This document shows positions 1 through 64,000 of a stretch of DNA of 64,000 nt, in pieces. The translations under genes and the position numbers were made by a program. The notes beneath the pieces are model-generated. The model was not told the DNA's origin, made no database searches, and saw only the letters and a program-made list of their open reading frames with translations. The stretch is from NCBI RefSeq assembly GCF_000153405.2, contig NC_020802.1:391883-455882 (forward strand), in the 5' to 3' direction. Every line of letters starts with the position of its first letter. The stretch's first letter is position 1. This DNA is from Psychromonas sp. CNPT3. GTDB taxonomy: Bacteria; Pseudomonadota; Gammaproteobacteria; Enterobacterales; Psychromonadaceae.

Positions 1-919
1 TCCTATTATTGCAAAAGCACAAGTTGAACTGGCTTTGCAAGTAGGAGCCGATGCACTTTGTCATGGTTGTACAGGTAAGGGAAATGATCAAATTCGCTTT
101 GAAAGCTGTTTTGCCGCCCTTGCGCCACAATTACGTGTGATTGCTCCTTGGCGAGAGTGGGATCTTGTTTCGCGTGAAGATTTATTAAAATATTTGAGTG
201 ATAGAAATATAACAAGTAGCGCAAGCAGTGCAAAAATATATAGCAGAGATGCCAATGCGTGGCATATTTCCCATGAAGGTGGCGAATTAGAAAACCCTAA
301 CAATGCACCAGATAAAGATGTTTGGACATTAACGGTTGATCCTCTCGATGCGCCTGATAAAGAAGAATATATACAGGTCCATATAGAGCACTCTCGTGTA
401 ACGGCAATTGATGGTGTTGCATTGTCACCTTATAATGCATTAATGTTATTAAATAAAAAAGCTGCAAAGCACGGTGTAGGCAGGATCGATATTGTTGAAA
501 ACCGCACCATCGGCATGAAATCTCGCGGATGTTATGAAACGCCTGGGGGAACTGTCATGGTGGCCGCTTTACGCGCTATTGATGAATTAGTTCATGATAA
601 ATTGTCACGTCGCTGGCGTGATAGTTTAGGACAAGAGTTTGCGCATTTAATTTATGATGGGCGTTGGTTTACACCTTTATGTCGTTCTTTATTGGCAGCA
701 TCGGAGTCCTTGGCAAGTCAGGTTGAAGGTGATGTTTTGATCCGTCTTTATAAAGGCCAAGCTGTCGCTATTAAAAAATCATCTCCTAATAGTTTATATT
801 CTGAAGCGTTTGCTACCTTTGGTGATGACGATGTTTATGATCAAAGCCATGCAGAAGGCTTTATCCGTTTGTATTCTCTATCGAGTCGCATTCGCACATT
901 AAATAAAATACGTACATAA
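1..919 (+). CDS. argG: Argininosuccinate synthase, 3' part
   Basis: This is the C-terminal ~305 residues of argininosuccinate synthase; the 5' end lies before the window and the frame is open from base 2. The enzyme joins citrulline and aspartate with ATP to give argininosuccinate in arginine biosynthesis, in the cytosol. Family hallmarks visible are [20 protein letters not shown] near the window start and the conserved stretch containing [18 protein letters not shown]. The family is about 400 residues, so roughly 100 are missing. It precedes argH, the next pathway step. Its TAA stop directly abuts repeat A1, so the repeat separates argG from argH. Identification is secure. Confidence 0.96.
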
Positions 920-1079
920 TACCAAAGGAACTAAAAAGGTTACCCATCTTGCTTGTTGAAATTATCCCTACCTGCGTTGTGAGTTTTGAAGTGAGAACAA
1001 CTATCTCCTACAACTCACGCCTTGCTAGTGTTAATTTTTCCTGAGCAATACATGAAAACTTAATTAATTCCTTTGGTAT
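919..1079 (+). repeat. Family A MITE-like repeat, copy A1
   Basis: This 161-bp element runs from ATACCAAAGGAACTAA to TTAATTAATTCCTTTGGTAT, so its ends are inverted repeats. Its interior holds GTGAGTT and AACTCAC as a second inverted pair, so the element can fold as an imperfect hairpin. Near-identical copies lie at 14914, 41842, 42064 and 48191, all in this orientation. No coding potential was found. It sits between argG and argH. Confidence 0.9.
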
Positions 1080-1127
1080 AAGTATTGTTTCGATCTGTTT
1101 TTAGTAAAGAATAATAAGGAGGAGTTT

Positions 1128-2501
1128 ATGGCATTATGGGGAGGGCGTTTTAGCCAAGGGGCAAGTGAACGCTTTAAAGCATTTAATGATTCACTGCATT
1201 TTGATTATCGGTTGGCAGAGCAAGATATTATTGCATCTATTGCTTGGTCAAAAGCCTTGTTAACGGTGCAGGTTTTAAATGTGGAGGAACAATTAAAATT
1301 AGAGGCTGCATTACAGGAACTTTTGTTTTTGGTTTTAAGTGATGATCATATCGTTTTAGACTCGCAAGCTGAAGACATTCACTCGTGGGTGGAAATTCAA
1401 TTAATTAATAAACTGGGTGATTTAGGTAAAAAATTACATACTGGGCGCAGCCGAAATGATCAGGTGGCAACGGATTTAAAACTTTGGTGTAAGAAAAAAG
1501 GTATTGAGTTAGCACAATGCCTCGTCGATTTACAGGTTACTTTAGTGAAATTGGCGCGCATAAACCAACAGGTTGTTTTACCGGGTTATACGCATATGCA
1601 ACGTGCGCAACCGGTTACCTTTTCACATTGGTGTTTAGCGTATGTTGAGATGCTTGAGCGAGATAGCAGTCGCTTAAAAGATTGCTTGTTACGCTTAGAT
1701 ACTTGTCCTTTAGGCAGTGGCGCCCTCGCCGGTACTGGTTACGCAATTGATAGGCAAGCACTAGCGCTATCACTTGGTTTTAAAAGCGCGACACGTAACA
1801 GTCTTGATTCGGTTGCAGATAGAGATCATGTGATTGAATTAATGAGTTGCGCCACTCTCTCTATGTCACATTTGTCACGTATGGCGGAAGATCTTATTTT
1901 TTATAATAGTGGAGAAGCTGATTTTATAGAAATGTCTGATCAAGTGACATCGGGATCGTCTTTAATGCCACAAAAGAAAAATCCAGATGCGATGGAGCTC
2001 ATTCGAGGAAAGTCAGGTCGCGTTTTTGGGGCGCTTGCAAGCATGCTCATGACCTTAAAAGGTTTGCCTCTGGCTTATAATAAGGATATGCAAGAAGATA
2101 AAGAAGGCCTTTTTGACGCATTAGATACATGGCATGATTGCTTGGAAATGGCATCTTTAGTTCTTTCGGATATCAAAGTCAATGTAGAGAAGACCGAAAA
2201 AGCGGCCAAAGGTGGCTATGCAAACGCCACAGATCTCGCTGATTATTTGGTGAGTAAAGGCGTACCCTTTAGATCGTCGCATCAGATGGTTGGAGAAATT
2301 GTCGTCTTTGCAATACAACAAAATATGGCCTTAGAAGATTTAAGCGTCACTACGTTTAATCGCTTCTCTTCATTAATAGAAGACGATGTTTATAGTGTAC
2401 TAACACTGCAATCAACATTGAATGCTCGTAAAGCATTAGGTGGCGTTGCACCTGAACAAATTGCATTTGCTTTAGATGAGGCAGAGCGTCGCCTTATATA
2501 A
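1128..2501 (+). CDS. argH: Argininosuccinate lyase
   Basis: ArgH splits argininosuccinate into arginine and fumarate, the last step of arginine synthesis. It belongs to the fumarase/aspartase superfamily. The signature [12 protein letters not shown] lies at residues ~276-286 and contains the catalytic serine loop. The catalytic-histidine segment THMQRAQP is at ~155-162. The start ATG has a strong AAGGAGG site 7-8 bases upstream. At 457 residues it is a stand-alone lyase. In several related marine gammaproteobacteria ArgH carries a C-terminal N-acetylglutamate synthase domain, which is absent here. It probably belonged to an argG-argH operon now interrupted by repeat A1. Confidence 0.97.
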
Positions 2502-2516
2502 GAAGGATCTCAATTT

Positions 2517-2560
2517 GAAGCAATAAAAGAAGATGTTTAATTGTTTTCTTTTATTGCTTC
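2517..2560 (+). terminator. Hairpin after argH
   Basis: GAAGCAATAAAAGAA and TTCTTTTATTGCTTC form a perfect 15-bp stem with a 14-nt loop, 15 bases after the argH stop. There is no long T-tract after it, so it may act as an mRNA 3' end or a weak terminator in either direction. Confidence 0.65.
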
Positions 2561-2567
2561 ACTTATA

Positions 2568-2830
2568 TATACCCATGTTAGCTCAAGATGCTTTATCAGG
2601 CGCTAGTGAAGATAGCAATTCAAGGCGTAGCCCTTATTAATGGTTATTCCCTTTTCATTGGTTGCAACGCACAAGTGATATTCGAGCTAGCGCCCCAAAG
2701 GGCAAGCCAACTTGAACTTATCTTCGTTGTTATAAAACATCAATGTAGAATAACTATGTTTCAATTTTATGCCTAGAAGCTAAGCCCAATCTGGTTTGCT
2801 GATTTTTCATCTTGAAGTATCATGGATATA
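2568..2830 (+). repeat. Family B MITE-like repeat, copy B1
   Basis: This 263-bp element starts TATACCCATGTTAGCTCAAG and ends CTTGAAGTATCATGGATATA, giving imperfect terminal inverted repeats of ~25 bp. The right ~90 bases, from AGAATAACTATG through TTTGCTGATTTT, recur in copies B2 and B3. It has no credible gene; a 62-codon open frame inside is not conserved between copies. Its right end overlaps the last codons of yrdA. Confidence 0.85.
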
Positions 2831-3352
2831 ATCATTTTTCAATTTAACGTAGTGCATGGCCGAGCGTTTTAAAAAAGCCAGTTCATCAATCGTTAGTTCA
2901 CGAATCGCTTTTGCTGGACTGCCTATATATAAGAAGCCTGATTTGAGGGTTTTATTCGAAGGGACTAACGAACCGGCTCCTAAAATGACATCACTCTCAA
3001 TATTGGCATTATCCAAGACGATGGCGCCCATCCCAATTAATACACGATCTTGTATATGGCACGCATGTAACATCGCTTTATGACCCACGGTAACATCGTC
3101 ACCTATATATAAGGAGTAACCTTCTTTGCTTGCTTCACCTTTACGGGCCACGTGTAAAACAGCGCCATCTTGAATATTGGTGCGTTTTCCTACTTTTATC
3201 GTATTAACATCACCTCGTAAAACACACATAGGCCAAATACTGACATCTTCTGCTAATTGGACATCCCCAATAATAGAGCAAAAGGGATCTAAATAGACGC
3301 TATCAGCAATTTTAGGGAAGATCCCTTGGTAAGGGCGGATAATAGGGTACAT
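2807..3352 (-). CDS. yrdA: YrdA-like gamma-carbonic anhydrase family protein
   Basis: This 181-residue protein of the left-handed beta-helix family has hexapeptide repeats through most of its length, for example GAVLHVARK and VTVGHKAMLHACHIQDRVLIGMG. It matches E. coli YrdA (184 residues), a trimeric gamma-carbonic anhydrase homologue of uncertain physiological role. The histidines typical of the metal site are visible in HVARK and GHKAMLHAC. The start chosen is the ATG at 3352 (MYPIIRPYQG), which has AAGG upstream and matches family N-termini; the frame extends 15 codons further without support. The C-terminal YIHDTSR and the stop are encoded by the end of repeat B1. It is divergent from the rrn operon. 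Confidence 0.9.
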   Translation of the reverse strand: MYPIIRPYQGIFPKIADSVYLDPFCSIIGDVQLAEDVSIWPMCVLRGDVNTIKVGKRTNIQDGAVLHVARKGEASKEGYSLYIGDDVTVGHKAMLHACHIQDRVLIGMGAIVLDNANIESDVILGAGSLVPSNKTLKSGFLYIGSPAKAIRELTIDELAFLKRSAMHYVKLKNDYIHDTSR

Positions 3353-3400
3353 GATAAACCTTATGTAAAAGGGATGATAAAGAACTATACGTGACAATTA

Positions 3401-3430
3401 TGTGCATAACAAAGCTAATTCTGTGCATAA
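3401..3430 (-). promoter_or_regulatory. Two DnaA-box-like 9-mers
   Basis: TGTGCATAA occurs at 3401-3409 and again at 3422-3430. Both are TTATGCACA on the other strand, which fits the DnaA-box consensus TTATNCACA. They are 21 bp apart in the same orientation, about two helical turns, between yrdA and the rrn promoters. Binding is inferred. Confidence 0.45.
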
Positions 3431-3493
3431 CTTGTGATTAACTTCGGTATAAAAAGTAAATCTTAAAATAAGCGTTTTTTATGCAAAAAACGC

Positions 3494-3521
3494 TTGCCAA
3501 TGTTGCTGAACTCCCTATAAT
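3494..3521 (+). promoter_or_regulatory. rrn promoter P1
   Basis: The -35 element TTGCCA (3494-3499) is followed after 16 bp by a consensus -10 TATAAT (3516-3521) and a GC-rich discriminator GCGACCCC. This resembles enteric rrn P1 promoters under stringent control. The AT-rich run at ~3458-3490 is a likely UP element. Confidence 0.8.
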
Positions 3522-3605
3522 GCGACCCCACAGACACAGCAAGTAACGCGAGTTACCGCGGTGTTTGGTGAGACAACGATTTGATTATTAACTTAAATTA
3601 AAGCG

Positions 3606-3633
3606 TTGACAAATCTCACTGGTGACGTATTAT
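3606..3633 (+). promoter_or_regulatory. rrn promoter P2
   Basis: A consensus -35 TTGACA (3606-3611) and TATTAT (3628-3633) are separated by 16 bp. They lie ~112 bp downstream of P1, matching the tandem P1/P2 layout of gammaproteobacterial rrn operons. Confidence 0.75.
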
Positions 3634-3653
3634 ACGCACCTGCCGAAAGGCAC

Positions 3654-3669
3654 GCTCTTTAACAATTTA
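3654..3669 (+). promoter_or_regulatory. boxA antitermination element, rrn leader
   Basis: GCTCTTTAACAATTTA matches the rrn boxA consensus bound by NusB/S10 for antitermination. It lies in the 16S leader, and a second boxA precedes 23S. Confidence 0.88.
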
Positions 3670-3895
3670 ATCAAACAATCTGTGTGGGCACTAGATGATG
3701 ATTTCAAAAAAGTCCTTATGGTGATTTTGCATTGCAACTTCATTAAGAGGACAAAAAGAATCAATATCAGTGACACACGAATTAATTCATTAATTCAGAA
3801 TAACAACAAGTACTTTTCACTAGTTGATTAGTTACTTAGTTTTAGTCAGTAATATTGAGTCGCATTGTTGGTAACAACATTGCAAATTAAACTTT

Positions 3896-5440
<1,545 letters not shown>

Positions 5441-5528
5441 TACGAAAGAAACACGTTTAGTGTCCACACAGATTGTTTGATTAGAATGATAAAGAGATGT
5501 ATAGATAATTGTATCGCTTATAAAGAGC

Positions 5529-5570
5529 GGTGAGGTCGGCTTTGATTTTTCAAATCTGTCCAGACCCACA
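5529..5570 (+). pseudogene. tRNA-Ile 3'-half remnant in rrn spacer
   Basis: The stretch GGTGAGGTCGGC...TTCAAATCTGTCCAGACCCACA copies the variable-arm, T-arm and acceptor 3' part of the adjacent tRNA-Ile (GGTGAGGTCGGC...TTCAAATCTGCCCAGACCCACCA). It lacks the 5' half and the anticodon arm, carries an altered central segment and ends CACA in place of CCACCA. It lies 12 nt upstream of the real tRNA-Ile and is best read as a partial duplication. Confidence 0.75.
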
Positions 5571-5582
5571 ATTACTTTAGTT

Positions 5583-5659
<77 letters not shown>

Positions 5660-5777
5660 ATTTTTGATTTACTCTGTGTTAAATGAAAGCTCGTTTAGAA
5701 AAGACTAAACTACGCCATCATTTGCCTTGATTAAATCCAAAATAATGACCAACTAATATCTATACAAAAACCATGTT

Positions 5778-5853
5778 GGGGCTATAGCTCAGCTGGGAGA
5801 GCGCCTGCCTTGCACGCAGGAGGTCTGCGGTTCGATCCCGCATAGCTCCACCA
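5778..5853 (+). tRNA. alaT: tRNA-Ala(TGC)
   Basis: A 76-nt tRNA with encoded CCA. The acceptor GGGGCTA pairs with TAGCTCC (one G-U), the anticodon TGC is at 5811-5813 in loop CTTGCAC, and the T-loop GTTCGATCC is canonical. It is the second spacer tRNA. Confidence 0.97.
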
Positions 5854-5943
5854 CTTCTTATGAAGTGTACCGACATGAAAACCGAGATAATAGAAGTTTT
5901 CGATAAGTTATTAAATTTATCAAAAACTTTTTTACGAAAGTTT

Positions 5944-5957
5944 GCTCTTTAACAATT
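5944..5957 (+). promoter_or_regulatory. boxA in the 16S-23S spacer
   Basis: GCTCTTTAACAATT repeats the leader boxA upstream of 23S, as expected for rrn antitermination. The rest of 5854-6319 is AT-rich spacer expected to pair with 23S flanks for RNase III processing. No other gene is seen in it. Confidence 0.85.
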
Positions 5958-6319
5958 AGGAAAGCTGATAAAGTTCTTATTTATCGCACAATAACAATGA
6001 ATAACTTAGGTTATTTGATTGGTGTGATAGATATAAACGAAATTGTTCTCAGTAATTAGTATTTATATTAATTACTGTAATCAAGCAAAAATAAAAACAG
6101 CTGCAATTCACGTAAGTGAAGTGCAGTTTGTACGTATCTACTCAGTTATTTATAACTGATAGGTGCACGAAAAACGAATGTGTTTTTCATAGTAAAATAT
6201 GAGGATCGCAAGCGTCTTGGAAACGACATATTATATCTAAATTTTATAATCTTATGTGTTTTTTGAATATTATTAATATTCATAAAAACGCTTAAAGACA
6301 GTATCTTTAGGTATTGTAT

Positions 6320-9211
<2,892 letters not shown>

Positions 9212-9341
9212 ACAATTCCTAAAAGTATTGTATTGAGTAACCAAGAGATGATTGTAATCAATCAAATACGTTTGCGAAGACATATTTTACGAAACAAATT
9301 GCAAGATTAGACACAATCCAGCTTTTCTAATTAAGATTTTT

Positions 9342-9460
9342 AGCTTGGCGATAATAGCGCTGTGGCACCACCTGATCCCATGCCGAACTCAGAAGTGAAA
9401 CGCAGTTGCGCCGATGGTAGTGTGGGGTCTCCCCATGTGAGAGTAGGTCATCGCCAAGCG
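9342..9460 (+). rRNA. rrf: 5S ribosomal RNA
   Basis: 5S rRNA of about 119 nt. It contains the conserved CCCATGCCGAACTCAGAAGTGA and ends ATGTGAGAGTAGGTCATCGC, with terminal-stem complementarity GCTTGGCG / CGCCAAGC. It closes the rrn operon; exact ends are approximate. Its 3' tail is re-used in inverted and direct copies downstream. Confidence 0.96.
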
Positions 9461-9474
9461 CCTAATTAACGATA

Positions 9475-9508
9475 AATCCCTGTTGACTGATGTCAACAGG
9501 GATTTTTT
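9475..9508 (+). terminator. rrn intrinsic terminator
   Basis: AATCCCTGTTGAC (9475-9487), loop TGAT, GTCAACAGGGATT (9492-9504), then further Ts. A perfect 13-bp stem plus T-tract right after 5S makes this a strong Rho-independent terminator. Confidence 0.93.
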
Positions 9509-10350
9509 CGTTATTAGCTTGGCTAGATGACCACTCTCACATGGGAAATAAACAGCCTGCCGTAGGCAGAAGCATATTGTGTGATAGTAGGGCGAGTTTG
9601 CCGACAGGCAAGTGTACGAGCGGAGGAGCTCCGCGACTCCTGTCCATCGCCCAAGCGCCTCTTTTTTTTAACCCTTCACTATTTCAAAGGGATTTTTTCG
9701 TTATTAGCTTGGCTAGATGACCACTCTCACATGGGAAATAAACAGCGCGGCGAAGGCATAAGCATATTATGTGATTTTAGGGGCGAGTTTGCCGGCAGGC
9801 AATTTTCTTGATCGGACTAAGCTCTGCGTGTCCTGGAAGGTATCGCGACAGCGATGTGTTTGATCGGAGGAGCTCTGCGGATCCTGTCCATCGCCCAAGC
9901 ACCTCTTTTTATAAACACTTCACTATATAAAGCAGATTTTTTCGTTATTAGCTTGGCTAGATGACCACTCTCACATGGGAAATAAACAGCGCGACGAAGG
10001 CATAAGCATATTATGTGATTTTAGGGGCGAGTTTGCCGGCAGGCAATTTTCTTGATCGGACTAAGCTCTGCGAGTCCAGGAGGGTATTGCCGACAGGTAA
10101 GTATTTGATCGGAGGAGCACTGCGAACCCTGACCGTCGGCAAGTGCCTCTCTTTATAAAAGACAAGAATAACCCAGTCGGTTTTGTCGATTGGTTTTTTT
10201 TCGTTAAAGGCTTGGTAATGACCTCTCTCACATAGGAAATAAACAGCGCCGCGAAGGCATAAGCATAATATGTGATAGTTGTTTATCTTTTACATCAGGT
10301 AAGCCCACAGGGCCTAAAATCGTTGAGAACTGTTAGTCGCCAAGCGTTTC
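9501..10350 (+). repeat. rrn-distal array of four units built from 5S-tail copies
   Basis: Four units start at ~9501, 9691, 9935 and 10192 (spacings ~190, 244, 257). Each opens with TTTTTTCGTTATTAGCTTGG followed by CTAGATGACCACTCTCACAT, which is the reverse complement of the 5S 3' end. Each closes with a forward 5S-tail-like piece (CATCGCCCAAGCGCCTC, CATCGCCCAAGCACCTC, CGTCGGCAAGTGCCTC, AGTCGCCAAGCG). A short hairpin/T-run stands between units. The unit interior (AATAAACAGC, GGCATAAGCATA, GCCGGCAGGCAA, GATCGGAGGAGC) is shared but is not 5S. Units 1-3 are near identical in their first ~50 bp and unit 4 is diverged. Two ~76-codon open frames here are by-products of the repeats. Confidence 0.85.
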
Positions 10351-10569
10351 TTTTTATCAATGTTCGCGTACTGCTTATCTATATGCGAGGTACAGTACCC
10401 GAATATTTTTTAATAGAGATCTAAAATGACTATAGAGATACATTGTTTAATTAAGTTTATGAATTTATAACGTTGATATAGGGTGGAAATAAGCTTTGAG
10501 AGTTCATACAGAGAGGTATTGGACAATAGTCACACTCTACTTTCATGAAAAGTAGAGGTGCTCTATTTT
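10351..10569. other. Gap between rrn-distal array and yciA, with a hairpin
   Basis: No gene is seen. A stem CTCTACTTT (10535-10543) / AAAGTAGAG (10549-10557) is followed on the + strand by a T-rich run at ~10563. It could be a final terminator for transcripts arriving from the rrn side, or the 3' end of the converging yciA mRNA. Confidence 0.5.
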
Positions 10570-10989
10570 TTATTTGTTGTTTTCTTTTTTAACAATGACT
10601 CGAGGAGTACCAGTGCTATCGATTGCAACATAGTTAAAGATAGCTTCACATACTTTCATAGGTTCGCTAACGCTATCATGGTTAATTTTCTTCACCCATA
10701 CTTCTAGGTGTATTGACATTGATGTTCTGCCTATGCGGTCACATATTCCATAGCAACACACAACATCTCCAACATTGACCGGTTTTTTGAAAGTAATACT
10801 CGAAACAGATACAGTAACAACACGCCCAATTGATATTTCTTTTGCTAAAATAGCGCCTGCAAGATCGAGTTGTGACATGATCCAGCCACCAAAAATATCA
10901 CCATTGGCATTCGTATCTGCTGGCATAGCAAGGGTGCGTAATAGAACTTCACCTGTAGGACTTTTTTGATCGTTTACTACCGTTTCCAT
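10570..10989 (-). CDS. yciA: Acyl-CoA thioesterase YciA
   Basis: A hotdog-fold acyl-CoA thioesterase of 139 residues (E. coli YciA 132). It hydrolyses a broad range of acyl-CoAs in the cytosol. The diagnostic LRTLAMPADTNANGDIFGGW is at residues ~18-37 and contains the catalytic Asp region; GDVVCCYG and EVWVKK follow as in YciA. The gene stands alone, converging on the rrn-distal array. The start is the ATG matching the family N-terminus. Confidence 0.94.
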   Translation of the reverse strand: METVVNDQKSPTGEVLLRTLAMPADTNANGDIFGGWIMSQLDLAGAILAKEISIGRVVTVSVSSITFKKPVNVGDVVCCYGICDRIGRTSMSIHLEVWVKKINHDSVSEPMKVCEAIFNYVAIDSTGTPRVIVKKENNK

Positions 10990-11128
10990 ATTTTTCCCTT
11001 TAATTTTTTTTTAGAGTTTAGCACAAAATAAAAAATGTATTGTGCCGTGCTTATTGTGAGTGGCACTTTATAAGCTTGTGTCGGTATGAATAAATGAGAG
11101 AAGTGCAGAGAAAGCTTATGTTGAAGCT

Positions 11129-12061
11129 TTAAATGTTATGTGTAGTGTTGGTATCTAAATTTTCTTCATTGAAAAGTCGGCTTATTAATCCTTCTCGTAA
11201 AGCGCCTTGTGAAGGATCTAGTTGCTTAATATTCAAGCATTCGAATAATGCGATTAAGATAGTTAATCCTGCGCTAAAAACCGCAATTCTGGATTGTTTT
11301 AAGCCGACAATATTAATGTTATTTAATGTTTTACATTCTATCAATTGTGCTTGGATCTGTTTTAGTAGAGATGCGGTAATATGGGGGCATATATTTTGAA
11401 TGGCATTAATTTCATTAACCGCTTGTATGGTGCCAGATGCACCCATACAGAGGGACCAACCTTGCTGTTTGTAATCTTCTGCTTGTGGGGAAAGTACTTT
11501 TTTAGCCGCAATAATTGCGTTTTCAAAGTTCACACTATTTAACTTGCCATCATTAAAGTATCTACTTTGCCATGTAACACAGCCCATATCTAAGCTAGTT
11601 GCACTAATGACGGTTCTATCTTTACCTATAATTAATTCTGTACTGGCTCCACCTATATCAATCACTAAAAGTTGTACTTTTACGTGTTCAGTGAAAACGA
11701 CGCCTTGATAAATTGTTTTAGCTTCTTCTATACCAGAAATTAAATTGATAGGTGTTTGTAAGATGTTTTCTGCTTTGTTGATAAACATCGTTTTATTTTT
11801 GGCTAAACGTAGGGCTGCTGTTGCGGTGATCAATATCCTAGATGGTTGTAGTTTGTCGAGTTCAGTCTTGAACTGTCGCAAGCATTGCCAACCTCTTTGC
11901 ATGGTTTCTAAATTGAGATTATTTTGAGCATCTAAACCGAGTGCTAAGCGCACCTTTTCTTTGTGTTTAGAATAAACGCTAAAGCCATTTTTTGTTTTTT
12001 GCACGGTTAGCATATGAAAGCTATTCGAGCCAAGATCAATAATGGTATAGCGTTTATCCAT
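11129..12061 (-). CDS. gppA: GppA/Ppx-family phosphatase, catalytic half only
   Basis: A 310-residue member of the ASKHA exopolyphosphatase/pppGpp phosphohydrolase family. Phosphate-binding motifs DLGSNSFHM (~9-17) and DIGGASTE are present, and MGCVTW...MGASGT and GALREGL follow E. coli GppA closely. It stops where GppA's catalytic domains end (GALREGLISRLFNEE). E. coli GppA is 494 residues, so the whole C-terminal HD-like half is missing, and the downstream DNA has no room for it. The ATG is 5 nt after the rhlB stop, so the pair is co-transcribed as rhlB-gppA. It probably removes the gamma phosphate of pppGpp or trims polyphosphate; the missing half usually helps bind long polyphosphate. Specificity is therefore uncertain. 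Confidence 0.88.
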   Translation of the reverse strand: MDKRYTIIDLGSNSFHMLTVQKTKNGFSVYSKHKEKVRLALGLDAQNNLNLETMQRGWQCLRQFKTELDKLQPSRILITATAALRLAKNKTMFINKAENILQTPINLISGIEEAKTIYQGVVFTEHVKVQLLVIDIGGASTELIIGKDRTVISATSLDMGCVTWQSRYFNDGKLNSVNFENAIIAAKKVLSPQAEDYKQQGWSLCMGASGTIQAVNEINAIQNICPHITASLLKQIQAQLIECKTLNNINIVGLKQSRIAVFSAGLTILIALFECLNIKQLDPSQGALREGLISRLFNEENLDTNTTHNI

Positions 12062-12066
12062 AATTA

Positions 12067-13323
12067 TCAGCGCTTATGTTCGCGATGATAACTATCTTTA
12101 CGACGATTATTATGAGCTTTGTATTTTGTCACTATCATTTTAGGAAGTGTCTGAACTAAAGCATCTCTATCGAATTCACTGACCGGAATACTATGTTTAA
12201 TAAACGCTTCAATTTCTGGTAAATTAAAGGCATATTTTTCACATGCTAATGTGATTGCTTGACCTTTTTGTCCTGCTCGGCCTGTTCGACCAATACGGTG
12301 AACATAATCTTCACAATCATCGGGAAGATCAAAGTTAAACACATGTGATACTTTCGGAATGTGCAATCCACGCGCTGCAACATCTGTTGCGACGAGTACG
12401 TCTATATCACCATCAGTAAACTGACTTAATATTTTTTCACGTTTCTTTTGTGGGACATCACCGGTTAGTAATCCAGCACGTAGGCCGTCACCCGCTAAAT
12501 AACCCCATACTTTTTCACAAGTATGTTTTGTATTAGCAAAAACAATGGCTTTTTCAGGCCACTCTTCTTCCATAAGAGTGAGTAACAAGTGCATTTTTTC
12601 TGCATTAGAAGGGTAAAAAAGCTCTTCACTAATATTTTCAGAGGTCATACGCTCTGGCTCTATTTGAATATGCTCAGGCGAATTCATATGTTCAAAAGCA
12701 AGTTCTTGTACTTTATGTGACAAGGTTGCAGAAAAAAGCATATTTAAACGCAGGTTAGATTCTGGCATGCGTCTAAATAAATAACGAATATCTTTTATGA
12801 AACCGAGATCAAACATACGATCTGCTTCATCGAGTACAACACTTTGAATGCTATTAAGGTTAATGGTGCCTTGTTTAACGAAATCGATAATACGGCCCGT
12901 TGTGCCGATTAAGATATCAACACCTTTTTCTAGCTTATTGCGTTGAATTTCAACTTTTTCACCGCCGTATGCTAAACCTAAACGCAAATTCGTGTGTTTA
13001 GCAAATACCATTGCATCTTTATGAATTTGGATAGCAAGCTCACGCGTAGGCGCTAAAATAATAGCGCGTGGCTGATCTTTGCTGCGATTTTCAGGCTCTT
13101 TATTGATTAATAGGTGATTAAATACAGCAGGTAAAAAGGCAAGTGTTTTGCCTGTTCCTGTTTGTGCTTGACCTGCAATATCTTTACCTAATAATGTGAT
13201 AGGTAATGAGATCGCTTGGATAGGCGTACAGTATTCAAAACCTAGCTCTGTTAAGGCTGAAAGTAGACTTTCCTGAAGAGGAAGATCTATAAATTTTGTT
13301 TTACTTAGGTGTGTTTTATTCAT
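12067..13323 (-). CDS. rhlB: DEAD-box RNA helicase RhlB
   Basis: An ATP-dependent RNA helicase that in enteric bacteria associates with RNase E in the degradosome. All motifs are present: Q motif near FEYCTPIQ, Walker [24 protein letters not shown] (DEAD), SAT, and [11 protein letters not shown]. The N-terminus [11 protein letters not shown] aligns with RhlB MSKTHL, so the ATG at 13323 is preferred. The frame extends 13 codons to a TTG at 13362 that has a possible AGGA, so the alternative start is not excluded. The C-terminus is short and basic. It is the first gene of rhlB-gppA and is oriented away from trxA-rho, as in E. coli. Confidence 0.94.
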
Positions 13324-13727
13324 CCGCGAAGCATAACAGCTTATATTGCTATTGTCATTCAATGCGCATCAGATCCTAATGATGAATAATTCAGATCTTG
13401 GCTGGATCTCTTTTTATTTTTCATGAAGACGTTTATTCACATTTATCCGTAAAATCGAGAGGGGCAGGATCTCTTTAAATAGACGCTTTTCATGTAATAA
13501 AATGCGTTTTTAGGCACGCGCTTAGATAGAGACTTAAGCGTACCAGGTATTAATGATAATGAATGTTTACGTTGGGCGATTATTTTTTAAAAGCACAATG
13601 TAGAGTCACTCCGTTGTGCGTTCCTGTGCAGAGCGTCGTACTATTTGGCTTATTGATTTTACATAGAATCCCCTAGGGAATATGCCCCTTGGCGAGTCGT
13701 TTGTTGTTATTTATTGTTTAGTGACAG
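13324..13727. other. Gap between rhlB and the MFS gene
   Basis: About 400 bp with no credible gene. It should hold the rhlB promoter and the 3' end of the MFS transcript. No clear terminator hairpin with a T-run and no A or B repeat was recognised. Confidence 0.4.
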
Positions 13728-14903
13728 CTAGTTTGGTTTTTGCTCATAATGAGAACTATAATGAGCCCCTATTAAAGCGACAAGGGTCGCGAGTAACATT
13801 GTCAGTACCATTGGCCAAAGTGAATGTAGACTTAACATTGCAACTAATGCACTAACGCCAGCCCCTAAAGCATATTGTGAAGCGCCAAGTAAAGCGGCCG
13901 CTACCCCCGCATTTTCTTTAAAATAATTCATAAAACAGGCATTGCTATTAGCGAGTATTCCGCCAATGGATGCGATACAAATGACAAAACCCGGTACGAT
14001 AAAGTAAATGTCATGTGGGGCAAAATAGAGATTTATTACGAGAGTGATACCTCCGAACAGTTGCATTATAAGGAAGCCTTTCAATAAGGCGTCTGGCGTA
14101 AATCGATGCAGTAAAAAGCTGTTCAAACGATTTATAACAACAAGTCCGATAACATTGATAAGTAATAGCGCTGAAAAGAGTGTCTCATCAACAGAAAAAT
14201 ATTCAATATAAGCAAAAGGCGCATTGGTAATAAACACCACTAACATTGTGTAACTACAGGCCTGAGCGACGAGGTAACCTAATGCTCTATGCTCTTTTAT
14301 GACATTAAGGTATCCTGACTTTTCTTTGTTTTTATTTCTTTTATCTGATTTCGGCATGATAAACACGGTGCATAAAGCGGTGATCGTCGCAATGATTGCC
14401 AATAATATAAAGATCCAACGCCAGTTAAGCACGTTCATGATAAGCGTGCCCAACGCGGGAGCGATACTTGGCGCTATCATCATGATCAGGGCTATTAGTG
14501 CAAATAATTTAGCCGCTTCTTTTCCTTCTGCGTTATCTCTAATGGTTGCAGGTACACCAACAACCGCAATCCCCGCGCCAAGAGCTTGTAGCATCCGCCA
14601 AATCCATAGCATATGTAAGGATCCAATGGTGGCGATAAGAAAACTACCAAGGGCAAAAATAAGTAATCCTATTACCATTATTTTCATGCGCCCATAATTA
14701 TCAGATAAAGGTCCACCAATCAGTTGGCCAATAGCGAGTCCTAAAATATAAAGGCTTACCGTTACGGCGACAAAAGAGGTTTCAACACCTAGTTCATTGG
14801 CAATAGAGGGGATGGCGGGCAGGTAACTATCAATTGCAAAGGGAGTCATTGCAAAGACACTGGCGAGTAAAATAAGTAATGGTGTAGATATTGTTTTGAT
14901 CAT
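13728..14903 (-). CDS. Bcr/CflA-family MFS drug efflux transporter
   Basis: A 391-residue major facilitator with ~12 hydrophobic segments. The N-terminus (MTPFAIDSYLPAIPSIANEL) is typical of Bcr/CflA (DHA1 family 12) proton-drug antiporters. Motif A-like GQLIGGPLSDNYGRMKIM lies between TM2 and TM3, and GIAVVGVPATIRD resembles the antiporter motif in TM5. It would export drugs or metabolites across the inner membrane. The start ATG has AGAGG upstream. It is divergent from marR, with repeat A2 and two operator-like palindromes between. The pair sits inside the usually adjacent rhlB / trxA-rho region, so it looks like an accessory insertion. Substrate unknown. Confidence 0.88.
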   Translation of the reverse strand: MIKTISTPLLILLASVFAMTPFAIDSYLPAIPSIANELGVETSFVAVTVSLYILGLAIGQLIGGPLSDNYGRMKIMVIGLLIFALGSFLIATIGSLHMLWIWRMLQALGAGIAVVGVPATIRDNAEGKEAAKLFALIALIMMIAPSIAPALGTLIMNVLNWRWIFILLAIIATITALCTVFIMPKSDKRNKNKEKSGYLNVIKEHRALGYLVAQACSYTMLVVFITNAPFAYIEYFSVDETLFSALLLINVIGLVVINRLNSFLLHRFTPDALLKGFLIMQLFGGITLVINLYFAPHDIYFIVPGFVICIASIGGILANSNACFMNYFKENAGVAAALLGASQYALGAGVSALVAMLSLHSLWPMVLTMLLATLVALIGAHYSSHYEQKPN

Positions 14904-14913
14904 AAGGCCTCTT

Positions 14914-15081
14914 ATACCAAAGGAACTAAAAAAGGGATCCGTTTTACTTGTTGAAATTATGCCAGCCTGCGTTGTGAGTTGTAAGTTTTGAAGTGAGAAT
15001 AACTATCTTCTGCAACACTTGCCTTGCTAGTGCTAATTTTTACTGCGTAATACATGGAAGCTTAATAAATTCTATTGGTAT
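14914..15081 (+). repeat. Family A MITE-like repeat, copy A2
   Basis: About 168 bp, from ATACCAAAGGAACTAAAAAA to AATTCTATTGGTAT. It is slightly longer than A1 because of a small insertion (GAGTTGTAAGTTTTG). It fills nearly the whole MFS-marR divergent region, ending 1 bp before the marR-side palindrome and lying 10 bp from the MFS start. It therefore sits on MFS upstream sequence. Confidence 0.88.
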
Positions 15082-15082
15082 T

Positions 15083-15135
15083 ATTATCTTTCTGGAAAGA
15101 TAATAGCTGGAGATTACCTTTCCAGCAAGATATAA
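15083..15135. promoter_or_regulatory. Twin operator-like palindromes and marR promoter
   Basis: O1 is a perfect palindrome, ATTATCTTTC-TG-GAAAGATAAT (15083-15104). O2 (~15112-15135), read on the other strand, is TATCTTGCTGGAAAGGTAAT, a near copy of O1. O2 overlaps a consensus -10 TATAAT (15131-15136) ahead of marR. The arrangement fits MarR autorepression and co-control of the divergent pump; this is inferred. Confidence 0.7.
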
Positions 15136-15159
15136 TTTAGAGGGGAAAGGAGAAAAATA

Positions 15160-15651
15160 ATGTCAAAACAAAAAAGTGTGGCTACATTAATTAGCAGAAT
15201 ACAAAAATATTGCCCGGAGGTTTATCGGCATTATTCACCCACCATATTAAGGGTGCATCGTATCCATTTTCATTTACAAAATAATTTGATGGATGTTTTG
15301 TACGTAAAAGGATTACAACAAGCCGACTTTGAAGTGTTAATTAGTTTACTGCGCGGTAATGAAGATCATTGTTTATCGCCGACAGAATTATCTCAAAATA
15401 TGTTATTTAGCTCGGGAGGTCTCACCAAAGTTCTGTGTAGAGTGACGCAAGCAGGCCTAGTAGAACGTCTTGATTTATCTAAAGATAAACGCTGTAAATT
15501 AGTAAAGTTAACCGAAAAAGGCAGGTGCTTAATTAATGACATCATGCAATTGTTACATGTAAAACATGATGCGAAAATGAGTGTGTTAGATGTACAGGAG
15601 CAAGCAAAGCTTAATACTTTACTTGATAAATTATTAGGTACTTGGGAGTAG
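15160..15651 (+). CDS. MarR-family transcriptional regulator
   Basis: A 163-residue winged-helix regulator. The helix-turn-helix and wing span ~65-125: LSPTELSQNMLFSSGGLTKV is the recognition region and VERLDLSKDKRCKLVKLTEKG is the conserved MarR wing (D-x-R-x-x-x-v-x-L-T-x-x-G). The N-terminal and C-terminal helices should form the dimer interface. A strong AGGGGAAAGGAG site precedes the ATG. It probably represses itself and the divergent MFS pump through the two palindromes at 15083-15135, responding to a pump substrate. The ligand is unknown. Confidence 0.88.
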   Translation: MSKQKSVATLISRIQKYCPEVYRHYSPTILRVHRIHFHLQNNLMDVLYVKGLQQADFEVLISLLRGNEDHCLSPTELSQNMLFSSGGLTKVLCRVTQAGLVERLDLSKDKRCKLVKLTEKGRCLINDIMQLLHVKHDAKMSVLDVQEQAKLNTLLDKLLGTWE

Positions 15652-15770
15652 AGAAAGAGATCAGTTATGTAAAGGGTCTCGCGTGATATGACTATTTATG
15701 TCGAATTAAGTGGATGTACTTTTGCTTCTTATTAAGGAACTTGTATAATCCATTCGAATAGTAAAATGGT

Positions 15771-15994
15771 TATACCCGTGTTACTGGTTATTCTATTTTC
15801 ATTGATGCAACACCAAAATGGTAATTTTGCTCTCGCTCAAAAAGGAAAGCTAAATTAATTCATTTTTGTCGTTGAGATGTAGTGGGGGTGTTGTTAGAAA
15901 ACACCAAGTTAGAATAACTATTTTTCAATTTTATGTAGAGAAGCGAGGCCTAAGTTGGCTTGCTGATTTTGCATCTTGAAGTATCATGGGTATA
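15771..15994 (+). repeat. Family B MITE-like repeat, copy B2
   Basis: 224 bp from TATACCCGTGTTACTGGTTA to CTTGAAGTATCATGGGTATA. It shares with B1 the blocks GAATAACTAT.TTTCAATTTTATG and TTGCTGATTT.GCATCTTGAAG. It lies between marR and trxA. Confidence 0.82.
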
Positions 15995-16075
15995 GAGTAA
16001 ATATAAATAGTGAAGTGACACTTTTACCGTTATAGTCACTATAAATTAACAAATGAATTCTTTCTGGAGAGAAAA

Positions 16076-16402
16076 ATGAGCGATAAAATCGTAACTTTAA
16101 CAGACGCAAGTTTTGATGCTGATGTTATTAATGCTGCTGGCCCTGTTTTAGTTGATTTTTGGGCTGAATGGTGTGGACCTTGTAAAATGATAGCGCCACT
16201 TCTTAGCGAAATAGCGACTGAATATGCAGGTAAAGTTACAGTCGGAAAATTAAACATTGATGAAAATAGCGCGACACCACCTAAATTTGGTATTCGTGGT
16301 ATCCCTACTTTACTTCTTTTTAAAGACGGAAAAGTAGCAGCAACAAAAGTGGGCGCGTTATCTAAAACCCAACTTGTTGAATTTTTAGATGCAAATATCT
16401 AA
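16076..16402 (+). CDS. trxA: Thioredoxin 1
   Basis: Cytosolic disulfide reductase of 108 residues. The active site WCGPC is at residues 32-36 (Cys33, Cys36), and the cis-proline segment [11 protein letters not shown] is intact. It reduces ribonucleotide reductase, PAPS reductase and other targets using thioredoxin reductase. The ATG follows GGAGAG. It lies upstream of rho, as in E. coli. The usual neighbour rhlB is ~2.7 kb away because of the inserted MFS-marR pair. Confidence 0.97.
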
Positions 16403-16415
16403 GAATTAAATCACA

Positions 16416-16470
16416 GATTGGACAAGTTGTTATATACAATAAGTCCAATCTAGACTATTGTCTTTTTTAA
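16416..16470 (+). terminator. Hairpins in the rho leader
   Basis: A stem GATTGGAC (16416-16423) / GTCCAATC (16443-16450) with an inner TTGT/ACAA pair follows trxA. Directly after it, AGAC-TATT-GTCT runs into a T-tract. The site is placed to end trxA mRNA or to attenuate readthrough into rho, which is autoregulated in its leader in other bacteria. Confidence 0.55.
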
Positions 16471-16546
16471 TGCTACCTTTAGCAACTCAAAATTTGAGCA
16501 ATTCAAATAATCAAACAATCATCTATTTACTTCAAACAGACCACTT

Positions 16547-17815
16547 ATGAATTTAACCGAATTAAAGAACACATCTGTCGCACAACTTGTACAACTTGGT
16601 GAAACGAAAGGGCTAGAACATCTAGCGCGCCTAAGAAAACAAGACATTATTTTTGCCATCTTAAAAGCACATGCAAAAAGCGGAGAAGATATCTTCGGCG
16701 CTGGTGTTTTAGAAATACTACAAGATGGCTTTGGCTTCTTACGTAGTTCTGATTGCTCATATCTTGCTGGACCGGATGATATTTATATTTCTCCGAGTCA
16801 AATTCGACGTTTTAATCTGCGTACGGGTGACAGTGTTGAAGGGAAAATTAGACCGCCTAAAGACGGCGAACGTTATTTTGCTTTATTGAAAATAAATAAA
16901 GTTAACTTTAATAAACCAGAATACTCCCGCAATAAAATCCTTTTCGAAAATCTAACGCCAATCCATCCTACGGAACGCTTTAGACTTGAAAGTGGTAACG
17001 GTAGTACCGAAGATATTACCGCACGTATTTTAGATCTTGTTTCACCAATAGGTAAAGGTCAACGTGGACTGATTGTGGCACCGCCTAAAGCGGGTAAAAC
17101 AATGTTGCTACAAAATATAGCGCAAAGTATTTCTATTAATTACCCTGATGCTGTATTGATTGTTTTATTGATTGATGAGCGCCCTGAAGAAGTAACTGAG
17201 ATGCGCCGCCTTGTTCGTGGTGAAGTAGTTGCATCTACGTTTGATGAGCCTGCAAGCCGTCACGTACAAGTTGCAGAAATGGTCATCGAAAAAGCCAAAC
17301 GTTTGGTTGAGCATAAAAAAGATGTGGTAATTTTACTTGATTCTATCACCCGTTTAGCGCGAGCTTATAACACGGTAGTGCCAAGTTCAGGTAAAGTATT
17401 AACGGGTGGTATAGATGCAAATGCGTTACATCGTCCGAAACGTTTCTTTGGTGCTGCACGTAACGTTGAAGAAGGTGGAAGTTTAACTATTCTTGCCACT
17501 GCCCTGATTGATACGGGCTCTAAAATGGATGAAGTAATTTACGAAGAATTTAAAGGAACTGGTAACTCAGAAATCCATTTAAATCGTAAACTGGCTGAAA
17601 AACGTATTTATCCTGCGATTGATATCATTCGTTCTGGTACGCGCCGCGAAGAGTTACTTACGAAAGCTGAAGAGCTACAACGTATGTGGATCTTACGTCA
17701 AATTGTACATCCTATGGGTGAAATCGGTGCGACTGAATTTATGATCTCTAAATTAGGTTTAAGCAAAACTAATGATGATTTCTTTACTGCGATGAAGAAC
17801 CAAAGATCAAAATAA
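16547..17815 (+). CDS. rho: Transcription termination factor Rho
   Basis: A hexameric RNA-dependent ATPase that ends transcription of untranslated RNA. It has 422 residues (E. coli 419). An N-terminal helical Rho-N segment and an RNA-binding OSB domain ([21 protein letters not shown], near 60-80) precede Walker A PPKAGKT (~179-185) and Walker [13 protein letters not shown]. The Q/R-loop regions [10 protein letters not shown] and GTGNSEI are conserved. The ATG gives the family N-terminus MNLTELK. A strong terminator follows. Confidence 0.98.
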
Positions 17816-17840
17816 ACTTACATGTTATTAATCTAAGTTG

Positions 17841-17867
17841 ACGCTACTTTATGTAGCGTTTTTTTTC
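17841..17867 (+). terminator. rho terminator
   Basis: ACGCTAC (17841-17847), loop TTTAT, GTAGCGT (17853-17859), then eight Ts. A clear intrinsic terminator 25 bases after rho. Confidence 0.9.
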
Positions 17868-17892
17868 ACTTTTTTCTGTACAGAGGGCTCTT

Positions 17893-19362
17893 ATGAAATT
17901 TGATGACTTACGTGATTTTATCGATCAACTTGAAGATAGAGGCTTATTAAAACGCATATCACAAGAAATAGATCCCAACTTAGAAATGACGGAAATATCC
18001 GATCGCACGTTACGTGCTGGAGGACCTGCGCTGTTATTTGAAAATCCTAAAGGTTATGACATGCCGGTGCTTACCAATCTATTTGGTACAACCGAACGCG
18101 TCGCAATGGCGATGGGTAAAGAGAATATCTCGCAATTACGAGAAGTGGGTGAATGGCTTGCGTATCTTAAAGAGCCTGAGCCGCCTAAAGGCATTAAAGG
18201 GGTATGGGAAAAATTACCTATCTTTAAGCAAGTATTAAATATGCCAACTAAAAGGGTACGTGATCCGCTTTGTCAAAAAATAGTAATGCAAGGAGATGAG
18301 GTTGATTTAACTAAGCTTCCTATCATGACTTGCTGGCCGGGAGACGTCGCGCCTTTGATCACCTGGGGTTTAACCATTACGCGGGGTCCTTATAAAAAAC
18401 GTCAGAACTTAGGTATTTATCGTCAGCAATTAATTTCAAAAAATAAAATCATTATGCGTTGGTTGTCTCATCGAGGGGGCGCAATAGATTTTAGGGAGTG
18501 GCAAGAAGTCAATCCTGGCAAGCCCTTTCCCGTTTCTGTCGCATTAGGCGCGGATCCTGCCACTATATTAGGCGCGGTGACACCGATACCGGATACATTA
18601 TCAGAATATGCATTTGCAGGATTGCTACGGGGATCTCGTACCAAAGTGGCTAAAAGTTTGAGTAATGATTTAGACGTGCCGGCCAGTGCAGAAATTATTT
18701 TGGAAGGTTATTTACAGCCCGGTGAAGAAGCGCCAGAAGGTCCTTACGGAGATCATACCGGATATTACAATGAGGTCGATGATTTTCAAGTGATGACTGT
18801 GACGCACGTGACCATGCGTGAAAACCCTATTTATCATAGTACTTATACAGGACGCCCGCCGGATGAGCCTGCCATTCTAGGTGTTGCTCTTAATGAAGTT
18901 TTTGTGCCTATATTAAAGAAACAGTTTCCTGAAATTGTTGATTTTTATTTACCGCCAGAAGGTTGCTCTTATCGTATGGCGGTCGTTTCAATTAAAAAAA
19001 GTTATCCGGGCCATGCAAAACGAGTGATGTTGGGAATTTGGTCGTTTTTACGTCAATTTATGTATACTAAATTTATCATTGTTTGTGATGATGATATTAA
19101 TGTTCGGGATTGGAATGATGTTATTTGGGCTATTACCACGCGCATGGATCCCTCTCGAGATACGACATTAATTGACAATACCCCGATCGATTATTTAGAT
19201 TTTGCATCGCCAACATCAGGTCTAGGCTCAAAAATGGGACTTGATGCAACGAATAAATGGGAAGGTGAAACTGACCGAGAATGGGGCCTACCTATAACAA
19301 TGGATAAAAAAGTAAAAGAAAAAATTGATTCGCTTTGGCAAGAATTGGATATCCTGTCATAA
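17893..19362 (+). CDS. ubiD: 4-Hydroxy-3-polyprenylbenzoate decarboxylase
   Basis: UbiD decarboxylates 3-polyprenyl-4-hydroxybenzoate in ubiquinone synthesis, using the prenylated FMN made by UbiX. It has 489 residues (E. coli 497). Typical stretches are [17 protein letters not shown], the conserved glutamate region [16 protein letters not shown], and [10 protein letters not shown]. The start ATG matches [10 protein letters not shown] of family members. It forms a pair with fre, 41 nt downstream, as in E. coli. Confidence 0.97.
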
Positions 19363-19403
19363 TTGTTATCAATTCGTTAAAAATAAAATAAAAAGAGAAA
19401 TAA

Positions 19404-20099
19404 ATGTCAGTGCTCACTTGTAAGGTTACCTCAATAGAAAAGTTAAATAATTCACTGTATCGTGTTTTTTTGAAACCGGCAGAAAAGGTGACTTATAAAG
19501 CCGGGCAGTATTTATCTGTATTGATGGGTGAAAAAGACAAACGCCATTTTTCAATTGCCAATGCGCCTTTGAGTGAATGTATTGAGCTGCATATTGGTGC
19601 AACACCGGAAAATACATATGCGATGCAAGTCATTGAGAAAATGCAAAACGAGGGTGTTGTAGATGTTGAAATCGGGCTAGGAGAGGCCTTTTTGAGAGAG
19701 AAGTCTACGCGTCCTATCATTTTAATGGCCGGAGGCACTGGTTTTTCTTATGTTAAATCTTTGTTAGAGCAAATTGTTATATTAAAGTTAACAAACCCCG
19801 TTTATTTATATTGGGGAGTTAAGGAATATGCCCATTTTTATTTTGATGAGCAAGCGTCACAGTGGGCAAAACAGCATAACAATGTTCATTTTCATCCGGT
19901 AGTCGAACAACCAGAAGTGGATTGGCAAGGTCATCAAGGTTATGTGCATCAAGCCGTACTTAATGATTTTTCTGAGCTTAATGCATTCGATATTTATATT
20001 GTTGGTCGTTTTGAAATGGCAAAAATCGCACGTGAAGATTTTATAAAACAAGGTGCACAAAAGGATCATATTTATGGTGATGCTTTTGCCTTTATTTAA
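19404..20099 (+). CDS. fre: NAD(P)H-flavin reductase
   Basis: Fre reduces free flavins with NAD(P)H and can supply reduced FMN to other enzymes, including UbiX. It has 231 residues (E. coli 233). The FAD/FMN-binding RHFS motif is at 47-50, GGTG of the nucleotide domain at 110-113, and the C-terminus GRFEMAKIA...GDAFAFI is nearly identical to E. coli Fre. It lies directly after ubiD, and the HDOD-like gene follows after 10 nt, suggesting one transcript. Confidence 0.96.
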   Translation: MSVLTCKVTSIEKLNNSLYRVFLKPAEKVTYKAGQYLSVLMGEKDKRHFSIANAPLSECIELHIGATPENTYAMQVIEKMQNEGVVDVEIGLGEAFLREKSTRPIILMAGGTGFSYVKSLLEQIVILKLTNPVYLYWGVKEYAHFYFDEQASQWAKQHNNVHFHPVVEQPEVDWQGHQGYVHQAVLNDFSELNAFDIYIVGRFEMAKIAREDFIKQGAQKDHIYGDAFAFI

Positions 20100-20109
20100 G
20101 TAATATAGG

Positions 20110-21321
20110 ATGTCTACTGTTATTAATAATATTGAAACCTCTTCTTTATCGACATCTGTCGATAAAGTCTTCTTACGTTTTTTAGTCGGTAAATGGAAAA
20201 TATCGGAGGATGAATCATTACATGATAATGTTTTAGATGCAGGTGTTGTGAAGACTCAAGAGATAGATGAAGATGCAGAAGAAGATAAAAATGGCAGGGA
20301 AGAGCGCACTTTACTTGAAGTGGAAAAAAAAGGAGCAAAACGTAAAGAGTTAGAGCAATTAAATGATGAGAAGCGGCGAGCACTTTTGATCCGTTATTTT
20401 CAGCAGTTATTGCTGAAAGTCGTTAATAAAAAACTCGAAGATCCTGAGATGCTAACGTTAGAGCGTTTACAATTACGAGAGAGCAGTACGGACCTCCTTA
20501 AAAAGTTATTAACCGTAGAGCCTCGTTATTCTACGTTAAGCCACTTATTAAGCTTTAATACTCATATACGAGAACGTTTGCTCGAGCTTGTTGGCAGTGA
20601 ACTTTTTATGGCTGAACTTGGGCGTTCTCCTCGTAAAGTCCGTGATGTGAAAGCTGCAATGGGTTTAATTGGTTTGGATATTTTACGTTATCTTATCCCT
20701 GCGATATTTTTTAAAAACTGCATTGCGCCACATCGTGAACATGATGATATTTTTACTAAAAAATTATGGCGTTATGAATTAACCTTAGGGCAAACGTGTA
20801 GTGCCCTTATGTTAGCGGATAATTATCGGCGCCCACACGAAGGCATGCTTTTATCGGCGATGGTAAATTTTGCTTATGTGGCGAGTTATCAGCAATATAT
20901 CGTGTCTTTTGAAGGGCTACGTTTAGCGTGTTTGGCACAAGCTCGCGAAAAAGGTAATAAGTATCAGCATGATTTCTTTTATAATATGCAAAATGATCCC
21001 GCGTCGTTACAAGCCTTATTGCTTTCTAAATCAACGTTAGAGCTTAGTTATCAACTGGCTGAGCTTGTGTTTGGTTCTTCTTTTCCTCATCTTGTGAATG
21101 CGCTGAAAGAAGAAGTTGATGATGTCGCTTTTGATAAACGCTCTAAAGTGGGAAAAATATTATTTAAAAGTATTCGCTTCTCTAAATACGATCAACTGCG
21201 TTCAGCGCGATTATTTAAAGCGTCTTGGCTGAGCGAATATTTAAAAAAATCTAACATTGACAGAGATACTTATCGATATTTAGTGCGTAAAGAGCTATTT
21301 CGTTTTAAAGCGACTTGGTAA
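20110..21321 (+). CDS. HDOD-like domain protein
   Basis: A 403-residue protein not assigned to a named gene. Residues ~45-100 are highly charged and rich in Glu/Lys, probably helical or coiled. From ~135 the sequence (LLSFNTHIRERLLELVGSEL, then AAMGLIGLDILRYLIP) resembles the helical HDOD fold: repeated helices, the segment equivalent to 'LLRLANSALF', and 'AI..LGL..LR'. HDOD proteins act in signalling and usually lack HD metal ligands; none are obvious here. It begins 10 nt after fre with only a weak GG near the start, so translational coupling is likely. An acyltransferase gene follows 51 nt later. Function unknown. Confidence 0.6.
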   Translation: MSTVINNIETSSLSTSVDKVFLRFLVGKWKISEDESLHDNVLDAGVVKTQEIDEDAEEDKNGREERTLLEVEKKGAKRKELEQLNDEKRRALLIRYFQQLLLKVVNKKLEDPEMLTLERLQLRESSTDLLKKLLTVEPRYSTLSHLLSFNTHIRERLLELVGSELFMAELGRSPRKVRDVKAAMGLIGLDILRYLIPAIFFKNCIAPHREHDDIFTKKLWRYELTLGQTCSALMLADNYRRPHEGMLLSAMVNFAYVASYQQYIVSFEGLRLACLAQAREKGNKYQHDFFYNMQNDPASLQALLLSKSTLELSYQLAELVFGSSFPHLVNALKEEVDDVAFDKRSKVGKILFKSIRFSKYDQLRSARLFKASWLSEYLKKSNIDRDTYRYLVRKELFRFKATW

Positions 21322-21372
21322 TTGGCCTGAAAGCAGGTAAAATGCGCACTTAATTTTCTAACGAGCGACAAA

Positions 21373-22485
21373 ATGCCTATATCATCAGATAAATTCAGCG
21401 ATATTCGACCTTATAATGATGGCGAGATCCAAGCTGCCATTCTACGAGTGATCAATAACGATGAGTTAATTAATGCGATTATTAGCTTCCGCTTTCCTAA
21501 AGTGCATAAGCTGACACATTGTGTGATTCGACCTCTTTTACGTCGTTATTTTACTTACAAATGGGGAAAGATTAATAGCATTGATGAAATGCAAAAAGTA
21601 GTCGTGCATTATATGCATCATATGATAAAAGATACGACGACTAAATTCACCTCCTCTGGGTTATGTGATTTGGACGTGTCGAAAAATTATTTATTTGTGT
21701 CTAATCATCGTGACATCGCCATGGATCCCGCTTTGATGAATTGGGCCTTATTTGCAGAAGAATTTCAATCTGCACGTATTGCAACGGGTGATAATTTATT
21801 AGGTAAGCCTTTTATTGCAGATTTAATGCGCATGAATAAAAGCTTTATTGTGAAACGTTCAATTAGTGCGCCTCGTGAAATGCTCAAAGCATTATTGCAT
21901 CTCTCTGATTACATTTTCAGCTCTCTACAAAGCGACAGTAGTATTTGGATTGCGCAACGTGAAGGGCGAGCTAAAGATGGATTTGATAAAACAGAGCCTG
22001 CCATCATAAAAATGTTTTATATCAATGGCAAAAAGAAAAAAATAGAATTTTCTGATTACATTAATCAACTGAATATTGTGCCTGTGGCTATTTCGTATGA
22101 ATTTGATGCGTGTGATAAACAAAAAGCAAAAGAGCTTTATACAAAAAATAAATTTGGTGAGTATAAAAAATCTGCATCTGAAGATATAGACAGTATTGTT
22201 GCAGGTATTGTGGGCCAAAAGGGTCATGTACACATTGCATTCGGCAAACCTTTAGAAGGTGATTTTAAGGATGCAGACGAAGTTGCCTGCGCCATTGATA
22301 AGCAAATTTATCAAAATTATTATTTACACCCATCTAATTACATTGCTGCGAAAGTCAATTTAGATAGCATTGATAGCGAGGATAAAGAGCGCTTTGCAAA
22401 ACGTTTAAATGAAATCGATATTGAGCTACAAGAGACGGTTTTAAAAATGTATGCAAACCCTGTGAAAAATGCACCTAACCTGTAA
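21373..22485 (+). CDS. PlsC-like glycerolipid acyltransferase
   Basis: A 370-residue acyltransferase of the LPLAT/PlsC superfamily, likely acting on a glycerophospholipid or related acceptor at the inner membrane. The catalytic block is SNHRDIAMDP with His112 and Asp118. This is H-x5-D rather than the usual H-x4-D, and similar NHRDI-type blocks are known in a subgroup of the family. The acceptor motif is around IWIAQREGRAKDG (~190-205), equivalent to the FPEGTRS block. No long TM helix is evident. E. coli has a different acyltransferase, YihG, next to polA, so the neighbourhood is similar, but this is not an obvious YihG. Confidence 0.72.
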   Translation: MPISSDKFSDIRPYNDGEIQAAILRVINNDELINAIISFRFPKVHKLTHCVIRPLLRRYFTYKWGKINSIDEMQKVVVHYMHHMIKDTTTKFTSSGLCDLDVSKNYLFVSNHRDIAMDPALMNWALFAEEFQSARIATGDNLLGKPFIADLMRMNKSFIVKRSISAPREMLKALLHLSDYIFSSLQSDSSIWIAQREGRAKDGFDKTEPAIIKMFYINGKKKKIEFSDYINQLNIVPVAISYEFDACDKQKAKELYTKNKFGEYKKSASEDIDSIVAGIVGQKGHVHIAFGKPLEGDFKDADEVACAIDKQIYQNYYLHPSNYIAAKVNLDSIDSEDKERFAKRLNEIDIELQETVLKMYANPVKNAPNL

Positions 22486-22752
22486 ATTAGCTTAAAAATA
22501 AAGCGCTTACATTTTTGTTATGCACATTTCATTTTTAATGGGTTTTGAAAATAAATGTGCAAGTCTATGATAAATAAGGCCTTGTAAGCTTTCTTTGTGC
22601 TAGCTCAAATTTATCGTAAAATTACTAACAGAGTTATCCACAGAGTTTTACCGCCCTAAAAGTAAACAACCACTTAGCTGAATAGATTGCTATCGTCGGC
22701 TTTTTTTCTGTTATAATCCTTCTTTATTTTTCTGCTATTGGGTAATAAATTG
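22486..22752 (+). promoter_or_regulatory. polA upstream region with two DnaA-box-like 9-mers
   Basis: TTATGCACA (22518-22526) and TTATCCACA (22634-22642) both fit TTATNCACA and lie on the + strand 116 bp apart. A TATAAT (22712-22717) with TTGCTA 19 bp upstream is a possible polA promoter. DnaA binding is inferred. Confidence 0.45.
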
Positions 22753-25563
22753 ATGGCGACTATTCCTGAAAATCCTTTTGTACTTGTTGATGGCTCTTCG
22801 TATCTTTATCGTGCCTTTTTCTCTCCTCCTCACTTAACCAATTCTGCAGGCGACGCGACGGGCGCTGTTTATGGTGTGGTTAATATGCTCAAAAGCTTAA
22901 TGCAGCAGTTTTCTCCTTCACATATTGTGGTCGTCTTTGATGCCAAGGGTAAAACGTTTCGTGATGATATGTACTCACAATATAAAGCAAACCGCCCGAG
23001 TATGCCCGATGACCTGCGCATTCAAATTGAACCGTTACATGCAGTGATCAAAGCAATGGGTTTACCTATTTTAATTGTCCCTGGGGTTGAAGCGGATGAT
23101 GTGATCGGCACCTTGTCGAAACAGGCCAGTGCGAAAGGCATTAAAACATTGATCAGTACGGGCGATAAAGATATGGCTCAGTTAGTCGATGAGCATACGT
23201 TACTTATCAATACGATGACCAACAGTGTACTTGACATAGACGGCGTCACTGAGAAATTTGGTGTGCCAGCTGAGCTTATTATTGATTATTTAGCTTTGAT
23301 GGGTGATACCGCAGATAATATTCCTGGCGTCCCTGGCGTGGGCTCTAAAACGGCATTAGCCATGCTACAAGGTATTGGTAGCATGGATCTTATCTATGAA
23401 AACCTTGATAAATTAGCGCCATTAGGATTCCGTGGCAGTAAAACGATTGCTAAAAAAATGGCTGATAATGAAGACATGGCGCGTTTGTCATATAAATTAG
23501 CGACCATCAAACTCGATGTTGAATTAGAGGTTGCCTATGATGATTTCAAAACGATAAAACAAGACACAGATAGCTTAATTAAACTCTTTGGTAAATTAGA
23601 ATTTAGACGCTGGTTATCTGCTGTCCTCGACGGTGAGCAAATATTACAAGGTGGCGCGTCGACATCGATGACAAGCACGCCAAGTACCTCTGATACTGAG
23701 TTGAGTCTTGAAATCAAAAAAACGCCTATTCGCCATGACCAGTGTATTTATACGCAAGGGCAATTGAAGCAATTAATTCAAAAATTAGAAAAAGCCGAAT
23801 TATTTTCAATATCGATAGAAACAACCTGTGCTGATTATATGCAGGCTAAAATTGTTGGATTTTCTTTTGCTCTGCAAGTGGCAGACGAAAACAGTGCAGA
23901 GATAACGATTGAAGCTTTCTATTTACCACTCGCGCATGATTATATAGATGCACCTGCGCAGTTAGAGTACCTTGCTACCCTTGATAAATTGAAGCCCTTA
24001 TTAGAAAAAATAGCACCACAAAAAGTGGTTTTCAATTTAAAATTTATGCGCAGCGTACTCCGTCTTGAAGGTATTAACTTGCAAGGCGTCGCATTTGATC
24101 CGATGCTTGAATCTTACCTATTAGACAGTACAGGCAAACATGATAAGGCCTCTCTCACGTTAAAATATTTACAGATTGAGATAGCCTCTTATGAAGCAAT
24201 CGCAGGTAAAGGCAAAAAACAGCTGCCATTCAATCAAGTGAGTATTAAAGACATTACGCCTTATGTAGGTGAGCATGTTGAATTGAGCTTACGTTTGCAT
24301 TTACTGTTGTGGCCTAAATTAGAAAAATTTCCGAAATTAGTGGCGTTATACGAAGATATTGAATTGCCTTTAGCTATCGTACTTTCCGATGTTGAGCTAG
24401 GAGGCGTCGAAATAGATGCCACTATGCTGGGCGCACAAAGCGTCGAAATTGGTAAAAGGTTACTCGAAATAGAGAAAGAAGCTTATATCGAAGCGGGTAA
24501 AGAGTTTAATTTAAGCTCTCCAAAACAATTACAAAGCATTCTATTTGAAGATTTAGAATTACCTATTCTGAAGAAAACGCCTAAAGGCGCACCTTCAACA
24601 GGAGAGGAAGTACTCGTTGAGTTAGCTGAGACCTATAAGTTGCCTAAGTTAGTGATTGAGCATCGAGGTTTGAGTAAACTAAAATCGACGTATACCGATA
24701 AACTACCAAAAATGATCAATGCACAAACGGGCCGAGTACATACTTCTTATCATCAAGCGGTAACTGTGACGGGGCGTTTATCATCAAGCGATCCAAATTT
24801 ACAGAATATACCGATCCGAAGTGAACAAGGTCGACGTATTCGCCAAGCTTTTATTGCGCCGCAAGGCTATAAAATAGTAGCAGCCGATTATAGCCAAATC
24901 GAATTACGTATTATGGCGCATTTGTCTCAAGATAAAGGCTTATTAGAAGCCTTTTCAACCGGCCTTGATATCCATAAAGCGACGGCGTCAGAAGTTTTCT
25001 CTGTCTCTGTCGATGAGGTGACAACAAATCAACGACGCAGTGCTAAAGCCATAAATTTTGGCCTTATTTATGGAATGAGCGCCTTTGGTTTGGCAAAGCA
25101 GTTAAAAATATCACGATCCGATGCAAAGCTGTATATGGATAAATATTTTCATCGTTATCCGGGCGTTTTAACGTATATGCAAACCACCCGAGATAAAGCG
25201 CGCGAGCAAGGCTTTGTTGAAACAATTTTAGGGCGTCGTTTACAATTACCGCATATTAATTCGCGTAATGGTATTTTAAAGAAAGCGTCTGAGCGCGCTG
25301 CAATTAATGCACCGATGCAAGGCACTGCTGCTGATATTATTAAAAAGGCGATGCTAGATGTTGCTGCTTGGGTTGAAAAACAAGCGCCTTCACAAGTGCA
25401 GTTACTCATGCAAGTGCACGATGAACTGGTTTTCTGTATTAAAGAAGATCAGGTCGAAAATTATACGTGCATTATTCAGGAAATAATGGCAAAAGCCGTC
25501 ATCTTAGATGTGCCATTACTTGCGGAAGTTGGAGTGGGTAATAACTGGGATGAAGCACATTAA
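22753..25563 (+). CDS. polA: DNA polymerase I (proofreading site degenerate)
   Basis: A 936-residue Pol I. The ATG at 22753 (MATIPENPFVLVDGSSY) fits the family; the frame starts 5 codons earlier at a TTG. The N-terminal 5' nuclease domain (1-~300) keeps DAKGKTFRD, EADDVIG and GDTADNIPGVPGVG. The polymerase domain keeps motif A with Asp712 (DYSQIELR), the O-helix Arg762...Lys765...Tyr773, and motif C HDE with Asp890. The middle 3'-5' exonuclease domain is recognisable by IVGFSFAL and GVAFDPMLESYLLDS, but the metal ligands equivalent to E. coli D355, D424 and D501 read Ser354, Met432 and Glu510; only the E357 equivalent (Glu356) remains. It should replicate and repair but probably cannot proofread. 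Confidence 0.97.
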   Translation: MATIPENPFVLVDGSSYLYRAFFSPPHLTNSAGDATGAVYGVVNMLKSLMQQFSPSHIVVVFDAKGKTFRDDMYSQYKANRPSMPDDLRIQIEPLHAVIKAMGLPILIVPGVEADDVIGTLSKQASAKGIKTLISTGDKDMAQLVDEHTLLINTMTNSVLDIDGVTEKFGVPAELIIDYLALMGDTADNIPGVPGVGSKTALAMLQGIGSMDLIYENLDKLAPLGFRGSKTIAKKMADNEDMARLSYKLATIKLDVELEVAYDDFKTIKQDTDSLIKLFGKLEFRRWLSAVLDGEQILQGGASTSMTSTPSTSDTELSLEIKKTPIRHDQCIYTQGQLKQLIQKLEKAELFSISIETTCADYMQAKIVGFSFALQVADENSAEITIEAFYLPLAHDYIDAPAQLEYLATLDKLKPLLEKIAPQKVVFNLKFMRSVLRLEGINLQGVAFDPMLESYLLDSTGKHDKASLTLKYLQIEIASYEAIAGKGKKQLPFNQVSIKDITPYVGEHVELSLRLHLLLWPKLEKFPKLVALYEDIELPLAIVLSDVELGGVEIDATMLGAQSVEIGKRLLEIEKEAYIEAGKEFNLSSPKQLQSILFEDLELPILKKTPKGAPSTGEEVLVELAETYKLPKLVIEHRGLSKLKSTYTDKLPKMINAQTGRVHTSYHQAVTVTGRLSSSDPNLQNIPIRSEQGRRIRQAFIAPQGYKIVAADYSQIELRIMAHLSQDKGLLEAFSTGLDIHKATASEVFSVSVDEVTTNQRRSAKAINFGLIYGMSAFGLAKQLKISRSDAKLYMDKYFHRYPGVLTYMQTTRDKAREQGFVETILGRRLQLPHINSRNGILKKASERAAINAPMQGTAADIIKKAMLDVAAWVEKQAPSQVQLLMQVHDELVFCIKEDQVENYTCIIQEIMAKAVILDVPLLAEVGVGNNWDEAH

Positions 25564-25662
25564 TAATAAGTTGAATGTTTTTTGAACTATTTGACAAGCG
25601 GGTTGACTAATTATGTGAACTAGCTAGATTTATAGTTTTTTCCTTAGTTTTTCCTTAGTTTT

Positions 25663-25698
25663 CCTCTATACATGCCGTATGTATAGAGGTTTTTTTTT
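25663..25698 (+). terminator. polA terminator
   Basis: CCTCTATACAT (25663-25673), loop GCCGT, ATGTATAGAGG (25679-25689), nine Ts. A strong intrinsic terminator ~100 bases after polA. The stretch before it carries repeated TTCCTTAGTTT motifs. No Spot 42-like sequence is recognisable here. Confidence 0.9.
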
Positions 25699-25779
25699 AG
25701 TAAAAATCCGCTAGCAGTAAACCTCTTTAATAAATTTTAATCTTCGCTTATCAATATTGTATAAAAAAGAGTGGATGAT

Positions 25780-25941
25780 TAGCCCCACTTAGAGCTGGCG
25801 CCCAAAGGGATAGCCAAATGAACTTGTCTTCGTTGTTGAGGTGTTGTTATAAAATAGCAATGTAGAATAACGCGTTTTCAATTTTATGGTAGAAGACCAA
25901 TCTGGCTTGCTGATTTTGTATCTTGAAGTATTATGGGTATA
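25780..25941 (+). repeat. Family B repeat, copy B3 (left end degraded)
   Basis: About 160 bp sharing GCGCCCAAAGGGATAGCCAA, CTTCGTTGTT, CAATGTAGAATAAC and CTGGCTTGCTGATTTTG with B1, and ending TCTTGAAGTATTATGGGTAT. The TATACCC left terminus was not found. It lies just upstream of the cNMP/CBS gene. Confidence 0.75.
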
Positions 25942-25987
25942 GAATATTAACCATCATATAAATTTACTTACCTTTATAGAGAAGATA

Positions 25988-27856
25988 ATGGAAATTGAGT
26001 TATTAGAGATCCAAGATTTTATTAGTCAATACAACCCGTTTACTGACCTGCCTGAAGAGGAGTTGAGCTATATTGCTAAAAATATAGAGATCTCTTATTA
26101 TCGAATGGGAAGCATGATAAATACGGTAGAGGATCCGAGCAAAGAATTATATATGATCCGCAGTGGCGTGGTGGAAATTCATCGACGTAAAGGGGAGTTA
26201 TATAACCGTTTAGATCAAGGAAAGCTGTTTGGTCAAGTGGGTTTGTTGACCAATAATAAAGTGCGTTTTTTGGCTAAATCGGTAAAAGATACGCTTTTAT
26301 ATTGCATACCCGAAGCTATTTTTCATGATTTATATGATCGTTATGAGTCTTTTGCTGATTTTGTTGAAGTAGAAGATAGTATGCGCTTAAAGCAAGCGGT
26401 AGAAAGTAAAAGTGATGATGCAAATGCATTAATGAGCTCGAAAGTAAAAACGCTATTAACGCGTGAGGCGTTAATGTTACCTAATACAAGCTCAATGCAA
26501 AGTGTTGCGCAGTTTATGTCGCAAGAGAATGTCTCGGCTGTGCTTATTAATGATCCTTCCGTCGATGATAATAACTTTGTTGGCATTATCACCGAACATG
26601 ATCTTTGTGTAAAAGTGATAGCGGGGGGGCTTGATGTAAATGATCCTGTTGATACGATCATGTCGACTAAATTGATATCTTTAGATCATAACGCGTATAT
26701 TTTTGAAGCGATGTTATTAATGTTACGCCATAACGTGCATCATCTACCCATATTAAAGAATAAATATCCCATCGGTTTGATTGAAGTTGCCGATATTATT
26801 CGTTATGAATCACAAAATAGTTTGTTATTTGTAAGCAGTATTTTTCAGCAACAGAGCACTGAAGATTTAGAGCAACTTTCCAAAGAGTTAAAAGATTGTT
26901 TTTTACGCATGGTAAATGAAGATGCCAATTCGCATATGGTAGGACGCGCCATGTCTGAAATTGGGCGAAGTTTTAAACAGCGCTTACTTGAACTTGCAGA
27001 AGAAGAGCTTGGAGAGCCACCTGTTCCTTATTGCTTCTTAGCATTAGGCTCAATGGCCAGAAACGAGCAGTTGATTGTAACGGATCAAGATAATGCCATT
27101 ATTTTAGATAATAGTTATGATGAAGCTAAACATGGTGAATATTTTGAAAAATTGGCAAAATTTGTTTGCGATGGTTTAGCCACTTGTGGCTATAGTTACT
27201 GTACTGGCGATATTATGGCAACGAATCCTGAGTATCGTAAAACCCAATTGCAGTGGGAAACGTGTTTTGCTAATTGGATTGATAAACCAGATCCACAAGC
27301 GTTACTAAATTGCTCTATTTTCTTTGATATTGTCGGTGTGTTTGGACGTTTAAAATGGGCTGAGCAGTTAAATATGTTTATACTGCGCCGCGCTAAAAAG
27401 AATAATCGATTTTTGGCTTGCCTCGCACGTAATGCGCGTAATAGAACGCCCCCATTAGGTTTCTTTAAAGATTTTGTGATGGAAAAAGATGGACGTCAAA
27501 ACAATTCAATTAATTTAAAACGACGTGGTACTGCGCCACTTGCTGATCTTATACGTGTGCATGCATTGGCGATAGGGTCGACGTCACAAAATTCATTTGA
27601 GCGTCTAGATGATATTATTGAGGCTAAAATATTACCAAAATCTAAAGGCGAAGATTTACAGCATGCGATGGAGTTGATCTCTTTAGTGCGTTTACGTCAT
27701 CAAGCATTGGATATTGAATCAGAGATAGAGCCAGATAATAATATAGAGCCAGAAAATATGTCGGATTTTGAGCGTCGGCATTTAAAAGATGCTTTTTTGG
27801 TGCTCAGTAATGCCCAAAACTTTTTAAAATATCGTTATAGTGCAACCAAATTATAA
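25988..27856 (+). CDS. cNMP-binding / CBS / DUF294 nucleotidyltransferase-like protein
   Basis: A 622-residue signalling protein with four parts: a cyclic-nucleotide-binding-like beta-barrel (~15-130, with LYMIRSGVVEIHRR and LFGQVGLL), a CBS pair (~150-275, with VGIITEHDLCVKVI and HLPILKNKYPIGLIEVADI), a DUF294 nucleotidyltransferase core (~330-450) and the DUF294 C-terminal domain (~480-620). The transferase motif GSMARNEQ (354-361) and DQD (Asp366, Asp368) are intact, so metal-dependent nucleotidyl transfer is possible. Substrate and effector are unknown. The ATG has AGAGAAG upstream. It is followed 8 nt later by a DnaQ-like exonuclease, a pairing often seen near acetate/acs loci, but no actP or acs is present here. 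Confidence 0.85.
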   Translation: MEIELLEIQDFISQYNPFTDLPEEELSYIAKNIEISYYRMGSMINTVEDPSKELYMIRSGVVEIHRRKGELYNRLDQGKLFGQVGLLTNNKVRFLAKSVKDTLLYCIPEAIFHDLYDRYESFADFVEVEDSMRLKQAVESKSDDANALMSSKVKTLLTREALMLPNTSSMQSVAQFMSQENVSAVLINDPSVDDNNFVGIITEHDLCVKVIAGGLDVNDPVDTIMSTKLISLDHNAYIFEAMLLMLRHNVHHLPILKNKYPIGLIEVADIIRYESQNSLLFVSSIFQQQSTEDLEQLSKELKDCFLRMVNEDANSHMVGRAMSEIGRSFKQRLLELAEEELGEPPVPYCFLALGSMARNEQLIVTDQDNAIILDNSYDEAKHGEYFEKLAKFVCDGLATCGYSYCTGDIMATNPEYRKTQLQWETCFANWIDKPDPQALLNCSIFFDIVGVFGRLKWAEQLNMFILRRAKKNNRFLACLARNARNRTPPLGFFKDFVMEKDGRQNNSINLKRRGTAPLADLIRVHALAIGSTSQNSFERLDDIIEAKILPKSKGEDLQHAMELISLVRLRHQALDIESEIEPDNNIEPENMSDFERRHLKDAFLVLSNAQNFLKYRYSATKL

Positions 27857-27864
27857 GGTCATTA

Positions 27865-28581
27865 ATGCATAATTTTACCAATAAAGAGATCTTAAATTGG
27901 CATGCCTTTTTACAACTAAAGGCATTACAGAGTAAAAATAAACATCTATATGAGTTTTATAAAAAAGGGACTTATCACGACGAAACAAAATTAAGTGATA
28001 TTGAATTTGTCGCGTTAGACTTTGAAACGACAGGCCTTGATTCTAAGCAAAATAGCATTATCAGCATTGGTCTTGTGCCATTTGATTTACAACGAATTTA
28101 TTGTAGAAAGGCTAAAAAGTGGTATATCAATCCAGAAGATAATTTAAAAGAAAATTCAATTATTATTCATGGCATTACGCATTCTGATTTACAGGGGGCG
28201 CCTGACTTGTTAAGTATATTAGAGCCTCTTTTAAAGGAGCTAGCAGGTAAAGTCGTGGTGGTACATTATCGGCGTATTGAGCGTGATTTTTTTGATTTGG
28301 ATTTACGAGCCCAACTCAAAGAAGGCATTATATTTCCAGTGATTGATACGATGCAAATAGAGGCTGATGTACAAAATAAATATTCTAAAGGGTTTATTAA
28401 CTGGTTAAAGGGGCATCAATCGGAGTCTATTCGTTTAGCTAATAGCCGGGTACGTTATAATTTACCTGCATATTCACCGCACGATGCATTAACCGATGCG
28501 ATAGCGACAGCTGAGTTATTGCAAGCACAAATTAAGTATCATTTTAATGAAGATACGCCGATTAAAGAGTTATGGTTATAA
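27865..28581 (+). CDS. DnaQ-like 3'-5' exonuclease
   Basis: A 238-residue DEDD exonuclease. ExoI motif LDFETTGLD has Asp52 and Glu54; ExoII lies around HGITHSDLQGAP and VVVHYRRIERDF; ExoIII is SPHDALTDA with the catalytic His and Asp, the DEDDh type. It is related to the Pol III epsilon exonuclease but carries an extra ~45-residue N-terminal helix and no clamp-binding tail that I can see. AAGG precedes the ATG, 8 nt after the DUF294 gene, so the two are co-translated. A role in nucleic-acid or nucleotide processing is likely; the target is unknown. Confidence 0.88.
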   Translation: MHNFTNKEILNWHAFLQLKALQSKNKHLYEFYKKGTYHDETKLSDIEFVALDFETTGLDSKQNSIISIGLVPFDLQRIYCRKAKKWYINPEDNLKENSIIIHGITHSDLQGAPDLLSILEPLLKELAGKVVVVHYRRIERDFFDLDLRAQLKEGIIFPVIDTMQIEADVQNKYSKGFINWLKGHQSESIRLANSRVRYNLPAYSPHDALTDAIATAELLQAQIKYHFNEDTPIKELWL

Positions 28582-28617
28582 ATTTAAATATCTAAAAAAT
28601 TAAAATGAAGTCATAAA

Positions 28618-28651
28618 AAAAGCCAATGTAAAAATCACATTGGCTTTTTTA
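28618..28651. terminator. Bidirectional terminator
   Basis: AAAGCCAATGT and ACATTGGCTTT flank a 7-nt loop, with A-run before and T-run after. It lies between the converging exonuclease and BCCT genes and can serve both. Confidence 0.9.
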
Positions 28652-28668
28652 TTATTTATAAGGGTAGC

Positions 28669-30246
28669 TTAAGCGCGATGTTTCTCGGTGCGCATCCCCA
28701 TGATCAAACAAACACACATGATCAGTAGAAGTATGGTGAAAGGCAGACCCGTTGAAATAGTCGCAGCTTGTAAGGCTTGAACTGCATCAGCGCCACCAAT
28801 CCAAAGAAGAGCGATAGCAATAGCACCTTCAATTAACGCCCAAAAAATACGTTGAGGAATAGGCGCATCTACTTTACCACCGGCGGTAATACTATCGATG
28901 ACTAAAGAGCCTGAGTCTGATGAGGTGATAAAGAACACCAACACAAGAACAACGGCTAACAGTGATAAAACGTTACCATACGGTAAAGCATCAAACATTT
29001 GGAACATTGCGAGAGGCACTTCAGTAAGACCTTTGTCACCTAAAATACCCACTTTATTGATCACTTGATCAATGGCATTACCACCAAAAACGGACATCCA
29101 TAAAATAGTAACACTGGTTGGAATTAGCAATACTGCACTGATAAACTCACGCACTGTGCGTCCGCGTGAGATACGTGCAATGAACATACCAACAAAAGGA
29201 GACCATGAAACCCACCATGCCCAGTAAAATACAGTCCAGCCATGCATCCAAGCTTCGTCTTCACGACCAATCGGGTTACTTAGCGGTATAATATTTTCAA
29301 TATAGCCCATGACGGTTTGCGGAATAGTTCCCATCGTAACGGCAAGCGTCACCAACGCAACAAAGACAACTAATACAATAGCGAGAAGCATATTAATATT
29401 ACTAATCACTTTTACGCCACCATCAATACCACGTACAACAGATACGACGGCAAGTAAGGTGACCACGATAATAATGGTGATTTGTAATGGTAAACCTGCA
29501 TCAATGCCAAATACGTGATGGAACCCACTTGCGGCTTGTTGCGCTCCGAGGCCTAGAGAGGTCGCTAAGCCAAATAAAGTCGCAAGTACGGCTAGGATGT
29601 CAATACAATGTCCAGGCCATCCCCAAGTGCGATCTCCTAAGATAGGATAAAACACAGAACGCATAGAAAGAGGTAGACCTTTATTATATGCGAAGAAAGC
29701 CAGTGATAAAGCAACAACGCCATAAATAGCCCAAGGGTGTAATCCCCAATGGAACATGGTTGCACCAAGAGCAAGCGGAATAGCTTCAGGTGTATTTGCT
29801 GCGACATTTAGAGGGGTTTCAAACCACCCTGTATAATATGCAAGGGGCTCTGCAACACCCCAAAACATTAAACCAATACCCATACCGGCTGCAAATAACA
29901 TGGAGAGCCAAGAAAGCGTGCTGTAATCTGCTTTCGCGTCATCGCCACCTAAGCGAATTTTCCCATAGGGAGTGACAATAAGAACCAAACAGAAGATCAC
30001 AAAAATATTAGTGGCCCACATGAATAGACTGTCAAAAGTATTTATAATTTGCCATTTAAGACCATCGAGAAAGGCTTTGGATGTTTGTGGGTCAACAATT
30101 AAGACGGCGAGAAGAAAAAGGCCGATAAGACCTGCACTGATACCAAAAACAGGATTATGGACATCAAACCCCCATTTTTGAACATTATCTTGTCCAACGG
30201 TGTAATCTGTATTATCTATACTATATTTATCTTTGTTTAAACTCAT
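28669..30246 (-). CDS. BCCT-family (betaine/choline/carnitine) transporter
   Basis: A 525-residue transporter with ~12 TM segments, importing quaternary ammonium osmolytes such as glycine betaine. The family signature WTVFYWAWWVSWSPFVGMF contains the aromatic substrate box. GMGIG (121-125) matches the glycine motif of sodium-coupled members such as BetP, which suggests Na+ symport. The C-terminus is short, without a long osmosensing tail. The ATG has GAGG upstream. It stands alone in a region with a long leader. Osmoprotection in a marine host is the likely role; the precise substrate cannot be read from sequence. Confidence 0.88.
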   Translation of the reverse strand: MSLNKDKYSIDNTDYTVGQDNVQKWGFDVHNPVFGISAGLIGLFLLAVLIVDPQTSKAFLDGLKWQIINTFDSLFMWATNIFVIFCLVLIVTPYGKIRLGGDDAKADYSTLSWLSMLFAAGMGIGLMFWGVAEPLAYYTGWFETPLNVAANTPEAIPLALGATMFHWGLHPWAIYGVVALSLAFFAYNKGLPLSMRSVFYPILGDRTWGWPGHCIDILAVLATLFGLATSLGLGAQQAASGFHHVFGIDAGLPLQITIIIVVTLLAVVSVVRGIDGGVKVISNINMLLAIVLVVFVALVTLAVTMGTIPQTVMGYIENIIPLSNPIGREDEAWMHGWTVFYWAWWVSWSPFVGMFIARISRGRTVREFISAVLLIPTSVTILWMSVFGGNAIDQVINKVGILGDKGLTEVPLAMFQMFDALPYGNVLSLLAVVLVLVFFITSSDSGSLVIDSITAGGKVDAPIPQRIFWALIEGAIAIALLWIGGADAVQALQAATISTGLPFTILLLIMCVCLIMGMRTEKHRA

Positions 30247-30738
30247 TTAACCTCAGTTAGAGAAATTGTGTTCTCTTTAGTGAATTTATTGATATACCTA
30301 TAATAGTTCAAGCGCGCTTCTTAGCGCTTCTTATCTCTTCTTTTAATACGTCGTATTTGTCTTTTTTAGTTAAAAACGAGCGTCACGAAGTGGGGTATAA
30401 CAAATAAGATCTTAACAAAGTCTGCCCTTATTTGCAGATAAATATATTAAACGGTGACTTTCTATTGTTTAATCTAGAGAATGTCATCGTGTTTTTCTCG
30501 TTGTTTCTTCCTCTTTTTTTCAATTTATTGACGTGTTCCTGTCTGCTTTTAAAATAAAAATAAACTTTTTCAGTTTGCCTGCATTCGTTTGTCGACTTAA
30601 AGCCTCTTAGCTTGCTGTTTTGGGCTTGTATAGGGTGTATTTAGATGCTTTTAACACGTTGATTTGTAAGGGTGGTTTTTTTTGGATTTTTATATATTAG
30701 AATGCTAGTCTGCGGGTTATGCCAACAGAGGATAGCGT
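30247..30738. other. Divergent region between BCCT gene and qnr-like gene
   Basis: About 490 bp of AT-rich DNA without a gene. It must carry both divergent promoters. A small stem TCTGC...GCAGA is seen near 30421-30438. No LexA-type CTGT-N8-ACAG site was found ahead of the qnr-like gene, and no A or B repeat is present. Confidence 0.45.
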
Positions 30739-31395
30739 ATGTTACAGAGCAATAAAATATTTGAAAATATTAGTTTTACTGAGCAAGATTTAGAGGGAAA
30801 ATGTTTTGAATCTTGTCATTTTTACGGCTGTGATTTTAGCCATGCAAATTTACGAGATGCGCAATTTATTCACTGTAAATTTTTGGAATCGGGTTCAGAT
30901 CTGGGTTGTAAATTTGAATATAGTGATTTACGTGAGGCAAGTTTTAAACACTGCCAACTATCGATGGCAAACTTTTATGGGGCAAATTGTTTTGGGGTTG
31001 AATTTCGAGATTGCGACTTAAAAGGCGCTAACTTTTTAAAAACGAGATTTGTTAATCAGATCAGCCACAGTGCATACTTTTGCTCTGCTTATATTACGGG
31101 TTGTAATTTATCTTATGCCAATTTTTCTAATCAATGCATGGAGAAGTGCGATCTTTTTGAAAATCGTTGGCTAGGAGCAAATTTGCAAGGCGCTTCTTTT
31201 AAAGGTTCTGATTTAAGCCGTAGCGAGTTTTCTGCAGAGAGTTGGGGTGTTTTTAATCTACAAGATTGTGACATTCGTTATTCTGATCTTTATTCGTTAG
31301 ATCCGCGCCGTGTTAACCTCTCTGGCGTTAAAATATGTGCTTGGCAACAAGAGCAATTATTATCACCTTTAGGCCTTATAATCTATCCCGATTAA
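30739..31395 (+). CDS. qnr: Qnr-type pentapeptide-repeat protein
   Basis: A 218-residue pentapeptide-repeat protein, exactly the length of QnrA and QnrS. Repeats of A(D/N)LxX form a right-handed beta-helix that mimics DNA. Qnr hallmarks are all present: SFKHCQLSMANF, GANCFGVEFRDCDLKGANF, YFCSAYITGCNLSYAN, EKCDLFENRW, GSDLSRSEFS, LDPRRVNLSGVKICAWQQEQ and the C-terminal IIYPD. Qnr proteins bind DNA gyrase and topoisomerase IV and protect them from quinolones; the chromosomal role in marine bacteria is unclear. By eye it lies nearer QnrA than QnrS. There are no mobile-element genes or integron sites nearby, and neighbours are housekeeping genes, so it looks like a native chromosomal gene. Confidence 0.93.
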   Translation: MLQSNKIFENISFTEQDLEGKCFESCHFYGCDFSHANLRDAQFIHCKFLESGSDLGCKFEYSDLREASFKHCQLSMANFYGANCFGVEFRDCDLKGANFLKTRFVNQISHSAYFCSAYITGCNLSYANFSNQCMEKCDLFENRWLGANLQGASFKGSDLSRSEFSAESWGVFNLQDCDIRYSDLYSLDPRRVNLSGVKICAWQQEQLLSPLGLIIYPD

Positions 31396-31437
31396 GGAGC
31401 TATCGCATCATTTGGCTAACTGTGAAACAAAGCATCA

Positions 31438-31490
31438 TATACCTATGATCATTCTAACGGATAAATGCATTTTTAAGTATCATGGGTATA
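31438..31490. repeat. Family B minimal copy B4
   Basis: A 53-bp element consisting of little more than the two B termini, TATACCTATGATCATT and TTAAGTATCATGGGTATA. It looks like a deletion derivative, between qnr and holD. Confidence 0.65.
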
Positions 31491-31567
31491 GGTATATTGC
31501 CAGAAGCGATATCGTTTAAGTTATGATTACTGTATATTGCAGTGCTTCGTGCATCATAAGGTAGCTT

Positions 31568-31966
31568 ATGCAACATAAAAAAGCGCTGTATTTACAAGAA
31601 ATGGGTATAACCCGTTGGCTATTACGTAATGGACAAGGTTTTACGTATTTACAAACTAAATTACCGCTTGTATTAAGTACTTGCCAGTTATTAATTATTT
31701 GTGCTGAGCAGGATCGTGTTGCGCCTTTATTAATGAATATATTAAAGGCTTTTAATATTAAAGCAGAACAAGTGTATTACTGCACTATGTCTGAATTCTT
31801 GCAATTAAAAGCAGATCTTCCCGCACTTATTTGGTCTACGCTGGGCGCTATAGATGAAAACATTACCGGCTCTCATGTTTTGACCTCTCCTCCACTCTCG
31901 CAGTTATGCCTTGATGCTAATAAGAAAAAACAATTATGGAAACAATACTGTGACGCAACCGCCTGA
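31568..31966 (+). CDS. holD: DNA polymerase III psi subunit
   Basis: A 132-residue HolD. Psi links the clamp loader with chi and SSB during replication. The N-terminal LQEMGITRWLLR corresponds to the LQQLGITQWSLRR segment of E. coli psi that binds chi, and PPLSQL....KKQLWKQYC matches its C-terminal helix. The family diverges fast, so identification rests on these blocks, length and the following rimI, which overlaps it as in E. coli. AAGG precedes the ATG. Confidence 0.88.
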   Translation: MQHKKALYLQEMGITRWLLRNGQGFTYLQTKLPLVLSTCQLLIICAEQDRVAPLLMNILKAFNIKAEQVYYCTMSEFLQLKADLPALIWSTLGAIDENITGSHVLTSPPLSQLCLDANKKKQLWKQYCDATA

Positions 31967-32405
31967 TGTGACCATTGTGCCGATGGGACTCAATGATATT
32001 GCATGTGTAACAAAAATTGAAAAATCAGCACATTCACACCCTTGGTCAGAAAAACTCTTTTTAAGTAATTTTGGAAAGCGCTATTTTAATCATCTACTCA
32101 TCGATAAGGATCGCGTCATTGGTTATTATGTTGCAAGCTCCGTTGCCGGAGAAGTGACGCTGATGAATATTGTGATAGCGAGTGATGAGCAAGGTAAAGG
32201 TTTTGGTAAATTACTTTTACAATCATTATTAGATTTTTCTAGATCTAAAAACGAGCAAGAAATTTGGCTTGAAGTACGCGTATCAAATACGACGGCATGG
32301 CGATTATACGAACAACTCGGATTTGTCGAAGTTGGCCGGCGCCATGATTATTATCCACTGCAAAAAGGTCGTGAAGATGCGATCATTATGTGTTGCCACC
32401 TTTAA
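31950..32405 (+). CDS. rimI: Ribosomal protein S18 alanine N-acetyltransferase
   Basis: A GNAT-fold enzyme that acetylates the N-terminal alanine of S18. Blocks resembling E. coli RimI are HPWSEKLFLSNFGKRYFN, the acetyl-CoA loop EQGKGFGK, LEVRVSNTTAWRLYEQLGF and the C-terminal GREDAIIM. The start is uncertain: a GTG at 31950 has TATGGAA upstream and overlaps holD by 17 nt, a GTG at 31968 sits just after the holD stop, and the frame is open back to 31911. Coupling to holD is conserved. Confidence 0.92.
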   Translation: MTQPPDVTIVPMGLNDIACVTKIEKSAHSHPWSEKLFLSNFGKRYFNHLLIDKDRVIGYYVASSVAGEVTLMNIVIASDEQGKGFGKLLLQSLLDFSRSKNEQEIWLEVRVSNTTAWRLYEQLGFVEVGRRHDYYPLQKGREDAIIMCCHL

Positions 32406-32417
32406 GTTGGAAAAAAA

Positions 32418-33161
32418 ATGCTTTCTAAAAATCAGTTAAAACTCATTAAAAGTTTGGAACAAAAAAAACAACGTAAAAAACAAGGGTTGTTTATTGTCCA
32501 GGGTGAAAAGAATGTCGCTGAGTTATTGCGATCTGATTTTGTCATTGAACAAGTTTTTGCAACGTCGACTTATATTAATAAAAACAATACACTTTTATCT
32601 ACGCATCAGCTTGTGCCCTTATGCACAGAAGTCAGCAGCGATGAATTAAAAAAAATGGGAACGTTGCTCTCTAATAATAGTGTGCTGGTGGTTGCTAAGT
32701 GTAAAACGGCAACACTGCCAACGATCGCATCTCAAGAATTAATTCTCGTCTTAGATCAAGTGGGAGATCCCGGAAATTTAGGCACTATCATCCGCGTTGC
32801 TGATTGGTATGGGGTTAAAAATATAGTATGTAGTCCAGATTGTGCCGATTTTTATAACCCGAAAGTGATTGCCGCTAGCATGGGATCTTTTGCGCGTATT
32901 AATGTAAGTCACACGCCTCTCGTTGAGTATTTAGCCATTCAGGAGAAACCTATTTTTGGTGCTTATCTTGAGGGCAGTAATTTACACCAATGCGCGCTCC
33001 CTAAAAGTGCTTTTATTGTGATGGGCAGTGAGTCGCATGGTATTTCTGATGAGCTTGAACATTTAATCTCAGATAAGATCACGATCCCTAATTTTGGCGC
33101 CGCCGAGTCGTTAAATGTCGCCATGGCAACAGGGATAATTTTAGATAACTTTAAGCGTTAA
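32418..33161 (+). CDS. SpoU/TrmH-family RNA 2'-O-methyltransferase
   Basis: A 247-residue SPOUT methyltransferase. The N-terminal substrate-binding domain (KKQGLFIVQGEKNVAELL) precedes the knotted catalytic domain with motif 1 GDPGNLGTIIRVADW, motif 2 FIVMGSESHGIS and motif 3 SLNVAMATGI. It would methylate a ribose in rRNA or tRNA with S-adenosylmethionine; metK lies nearby but this is not an operon. The type resembles RlmB/TsnR-like enzymes. Its last 21 bases overlap the convergent sprT. Confidence 0.87.
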   Translation: MLSKNQLKLIKSLEQKKQRKKQGLFIVQGEKNVAELLRSDFVIEQVFATSTYINKNNTLLSTHQLVPLCTEVSSDELKKMGTLLSNNSVLVVAKCKTATLPTIASQELILVLDQVGDPGNLGTIIRVADWYGVKNIVCSPDCADFYNPKVIAASMGSFARINVSHTPLVEYLAIQEKPIFGAYLEGSNLHQCALPKSAFIVMGSESHGISDELEHLISDKITIPNFGAAESLNVAMATGIILDNFKR

Positions 33162-33629
33162 TTTACTTTGACACTTTCGGCAATGATATTGACTGCCTTT
33201 TAATATTTTATTATGCCGGCGCACGGTTAATTTGTGCTCTGTGCATAAGCAATGATATAAAAACAACTTCCCTTGTACATCTTCAATATTAAGAGAATGT
33301 GTCGTTTTTGCTTGGAGCGAAAAAACACTGCGCATTATTTTTTGCCACTCTTTACCATGCGGTCGCACTTTTCCATAAACGGCAAAAGTAATAAGGTGCG
33401 CGACTTCATGCGCTACAATTTGGTGAATAAACTCATTTTTATTTTGGCGGTATAAGATCGGATTAAAACGGATCATATTACGTTGTAGATGGGCTGTCGC
33501 TGCGGCTTTACCTCGTTGATCAAATTGGTAGATCGGGCGTTTAAAAGGGCGATCAAAAAAGCACTCAGCTTCGATGAAACAATCTTCACCTTTATGCATA
33601 AGTGCTTTTTTATCTTCTTCTGTGGGCAT
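33141..33629 (-). CDS. sprT: SprT family zinc-metallopeptidase-like protein
   Basis: A 162-residue SprT (E. coli 165). The zinc motif HEVAHLI lies at ~70-76. The conserved PHGKEW block follows, and a C-terminal zinc ribbon is formed by YHCLC...YHCRKCQ cysteines, with TVRRHNKI between. SprT's cellular role is not well defined; the fold is related to Spartan DNA-protein-crosslink proteases. It converges with and overlaps the SpoU methyltransferase by 21 bp and lies 8 nt downstream of metK, so metK-sprT is likely one transcript. Confidence 0.92.
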   Translation of the reverse strand: MPTEEDKKALMHKGEDCFIEAECFFDRPFKRPIYQFDQRGKAAATAHLQRNMIRFNPILYRQNKNEFIHQIVAHEVAHLITFAVYGKVRPHGKEWQKIMRSVFSLQAKTTHSLNIEDVQGKLFLYHCLCTEHKLTVRRHNKILKGSQYHCRKCQSKLTLKVI

Positions 33630-33637
33630 TCTTTAAA

Positions 33638-34786
33638 TTAGAATGCGTCAGATTTTAATGTTTCTACTTTATCTAAAGCTTCCCAAGGGAACTCTTCACG
33701 GCCAAAGTGACCGTATGCAGCGGTAGATAGATAAATTGGCTGGATAAGATCTAACATTTTAATCAGACCGTAAGGGCGTAGATCAAAATGTTTACGGATA
33801 AGCTCAATAATAAGATCTTTACTTACCTTTTCTGTGCCGAAAGTTTCAACACTGATAGATGTCGGCTCCGCAACACCAATCGCATAAGAGATTTGGATCT
33901 CACAACGATCAGCAAGGCCAGCTGCCACTAAGTTTTTAGCAACATAACGTGCAGCATAAGCCGCACTACGATCCACTTTAGAAGGATCTTTACCAGAGAA
34001 TGCACCACCACCGTGACGCGCTGTGCCACCGTAGGTATCAACAATGATTTTACGACCCGTTAAGCCACAATCGCCAACAGGGCCACCGATAACAAAACGA
34101 CCGGTAGGATTAATGAAGTATTTAGTGTGCTTGGATAGCAATTCAGCAGGTAATACGGGTTTGATGATCTCTTCCATGACGGCTTCAACAAGATCTTTAT
34201 GGGCGATATCTTCAGAATGTTGCGTTGAAAGTACAACTGCATCAATTCCAACAATTACGCCATTTTCATAAGCAAAAGTAACTTGGCTTTTTGCATCGGG
34301 ACGTAACCAGCCTAGCTTGCCACTTTTACGTACTTCAGCTTGCTGCTTTACTAAGCGATGTGCATAAGTAATAGGAGCTGGCATGTACACTTCAGTTTCA
34401 TTAGTGGCATAACCGAACATTAAACCTTGATCGCCCGCACCTTGCTCATAGGGATCATCACGATCCACACCTTGGTTGATATCCGGAGATTGTTTACCTA
34501 TTACATTTAAGACCGCGCAAGAATCGGCATCAAAGCCCATTTCTGAACTGGTGTAACCGATGTCACGTATGGTCTTGCGGGTGATTTCTTCGATATCAAC
34601 CCATGCATCCGTGGTGATTTCGCCACCGACCATAACCATACCTGTTTTGACGTAAGTTTCACATGCTACGCGCGCTTTTTTATCTTGTTTTAAAATTGCA
34701 TCCAATACCGCATCAGAAATTTGATCGGCGATTTTATCTGGATGGCCTTCAGATACAGACTCTGAAGTGAATAAGTCACGTGACAT
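33638..34786 (-). CDS. metK: S-adenosylmethionine synthase
   Basis: MetK makes S-adenosylmethionine from methionine and ATP. It has 382 residues (E. coli 384). Signature hexapeptide GAGDQG and the glycine-rich [22 protein letters not shown] are present, as is the N-terminal [16 protein letters not shown] site. The ATG has a GAGG-type site. A MetJ-like operator lies in its leader. sprT follows. Confidence 0.98.
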
Positions 34787-34820
34787 GTGAACTCCTCGAA
34801 TAGTGAACTAAAATAGATTT

Positions 34821-34852
34821 AGATGTTCTTACATCTAGACGGCTATAGTACA
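34821..34852 (-). promoter_or_regulatory. Candidate MetJ operator upstream of metK
   Basis: Consecutive 8-mers AGATGTTC, TTACATCT and AGACGGCT approximate the met box AGACGTCT, the last at 7 of 8. TAGATGT and ACATCTA form an inverted repeat. The position, ~35-65 bp upstream of metK, fits methionine repression. No metJ gene is in the window. Confidence 0.45.
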
Positions 34853-34987
34853 TCTGTTAGATAAAAAAAACACCTTATAATTATAGCGCAAAGCTTAATT
34901 GAATTTATTTTGTTTAGAATTTTAAATAAAATAATATATACTTTAGCGCTTTAGTTCTTTATCCCGAATTTTATTGTGGAGATTTCC

Positions 34988-36289
34988 TTGCGTATACAAA
35001 TAGAAGCCTTTTTTCAGTTTATTAATAACCTCCCCAGAAAACATTTTTTTGCCTTGATTTTATTGTTTGTGTTTTTATTGGTGATCGCCTTTTTACCGAG
35101 TCAACAGCAAAAATCTAAACATATTAAACGTATTTTAACATTATCTTCAGAGCATGGTAATAGTGCATCCGTTGAGCCACTATCAGCGATAGCAGATGAA
35201 TTTGGTATGCGTTTTGCAAATAAAGAGGGTGATAGAAAAGTAGATGTTGAAATTGTAGCTGGCGATACCGTCAGTGAAATATTTCAGCGAGAAGGCCTCT
35301 CTGCTGCGTTATTGCAAGAATTGCTCGATGTGGATCAAAAATATTTACGTTTAGGTAATCTATTGCCTGGACAAAAATTAAAAATGTTAATGAATGCTGA
35401 AAATAAATTATTAGTATTAAAAGTTATCATTGATAGAGCCAGTACACTGACTTTCACGCTTAAAGGTGACGAATATGTTTCATTATTAGAAACAAAGAAA
35501 GGCGTTTGGTCACACAGTTTATATAAAGGCATTATTTCTGGCAGTTTCTACATTAATGCTAAACACGCAGGTTTATCGGCGGGTCAAATACAGCAAATTT
35601 CAAATGCGCTCGAAGAAAAAATCAATTTTAATCGACAACTTCGTGCCGGTGATAGTTTTAAAGTTTTAGTCGCAAAAAATTATATTGATGGCACATACAG
35701 TTTTGACAGTGAAGTATTAGCGGTATTGATTAAAACACGATCTAAAACCTACACTGCCTTTTTAAGTGAAGATGGTCGTTATTATGATGAAGATGGTCTA
35801 GGTTTGAGTAAAGCCTATCGACGACTACCCGTTAATGGACACCCACGTATTAGTTCACCTTTTAATCTAAGACGTTTACATCCTATTACGAAAAGAGTGA
35901 GCCCGCATTTAGGGACTGATTTTGCAGTTGTAGTAGGGACAAGGGTCTATTCTATCGGTGACGGCATTGTCTTACGTGCGGGTTATCACCCGGCTGCAGG
36001 AAATTATATCGTTATTAAAAACAGCCGTAAATATACCACGCGTTTTTTACACTTAAGTAAAATATTAGTACGCAGAGGTCAGCGTGTAGAGATGGGCGAT
36101 TTAATTGCCAAGTCGGGTAATACTGGGCGCTCAACAGGGCCTCATTTGCATTATGAATTTCATATTAATGGTCGCGCTGTTAATGCGATGAAAGTAAATC
36201 TACCTTTATCTAAGAGTGTACTTAGAAAAGATAAAAAAGCATTTAATAAGCGTCGCGATGGTTTTCTAAATGAGATCAAGGAAGCCTGA
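34988..36289 (+). CDS. mepM: MepM-like peptidoglycan DD-endopeptidase (M23)
   Basis: A 433-residue envelope protein like E. coli MepM/YebA (440), which cuts crosslinks so the cell wall can grow. An N-terminal TM anchor (HFFALILLFVFLLVIAFL) is followed by a LysM/OapA-like region (VEIVAGDTVSEIFQREGL), a middle domain and the LytM domain. Zinc ligands are His307 and Asp311 (HLGTD) and the GPHLHYEF pair His386/His388. The TTG at 34988 is preferred, with TGGAG 6 nt upstream; a GTG at 34976 is in frame but lacks a site. It is divergent from metK. Confidence 0.92.
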   Translation: MRIQIEAFFQFINNLPRKHFFALILLFVFLLVIAFLPSQQQKSKHIKRILTLSSEHGNSASVEPLSAIADEFGMRFANKEGDRKVDVEIVAGDTVSEIFQREGLSAALLQELLDVDQKYLRLGNLLPGQKLKMLMNAENKLLVLKVIIDRASTLTFTLKGDEYVSLLETKKGVWSHSLYKGIISGSFYINAKHAGLSAGQIQQISNALEEKINFNRQLRAGDSFKVLVAKNYIDGTYSFDSEVLAVLIKTRSKTYTAFLSEDGRYYDEDGLGLSKAYRRLPVNGHPRISSPFNLRRLHPITKRVSPHLGTDFAVVVGTRVYSIGDGIVLRAGYHPAAGNYIVIKNSRKYTTRFLHLSKILVRRGQRVEMGDLIAKSGNTGRSTGPHLHYEFHINGRAVNAMKVNLPLSKSVLRKDKKAFNKRRDGFLNEIKEA

Positions 36290-36376
36290 TTTTTAATAAG
36301 GATCACACTATATTTAAGCGTCTCTATTTATGTGCAAAGAGGACAAGATTAGTGTGCAGGAGAAGAAGCTTTATCT

Positions 36377-36395
36377 TATACCCATGATAATCGCT
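36377..36395 (-). repeat. Family B solo end B5
   Basis: TATACCCATGATAATC matches the outer ~13 bp of family B ends. No matching second end was found before the next gene, so it is a remnant or a chance match. It lies between mepM and the small unknown gene. Confidence 0.4.
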
Positions 36396-36512
36396 AACAC
36401 GCGCTCAAATATTGCCTTATAAGCGTCTTAGGAGAACCTGAGGTCGCATATGAGGTAACATGGTATATAAACTAATAAAGCCTCTATTTAATGAAATATA
36501 AAGGAATATAAA

Positions 36513-36884
36513 ATGTTATTAGGTAGTGATGCATACGATGCATGTATAGGTTATTTTGCAGATAATTTAAACCTTTTTGAAACCAACAGTGGCCCTCGTG
36601 CAGATATTATGGTGGCGGAAGTGGTAGAAACTCAGGTCGTCGATTTATTGCAGGTATTTTGCGCGCAACAAGTGAATTTAAGTAAGCAAGATCGTTTAGA
36701 TGTTGTTGCTGAAGGAGATCAGTTTATTGACGATTTAGAGCAGATTTTGGGACGTGCTTGGGGGCAACTTGCCAGCGAGCAACAGGTTGAATTTATTGTT
36801 GAATATTTTTTATTAATAAAAAACAGTTTAGATTCAGAAGCCGCTATATTAAGTGCGCTTAAGTTACAAAAAAATATAGAGTGA
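36513..36884 (+). CDS. Small uncharacterised protein (DUF3802-like)
   Basis: A 123-residue acidic, mostly helical protein with no signal peptide, TM segment or catalytic motif. Length, ADIMVAEVVETQVVDLL, the FIDDLEQIL helix and QQVEFIVEYFLLIKNSLD suggest the DUF3802 family of marine gammaproteobacteria; this assignment is from memory and tentative. AAAGGAA precedes the ATG. It is a single gene closed by a strong terminator. Function unknown. Confidence 0.65.
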   Translation: MLLGSDAYDACIGYFADNLNLFETNSGPRADIMVAEVVETQVVDLLQVFCAQQVNLSKQDRLDVVAEGDQFIDDLEQILGRAWGQLASEQQVEFIVEYFLLIKNSLDSEAAILSALKLQKNIE

Positions 36885-36890
36885 TAATGT

Positions 36891-36920
36891 AAAAGAGAAT
36901 AATATAGATTATTCTCTTTT
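36891..36920. terminator. Bidirectional terminator
   Basis: AAAAGAGAATAAT (36891-36903), loop ATAG, ATTATTCTCTTTT (36908-36920). A perfect 13-bp stem between the converging small gene and rsd. Confidence 0.88.
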
Positions 36921-36934
36921 ACATCGCATCATTA

Positions 36935-37408
36935 TTATACAAGGGTGTTATGTAACATTAAAACTTCGAGAAGTTGATCTTCTCGTTCAAAGCGCTCTTC
37001 CATTTTTTGACCGAGTTCTGATAAGTCGTCATCAAAGTCGAGTAATGCTATTTCAGTTGCATTCTCAGCATATTTGTCATTAAAATTAAGGGCGGTATCC
37101 GTGGTGGTGGTGATGCGAGAATATAGCTCTTGTGCAATTTTAAGATTTTGTTCTCCATCGAGCTTACATTGCAAGATAATTTGTTCATAAATACCAAAAT
37201 GACCTGTTGATGTATAATCCAATAGGGTTTGACAAAAATTTGTTATTTCTTTTTGGCTAGGCAGTTCTTGTTTTTTTTGTTGCTCAGTAGAGGTACCGAC
37301 AAGCTTACAATATAAAACAACCAATTGTTGACGGTTTGCAAGCCAACCATCTATAACGTTCAGTGTCCCACCCCATTCTGCTTTTACTTTTTCAATGTTA
37401 CGTAACAT
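36935..37408 (-). CDS. rsd: Anti-sigma-70 factor Rsd
   Basis: Rsd binds sigma-70 and shifts RNA polymerase toward stress sigma factors in stationary phase. It is 157 residues from the ATG at 37408 (MLRNIEKVKAEW), with GGAG upstream; E. coli Rsd is 158. The frame extends 40 codons upstream without similarity. Matching blocks are VIDGWLANRQQLVVLYCKLVG, FCQTLLDYTSTGHFGIYEQI and LSELGQKMEERFEREDQLL. It is divergent from nudC, as in E. coli. Confidence 0.94.
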   Translation of the reverse strand: MLRNIEKVKAEWGGTLNVIDGWLANRQQLVVLYCKLVGTSTEQQKKQELPSQKEITNFCQTLLDYTSTGHFGIYEQIILQCKLDGEQNLKIAQELYSRITTTTDTALNFNDKYAENATEIALLDFDDDLSELGQKMEERFEREDQLLEVLMLHNTLV

Positions 37409-37546
37409 GTCATCTCCAGTATTATTGTTTTTATTTATATCAAAACTATATAAAAAAAGTGAAGTCGTCAACTTGAATTTGAGTTTAAGGGGGATATTGA
37501 TGTATAACTGTGAGCTAAGCAAAATCATTAACCAGAAGGATCATAA

Positions 37547-38365
37547 ATGAGCGATGCATTAAATGTAATGGGTGCAAAAAATAAGGCGTGGTGGTTTATT
37601 ATCGCGCATAAAAAAATAATTTTGCAAGAGTTAGATGAGTCTATTCCTTATGGCGATGCAACTGAATTGTCTTTACCGGCCTCGATGCTCCGTTCTAAAA
37701 TAAAGATTGGTGAGTATCAGTCCCATCCTTGCTATTTGATAGTCGCATCTGATGCCAGTACGTTTAAATGTGGTAGCTACCAAAATGCCCGTATTTTACT
37801 CGGTAAAATTGATGAGACGTTATTTAATATGCTGGGGCGGGCTTTACAAGTTGCATTGTTTTATCAAACGCATCAGTACTGCGGGCAGTGTGGTGAAAAG
37901 ATGCAACGTGTGGAATGGGAAATTGCTTGTCATTGTAGCGCCTGCGCGCATCGTTGTTACCCGCGTATTTCACCTTGTATTATTGTCGCAATTCGCAAAG
38001 ATAAAGAGATATTACTGGCCTTACATCAACGCCATTATCAAAGTAATGAAGAAATATATACCGTGTTAGCTGGATTCGTGGAAGCCGGTGAAACTCTCGA
38101 AGAGTGCCTGCAACGCGAAGTTTATGAAGAAGTTGGTATTAAGGTAAAAAATATTCGTTATGTACGCAGTCAGCCTTGGCCGTTTCCACACTCCTTGATG
38201 ATGGCGTATATCGCGGATCATGATTCTGGTGAGATTTGCGTTGATGAAGATGAAATATATAGCGCAGCTTGGTACGCCATAGATAATCTACCTGCTTTGC
38301 CAAATAAAGGCACGGTTGCAAGAGAATTAATTAACCAAGTATTGGCAGAGTGTGACTCTTTTTAA
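37547..38365 (+). CDS. nudC: NADH pyrophosphatase / RNA decapping hydrolase NudC
   Basis: A Nudix hydrolase that cleaves NADH and removes NAD caps from RNA. It has 272 residues (E. coli 257). The zinc ribbon CGQC...CSAC is at ~105-130. The Nudix box GFVEAGETLEECLQREVYEE with its VG tail and the NudC-specific SQPWPFPHS are intact. AGAAGGA precedes the ATG. It is divergent from rsd and followed by hemE. Confidence 0.95.
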   Translation: MSDALNVMGAKNKAWWFIIAHKKIILQELDESIPYGDATELSLPASMLRSKIKIGEYQSHPCYLIVASDASTFKCGSYQNARILLGKIDETLFNMLGRALQVALFYQTHQYCGQCGEKMQRVEWEIACHCSACAHRCYPRISPCIIVAIRKDKEILLALHQRHYQSNEEIYTVLAGFVEAGETLEECLQREVYEEVGIKVKNIRYVRSQPWPFPHSLMMAYIADHDSGEICVDEDEIYSAAWYAIDNLPALPNKGTVARELINQVLAECDSF

Positions 38366-38413
38366 TATTTAAGTTAGCATATGCACAAATCGAATCGATG
38401 GGATAAAAAAAGC

Positions 38414-39481
38414 ATGACAGAATTAAAGAATGATCGTTATATTCGCGCTTTATTAAAGCAAGAAGTAGATAAAACGCCGGTATGGATGATGCGCCAAGCA
38501 GGGCGCTATTTACCTGAGTATAAAGCGCTCCGCGCACAAGCAGGGGACTTTATGTCGCTTTGCCGTAATGCAGATTTAGCGTGTGAAGTGACCATGCAAC
38601 CCTTACGTCGATTTGATCTTGATGCTGCTATCTTATTCTCAGATATTTTAACTATCCCGGATGCAATGGGTCTTGGGCTTTATTTTGAAACCGGTGAAGG
38701 TCCAAAATTTGAACGTCCGATCAGTTGTAAAAAAGATGTCGATAATTTGATCATGCCTGATCCTGAAGGTGAATTACAATATGTAATGAATGCAGTGCGC
38801 CGTATTCGTCAAGAGCTAGATGGTTCTGTCCCTCTTATCGGATTTTCAGGTAGCCCGTGGACACTCGCAACTTACATGGTTGAAGGTGGCACATCAAAAG
38901 CCTTTACTAAAATTAAAAAAATGGCATTTGCTGATCCTGCTATTTTACATGCATTATTGGATAAACTGGCAGACAGTGTGATCCAATACTTAAATGCTCA
39001 AATTGAAGCCGGCGTGCAATCGGTGATGATTTTTGATACTTGGGGTGGGGTGTTATCTCCTCGTGATTATGAGCTGTTTTCATTGCAATACATGCATAAA
39101 ATAGTGGATGGATTACATCGCACGTATGCGGGTCAAAAAATACCTGTTACGTTATTTACTAAAAATGGCGGGCAGTGGTTAGAGAAGATAGCTGCGACGG
39201 GTTGTGATTGTATTGGTTTAGATTGGACGATAGATATTGCAACGGCCAAAGCGCGTGTGGGTGATAAAGTGGCCTTACAAGGCAATATGGATCCTTCTAT
39301 TTTATACGCGTCCGGATCTCGTATTCGTCAAGAAGTTGATACGATCCTAAAAGGTTACGGTAACGGTGTTGGCCATATCTTTAATTTAGGCCATGGTATT
39401 CATCAAGATGTTCCACCTGAAAACGCCAAAATATTTGTGGATGCCGTCCATGAATTAAGTGCGCCATATCACACTAATTAA
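38414..39481 (+). CDS. hemE: Uroporphyrinogen decarboxylase
   Basis: HemE removes four carboxyls from uroporphyrinogen III to give coproporphyrinogen III in heme synthesis. It is 355 residues from the ATG at 38414 (MTELKNDRY), matching E. coli; a further ATG at 38381 extends the frame by 11 codons without similarity. Signatures [15 protein letters not shown] (~22-36) and [17 protein letters not shown] are intact. It lies 48 nt after nudC, in the E. coli order. Confidence 0.97.
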
Positions 39482-39547
39482 CGGCGGCGCCTCTTCTCTC
39501 TTTTATTAATATAAAAAGCAGAGACGGGTGCGTATCTATCGTCATCG

Positions 39548-39577
39548 AAAATAGCGAGCAAATGCTCGCTATTTTTT
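39548..39577 (+). terminator. hemE terminator
   Basis: AAATAGCGAGCA, loop AA, TGCTCGCTATTT, then a T-tract. A 12-bp stem ~65 bases after hemE. Confidence 0.92.
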
Positions 39578-39606
39578 TAGGCTATGAGGTTCAAGCGTCG
39601 TTTTAC

Positions 39607-39855
39607 TGAGATGCTCATGTTAGCTCAAATACAACTACCGTCTCTGGCGCTGATAGCCATTTAAGACAGCTCTATAATGTTTACTTCTCTTTTTTGATGT
39701 TGGCTATTAGAGCTGCGTCTAAAGAGCTAGCGACATGAACTATATCCCCCCTCGTAAAGCCTCAATTAAAGCATCGCATGTTATAATGTTATGCGTGAAG
39801 ATCGGCCTAATTTGGCTTGCTTAATTTGTACTTTGAAGTGTCATGGAACTATATA
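39607..39855 (+). repeat. Family B repeat, degraded copy B6
   Basis: About 250 bp with decayed family B features: left GAGATGCTCATGTTAGCTCAA (compare B1 ACCCATGTTAGCTCAAGATG) and right ATTTGGCTTGCTTAATTTG followed by CTTTGAAGTGTCATGGAACT. Identity is well below that of B1-B3, so it is an old copy between hemE and purH. Confidence 0.6.
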
Positions 39856-40145
39856 TCTTCTGTTAGTTTATGATTTTAATGTTTTTATTACCTTATCGCT
39901 TCGCTATAAATAGAGAGGGTAATTATTGGAATATTTTCTTTTTTTATTAAAACTGCTCAATTTTTAACGTTTTTTCAGGTAGAATGTGCGCGCAACCTCA
40001 AGCAACCTTAAACGTGCTTCATTGAGATTGTCATGCTTTGCTGTTGTGTTGCGGTTTGAATATTAATATCTGTATTACATGAGTTCAAAGCAGCCCTTTT
40101 TGGGTTGTTGCTCGAGATCGATTTAACCGAGGAATGTGTAAGAAA
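39856..40145 (+). promoter_or_regulatory. purH upstream leader
   Basis: A possible -10 TAGAAT sits at ~39980. The leader has a stem GCAGCCC-TTTTT-GGGTTGTTGC at ~40090-40112 shortly before purH. No clear PurR palindrome (ACGCAAACGTTTGCGT-like) was found. Confidence 0.4.
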
Positions 40146-41738
40146 ATGGAAAATAGCCAACCTATAAAACGAGTGATAATTAGTGTTTCGGATAAAACTG
40201 GGATCATCGAGTTTGCGCGCGAATTAACGGAGAGAGGCGTTGCTATCTTATCAACAGGAGGCACTTGTCAGCTTCTTCATGATAATGGAATTAAAGTAAC
40301 GGAAGTCTCCGACTATACTGGATACCCTGAAATGATGGATGGGCGTGTAAAAACACTGCACCCAAAAATTCATGGTGGTATTTTAGCGCGCCGTGGTATT
40401 GACGAAGCAATTATGCGTGAAAATGCAATTGATGCGATCGATATGGTAGTGGTTAATCTTTACCCATTTGCAGCCACAGTGGCAGATCCAAATTGCACAT
40501 TAGAAGATGCCATTGAAAATATAGATATTGGTGGACCAACGATGCTTCGTGCTGCTGCTAAAAATCATAAAGACGTGACAGTGATTGTTAATGCCAGTGA
40601 TTATGCACGCGTTCTGCAAGAAATGGATAAGAACTCAGGTGGTTTAGTGTATCGCACCCGTTTTGACTTGGCGATCGCAGCTTATGAGCATTGTGCACAA
40701 TATGATGGCATGATTGCTAATTATTTTGGAAGCATGGTACCGAGTTACGGTGACAATAAAGAGGGTGATGCAGAGTCTATTTTCCCACGCACATTCAATA
40801 TGCAATTCAAGAAAAAACAAGATATGCGCTATGGTGAAAATTCACATCAAAAAGCTGCTTTTTATATAGAGCATGACTTGCAAGATGCGTGTGTTGCAAC
40901 GGCAACACAATTACAAGGCAAGGCGTTATCGTATAATAATATTGCAGATACAGATGCTGCCTTATCTTGTGTTAAAGAATTTATCGAGCCCGCTTGTGTG
41001 ATAGTCAAACATGCTAACCCTTGTGGTGTTGCGATGGCAGGCTCTATTTTAGAGGCTTATGAAGGCGCCTATAAAACCGATCCTACCTCAGCCTTTGGCG
41101 GTATTATTGCTTTTAACCGCGAATTAGATGCAGAGACTGCAGAAGCGATTGTATCGCGACAGTTTGTTGAAGTGATTATCGCCCCTAAAGTAAGTCCAGA
41201 AGCACTAAAAATAGTAGCAGCCAAGAAAAATCTACGCTTGTTAGAATGTGGTCAATGGGGTGAAACAGCACCTGACTTTGACTTTAAACGTGTTAATGGT
41301 GGTTTGCTCGTACAACAACGCGATCAAGGTATGGTTGAACGCGCTGATTTACGTGTTGTCTCTAAACGCCAACCGACAGAAGAAGAGTTCTCTGATCTTT
41401 TATTTAGCTGGAAAGTTGCTAAATACGTCAAATCTAATGCCATCGTATACGTGAAGAAAAATGCAACAATTGGTGTGGGAGCGGGGCAGATGAGCCGCGT
41501 TTACAGTGCCAAAATTGCAGGCATTAAAGCCAGCGATGAAAATTTAGAAGTCGCAGGCTCAGTGATGGCCTCTGATGCATTTTTCCCCTTTAGAGACGGT
41601 ATCGATGCAGCCGCTGACGCAGGGATATCTTGTGTTATTCAACCGGGTGGCTCTATTCGTGATGCAGAGATCATCGCTGCTGCCGATGAGCATAATATGG
41701 CGATGGTGTTTACGGATATGCGCCACTTCCGTCATTAA
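40146..41738 (+). CDS. purH: Bifunctional AICAR transformylase / IMP cyclohydrolase
   Basis: PurH does the last two steps to IMP. The N-terminal MGS-like cyclohydrolase domain ([32 protein letters not shown]) is joined to the C-terminal transformylase with [10 protein letters not shown] and VKHANPCG. The ATG at 40146 gives 530 residues (E. coli 529); the frame begins at a GTG 4 codons earlier that lies too close to the GAGG site. In E. coli purH and purD are one operon; here 515 bp with repeats separates them. Confidence 0.97.
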
Positions 41739-41760
41739 TATTTTGATTTTTTAATAAAAA

Positions 41761-41797
41761 ATGCGAGTCGGCATAATATTTAGTTTGCTCGCATCTT
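41761..41797 (+). terminator. purH terminator
   Basis: ATGCGAG (41761-41767) and CTCGCAT (41788-41794) flank a 20-nt loop and are followed by CTTT. A plausible terminator 22 bases after purH, meaning purD may need its own promoter. Confidence 0.65.
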
Positions 41798-41811
41798 TAA
41801 AAGATAAAGTT

Positions 41812-42018
41812 TATACCCATAATATTTCAAGAGACTAACTCATACCAAAAGAACTAAAAAGGTGATCAGTCTTGCTTGTTGAAATTATCCTTAGTAGCGT
41901 TGTGAGTTTTGAAGTGAGAACAACTATCTCCTACAATTCATGCCTTGCTAGTATTAATTTTTCCTGCGCAATACATGAAAACTTAATTAATTCCTTTGCT
42001 ATCAGCAAGCCAGATAAA
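41812..42018 (-). repeat. Family B copy B7, interrupted by A3
   Basis: TATACCCATAATATTTCAAG is a family B end in reverse orientation (compare TATACCCATGATACTTCAAG). After A3 the sequence resumes ATCAGCAAGCCAGAT, the next segment of a reversed family B element (AAATCAGCAAGCCAGATT in B3). So B7 looks split by A3. The far end of B7 is not clear. Confidence 0.6.
41842..42002 (+). repeat. Family A MITE-like repeat, copy A3
   Basis: 161 bp from ATACCAAAAGAACTAAAAAG to AATTAATTCCTTTGCTAT, interior nearly identical to A1 and A5. It lies inside family B copy B7. Confidence 0.9.
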
Positions 42019-42063
42019 CATTTTGAGATAACATAGGTTTATTATATTTTCCAATAGATGGCT

Positions 42064-42224
42064 ATACCAAGGGAACTAAAAAAAGTGATCAGTCTGCTTG
42101 TTTAAATTATCCCTACCCGCGTTGTGAGTTTTGAAGTGAGAGTAACTATCTCCTGCAACTCACGCCTTGCTAGTGCTAATTTTTTCTGCGTAATACATGA
42201 TCTCTTCATTAATTCTATTGGTAT
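42064..42224 (+). repeat. Family A MITE-like repeat, copy A4
   Basis: 161 bp from ATACCAAGGGAACTAAAAAA to TTAATTCTATTGGTAT. It is more diverged than A1, A3 and A5, and only 61 bp from A3. It ends 29 bp before purD, so it lies on or near the purD promoter and ribosome-binding region. Confidence 0.88.
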
Positions 42225-42253
42225 TAGACAGTGATATCAGTAAAGGGTGTTAA

Positions 42254-43540
42254 ATGAATATATTAATTATTGGTAGTGGTGGTAGAGAGCATGCGCTAGC
42301 TTGGAAAGTGGCACAAAATACACAAGTAAAAAATGTTTTTGTCACCCCAGGTAATGCGGGAAGTGCACAAGAAAATAAAGTGACTAATGTAGCGATTGAC
42401 GTTGAAGATATTCCCGCGTTAATAGAATTTGCCTTAAAAAATAAAATTGAGTTAACGATCGTTGGCCCAGAAGGCCCCTTAGTGATGGGCATTGTTGATG
42501 CTTTTACCGAGGCTGGCCTCGCCTGTTTTGGTCCAACAAAGGCAGCTGCGCAATTAGAGGGCTCAAAAGCGTTTAGTAAAGACTTTTTAGCCAGACATAA
42601 CATCCCAAGCGCATATTACAAGAACTTCACTGAGGTTGCGCCTGCTTTAGCCTATGTGCGTGAACAGGGAGCGCCGATTGTTATTAAAGCCGATGGTCTG
42701 GCTGCCGGAAAAGGCGTGATTGTAGCGCTTACTTTAGCGGAAGCTGAAAACGCTGTGCAAGATATGCTGGCTGGAAATGCTTTTGGTGAAGCGGGGCACC
42801 GCGTGGTCATTGAAGAATTTTTAGAGGGTGAAGAAGCCTCTTTTATTGTCCTTGTCGATGGTAAAAATGTGGTGGCGATGGCAACAAGTCAAGATCATAA
42901 ACGTGTTGGCGCCGGTGATACAGGGCCAAATACAGGCGGAATGGGCGCTTATTCACCCGCACCCGTGGTAACGCCTGAAATGCATCAACGCATTATGCAG
43001 ACGGTTATTTATCCTACTGTTGAGGGTATGGCAGCAGAAGGAAATCCTTATAGCGGTTTTCTGTATGCAGGATTAATGATCCAAGCTGATGGCACCCCAA
43101 AAGTCATTGAATATAATTGCCGTTTTGGCGATCCGGAAACGCAGCCTATCTTATTGCGCATGCAATCTGATCTAGTGGCCTTATGTTTGGCGGGAGTCAA
43201 TGGTGAGTTAGAGGGCATGCAAGCACAGTTTGATGAGCGCGCAGCTGTTGGGATTGTGTTAGCGGCTACGGGTTACCCTAGCAGTTACGATAAGCATTTA
43301 CCGATAGGTCAACTCCCTAAAGATACTGCAGATTTAAAAGTATTCCATGCGGGTACGCAAATGCATGATGCAAAGCTGCGCAGCACCGGAGGTCGTGTAT
43401 TGTGTGCGACGGCGCTAGGCACTGATGTGACGCAAGCACAGCAAAAAGCGTATGCGCTTTGCGCGCAGATAGAGGCGCCTGATTTGTTCTATCGCCCGGA
43501 TATCGCATATCGCGCTATCGAGCGTGAAGCCCTCAAATAG
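42254..43540 (+). CDS. purD: Phosphoribosylamine-glycine ligase
   Basis: PurD, an ATP-grasp enzyme, joins phosphoribosylamine and glycine in purine synthesis. It has 428 residues (E. coli 429). The N-terminus LIIGSGGREHALAWK, KADGLAAGKGV in the ATP-grasp domain and the signature RFGDPETQP are intact. AAAGGG precedes the ATG. It should normally be co-transcribed with purH, but two A repeats, one B repeat and a hairpin lie between. Confidence 0.97.
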   Translation: MNILIIGSGGREHALAWKVAQNTQVKNVFVTPGNAGSAQENKVTNVAIDVEDIPALIEFALKNKIELTIVGPEGPLVMGIVDAFTEAGLACFGPTKAAAQLEGSKAFSKDFLARHNIPSAYYKNFTEVAPALAYVREQGAPIVIKADGLAAGKGVIVALTLAEAENAVQDMLAGNAFGEAGHRVVIEEFLEGEEASFIVLVDGKNVVAMATSQDHKRVGAGDTGPNTGGMGAYSPAPVVTPEMHQRIMQTVIYPTVEGMAAEGNPYSGFLYAGLMIQADGTPKVIEYNCRFGDPETQPILLRMQSDLVALCLAGVNGELEGMQAQFDERAAVGIVLAATGYPSSYDKHLPIGQLPKDTADLKVFHAGTQMHDAKLRSTGGRVLCATALGTDVTQAQQKAYALCAQIEAPDLFYRPDIAYRAIEREALK

Positions 43541-43567
43541 GTAGTATTATTCGCAGAAAAAGGAAAA

Positions 43568-43593
43568 ACCGATATGATAATATCGGTTTTTTT
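43568..43593 (+). terminator. purD terminator
   Basis: ACCGATAT (43568-43575), loop GATA, ATATCGGT (43580-43587), then Ts. A clear intrinsic terminator. Confidence 0.9.
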
Positions 43594-43660
43594 ATACGTA
43601 AAATTTAAGCCTACGTAACGAATACTCAAATAAAAAATATAATGCGCAATGCAAAACAAA

Positions 43661-43685
43661 AAAAATGAGCCAATGGCTCATTTTT
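43661..43685 (-). terminator. hupA terminator
   Basis: AAAAATGAGCC-AAT-GGCTCATTTTT is a perfect stem with A and T runs on both sides, downstream of hupA on the minus strand. It can work in both directions. Confidence 0.9.
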
Positions 43686-43710
43686 ATTGTTTTTCAAACT
43701 AAGACAAGTC

Positions 43711-43986
43711 TTAGTGATTTACAGATTCTTTTAATGCTTTACCAGCAACAAATGCAGGTACATTAGCAGCTTTAATTTGAATGTCTTCACCGGTTTGTGG
43801 GTTACGGCCAATACGCGCCGCACGGTGATTTACTTTGAATGTACCAAAGCCAATTAACTGTACAGGTTCACCATCTTTTAGGCTATCGGTGATACTAGCA
43901 AGAATTTGCTCTACAGCAGCTTTGGCTTGCACTTTAGTTAGTTCTGATTTTTCTGCGATTTGTGCAACAAGTTGAGTTTTGTTCAT
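43711..43986 (-). CDS. hupA: DNA-binding protein HU-alpha
   Basis: A 91-residue nucleoid protein that bends DNA as a dimer. The family signature [21 protein letters not shown] is at ~46-66, with the beta-arm continuing through [13 protein letters not shown]. The position between purD and yjaG matches E. coli hupA rather than hupB. ATG start, own terminator. Confidence 0.96.
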
Positions 43987-44152
43987 CGATATATTTCCAT
44001 TGTTAATAGGTTATTAAATTTAGCTTTATACAAGTAGAAGGCTACTAACCAATGTATTGCATATTGCTTATGGATGTAAAGGGTAAAGATGTTAAATATC
44101 TGATTTATTATTATTATTTGTTTTTATTGTGTTAAAAATCACAAAAAAGCTA

Positions 44153-44731
44153 TTAATCGTATGCGATACCCAGATTGGTTGCGCCTTGGTCGATAACAAA
44201 CGCTTTAATCTTTTTGATTAATTCTGGCGATCGTAAATTATCAAGTTGTATTAAAAGTGCATTTTGAAAAGCAAGTTGCGTTTTAAACAGAGTACTTTCT
44301 TGTAATTCAAGTTCACTGAGATCTGTTTCTTTTTGTAATTCAAGAAAACTGGCAATGCTGGAGAATGCAGTTTGACTCGCATTGAGCGCTTCGTCTTTAG
44401 ATTTACTTAAAAAAGAATTAAAGGCGCAACTTAAAATGACACAATGATCAATCGCTGGGTACACACCATAGAAATCATGATCACTGGTATTCGGAATAAT
44501 GTCATCAAAGGCTTCTTGTTGAATACCAAAATTCACTTTTGTACCTTTATTGATCATTTTATCCCAAAACAATTGATTGAATTGATCAATTTTTTGCTTA
44601 TTATCACTCTCAATGGCTTCACAAAAGAGGTGGAAATGTAAACGAGAATGTTCACTTAATGCCATGCAAAAAACACTTTGCTGCCAACTTTGTAGGTTTG
44701 TTAATTGTTCGTTAATGGGTAATAAAAGCAT
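44153..44731 (-). CDS. yjaG: YjaG family (DUF416) protein
   Basis: A 192-residue cytosolic protein like E. coli YjaG (196). The best block is DFYGVYPAIDHCVILS (~84-99) against DLYGVYPAIDACVALS. The N-terminal LQSWQQSVFCMAL and the C-terminal NLGIAYD also match. The family function is unknown. It lies upstream of hupA on the same strand, as in E. coli. A 166-bp gap suggests separate promoters. Confidence 0.85.
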   Translation of the reverse strand: MLLLPINEQLTNLQSWQQSVFCMALSEHSRLHFHLFCEAIESDNKQKIDQFNQLFWDKMINKGTKVNFGIQQEAFDDIIPNTSDHDFYGVYPAIDHCVILSCAFNSFLSKSKDEALNASQTAFSSIASFLELQKETDLSELELQESTLFKTQLAFQNALLIQLDNLRSPELIKKIKAFVIDQGATNLGIAYD

Positions 44732-45241
44732 ATCTTTCCTAAACTAAGAGAATAAAGTATGACGACCAATACGTAGGCTAGATAGTGATATCGGGTCTAC
44801 GAGATATAAAAAGTGCGACAAATATTGTACTTTGTCGATTCGATACTTATTTACCCTATATTATGATGCATTAACGTACAAATTCCTGCAGATCATAAGT
44901 GTAATAAGTAACAGAGATAGAATATAGCGGATCATAAAAAAAGCCACCATTAGTGGATCTTTTTTATGATCTTTTAATAGAGAGGCTTTATCAGATACTT
45001 GGGCTTCGAGTCGCTTAAGGCGTCATCTTTGTTAATGATCATGACCTTTTCCGTTGTGACGTGTCACGCGTTATGAGTTGTGATTAAATTGGTTTTAAAT
45101 GTCATTTATAATGCGAAATTGTGGGTGCGCAGAAAAGGGATCGTCGCAGATCTTTTATATACTGCTGATACAGGTTGCTACTATGAAAGGCTATAAAAAG
45201 TGATGCTAAAGACGCTAAACGTCAATTTTAAAGATAAAAAA
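44732..45241. other. Gap between yjaG and fis with a long hairpin
   Basis: No gene is seen. GATCATAAAAAA (44930-44941) and TTTTTTATGATC (44960-44971) form a perfect 12-bp stem enclosing a second stem CCAC/GTGG. It is a probable bidirectional terminator or a small structured RNA 3' end. The rest is AT-rich without repeats A or B. Confidence 0.55.
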
Positions 45242-45259
45242 AGCGACTAAAAAGTCGCT
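45242..45259 (-). terminator. fis terminator
   Basis: On the minus strand AGCGACT-TTTT-AGTCGCT is followed by a run of seven Ts, directly after fis. A clear terminator of the prmA-dusB-fis direction. Confidence 0.92.
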
Positions 45260-45280
45260 GTTTTTATTTATGATCTAGGA

Positions 45281-45580
45281 TCAGCCCATACCATATTTCT
45301 TTAATTTTTTACGTAGCGTGCCACGGTTAATACCGAGCATCGTTGCTGCACGTGTTTGGTTGCCACGTGTGTATTGCATGATAATATCGAGCATAGGGGC
45401 TTCTACTTCAGATAAAACAAGCTCGTATAGCTCAGTAGTATCTTGACCATTTAGTTGTGCGACGTAGCCGGAAACGGCTTGACGAACTGAATCTCGTAAT
45501 GGTTTTTGAGTTATTTGCCCAGTAGCGGGAATACTAGTGGTGGTAATAAGTGCTTCTTGGTGAATATTTTGTTCAAACAT
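45281..45580 (-). CDS. fis: DNA-binding protein Fis
   Basis: A 99-residue nucleoid-associated dimer that activates rrn promoters and shapes the chromosome (E. coli 98). The C-terminal helix-turn-helix [30 protein letters not shown] is almost identical to E. coli. The N-terminal beta-hairpin region differs slightly. It lies 13 nt after dusB, the universal dusB-fis arrangement, and is translated from that operon. Confidence 0.98.
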
Positions 45581-45593
45581 GGGTATTAACTCT

Positions 45594-46553
45594 TTAATTA
45601 TTTAAATAAGTTTCTAATGTTATTAATTGTGTTTTTGCACAATCAATGCGATTAAATTGTTGTCTAAAGCAACAAAACTTGTCTTGCGCTTGCAAATACC
45701 AACCTACGTGCTTCCTAGCAATCCGAGGGCCCATCACTTCTCCATAAAAGGCATGCAATGCTTGTACATGTCCTAAGAGTATTTGGGCCACTTCCTTTTT
45801 TTCCAGAGGAGATTTTTTCTCGCCTGTTTTTAAGTAGTGGTTTATTTCATTGAATATCCAAGGTGCACCTTGTGCGCCTCGTCCAATCATAATGGCATCA
45901 GCGCCAGTGTAGTCGAGCACATATTTAGCTTTTTCTACACTGGTGATGTCGCCATTGGCAATCACCGGAATTGTTACATTTTCTTTAATTATTTTTATTG
46001 TATCGTATTCAGCATCGCCTTTATAAAGGCATTGCCGAGTGCGACCATGCACTGCAAGTGCTTGGATACCAGATTGCTGAGCAATTTGAGCGATTTGCAG
46101 ACCATTTCTATTTTCAGGATCCCAACCAGTGCGAATTTTTAGAGTAACAGGGACATCCACAGCATCGACAACACTTTCTAAAATGGCTTGCACCAGTTTA
46201 GGGTGTGGCAATAACGCGGAGCCAGCTTTCTTTTTATTCACTTTCTTGGCGGGACAGCCCATATTAATATCAATGATCTGTGCGCCGTTTTGCACACATA
46301 CTTGTGCCGCTTTGGCCATTTCACCAGGATCTGCTCCTGCAATTTGCACAGAGCGGATACCAGATTCATTGCGCTGATCCATTCTTAATCTAGATTTTTT
46401 ACTATCCCATACACGCGGATTAGAAGACAACATTTCTGATACCGCTAAACCAGCACCTAACTTTCTACAAAGTTCACGGAAGGGAAGATCAGTGACCCCT
46501 GCCATGGGTGCTAGAATAAGGTTGTTATCTAATTGATATTTCCCAATGCGCAT
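45594..46553 (-). CDS. dusB: tRNA-dihydrouridine synthase B
   Basis: An FMN-dependent reductase making dihydrouridine in tRNA. It is 319 residues from the ATG at 46553 ([20 protein letters not shown]), matching E. coli DusB; the frame continues 14 codons upstream without similarity. Signatures [32 protein letters not shown] (with the catalytic Cys) and [12 protein letters not shown] are present. It is the first gene of dusB-fis. Confidence 0.96.
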
Positions 46554-46689
46554 ATAATGAACGTTCTCTAAGTCAAGGGCGCGTAGTGTACGCATTTTTG
46601 CAAAGATAATAAAGGTTAATAATTAAGCATTTGTTAATTATTTTTCTTGCAAATTAGGCAAGAATGAGATCTTGCCCGTTGTTTTATCG

Positions 46690-47577
46690 TTATTTACGTA
46701 TTTTAGCACCCGAAAGCTGTGCCCATTCTTCCTGAATATTAGCGGGATTCATGACAAACCATTGTCCGTAAACATCAAGCAATTCAGGTGCTTGATCTTC
46801 GAGTATGCCAGAAAGTGCAAGACTGCCTTGATCTTTTACGAGGGCTTCAATTTGCGTTGATAATTGGCGAAGTGGACCCGCTAGAATATTTGCGACTAAA
46901 ACGTCCGCTTGGATCCCATTAGGCAAATCATCTGCTAAATACAGTTCAAGTTGATCTGATACGCCATTACGCGTTGCGTTATCACGACTTGCGGTGATGG
47001 CTTGTGGGTCTATATCAATACCGATGACCCGTTTAGCGCCTAATTTCAGCGCCGCAATGGCTAAAATGCCTGAGCCACAACCAAAATCGATGATCACTTT
47101 GTCTCGTAAATCTTGACCTTCAAGCCAAGTTAGACAAAGTGCGGTTGTTGGGTGCGTGCCAGTGCCAAAAGCAAGGCCAGGATCAAGCATCACATTAACC
47201 GCATTTTCATCTGGAACCGGTTTCCAGCTAGGACAAATCCATAAACGCTTACCAAATTGCATCGGATGGAAATTATCCATCCATTCTCGCTCCCAATCTT
47301 TATCTTCTAAGGGCTCGATTTTATGTGCAAAATTATCGTCTAAAAGAGGGCTGGCTTTGAGATCGGTGATAATGCTTTGCATATCAGCATCCGCTTCATA
47401 AAGCCCTGTAATATCAGTGTCGCCCCAAAGACGAGTTTCACCCGGTAAGGGTTCAAAAACAGGCGTATCATGCGCGTCGGTAAAGGTGGCTGAAAGCGCC
47501 CCCTTTTGCATTAATAATTCACCAATCGCTTCTGCATTTTTGGCGGTTGCATTTAGTTTTAATTGTATCCAAGGCAT
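46690..47577 (-). CDS. prmA: Ribosomal protein L11 methyltransferase
   Basis: PrmA trimethylates ribosomal protein L11 using S-adenosylmethionine. It has 295 residues (E. coli 293). The N-terminal L11-binding domain begins [10 protein letters not shown]. The SAM motif [20 protein letters not shown] (~160-180) is followed by [10 protein letters not shown] and NILAGPL. It precedes dusB-fis by ~136 bp, with a GGCAAGA/TCTTGCC palindrome between. Confidence 0.96.
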
Positions 47578-47708
47578 GATTTAGTCCATAAAAAATTGTA
47601 AGGGCGCAACAATACAGGGGATAAGGCGATTATACCAATTTATCCGCGCTTTGCGGTGCCTACAGAAGACGTGCAAGGTGCAGGTATCATAAGGCTCCAA
47701 CTTGGGCT

Positions 47709-48161
47709 TTATTGCGTAGTAAAGTGTTGGCGTGCTGATTGCAACGCAAAAGAATAACCTTGTGCACCTAAACCACAGATAACACCTTGTGCGATATCCG
47801 ATAAATAGGAGTGCTGACGAAATTTTTCTCGCGCATGTATGTTCGATAAGTGTACTTCGATAAAAGGGATGTTGACCCCTAATAAAGCATCTCTTAAGGC
47901 AATACTCGTATGCGTAAACGCACCGGGATTAATAATAATAAAATCAATGTGAGCAAAGGCGTCATGAATTTTTTCAATCAACTCATATTCACGATTAGAT
48001 TGTAGGTGAGTGAGCTTGATATTACAGTTATTTGCCTCACGCTCTAAACCGGTAATGATATCTTGGAGTGTCTGCTTTCCATATAAGTTAGGCTCTCGTT
48101 GGCCAAGTAAATTCAGATTTGGACCATTTAAAACTAAGACATTAATTGTTTTTATAGACAT
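47709..48161 (-). CDS. aroQ: Type II 3-dehydroquinate dehydratase
   Basis: AroQ dehydrates 3-dehydroquinate in the shikimate pathway. It has 150 residues, typical of the dodecameric type II enzyme. [18 protein letters not shown] carries Arg22 and the catalytic Tyr27, and [10 protein letters not shown] holds the catalytic His region. AGGAAG precedes the ATG. In many relatives aroQ is followed by accB-accC and then prmA; here prmA follows directly after 131 bp. Repeat A5 is 30 bp upstream of the start. Confidence 0.96.
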
Positions 48162-48190
48162 AACAAGTGCTTCCTAATCGGGGGGACTTT

Positions 48191-48351
48191 ATACCAAAGG
48201 AACTAAAAAGGTTACCCATCTTGCTTGTTTAAATTATCCCTAGCAGCGTTGTGAGTTTTGAAGTGAGAACAACTATCTCCTACAACTCACGCCTTGCTAG
48301 TGTTAATTTTTCCTGCGCAATACATGAAAACTTAATTAATTCCTATGGTAT
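48191..48351 (+). repeat. Family A MITE-like repeat, copy A5
   Basis: 161 bp from ATACCAAAGGAACTAAAAAG to AATTAATTCCTATGGTAT, differing from A1 at only a handful of bases (for example TTTAAATT for TTGAAATT). It lies upstream of aroQ, where that gene's promoter is expected. Confidence 0.92.
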
Positions 48352-48501
48352 TAGAGTGTATCTGCTTGCTAAATAACTAGCTAGTTTTGTTTTATCGAGG
48401 ATCAATATTGAACGCTTAGCGTTTTCTGCGCAGATAAGCTGCGCGGATAAACGCGACTAAACTTAAAATATGTTTAAGCATAAAAGAGAGCAGGAGGCTC
48501 T

Positions 48502-49047
48502 ATGTTGATGTATTCGAAGGGGCATGCTGCGGACTTTTTAAAAATAAAAAACCAAGGTTTTGCCGTTTTTAGTTTACTGATCTTATTGAGTATGGCCTGT
48601 CTTACTTTTAGTATTAAGATGGCCTCAATTGTGCGTTTAGATGAGCAGCGTTTGGCAGATAACTTTCGCCGTTTAGAAGCCTTTACACATGCGGACTCTG
48701 GCATTCGTTTTATAGCATCTCAGATCACTTCAGTTGAGGGTGCGCAGCGCATAAGTGCCTATATAGATAAACGCTGTCACCTTTCAAAGCATGATAATTG
48801 TGCGCCTTACCTTAAAAATAAAGATCCTCCTTTTACGTTAAATTTATCCAAGCAAAACAAAGGCTCTATCAAGGTAACTTCGGAGGGGATCTCTTTTGAT
48901 GGGCAAGCATATAAAAATATCAGTATTAATATTAAACGCTTGTCTGCGTGCCCAGCCTTAGACAAAAATCCCAAGCATAAAACGAATGAAGCTCAAAAGG
49001 TGTCGACTTGTTATGATTTTATGGCCTTAACATGGAGAGACTTTTGA
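48502..49047 (+). CDS. PilX-like minor pilin / pilus assembly protein
   Basis: A 181-residue protein with one N-terminal TM helix, NQGFAVFSLLILLSMACLTF, in the style of PilX, where a prepilin-like Gly-Phe precedes a hydrophobic helix. The rest is a small globular domain with four Cys (CHLSKHDNC, SACPALD, STCYDF), likely disulfide-bonded outside the membrane. AGGAGG lies 4 nt before the ATG. The next gene starts on its stop codon, so both are one operon. The assignment rests on the N-terminus and the partner. Confidence 0.6.
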   Translation: MLMYSKGHAADFLKIKNQGFAVFSLLILLSMACLTFSIKMASIVRLDEQRLADNFRRLEAFTHADSGIRFIASQITSVEGAQRISAYIDKRCHLSKHDNCAPYLKNKDPPFTLNLSKQNKGSIKVTSEGISFDGQAYKNISINIKRLSACPALDKNPKHKTNEAQKVSTCYDFMALTWRDF

Positions 49048-49406
49048 TGCGCAAAAATGCAGTATTGGGATCCTCCTTTGTTGAAATATTGATCTCATTA
49101 TGGATTGTGAGTTTAACGTTGTTATTTACGCTAGGCTTACAAAAACGTTTAAATACGCAGCAGCAAAACAATCTGGCGTATGTTGGCGCTTTATCTTTAG
49201 TTAAGACCGCTTTGTTGAGGGGCTCTGTATTAGAACGGGCAAAGATAGAAGAAAAACGTCGTATTGGGAAAGTGCAATATACGCTTCGTAAGGAGGTTAA
49301 GTATAAACAGATATTAGGGAAAAATATTCAGGTCATAAAAGTCAGTATATCGTGGTCTGATTTTAATAAAAAAAAGCAAGAATACTCGTTAAGTAAACTC
49401 CTTTAA
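49047..49406 (+). CDS. PilV-like type IV prepilin
   Basis: A 119-residue protein with a type IV prepilin N-terminus: KNAVLG|SSFVEILISLWIVSL, with cleavage expected after Gly and Glu at +5 as required. This matches PilV-type minor pilins ('GSSFVEVLIAL'). The ATG at 49047 shares its A with the previous TGA stop, and GGAGAG lies upstream. It was probably part of a FimT-PilW-PilX-PilV-like set, but no other pilus genes are nearby. Confidence 0.65.
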   Translation: MRKNAVLGSSFVEILISLWIVSLTLLFTLGLQKRLNTQQQNNLAYVGALSLVKTALLRGSVLERAKIEEKRRIGKVQYTLRKEVKYKQILGKNIQVIKVSISWSDFNKKKQEYSLSKLL

Positions 49407-49882
49407 AGACTTCTTAAACAATAAATATTTCTATCGGATCTCGATGATCCCTTCTTGGATCGTGTGTTTTTTTACGCTGTAATGAGGATGTGGAGGCCGG
49501 TGAAAAGAAATATTTAGGCCTTAATTTTTAGATCATGAACTCACTCAAAAAAATATTGATAAGGAGGGTGCTCTTAAATACCCCTATTTTTAATAATAGA
49601 TTAAAAACAATGCTTTATTTTCGTCAATATAAATAATAAATTTATGAAACCGCGCGATATATATTGAATTATTGTGATGTGCATAACGCTTTTTAATGGA
49701 GCTCAACTCCAAGTGTAAATTACAACTTGTTGATTACATTCCCATTTTGATTTTATGATCTGCTTCTGTCACGTTTATGGCCTTGCCTTGTTGAAGTAAA
49801 GCTCCGTTAAATTATAATCTTAATCGTTAAGTTCATAATTGAATATAACTTATGATCATTCATTCATAGTAAGGAATACAAG
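49407..49882. other. Gap before the TRAP operon
   Basis: About 475 bp with no gene. A stem around GATCC-CTTCTT-GGATC (~49447-49462) followed by a run of seven Ts is a likely terminator for the pilin pair. A single DnaA-box-like TGTGCATAA is at 49678-49686. The rest should hold the TRAP promoter. Confidence 0.5.
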
Positions 49883-50839
49883 ATGAAAAGATTAACGGTA
49901 GGATTATTGTCTCTCGCTTTTGCTGCTAGCTCATATGCGCAGACAACGCTAAAAATGGGATTACAAGCGAGCGTTGGATCTGTTGAATATGTATCTGCAA
50001 AATTATTTTCCGATAAAATATCTGAATTGAGCAAAGGGGATATGAAAGTTTTACTCTATCCCAGTGCACAACTTGGAGATGATCGCGCAATGTTACAACA
50101 ATTAACCTTGGGTGATTTAGATTTTACGTACGCAGAGTTTGGACGAATGGGGCTTTGGATCCCTCGTGCAGGTGCGGTTATGTTGCCTTATGTTATTAAG
50201 GATTTTGCACATATTAAACGTATTTTTAATTCTGATTTTGGTCTAAGTGTTCGTGATGAAATGTTAAATAAATATGGATGGAGAGCACTTGATACTTGGT
50301 ATAACGGTACTCGTCAAACGTCTTCTAATCGACCACTAAATAACATCGCTGATTTTAAAGGTTTAAAATTACGCGTTCCTAATGCTAAAGCAAATTTGAT
50401 GTTTGCAAAATATTCGGGAGCATCTCCAACACCGATGGCATTCTCAGAAGTTTATTTAGCATTACAAACCAACGCGGTGGATGGTCAAGAAAATCCATTA
50501 CCTACGTTTAATACCATGAAGTTCTATGAAGTACAGAAACATTTGGCTATCACCAATCATATTGTGAACGATCAAATGTTATTAATTAGTAATAATACTT
50601 GGAAAACACTGAGTGCAGAGCAACAAAACATTATTACTAAAGTGACTGCGCTTGTCGGTAAAAAACATACCGCATTTGTAGAGCAACAAGAAAAAGAATT
50701 GATTAGCTTCTTTGAAAAAGAAGGTATTACAGTTAGCTACCCTGAATTACAACCATTCAGAGATGCAATGAAACCTATCTATGTTGAATTTGATAAGAAA
50801 ATAGGTAGCAATGTGATCGAAGAAATCATGTCTAAATAG
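49883..50839 (+). CDS. siaP: TRAP transporter solute-binding protein, SiaP-like
   Basis: A 318-residue periplasmic binding protein with signal peptide (cut likely after SSYA, residue 19). It closely resembles Haemophilus SiaP: QLGDDRAML, YNGTRQTSSNR, LKLRVPNA, SPTPMAFSEVYLALQTNAVD and GQENPL. Equivalents of the SiaP sialic-acid contacts are present at Asp68, Glu85, Arg88, Arg144, Arg164 (carboxylate clamp), Asn167, Phe187 and Asn204; the SiaP Asn10 equivalent is Gln28. Sialic acid or a related sugar acid is the best guess. It is first in an operon with siaQ and siaM. No nan catabolic genes are in the window. Confidence 0.85.
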   Translation: MKRLTVGLLSLAFAASSYAQTTLKMGLQASVGSVEYVSAKLFSDKISELSKGDMKVLLYPSAQLGDDRAMLQQLTLGDLDFTYAEFGRMGLWIPRAGAVMLPYVIKDFAHIKRIFNSDFGLSVRDEMLNKYGWRALDTWYNGTRQTSSNRPLNNIADFKGLKLRVPNAKANLMFAKYSGASPTPMAFSEVYLALQTNAVDGQENPLPTFNTMKFYEVQKHLAITNHIVNDQMLLISNNTWKTLSAEQQNIITKVTALVGKKHTAFVEQQEKELISFFEKEGITVSYPELQPFRDAMKPIYVEFDKKIGSNVIEEIMSK

Positions 50840-50845
50840 TTACCT

Positions 50846-50867
50846 AAGGCTGGTTTCGGCCAGCCTT
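50846..50867 (+). terminator. Hairpin between siaP and siaQ
   Basis: AAGGCTGG (50846-50853), loop TTTCGG, CCAGCCTT (50860-50867). Without a long T-run it is likely an mRNA-stabilising or partial-termination stem that keeps binding-protein mRNA in excess over the permease. Confidence 0.65.
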
Positions 50868-50882
50868 TATTAGGAGCTTCTT

Positions 50883-51392
50883 ATGTTTCGTAAAATTATT
50901 GATAATATTGAAGAAATCATAACAGTGCCATTAATGGTTTCCCTGTTATGTATTTTAACTTGGCAAATTGCATCACGTTGGCTCTTTGATTCGCCTTCAT
51001 TATGGAGTGAAGAGCTTGCCAGAGTACTTTTTTTGTATATGGCCATTATTGGGTGTGGCATCGGCATAAAAAAAGACGAGCACGTTAAAATCACCTTTTT
51101 CTCGGACAAACTACCGCGAAATTTAAGATATGGCATGTTGTTTATCTTAGAGATTTGTGTGCTAGCAACGATTGTCACTATGATTTATTACGGTTATGCA
51201 TATATGCAACGTAATGCCTTTTTTGAATTAATAACATTAGGAATATCAGCCTATTGGATGAACTTATCTCTGCCATTAGGAGGATGTTTTATGTTATTTA
51301 GACAACTACAAAAACTTTATTATATTCGCCGTGAGTGGTGTCATTTAACAACGCCTGCTGGATTTAAGTTAAGCACGGAAGCAACGGATTAA
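50883..51392 (+). CDS. siaQ: TRAP transporter small permease (DctQ/SiaQ type)
   Basis: A 169-residue inner-membrane protein with four predicted TM helices, the small subunit of the TRAP permease. LWSEELARVLFLYMAIIGCGIGIKK is the characteristic DctQ block. The separate Q and M genes contrast with the fused SiaQM of Haemophilus. Starts 43 nt after siaP, with AGGAGC upstream. Confidence 0.86.
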   Translation: MFRKIIDNIEEIITVPLMVSLLCILTWQIASRWLFDSPSLWSEELARVLFLYMAIIGCGIGIKKDEHVKITFFSDKLPRNLRYGMLFILEICVLATIVTMIYYGYAYMQRNAFFELITLGISAYWMNLSLPLGGCFMLFRQLQKLYYIRREWCHLTTPAGFKLSTEATD

Positions 51393-51410
51393 ATATTTTA
51401 AGGATACATT

Positions 51411-52694
51411 ATGTTTGCAACAATCGTGGGTTGGTTAGCGTTACTTTTTGCGGGTATGCCTGTTGGGTTTTCGTTGATTTTTATTGGTTTTGTATTTTTA
51501 ATTGCCACTCAAAGTATGGGCATTAACTTTGCTGCTCAGCAAATGGTAGATGGGCTAAACAATTTTACATTACTTGCGGTGCCTTTTTTCGTACTAACCG
51601 GGCATTTAATGAATAGCTCAGGTATTACTGAGCGTATTTTTAATTTTGCAAAATCCATGGTAGGTCATATCACTGGTAGCTTAGGGCACGTAAACATTTT
51701 AGCGAGTTTACTCTTCTCTGGCATGTCAGGTTCGGCTTTAGCGGATGCGGGAGGGCTTGGGCAATTAGAAATAAAATCGATGCGTGATGCAGGTTACGAT
51801 GATGATTTTGCGGGTGGATTAACGGCAGCTTCTTGTATTATAGGGCCTCTTGTTCCGCCTTCGATCCCTTTAATTATTTATGGTGTTGTCTCTGGCACCT
51901 CTATCGGCGCTTTATTCTTAGCGGGCGCTATCCCCGGGTTATTATGTTGTATCGCCTTAATGGTCATGACTTATTTTATCGCGAAAAAACGTGGCTATAA
52001 AACACTGCCTAAAGCGTCATTGAAAGTGAAGATGGTTGCCTTTAAAGAAGCCTTTTTATCTTTGTTAACGCCTTTTATTATTATCGGGGGCATTTTCTCC
52101 GGTAAATTTACGCCGACAGAAGCGGCTATTATCTCTTCGCTTTATGCTTTATTTTTGGGCGCGGTTGTTTATCGCACGTTAACCATTAAAAAGTTGATTA
52201 AGTTATTAAAAGAGACAGTATCAACAACCTCTGTTGTGGCGTTAATGGTCATGGGCGTCACTGTATTTGGGTGGATCATCGCCAGGGTACAATTACCTCA
52301 ACAAATGGCAGACTTTTTCTTGTCGATAAGTGATGATCCTCTTGTTCTTTTACTGATGATCAACTTATTATTATTATTTTTAGGCACCTTTATTGAATCA
52401 TTAGCATTACTTTTATTATTGGTGCCCTTTTTAGTTCCTGTTGCTGTGTCTGTGGGCATTGATCCTGTGCACTTTGGCGTCATGGCAATTTTAAACCTAA
52501 TGATTGGTATTTTGACACCGCCTATGGGGATGGCACTATATGTGGTTGCTAAGGTGGGTAATATACCTTTCCATACAATAACCAAAGGGGTGCTTCCTCT
52601 ATTGATCCCATTATTTGTTGTTTTATTCTTAGTGGCTGTTTTTCCTCAAATCACGCTGTTTTTACCGGGCGTTATGTTGGGGTATGGATTGTAA
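51411..52694 (+). CDS. siaM: TRAP transporter large permease (DctM/SiaM type)
   Basis: A 427-residue sodium-dependent permease with ~12 hydrophobic segments. DctM hallmarks: FAGMPVGFSL, VPFFVLTGHLMN, SGSALADAGGLG, GPLVPPSIPLI, KFTPTEAAIISSLYAL and GILTPPMGMALYV. It forms the transport core with siaQ. It starts 18 nt after siaQ and ends the operon before a strong terminator. Confidence 0.92.
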   Translation: MFATIVGWLALLFAGMPVGFSLIFIGFVFLIATQSMGINFAAQQMVDGLNNFTLLAVPFFVLTGHLMNSSGITERIFNFAKSMVGHITGSLGHVNILASLLFSGMSGSALADAGGLGQLEIKSMRDAGYDDDFAGGLTAASCIIGPLVPPSIPLIIYGVVSGTSIGALFLAGAIPGLLCCIALMVMTYFIAKKRGYKTLPKASLKVKMVAFKEAFLSLLTPFIIIGGIFSGKFTPTEAAIISSLYALFLGAVVYRTLTIKKLIKLLKETVSTTSVVALMVMGVTVFGWIIARVQLPQQMADFFLSISDDPLVLLLMINLLLLFLGTFIESLALLLLLVPFLVPVAVSVGIDPVHFGVMAILNLMIGILTPPMGMALYVVAKVGNIPFHTITKGVLPLLIPLFVVLFLVAVFPQITLFLPGVMLGYGL

Positions 52695-52734
52695 AATATA
52701 AAGATAAATGTGCGGAGATAAATGACCGTAAAGC

Positions 52735-52794
52735 AAAAAAAACGGGGCGTGATATAAAGGTTTGTATAAACCGCTATATCACGTCCCGTTTTTT
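52735..52794 (+). terminator. TRAP operon terminator
   Basis: ACGGGGCGTGATATA and TATATCACGTCCCGT form a 15-bp stem (one G-U) around an inner GGTTT/AAACC stem, flanked by A and T runs. A long intrinsic terminator. Confidence 0.9.
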
Positions 52795-52934
52795 AGGTTT
52801 GCAATTGACAAATAAAAATAGATTATCGTTTTAACGTATTATTATATAAGAGGTGAATATATTATTTAACGCGTTAATTGAGTCGTGAAGAGCACTCTAA
52901 GCCTCAATTAAGACGCACAGTAAGATAGTGCGTT

Positions 52935-53144
52935 CTAATAATGAGGAGGGCGCATATCGACTTCATCGGGGCCATTGTTATCTGGCTCTGCTTCTTTTAA
53001 TTTTTGTACTAAGTAAGAAACTTGTTCACTTAATATATGCAATTTACGTTGTTGCTCAAAAACTTCAGTATTTAAAGTCTCTAGATTATCTTCTTGAAAA
53101 GAAAGTTTCATTTCAAGTTGGTCGATACGTGTTTCTATAGTCAT
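52935..53144 (-). CDS. slyX: SlyX family protein
   Basis: A 69-residue coiled-coil protein. Heptad-like helices span ~1-50 (RIDQLEMKLSFQEDNLETLN) and the C-terminus ends PPHY, as in E. coli SlyX (72 residues). Function unknown. It lies 12 nt after the WD40-like gene and near fkpA, its usual neighbour. Confidence 0.9.
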   Translation of the reverse strand: MTIETRIDQLEMKLSFQEDNLETLNTEVFEQQRKLHILSEQVSYLVQKLKEAEPDNNGPDEVDMRPPHY

Positions 53145-53156
53145 TGTTGATCCAAG

Positions 53157-54140
53157 TTAATTCATTGGCCATATTTCAAGAAGCCCGGCAGAGCTTTCAC
53201 TGGCAATTTTATTAGCATCCCATAATGTAGCGGAATATACTACTGCTGTTTGTGGTCGTATACCGTCTCGGGGACTCACCATCCATTGTTGCTCCATTAA
53301 ACCAGTATCAACATTCCATAAACGTAACATTTTAGTGCCGTTACCGGTTAATAAGTATTTACCATTATCAATGAAACGTACAGAAGAAAATATTGACTGA
53401 CGCGCGCTATAGATGAGCGAACTGTGTAACTTTCCTGTTTTAAGATCCCATATTTGAGCTGATTTTTGAGTGTCAGCAATAAAAGCATAGCGTCCATTTT
53501 TTTCGAGACGCACCGTTGAAATACGATTTTTGAAATTGAATTCTTGGATAACTTGTGCTGTTTTAGTATTCCACAAAAAAGCGCGGTGATCGTTTCCACC
53601 AGAAAGGGCATACAACCCATTGGCAGACATGTCGATACTATTTATTTTTTCGCTGTGAATAGGCATCTCTAAACGTCTGCCTGTTTTCAAATCAAGATGA
53701 ACTAGTTTGCCATTAACTTGTCCATAAAGGACGTAACGCCCATTTTCTGAAATTTGGATGTCTCGGATCGGGGAATCGGTGACTTTGTAAAAACCGAGTG
53801 ATTTACCTGTTTTGATATCCCAAATGGCAAACTCATGGGTGCTAGCGGAGAGGGCGTAATTATTATTTGCAGATATGCGTACTATATAGATGGCGTTATC
53901 TTTAATCTCGCCATGTCGCCAGTTGAATAATAATTGATGATTACGATTATCCCAAAGACGAATACCATGCGAAATGGTTGAAATTATTGAATAATCGCCA
54001 TTTTGCGATATCTCAGCTGCAAAAGTGCCCTCAACAGCGTGTTCATACTGCTTTAGAGGCGTATCAGATTGTGAGCAGGATAAGATAAATAAAAGGCTCA
54101 ATAAAAGAAAAAATGTTTTAACCGAGAAATTTAGCTGCAT
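53157..54140 (-). CDS. WD40-like beta-propeller lipoprotein
   Basis: A 327-residue lipoprotein. The signal peptide ends in the lipobox FILSC (Cys ~22), with Ser-Gln-Ser at +2 to +4, favouring the outer membrane. About six to seven WD-type blades follow, each with 'G.YA(L/F)S......IWD(I/L)KTGK', for example EFAIWDIKTGK, AQIWDLKTGK and LRLWNVDTG. It is likely a periplasmic scaffold for protein partners; the partner is unknown. It is co-oriented with slyX and divergent from fkpA. Confidence 0.85.
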   Translation of the reverse strand: MQLNFSVKTFFLLLSLLFILSCSQSDTPLKQYEHAVEGTFAAEISQNGDYSIISTISHGIRLWDNRNHQLLFNWRHGEIKDNAIYIVRISANNNYALSASTHEFAIWDIKTGKSLGFYKVTDSPIRDIQISENGRYVLYGQVNGKLVHLDLKTGRRLEMPIHSEKINSIDMSANGLYALSGGNDHRAFLWNTKTAQVIQEFNFKNRISTVRLEKNGRYAFIADTQKSAQIWDLKTGKLHSSLIYSARQSIFSSVRFIDNGKYLLTGNGTKMLRLWNVDTGLMEQQWMVSPRDGIRPQTAVVYSATLWDANKIASESSAGLLEIWPMN

Positions 54141-54267
54141 ATTGTGATTAACTTTTGGTAAAAATAATAATTAAGATTAGTATATGCTATTAAATTTTAA
54201 TAGCGTATACCGCCTATTTTAGGTATATATTAACAAAGTAAAAAACTAATAACTAATTGGAGTAACA

Positions 54268-55038
54268 ATGAAAAACGTATTTAAAGTATCTTTACTAGCC
54301 GCTTGTATTGCACTTACTGTAGGTTGTAATGACAAAGATGAAGCACAAGCAGCAACAGATCAAGCTGTTTCTACCGAGTCTGCAGCGAACTTTGCAACAG
54401 AGCAAGATAAAGTGGCTTATGCGATTGGTGCTTCATTTTCTCGTTACGTAGAAAGTACGCTTGAGAAACAAGCTGAATTTGGTATGACGCTTGATAAAGA
54501 AATCATTATTGATGGTATCTCTGATACTTTACGTGGTAATTCTAAGTTAACAGACGAAGAAATGATGGCAACGTTAAAAAAATATGACGAAACCGTTAAA
54601 GTTGCTGTGACTAAAAAAATGGAAGAAGATAAAGTTAAATCTGCACTCGAAGCAAAAACATTCTTAGATGAAAATGCAAAAGTTGAAGGCGTAACGGTTA
54701 CTAAATCTGGTTTACAGTATTCAGTGATGACTAAAGCTGACGGTCCAAAACCAAAATTAACGGATACTGTCAGTGTGCATTACGTCGGTACATTAATTGA
54801 TGGTACTGAATTTGACAGTTCTATTAAACGTGGTCAACCTGCTAAATTCCCACTCGATCGCGTTATTGCGGGTTGGACTGAAGGTCTACAGTTAATGAGT
54901 GTTGGCGAAAAAATGAAATTTGTGATCCCTGCTGATCTTGCGTATGGCGATCAAGGCGCGGGTACTATCCCTGCCGGTGCAACATTGATTTTTGAAGTTG
55001 AATTATTAGCAATTGAAGCACCTGCTAAAACTAAATAA
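54268..55038 (+). CDS. fkpA: FKBP-type peptidyl-prolyl isomerase FkpA
   Basis: A periplasmic folding helper of 256 residues. The N-terminus has a signal peptide with a lipobox-like LTVGC (Cys 20), so it may be a lipoprotein, unlike soluble E. coli FkpA. A helical dimerisation domain (~45-130) is followed by the FKBP domain from ~150 (VSVHYVGTLIDGTEFDSS, VIAGWTEGLQLMSVGEKM, LAYGDQGAG, LIFEVELL). GGAG precedes the ATG. A strong terminator follows. Confidence 0.94.
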   Translation: MKNVFKVSLLAACIALTVGCNDKDEAQAATDQAVSTESAANFATEQDKVAYAIGASFSRYVESTLEKQAEFGMTLDKEIIIDGISDTLRGNSKLTDEEMMATLKKYDETVKVAVTKKMEEDKVKSALEAKTFLDENAKVEGVTVTKSGLQYSVMTKADGPKPKLTDTVSVHYVGTLIDGTEFDSSIKRGQPAKFPLDRVIAGWTEGLQLMSVGEKMKFVIPADLAYGDQGAGTIPAGATLIFEVELLAIEAPAKTK

Positions 55039-55058
55039 TCTAAATGTTCATTAAAAAA

Positions 55059-55083
55059 GATCGCTTTATGCGATCTTTTTTTT
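55059..55083 (+). terminator. fkpA terminator
   Basis: GATCGC (55059-55064), loop TTTAT, GCGATC (55070-55075), with A-run before and eight Ts after. A clear intrinsic terminator. Confidence 0.92.
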
Positions 55084-55220
55084 GTTTTATTTTTATTGTT
55101 TTTAATTTTTATCTTTGATTAAAAAGGTAATAAAAATTTAACGTTTAATTAGGTTCGCAGATTTAATATCTTAACGTATGATGCAGAGCGTTTAGTTAGC
55201 GATAAAATCAGAGGTTAAAT

Positions 55221-56423
55221 ATGTGGGATGTAATTATCATCGGTGCCGGTGCATCGGGGTTAATGTGTGCAATTGAAGCGGGCAAGCGTGGACGTCGCGT
55301 TTTAGTGCTTGATCATGCGAAGCGTGCAGGACAAAAAATTATAATGAGCGGCGGTGGGCGTTGTAATTTTACGAACCTTTATGTTGAGCCTATGCATTAT
55401 CTTTGTCGTAACCCTCATTTTGTTAAATCTGCATTAAGTCGTTATACGCAGTGGGATTTTATTGCGCTGGTGGATAAACATAAGATAGCTTGGCATGAGC
55501 GTGATCATGGTCAATTATTTTGTGATGATAGTGCGAAACAAATTATTAAAATGCTACTTGATGAAGCGCGTGAGGCTGGGGTAAAAGTGCAGTTACAAAC
55601 GGACGTTTTAGCACACAGTCAAAGTGGAGATCATCATTTTAGCGTACAAACAAAACAAGGCTCGTTAGAGTGCCATTCATTAGTGATCGCGACGGGGGGG
55701 TTATCCTTACCGAAAATGGGCGCGACCCCCTTTGCCTATAAAATAGCACAACAGTACCAAATAGAGGTGCAAGCAACACGTGCAGGCTTGGTACCTTTTA
55801 CCTTACAACAGGCTCAGAAAGAGATGTTTAGCGCCTTATCGGGGATTAGTTTACCTGCAACAGCAAGTTGCGTTGTTAAAGCGGGCAAAAAAGATAAGAC
55901 AGTCAGTTTTAGCGAGGCATTATTATTTACGCATCGTGGTTTAAGTGGGCCGGTGATCTTACAAATATCGAACTATTGGCAGGCGGGTGAAGTATTAACA
56001 TTAGATTTAATGGCAGGTATTGATCTGTTTGCCTTACTGACGTCGACACAATTAAATCGACCTGAATTAGGTTTAAAAACGTTACTTGCACAGCAGTTAC
56101 CAAAACGTGTTGTGGAATGTTTACTGCAAAGTGTCGATATTGAAAGCCGACCAATGAAGCAGTATAACGAAAAAGAATTACAAGCTATCAGCCAGTTATT
56201 TCATCAATGGCACCCGAGCATTAACGGAACAGAGGGCTATCGCACCGCAGAGGTTACCTTAGGTGGTATCGATACCGATTTTATCTCATCGAAAACCATG
56301 CAATGCAAAAATACCGCGGGTCTGTATTTTATTGGTGAAGCATTAGATGTCAGTGGTTGGCTCGGTGGGTTTAATTTCCAATGGGCATGGGCAAGTGGCT
56401 GGGCCGCCGGACAAGATGTTTAA
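55221..56423 (+). CDS. yhiN: YhiN/HI0933-family flavoprotein
   Basis: A 400-residue FAD/NAD(P)-dependent oxidoreductase of unknown substrate. The dinucleotide fold is IIIGAGASGLMCAIEAGKRG (6-25). The family signature GGGRCNFTN follows, and the C-terminal GLYFIGEALDVSGWLGGFNF-QWAWASG is the FAD-closing motif. Length equals E. coli YhiN (400). It is a single gene; the leader holds nothing obvious. Confidence 0.92.
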   Translation: MWDVIIIGAGASGLMCAIEAGKRGRRVLVLDHAKRAGQKIIMSGGGRCNFTNLYVEPMHYLCRNPHFVKSALSRYTQWDFIALVDKHKIAWHERDHGQLFCDDSAKQIIKMLLDEAREAGVKVQLQTDVLAHSQSGDHHFSVQTKQGSLECHSLVIATGGLSLPKMGATPFAYKIAQQYQIEVQATRAGLVPFTLQQAQKEMFSALSGISLPATASCVVKAGKKDKTVSFSEALLFTHRGLSGPVILQISNYWQAGEVLTLDLMAGIDLFALLTSTQLNRPELGLKTLLAQQLPKRVVECLLQSVDIESRPMKQYNEKELQAISQLFHQWHPSINGTEGYRTAEVTLGGIDTDFISSKTMQCKNTAGLYFIGEALDVSGWLGGFNFQWAWASGWAAGQDV

Positions 56424-56546
56424 ATGTACTCATAAAATAAAAAATAAACGTCCGCTATAGTGGCTGGACGCGTATTTTTATTAAGTCGACACGAGATAAG
56501 AATTAACTGAATTATTATCTCGATAAAAGAGGGGAGAGGGAACGTT

Positions 56547-57143
56547 TTAATCCACTAATTCAATATCTAGGCTATGCAGTAAGTTTAAAGCTTCAAAGCG
56601 GCTAAACTTGGCTTTAGTCACCTCGTTTTGTAATATATTTATCTGATAATTGACGGCATCGGTAAAGTCAGCTCTGTTTAGTATTGTTTTATTAAATAAA
56701 CTGCCATTAAAATCGGAGTTCGTAAAGTTGGCATTATTCAAATCCGCTTCTCTAAAATCTACGTATTGCACACTACACTCTTCAATAATTATTTCTGGCA
56801 GAATTAAAGCATGGAACGAGCTGTCATTGAGAATGCATTGATAAAATTTAATGGGGCTATTAAAAATAAATAGAGGCCAAGCGACTCTGCTCCAGTTAAT
56901 GCCAATTAATTTACAACCAACGAATGCAACATCAATGAATTTACTGTACTCGATATTAAGCATGCTCATATTGCAGTTGATAAACTCACAATCATTAAAG
57001 TGACAGTGCTTAAAGGTGGCGTCGCTAAAATTACAATTTTCAAAAATACAGTTATCAAATTCTTTATCTTCAAGACTGCCTTTTACAAAATCAATTGCCG
57101 TTATTTTTTCTTCGCAATAGATTTTTTTATCTGTTGTTAGCAT
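56547..57143 (-). CDS. Pentapeptide-repeat protein (second copy type)
   Basis: A 198-residue pentapeptide-repeat protein, for example FDNCIFENCNFSDATFKHCH and VDFREADLNNANFTNSDFNG. It lacks the Qnr-specific blocks (LFENRW, WQQEQLL, YPD end) and has an irregular middle (SRVAWPLFIFNSPIKFYQC), so it is not a Qnr. Its function is unknown; the fold is a beta-helix. The ATG at 57143 has AGAGGTG upstream; a GTG 3 codons earlier is part of that site. It converges with yhiN. Confidence 0.8.
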   Translation of the reverse strand: MLTTDKKIYCEEKITAIDFVKGSLEDKEFDNCIFENCNFSDATFKHCHFNDCEFINCNMSMLNIEYSKFIDVAFVGCKLIGINWSRVAWPLFIFNSPIKFYQCILNDSSFHALILPEIIIEECSVQYVDFREADLNNANFTNSDFNGSLFNKTILNRADFTDAVNYQINILQNEVTKAKFSRFEALNLLHSLDIELVD

Positions 57144-57699
57144 CTTAATCACCTCTTTTGTTGGCTTGAATAGTTTATGTCAGCGAGTTTTTTTTGTTTT
57201 TTTTAAAAGAAAGGCTGTTTATTTTTTTGTTTTTTATGCGAGATCATGCAATTTAAGCATATAAATGGGTGTTTTTGATAAAGGTGTCGCATTTTTTAAT
57301 AGAGATCGTATAGAAACATCCCGCTGATCTATTATTATATTTTAACAAATTTATGACAGTGTCATACTTAAAAGAAAAAACTACGTAACATCCACTTGCT
57401 TAAGTATTAAACAGCGTTCACCCCGCACCCTTACCCGTACTTAAAGTAAGGGGTAATAAAGGGCGTCACAAACCATTTACTATTTAACTGAGTTGTTGCG
57501 AATTTGTTAAATGAAACTGTGTATTTCTATTTTAACACATCGTTTTTTCAACATTTTAATCTGTCATCTATAGATTTATTATCGGCTCTTATCTACATGA
57601 TAGAGTTCGAATTTATTGATATTTAACCTAAAATATATTAGTTCTTTTAAAAAACGATCACATTTTATTTTTATAAAGGCGAGATCACAAGGAGAAGTT
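57144..57699. other. Divergent region upstream of putA
   Basis: About 555 bp, AT-rich, with no gene. A stem CCCTTAC (57428-57434) / GTAAGGG (57446-57452) is present. A frame upstream of the putA start is open but shows no similarity. Promoters for the pentapeptide gene and putA should lie here; none is clear. Confidence 0.45.
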
Positions 57700-60600
57700 A
57701 TGAGTACTAATCTACATTTTTGTGCTAACGATACGTTGTCTGAAGATTTTATAGAGCGGCCAATAGAGGAACTATGGTCATTGATCTCACCTTTATATAT
57801 GGTTGATGAAGCACTTTGGTTAAAAGAACTGTTACCCATGGCGAGCGCGACGGCTTTAGAAAAAAAGCATATTGCTGATAATGCAAGTGAACTGATCCGG
57901 CGCGTACGTGCGGATAAAAAATCCGTGCAAATGATTGATGCCTTATTACTGGAGTACAGTCTCGACAGTAAAGAAGGGGTCTTATTAATGTGCCTTGCAG
58001 AAGCCTTGATGCGCATCCCTGATATTGCGACGGCGGATGCATTGATCCGAGATAAACTGAGCGTTGCCGATTGGAAGTCCCACCTTAAAAATTCTGATTC
58101 TGTTTTTGTTAATGCATCGACTTGGGGATTATTATTGACCGGTAAAGTCGTCAGCATGGATGTGCGTAAAGACGGCTCACCCGCAAGCATGATCAGTCGT
58201 TTAGTGAATCGAGCTTCAGAGCCTGTTATTCGTAACGCGATGAATCAAGCGATGAAAATAATGGGTTACCAGTTTGTGTTGGGGCGTAGTATTAAAGAAG
58301 CCCAAAAAAATGGTAAAAACTTTACCGATCAAGGCATCAATTATTCTTATGATATGCTCGGTGAATCTGCATTAACCTCTGAAGATGCGAAAAAATACTT
58401 TAAATCTTACGTGCAAGCCATTGAGTCTGTCGGTGTGCAAAATAATTTAGAGGGTGCTTCAAAAACAGAGGCAACAGTCTCTATTAAATTATCCGCATTA
58501 CACCCTCGTTACGAAGTGGCACAAAAAGATCGCGTATTAAATGAGATGTATAATACGGTGATCCGTTTAATTAAGCTTGCGCGCTCGCTCAATGTTGGTT
58601 TAACCATTGATGCAGAAGAAGCAGATAGATTAGAGTTATCACTGGTGTTATTTGAAAAATTATATAGAAGTGAAGAAGCACAAGGTTGGGGGAAATTAGG
58701 CTTAGTGGTACAGGCTTACATGAAACGGGCTTTACCTGTTCTTGTATGGTTGGCTGCATTAGCTAAATCACAAGGTGATAGGATCCCCCTACGTCTTGTT
58801 AAAGGCGCCTATTGGGACAGTGAATTAAAATTATCACAACAAAAAGGTTACGCAGCCTATCCCGTCTATACCCGTAAAGAAGCAACTGACGTGTCTTATC
58901 TTGCTTGTGCGCGCTTCTTATTAGCTAAACATATACAGGGGCTTATTTACCCTCAATTTGCCAGTCATAATGCACAGACAATTAGTGCTATTGCAGTTAT
59001 GTCAACGCACCCTCATTATGAATTTCAGCGTTTGCATGGAATGGGAGAGTCCCTTTATCGCCATGCTCTAGATATGTTTGCGGATAATTTACGTATTTAT
59101 GCACCGGTAGGTAGCCATCAAGATCTTTTACCTTATCTGGTGCGACGTCTGCTAGAAAATGGGGCGAATAGTTCTTTCGTGCATCGCTTAGTAGATGCTA
59201 ATTGCCCGGTTGATGAATTAACAGAGCATCCCGTGGATACATTAGAAAAACGCTCTACGTTACATAATGGATTGATCCCTTTACCGCCTTATATTTTTGC
59301 AGAGCGTAAAAATTCATCTAGCATTAATGTTGATATCGAAAGTGAATGCTTACCGTTTGAAACCCTTTTAAACACACATATGCACCGCACTTGGGTAGGG
59401 GGAGCCATTGTGAATGGTGAGCGTCACTATGCCAGTCAAACATCTAATGATGTGCAATTATTACAGCAAGTAAATGCACCTTACGATAAAAATATACATG
59501 TGGGCTCGGTACTCTTTTCATCTCCTGAACTGGTGTCCGAAGCATTGCAAGCTGCCACTGATTTCTATCCAATATGGAGCGCTACCCCCGTTACTATTCG
59601 CGCTAAGAAATTGAATGTCTTAGCCGATTTACTCGAGAGTAACATGCCAGAGTTGGTCGCGTTATGTCATTTAGAGGCGGGTAAAACACTGCACGATAGT
59701 ATTGATGAAGTGCGTGAAGCGATCGATTTTTGTCGTTACTACGCGCATCAAGCGAATGAGCATCTTTCTGCGGTGCACACCCAAATTGGTTTTGATGAAA
59801 TCAGTCGCAACATTACGCGCCAAGGCCGAGGTGTCTTTGTGTGTATTAGCCCGTGGAATTTCCCGCTTGCTATCTTTATTGGTCAAGTAGGGGCCGCTTT
59901 AGTGAGCGGTAATACCGTGATTGCTAAACCTGCCGAGCAAACCTCATTAATAGCAGCGCGCACCGTTGAGTTGATGCTCAGCGCAGGATTTCCTGAAGAA
60001 GCAATTCATCTATTACCGGGAACGGGAAAAGATGTGGGATCGCAACTAACCAAAGATGCACGCATCCAAGGTGTTGTGTTCACAGGATCAACGCCAACAG
60101 CGCAATTAATTAATCGCACTCTAGCAAGTCGTGACACGTTACCTGTGCCCTTTATTGCAGAGACAGGCGGTCTTAATGCCATGATAGTCGACAGTACAGC
60201 ACTACCTGAGCAGGTTGCGCGAGATGTTGTTAACTCTGCATTTTCGGCTGCTGGGCAGCGCTGCTCCGCGCTACGCGTTTTATTTATACAAGAAGATATC
60301 GCAGATAGAGTGTTGACGCTTATCAAAGGCGCAATGGCAGAGTTGAAAATCGGGGTGCCTTATTTGCACAGCACCGATGTAGGACCGGTGATTGATGAAC
60401 AAGCCAAAACGAAGTTAGAGGCGCATATTCAATACATGACGGATAAGTATCAGTTACTGGCACACTGCGAATTAGACGCAAGTTGCGCACAAGGTCACTT
60501 TGTTGCCCCGACAATGTTTGAGATAAACGCGCTAGACAACTTAGAGAGTGAACAATTTGGGCCGATTTTACATGTTATTCGCTACCGCGCAGAGCAATTA

Positions 60601-60888
60601 GAGCAAGTCGTTAAGCAAATCAATGACAGTGAATTTGGACTAACCTTGGGCATACATAGTCGTAATGAAGCAAGCTATCAGTGTATTGAAGCAAAAGCGC
60701 GAGTGGGTAATTGTTACATTAATCGCGATCAAATTGGGGCCGCTGTTGGGGTACAACCTTTTGGTGGGCAAGGCTTATCAGGAACAGGGCCAAAAGCGGG
60801 TGGGCCTCGTTATCTTTATCGTTTTACTAAGCAATGGATTTTAGATCCGCAAACTATGATTTCTCAAACACAGGAGAGCCGAGTATGA
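57700..60888 (+). CDS. putA: Bifunctional proline dehydrogenase / P5C dehydrogenase
   Basis: PutA oxidises proline to glutamate in two steps. It is 1,062 residues from the ATG at 57700, with AGGAGAAG upstream. The proline dehydrogenase barrel (~200-480) has KLSALHPRYE, QAYMKRALPVL and RLVKGAYWDSEL. The aldehyde dehydrogenase domain (~560-1050) has SPWNFPLAIFIGQ, catalytic Glu821 (AETGG) and Cys855 (GQRCSAL). Compared with E. coli PutA (1,320), it lacks the N-terminal ribbon-helix-helix repressor domain and ends after GLSGTGPKAGGPRYLYRF. The missing C-terminal domain is encoded by the next gene, which overlaps by ATGA. putP follows. Confidence 0.96.
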   Translation: MSTNLHFCANDTLSEDFIERPIEELWSLISPLYMVDEALWLKELLPMASATALEKKHIADNASELIRRVRADKKSVQMIDALLLEYSLDSKEGVLLMCLAEALMRIPDIATADALIRDKLSVADWKSHLKNSDSVFVNASTWGLLLTGKVVSMDVRKDGSPASMISRLVNRASEPVIRNAMNQAMKIMGYQFVLGRSIKEAQKNGKNFTDQGINYSYDMLGESALTSEDAKKYFKSYVQAIESVGVQNNLEGASKTEATVSIKLSALHPRYEVAQKDRVLNEMYNTVIRLIKLARSLNVGLTIDAEEADRLELSLVLFEKLYRSEEAQGWGKLGLVVQAYMKRALPVLVWLAALAKSQGDRIPLRLVKGAYWDSELKLSQQKGYAAYPVYTRKEATDVSYLACARFLLAKHIQGLIYPQFASHNAQTISAIAVMSTHPHYEFQRLHGMGESLYRHALDMFADNLRIYAPVGSHQDLLPYLVRRLLENGANSSFVHRLVDANCPVDELTEHPVDTLEKRSTLHNGLIPLPPYIFAERKNSSSINVDIESECLPFETLLNTHMHRTWVGGAIVNGERHYASQTSNDVQLLQQVNAPYDKNIHVGSVLFSSPELVSEALQAATDFYPIWSATPVTIRAKKLNVLADLLESNMPELVALCHLEAGKTLHDSIDEVREAIDFCRYYAHQANEHLSAVHTQIGFDEISRNITRQGRGVFVCISPWNFPLAIFIGQVGAALVSGNTVIAKPAEQTSLIAARTVELMLSAGFPEEAIHLLPGTGKDVGSQLTKDARIQGVVFTGSTPTAQLINRTLASRDTLPVPFIAETGGLNAMIVDSTALPEQVARDVVNSAFSAAGQRCSALRVLFIQEDIADRVLTLIKGAMAELKIGVPYLHSTDVGPVIDEQAKTKLEAHIQYMTDKYQLLAHCELDASCAQGHFVAPTMFEINALDNLESEQFGPILHVIRYRAEQLEQVVKQINDSEFGLTLGIHSRNEASYQCIEAKARVGNCYINRDQIGAAVGVQPFGGQGLSGTGPKAGGPRYLYRFTKQWILDPQTMISQTQESRV

Positions 60889-61598
60889 ATTTGCACACGA
60901 AAAACATGGTTGAGTCAGCTCAAGATAAATGGGAAATGTGGAATGCGGTGGGCGTCACTGCGCGCGCAGATATTCTAAAAAAATGGGCCTTCGAACTGGC
61001 AGAAGATCCCGAACTGGGTTTCGTATGTACTAAAATGGTGTTGTACCAAATCAAGCAGGCTTTAAGTTTGATAGCGACAGAGCAAAATATGCCCGGACCG
61101 ACAGGTGAAAGCAATGTGTTATACACAACGGGACGTGGTTTGTTTGTTGTACGAATGAGTGTAGAGGCTTCTTTTTGTGGATTAGTAGCGCAGATAAGCG
61201 CGGCACTAGTGACCGGCAACTGCCTGCTTTTATGCTTACCTAAAACGCACCAAGCAATGGCGGATAAATTATTAAACGCGTTGTTATTAGCGGGAGTGCC
61301 TAGTGCGGTGGTGCAGATAAGCACCCCTGCAATAAGTGATGAATTAATGCAGGACGCGGTGCTTGCAGGTGTTGCCTATGTCGGTAATGAGCAAGAATGT
61401 ATTGCCATTAATCGAAAGCTTGCAGCTAGCCCGGGTTTACTTGCACAGCTTGTCGCCGAAACTGATTTAGAAAAATTAACGACCTTAACCGATAGTCACT
61501 TTATTCTGCGCTACATTACAGAGAAAGTGCGTACGATTAATGTGACTGCCGTGGGAGGCAATGCAACCTTGCTTGAGCTAGGTTGTGGCGACCTATAA
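60885..61598 (+). CDS. PutA C-terminal domain as separate protein
   Basis: A 237-residue protein that continues where E. coli PutA goes on after its aldehyde dehydrogenase domain. Matching points are MPGPTGESNVL (E. coli LLPGPTGERN), the middle Rossmann-like part, and the end INVTAVGGNATLLELG (E. coli VNTAAAGGNASLMTIG). It has no catalytic Cys. In long PutAs this domain helps close the substrate channel and stabilises the oligomer. The ATG overlaps the putA stop as ATGA, with AGGAG upstream, so stoichiometric coupled translation is likely. The separation is by reading frame, not by internal stops. Confidence 0.85.
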   Translation: MNLHTKNMVESAQDKWEMWNAVGVTARADILKKWAFELAEDPELGFVCTKMVLYQIKQALSLIATEQNMPGPTGESNVLYTTGRGLFVVRMSVEASFCGLVAQISAALVTGNCLLLCLPKTHQAMADKLLNALLLAGVPSAVVQISTPAISDELMQDAVLAGVAYVGNEQECIAINRKLAASPGLLAQLVAETDLEKLTTLTDSHFILRYITEKVRTINVTAVGGNATLLELGCGDL

Positions 61599-61610
61599 TT
61601 CCTTTGCTAT
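61596..61610 (+). repeat. Possible family A end remnant
   Basis: TAATTCCTTTGCTAT is identical to the right terminus of A3. It overlaps the stop codon of the PutA C-terminal gene. No other part of family A is present, so it is a short remnant or chance. Confidence 0.35.
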
Positions 61611-61696
61611 AAGCAAAAATTTCACATGTGGCTGCATGTTTAATTTACAGATTTGTTAAAGAAAAACCGAAAAGCGCGTAATTAATAAATATGGGA

Positions 61697-61734
61697 ATAT
61701 ATTGAAGCGCTATTGAGCATAGGCTTCAATATAT
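61697..61734 (+). terminator. Hairpin between putA operon and putP
   Basis: ATATATTGAAGC (61697-61708) and GCTTCAATATAT (61723-61734) form a perfect 12-bp stem with a 14-nt loop. There is no strong T-run; it may be a weak terminator or a regulator site. A second stem GTGTGT/ACACAC lies at ~61754-61775. Confidence 0.6.
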
Positions 61735-61818
61735 CTTTATCTATATATCATCGGTGTGTTTTTTGAATGACACACTTATGTTTATTATCTGCAGTAGAGA
61801 AATAAAACGGAGAGACAT

Positions 61819-63315
61819 ATGATAGAGAACAATTTTGCAATTACGGCAACATTCATTACTTATTTAATAGCGATGTTGTGGATAGGTTTATATGCATATA
61901 AGCGAACGAAGAACTCAGAGGATTACTTTTTAGGCGGGCGAACACTCGGGCCTTGGCCTGCTGCGCTTTCCGCGGGTGCATCTGATATGAGTGGCTGGCT
62001 ATTGTTAGGTTTGCCTGGGTATGCCTATGCTGCTGGGATCGAGTCTTTTTGGCTTGCTGGTGGCTTATTAATTGGTACTTGGCTGAACTGGCTTATTTGT
62101 GCCAAACGTTTAAGAACGTATAGCATCACGACGAATAATGCGCTGACTTTACCCGAATATTTATCACGACGTTTTAATGATAATTCCAAAGTGATCCAAA
62201 GCATTGCAGCTTTTTTTATTCTTATGTTTTTTCTTTTTTATACCAGCTCCGGTCTTGTAGCAGGTGGCAAGTTATTTGAAACCGTTTTTGGTCTTGATTA
62301 TCGTGTTGCTGTGTTTATCGGTGCTGCGTGTGTGGTTTCTTACACTTTGTTTGGAGGGTTCTTAGCTGTTTCATGGACGGATCTCGTTCAAGGATTATTG
62401 ATGTCAGCGGCCTTAATGATTGTGCCGATAGCCGCCATGCAAGGTGGATTCACACAGTTAACATTCGATTTAAACGCACTTGATCCTAATTTATTAAGCT
62501 TGTGGATTGGCATGGATGGTGAGCCTTTATCGGCGATTGCCATCATTTCGTTATCTGCATGGGGCCTAGGGTATTTTGGACAACCCCATATTCTTGCGCG
62601 TTTTAAAGCGACACGCAGTAATGCAGATTTAGTCAAAGCGCGACGCATTGCCGTTATTTGGACTGCATTATCAATGGCAGGCGCCTTGTTAGTTGGCTTG
62701 GTCGGTTTATTGTATGTACAGGGCCACCCAACGTTAGTACTGGCCGATGGTGAAAAAATCTTTATGCTGTTAGTAAATGCGATTTTCCATCCATTAATTG
62801 CCGGCATTTTATTAGCTGCAATTTTGGCTGCTATTATGAGCACGGCTGATTCACAATTGTTGGTTTCATCCTCTGCATTAGCAGAAGATTTTTATAAAAA
62901 CATCTTCAAACCAAGTGCAAGCTCGGAAGAGGTGGTGATGGTAGGGCGTATTGGCGTGGTTATTTTATCGTTAATTGCACTGTTCTTAGCGATGGATCCT
63001 GATAGCTCCGTATTAGGGCTCGTTTCTTATGCTTGGGCTGGATTTGGGGCCGCGTTTGGGCCGGTATTAATATTTAGCCTATACTGGAAACGTATGAACC
63101 GTCAGGGCGCAATTGCCGGTATCTTAGTCGGTGGCATCTCTATCGTCATCTGGAAACAACTAAGTGGGGGTATTTTTGAGTTATATGAAATTGTCCCTGG
63201 GATCATTTTTGCCTGTATCGCTATTGTGGCTGCAAGTCTACTGACTAAAAAGCCAGGAGACGAAGTGCTTGCGCAATATGAGCAATACAAAATAAACCTA
63301 AAAGAATTACCTTAG
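61819..63315 (+). CDS. putP: Sodium/proline symporter
   Basis: PutP imports proline with Na+ (solute:sodium symporter family). It has 498 residues and ~13 TM helices. Signature parts: DYFLGGRTLGPWPAALSAGASDMSGWLLLGLPG near the N-terminus, WLNWLICAKRLR, WGLGYFGQPHILARF and AILAAIMSTADSQLLVSSSAL with the conserved Na+-site Ser region. GGAGAG precedes the ATG. The neighbouring putA makes this a proline-use module. Confidence 0.96.
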   Translation: MIENNFAITATFITYLIAMLWIGLYAYKRTKNSEDYFLGGRTLGPWPAALSAGASDMSGWLLLGLPGYAYAAGIESFWLAGGLLIGTWLNWLICAKRLRTYSITTNNALTLPEYLSRRFNDNSKVIQSIAAFFILMFFLFYTSSGLVAGGKLFETVFGLDYRVAVFIGAACVVSYTLFGGFLAVSWTDLVQGLLMSAALMIVPIAAMQGGFTQLTFDLNALDPNLLSLWIGMDGEPLSAIAIISLSAWGLGYFGQPHILARFKATRSNADLVKARRIAVIWTALSMAGALLVGLVGLLYVQGHPTLVLADGEKIFMLLVNAIFHPLIAGILLAAILAAIMSTADSQLLVSSSALAEDFYKNIFKPSASSEEVVMVGRIGVVILSLIALFLAMDPDSSVLGLVSYAWAGFGAAFGPVLIFSLYWKRMNRQGAIAGILVGGISIVIWKQLSGGIFELYEIVPGIIFACIAIVAASLLTKKPGDEVLAQYEQYKINLKELP

Positions 63316-63402
63316 TGTTTATTGGAAGCCCTCTTATTTAAGAATATCGTTGCTATAAGGTGGGCTTCCAAATTAATTTTATATAAACCAAAAGAGAAAT
63401 GC

Positions 63403-63786
63403 ATGAAATTAGGGGCTTTTTCAATCAGTTTAAGCGTTAAAAATCTGCAGAAATCAAAATCATTTTACGAGCGATTAGATTTTAAAGTGATTGGTGGAGA
63501 TGCGGATAAACATTGGTTAATAATGCGTAATGGCAAGCATACGATTGGCTTGTTTAATGCGATGTTTGAAAAAAACGTGATGACGTTTAATCCCGGTTGG
63601 GATGAAGACTGTACGCCACTTGATGATTTTGTTGATATCCGTGAACTGCAAAAAACACTTAAATCACGCGCCATTAAATTTGAGACAGAAGTCGATGAAA
63701 ATTCTACGGGACCTGCCGATTTTATTATTATCGATCCCGATGGAAATCCTATTTTGATCGATCAACACGTCGATAAATTGCGCTAA
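63403..63786 (+). CDS. VOC-family (glyoxalase-like) protein
   Basis: A 127-residue protein of the vicinal-oxygen-chelate superfamily with the paired beta-alpha-beta-beta-beta modules: FSISLSVKNLQKSKSFYERLDF at the start and DFIIIDPDGNPILIDQH at the end, typical of glyoxalase/bleomycin-resistance folds. The ATG at 63403 follows AAAAGAG; the upstream open frame of 27 codons has no similarity. Substrate unknown. It lies 87 nt after putP and may be read with it. Confidence 0.82.
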   Translation: MKLGAFSISLSVKNLQKSKSFYERLDFKVIGGDADKHWLIMRNGKHTIGLFNAMFEKNVMTFNPGWDEDCTPLDDFVDIRELQKTLKSRAIKFETEVDENSTGPADFIIIDPDGNPILIDQHVDKLR

Positions 63787-63804
63787 ATTGTTATTTATGT
63801 AAAT

Positions 63805-64000
63805 TTAAAAGTCATAATCTATTGTTAGGATATACCAAGTTTGTATGCCTGTTGGCGTCTTAACTTGCGCTTCATCATCCACTTCTAATTTTAATAACGC
63901 CCGCGCCATTGGGCTATCAATCGAAATATAATCTTTACGTGTTTGTAACGTGCCTCGTTGATAAATTTCATCGGGACCGACTATTTTAAAGTTTTTTATT
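63805..64000 (-). CDS. greB: Transcript cleavage factor GreB, C-terminal part
   Basis: The last ~65 residues of a Gre factor on the minus strand, cut by the window end; the stop is TAA at 63805-63807. The translated end reads FKIVGPDEIYQRG, DYISIDSPMARALLKLEVDD and TWYILTIDYDF, which matches the GreB C-terminal domain better than GreA. GreB rescues backtracked RNA polymerase. Confidence 0.9.
   Translation of the reverse strand, partial: IKNFKIVGPDEIYQRGTLQTRKDYISIDSPMARALLKLEVDDEAQVKTPTGIQTWYILTIDYDF

What the first reader, a model, noticed from the sequence alone, without database searches (positions are those of the whole stretch)
9431..10350. Array of inverted and direct 5S-tail copies with repeated terminators after the rrn operon
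The 3' end of 5S (CCCATGTGAGAGT-GGTCATC-GCCAAGC) recurs inverted at the start of four tandem units and forward at the end of each. Around the main terminator, 5S tail and inverted tail form a palindrome of ~115 bp (9431-9546). Each junction repeats the logic tail / T-rich hairpin / inverted tail, so transcripts leaving the operon would meet up to four terminator-like structures, and readthrough RNA could pair with the 5S 3' end. Units are 190-257 bp and share a non-5S core. I know of no described element of this form.
Basis: seen in the sequence. Interest (0 to 1): 0.66.

Follow-up and report, generated by a model that had tools for sequence, protein, structure and literature searches.

The report
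Tandem RNA cassettes behind ribosomal operons
Behind nine of this bacterium's ten ribosomal RNA operons sits a row of small hairpin-rich units made partly from copies of the 5S rRNA tail; they look like an amplified version of little-studied small RNAs that E. coli makes by reading past its ribosomal operons.

Summary
The array is real: four units (starts 9517, 9707, 9951, 10210) follow the 5S gene, and similar arrays follow 9 of 10 rrn operons. The genus is Psychromonas. The forward 5S tail is present in each unit but split by a structured module with strong covariation: 42 both-side changes against 15.2 in shuffles, a C-GNNA-G capped hairpin and a second hairpin with loop GAGCUCUGCGA. The module is in 23 of 24 Psychromonas genomes and in 9 genomes of 4 other families; the 14 outside hits that I examined, of 16, all lie within 0.7 kb downstream of a 5S gene. 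Closest known: E. coli RrA/RrB/RrF, sRNAs between rrn terminators T1 and T2 made by read-through (PMC8144298), members of the tRNA-linked repeats. Shared: place, copied 5S 3' end, terminator behind. Different: tandem arrays, inverted tail, another module. Homology to RrB is not shown. Psychromonas also carries dispersed modules with almost no 5S sequence, so a repeat-element reading stays open. Transcription, processing and function are inferred.

The parts
9344..9459 (+). 5S rRNA gene, source of the copied tail
   Evidence: Rfam RF00001, 103.5 bits
9474..9505 (+). intrinsic terminator T1, centre of the palindrome 9432-9545
   Evidence: 14-pair stem and T run; dG -21.9
9517..9659 (+). unit 1, one module: inverted 5S tail 9517-9545, variable hairpin, forward tail piece, module, 5S 3' end copy
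   Evidence: 9511-9660 folds with closing helix GCUUGG/CCAAGC, -50.1 kcal/mol, z -1.5
9586..9655 (+). structured module of unit 1
   Evidence: R2 84.3 bits, E 1.7e-18
9707..9903 (+). unit 2, two modules; inverted tail 9707-9735
   Evidence: R2 hit only on the second module, 9834-9900, 44.7 bits
9951..10147 (+). unit 3, two modules; inverted tail 9951-9979
   Evidence: R2 hits 10032-10077 (24.5 bits) and 10078-10144 (28.7 bits)
10173..10193 (+). terminator before unit 4
   Evidence: dG -8.1
10210..10346 (+). unit 4, decayed core; inverted tail 10210-10237, 5S-type end
   Evidence: no R2 match at E<=1
10361..10405 (+). hairpin followed by six T behind unit 4, terminator-like
   Evidence: dG -14.5; not listed by the consensus scan

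Best explanation
Each unit is a small structured-RNA cassette of the tRNA/rRNA-linked-repeat kind, working like E. coli RrB. It probably arose when a hairpin module entered the tail of a duplicated 5S gene. It is kept in step with the host's 5S tail by recombination, and in Psychromonas it was multiplied into rows of 2-7 per operon. RNA polymerase that passes the 5S terminator would transcribe the units together with rRNA. The copied 5S end and the 5S-like closing helix would serve as a processing site, and the next terminator would end each unit, so RNA output would follow rRNA synthesis and growth rate. The GAGCUCUGCGA loop is the likely working surface, for a protein or RNA partner. Shown: anatomy, covariation, 5S linkage in five families, agreement with the local 5S tail. 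Inferred: read-through transcription, processing and function.
For: Arrays behind 9 of 10 operons, 2-7 unit ends each, 39 counted. Covariation: A1, aligned on sequence, 95.6% of cells paired, 42 both-side changes vs 15.2 shuffled and 0-4 when slid. A2 251 vs 85.2, slid 7-46 and A4 across families 85 vs 26.7, slid 3-20; these two were fitted to the model and lean to it. Hairpin A cap: G first in 86 and A last in 89 of 95 loops. R1 in 23/24 genus genomes. R2 in 31/393 order genomes, 6/115 genera; the 14 outside-genus hits examined, of 16, all lie within 0.7 kb downstream of a 5S on the same strand, including 3 loci not used to build R2. GCTCTGCG loop core in 4 of 5 outside genera, with other stems. 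GAAAGTAGG in 9 of 13 unit copies where the genome's own 5S has it, in 0 of 65 where it has not. E. coli RrB: same place, copied 5S end, T1 read-through, processed RNA (PMC8144298; sequence L129).
Against: No expression data. Unit 1 folds only slightly better than shuffles (z -1.5). The exact loop core GCTCTGCG is in only 58 of 111 distinct rrn-linked module sequences, 66 with one T/C change allowed, and g6 outside the genus has a diverged loop. Some operon ends have no module: L012 here, 2 of 10 in G006, 1 of 9 in G022, 5 of 8 in G019. R1 and R2 do not recognise E. coli rrB. Dispersed modules almost without 5S sequence fit a repeat element as well. 109 of 115 genera sampled gave no R2 hit. No repeated promoter-like site on the + strand.
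Confidence: 0.6

Rival explanations
1. Selfish or passive repeat: the module is a REP/MITE-like hairpin element that settled in 5S tails and spread between operons by gene conversion; it has no RNA function.
For: Dispersed modules in some species (45 of 48 R1 hits in G019 away from 5S); of 62 distinct dispersed copies from three genomes 1 has the forward 5S tail and 0 the 5S end, and 48 of 62 keep the loop core GCTCTGCG, a larger share than of the rrn-linked ones. Their hairpins covary too. G-NN-A loops also stabilise DNA hairpins (recalled). Array length varies.
Against: Outside Psychromonas every hit examined (14 of 16) is 5S-linked on one strand. The loop core is shared by four outside genera while stems change. 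No mobilising gene or target duplication was searched for.
Confidence: 0.25
2. Back-up terminators only: tandem units insulate downstream genes from rrn transcription.
For: Strong terminators (dG about -13 to -25) at many junctions of the nine array loci, and T runs behind some units that could use the unit's own 3' hairpin; simple 5S-tail plus terminator rows without the module in G028.
Against: In the window two junctions lack a separate terminator stem. Terminators do not need a conserved multi-hairpin module shared by five families.
Confidence: 0.08
3. Mere decay of tandem 5S duplications.
For: Decayed 5S copies that run into the module in L092, L101, L105; decayed 5S rows in L161.
Against: Decay does not give covarying helices or a non-5S module shared by five families.
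Confidence: 0.05
4. Antisense control of 5S rRNA by the inverted tails.
For: 12-13 nt ungapped complementarity to the 5S 3' part, about 20 nt with small gaps; huge hairpin in read-through RNA.
Against: In other species the inverted tail is short or degraded (L098, L176), and pairing with the unit's own tail piece is predicted in 43 of 65 segments.
Confidence: 0.02

Closest known systems
E. coli RrA, RrB, RrF sRNAs (5S-linked tRNA-linked repeats; PMC8144298)
   Same: Directly behind the 5S gene, after the first terminator; ends with a copy of the 5S 3' end, then a terminator; hairpin-rich; a 5S-like GAGTAGG followed by a GGGA-capped hairpin (read by eye in L129).
   Different: One copy in 3 of 7 operons with an 18 bp copy overlapping the 5S end; here 2-7 unit ends in 9 of 10 operons, 11-15 bp copy, inverted 5S tail in front, other module, 1-3 modules per unit. 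R1/R2 do not match rrB. GGA motifs, part of the CsrA signal of RrB, are depleted here (103 vs 124 +/- 7 in shuffles).
tRNA-linked repeats of tRNA operons, e.g. tyrT (22 TLRs in all at ten loci, 1-5 per locus, as stated in PMC8144298)
   Same: Units that repeat the 3' end of the stable RNA upstream, up to several per locus.
   Different: Linked to tRNA genes; sequences not compared here.
REP/MITE-type intergenic repeats (recalled)
   Same: Short hairpin module also dispersed between genes in some Psychromonas.
   Different: The rrn-linked form keeps its place and strand in five families.

Membership tests
tRNA-linked repeat (TLR) / 5S-linked RrB type | located in or behind a tRNA/rRNA operon, directly downstream of the stable RNA gene | tested here: met
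   9 of 10 own operons; outside the genus all 14 hits examined, of 16
tRNA-linked repeat (TLR) / 5S-linked RrB type | 18-19 bp at the 3' end identical to the 3' end of the upstream RNA gene | tested here: inconclusive
   best exact copies are 11-15 bp (e.g. CATCGCCAAGCGCCT, 15): right position, shorter than the stated 18-19
5S-linked RrB type | lies between two terminators | tested here: met
   T1 9474-9505, then 10173-10193 and 10361-10405; two inner junctions lack a separate stem
5S-linked RrB type | transcribed by read-through and processed to 173/115-nt RNAs | not testable with these tools
   no RNA data
E. coli RrB RNA family (by descent) | sequence/structure homology | tested here: not met
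   no R1 or R2 match in L129 at E<=10 with default filters
CsrA-binding sponge RNA | enrichment of GGA motifs | tested here: not met
   GGA 103 vs 124 +/- 7, ANGGA 20 vs 31 +/- 5 in shuffles, 9 arrays; one GGA after CATGG does recur at unit starts
known Rfam family | match at gathering score | tested here: not met
   window: only rRNA and tRNA; array at E<=5 and 14 loci at E<=0.05: no other family over its gathering score
REP/MITE element | dispersed copies with defined ends and a mobilising enzyme or target duplication | tested here: inconclusive
   dispersed copies present; ends, enzyme and target duplications not tested

The most novel reading that the evidence does not exclude
An undescribed family of rRNA-operon-encoded structured RNAs, marked by a 5S-tail hairpin, a GNNA-capped hairpin and a second hairpin with loop GAGCUCUGCGA, exists in at least five families of the order; it is made by read-through in proportion to rRNA synthesis, binds a specific partner through that loop, and in Psychromonas has been amplified to dozens of rrn-linked copies as a growth-rate-coupled regulatory RNA.
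Probability: 0.4. Interest if true: 0.75.

Novelty: new variant of a known kind. Interest (0 to 1): 0.55.

Why it matters
Stable-RNA-linked repeats have been known since 1978 and had no known function before the E. coli RrA/B/F work, which gave modest phenotypes (as stated in PMC8144298). A lineage with 39 counted unit ends behind nine operons, clear covariation and a shared loop is a stronger system in which to ask what RNA read past rRNA terminators does. It also bears on why some rrn operons carry two terminators.

Tried and rejected
CsrA sponge by GGA count: not supported, the motif is depleted. CsrB itself is present in 23 of 24 genus genomes at E<=0.001, 12 of 24 over the family cut-off.

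Pairing of the conserved loop with rRNA of the same operon: no exact complement in 3801-9460; nearest is one mismatch to GCTCTGCG at 5839.

Own promoters: 6 promoter-like sites vs 3.1 +/- 2.0 in shuffles; the two on the + strand are at different places, one site on the - strand recurs in units 2 and 3. Small ORFs: they recur where the DNA repeats (for example on the - strand in units 1 and 2); coding was not tested further.

Sense of dispersed copies: gene upstream same strand in 21, opposite in 12 of 33 clusters; gene downstream same in 9, opposite in 23 of 32 (47 of the 66 hits were put in). A lean towards gene ends, too weak to conclude.

Homology to E. coli rrB by covariance model: not found.

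Inverted-tail helix P0: predicted in 43 of 65 segments of 24 genomes, no shuffled control; three genomes (G011, G037, G394) gave no segment, G003 and G019 none paired, and at least two segments are by eye not unit starts.

Literature: listings of searches (one gave none) showed no description of such arrays in Psychromonas; the library is open-access only. Besides PMC8144298 only PMC2405808 was opened, by find passages.

Full report
OBSERVATION. The window lies at 391883-455882 of a 3.05 Mb one-contig genome with ten 16S genes. Behind the 5S gene (9344-9459) four units start with an inverted copy of the 5S tail and end with a short forward copy of the 5S 3' end. Clean terminators stand before unit 1, before unit 4 and behind unit 4; between units 1/2 and 2/3 the separate stem is missing, though the T runs right behind units 1 and 2 could use a hairpin of the unit's own 3' part. 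Read-through RNA 9340-9660 would fold into one very long hairpin (z -8.2).

NOT AN ACCIDENT OF ONE LOCUS. The same kind of array follows 9 of the 10 rrn operons; the tenth (L012) has a second 5S and a tRNA instead. By end-marker count there are 2-7 unit ends per array, 39 in all (of the four in L017 two are separated from the rest by about 2.8 kb). Arrays are mosaics by eye: several terminator types and two versions of the first module hairpin (TTTGCC-GACA-GGCAAG and TATCGC-GACA-GCGATG) are shuffled between them.

ANATOMY. A unit reads: inverted 5S tail, short spacer, variable hairpin, forward tail piece (..GTGATAGTAGG), module, 5S 3' end (ATCGCCAAGCGCC), spacer, terminator. So the forward 5S tail is there, but split by the module. 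Units hold one, two or (once, L011) three modules. In three loci of relatives (L092, L101, L105) a decayed 5S copy runs through GTCTCCCCATGTGAGAGTAG straight into the module, and in L105 then into a 5S-type end. That is the likely origin.

THE MODULE IS A CONSERVED STRUCTURE. Alignment A1 (21 sequences aligned on sequence, 12 from the own genome and 9 from eight relatives) supports a closing helix, hairpin A with a C-GNNA-G cap and hairpin B with an 11-nt loop: 95.6% of cells paired, 42 cells with both sides changed against 15.2 in shuffles, and 0-4 when the partner strand is slid. The closing helix has no both-side change in A1; the support comes from hairpins A and B. A2, A3 and A4, fitted to the model and so leaning to it, agree. 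Cap: G first in 86 and A last in 89 of 95 loops found among 111 distinct rrn-linked sequences, 16 without a found loop; 35 and 38 of 40 among 62 dispersed ones, 22 without. The loop core GCTCTGCG is exact in 58 of 111 rrn-linked and 48 of 62 dispersed sequences.

HOW WIDE. Model R1 finds 23 of 24 genomes of the genus. The named records behind one exact pattern are all Psychromonas, 21 stretches, and two of their contig lengths equal contigs of G023 and G021, which names the genus. In 394 genomes of the order R1 found 27, of which 23 of the genus. R2, built with seven outside loci added, found 31 of 393 genomes and 6 of 115 genera: 22 of the genus and 9 others in families f6, f10, f15 and f25. 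Of 16 outside hits I examined 14: all lie within about 0.7 kb downstream of a 5S gene on its strand. Three of these loci (G080, G394, G104) were not used to build R2. Not examined: the G272 hit and one G394 hit. Hits without a 5S nearby exist in Psychromonas (L186, L187, L188), so linkage is not built into the search. The loop core GCTCTGCG is found in four of the five outside genera with different stems; g6 has a diverged loop.

KEPT IN STEP WITH THE LOCAL 5S. Where the genome's 5S has GTGAAAGTAGG, 9 of 13 readable unit copies carry GAAAGTAGG (7 of 9 such genomes; G012 has a variant, G011 gave no readable unit). In genomes with GTGAGAGTAGG none of 65 does; 10 of these carry GAGAGTAGG and most GATAGTAGG. 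Recombination with, or repeated formation from, the local 5S tail is inferred.

OTHER GENERA WITHOUT THE MODULE. In G028 short 5S-tail pieces, each with a terminator, stand in tandem (four copies in 620 nt of L140); G032 and G038 show similar decayed rows by eye. Of 40 fetched loci of 11 other genomes, 8 have a direct or inverted tail copy that at most 1 of 100 shuffles reaches; one of them is the R2-positive G037 locus. So tail copying behind 5S is scattered over the order, not universal.

DISPERSED COPIES. In G019 only 3 of 48 R1 hits, and 3 of 8 operon ends, are 5S-linked (read). In G006 25 of 33 hits (8 of 10 operon ends) and in G022 11 of 19 (8 of 9) are. Dispersed copies carry almost no 5S sequence (forward tail 1, end 0 of 62, against 70 and 60 of 111 rrn-linked). 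So the module can live without the 5S tail, which keeps the repeat-element rival alive. Which form came first was not tested.

WHAT IT WORKS LIKE. The E. coli RrA/RrB/RrF paper (PMC8144298; abstract, introduction, three results sections and part 1 of the discussion read) describes sRNAs between T1 and T2 of rrnA, rrnB and rrnD, made by read-through of T1, ending in a copied 5S 3' end that the authors suggest is an RNase E site, and interacting with Hfq and CsrA; they belong to the tRNA-linked repeats. The Psychromonas unit has the same plan. I therefore read the array as an amplified, variant stable-RNA-linked repeat. That it works like RrB is my best inference; that it descends from the same element is not shown, and the CsrA motif is depleted rather than enriched. 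Rfam has no matching family.

VERDICT. Real, conserved and structured; a new variant of a known but poorly understood kind; function open.

Noticed in passing
L017 (G000:C1 about 2678.9-2681.6 kb): The array behind one rrn operon is split by about 2.8 kb that includes a gene for an apparent secreted SGNH-type hydrolase (identified by eye only); array remnants continue on the far side.
   Followed up: no
L046 (G014), L106 (G019), L088 and L096 (G006): Arrays appear to end in, or be interrupted by, transposase-like sequence (IS630-like by eye), so rrn arrays may be insertion targets.
   Followed up: no
G010:C4:38734-40688, G019:C2:1611557-1612653, G015:C26:44273-45558: CsrB-family RNA hits occur in close tandem copies in several Psychromonas genomes; G006 is the only one of 24 without a hit.
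   Followed up: no
L012 (G000:C1:113342-113641): The one rrn operon without an array has a second 5S gene whose closing helix is changed on both sides (TTGACAAT/ATTGTCAA), followed by a tRNA.
   Followed up: no
L105 about 330-420, L101, L092, L161: Decayed 5S copies carry another palindromic insert (TTGTTTCCTTGAAC..GTTCAAGGGAC type) elsewhere in the 5S, in more than one family (by eye).
   Followed up: no
L038 / G019:C2:925.5-926.9 kb: Four modules about 400-460 bp apart in a tandem repeat next to what looks like the end of rpoC (by eye), on the same strand.
   Followed up: partly
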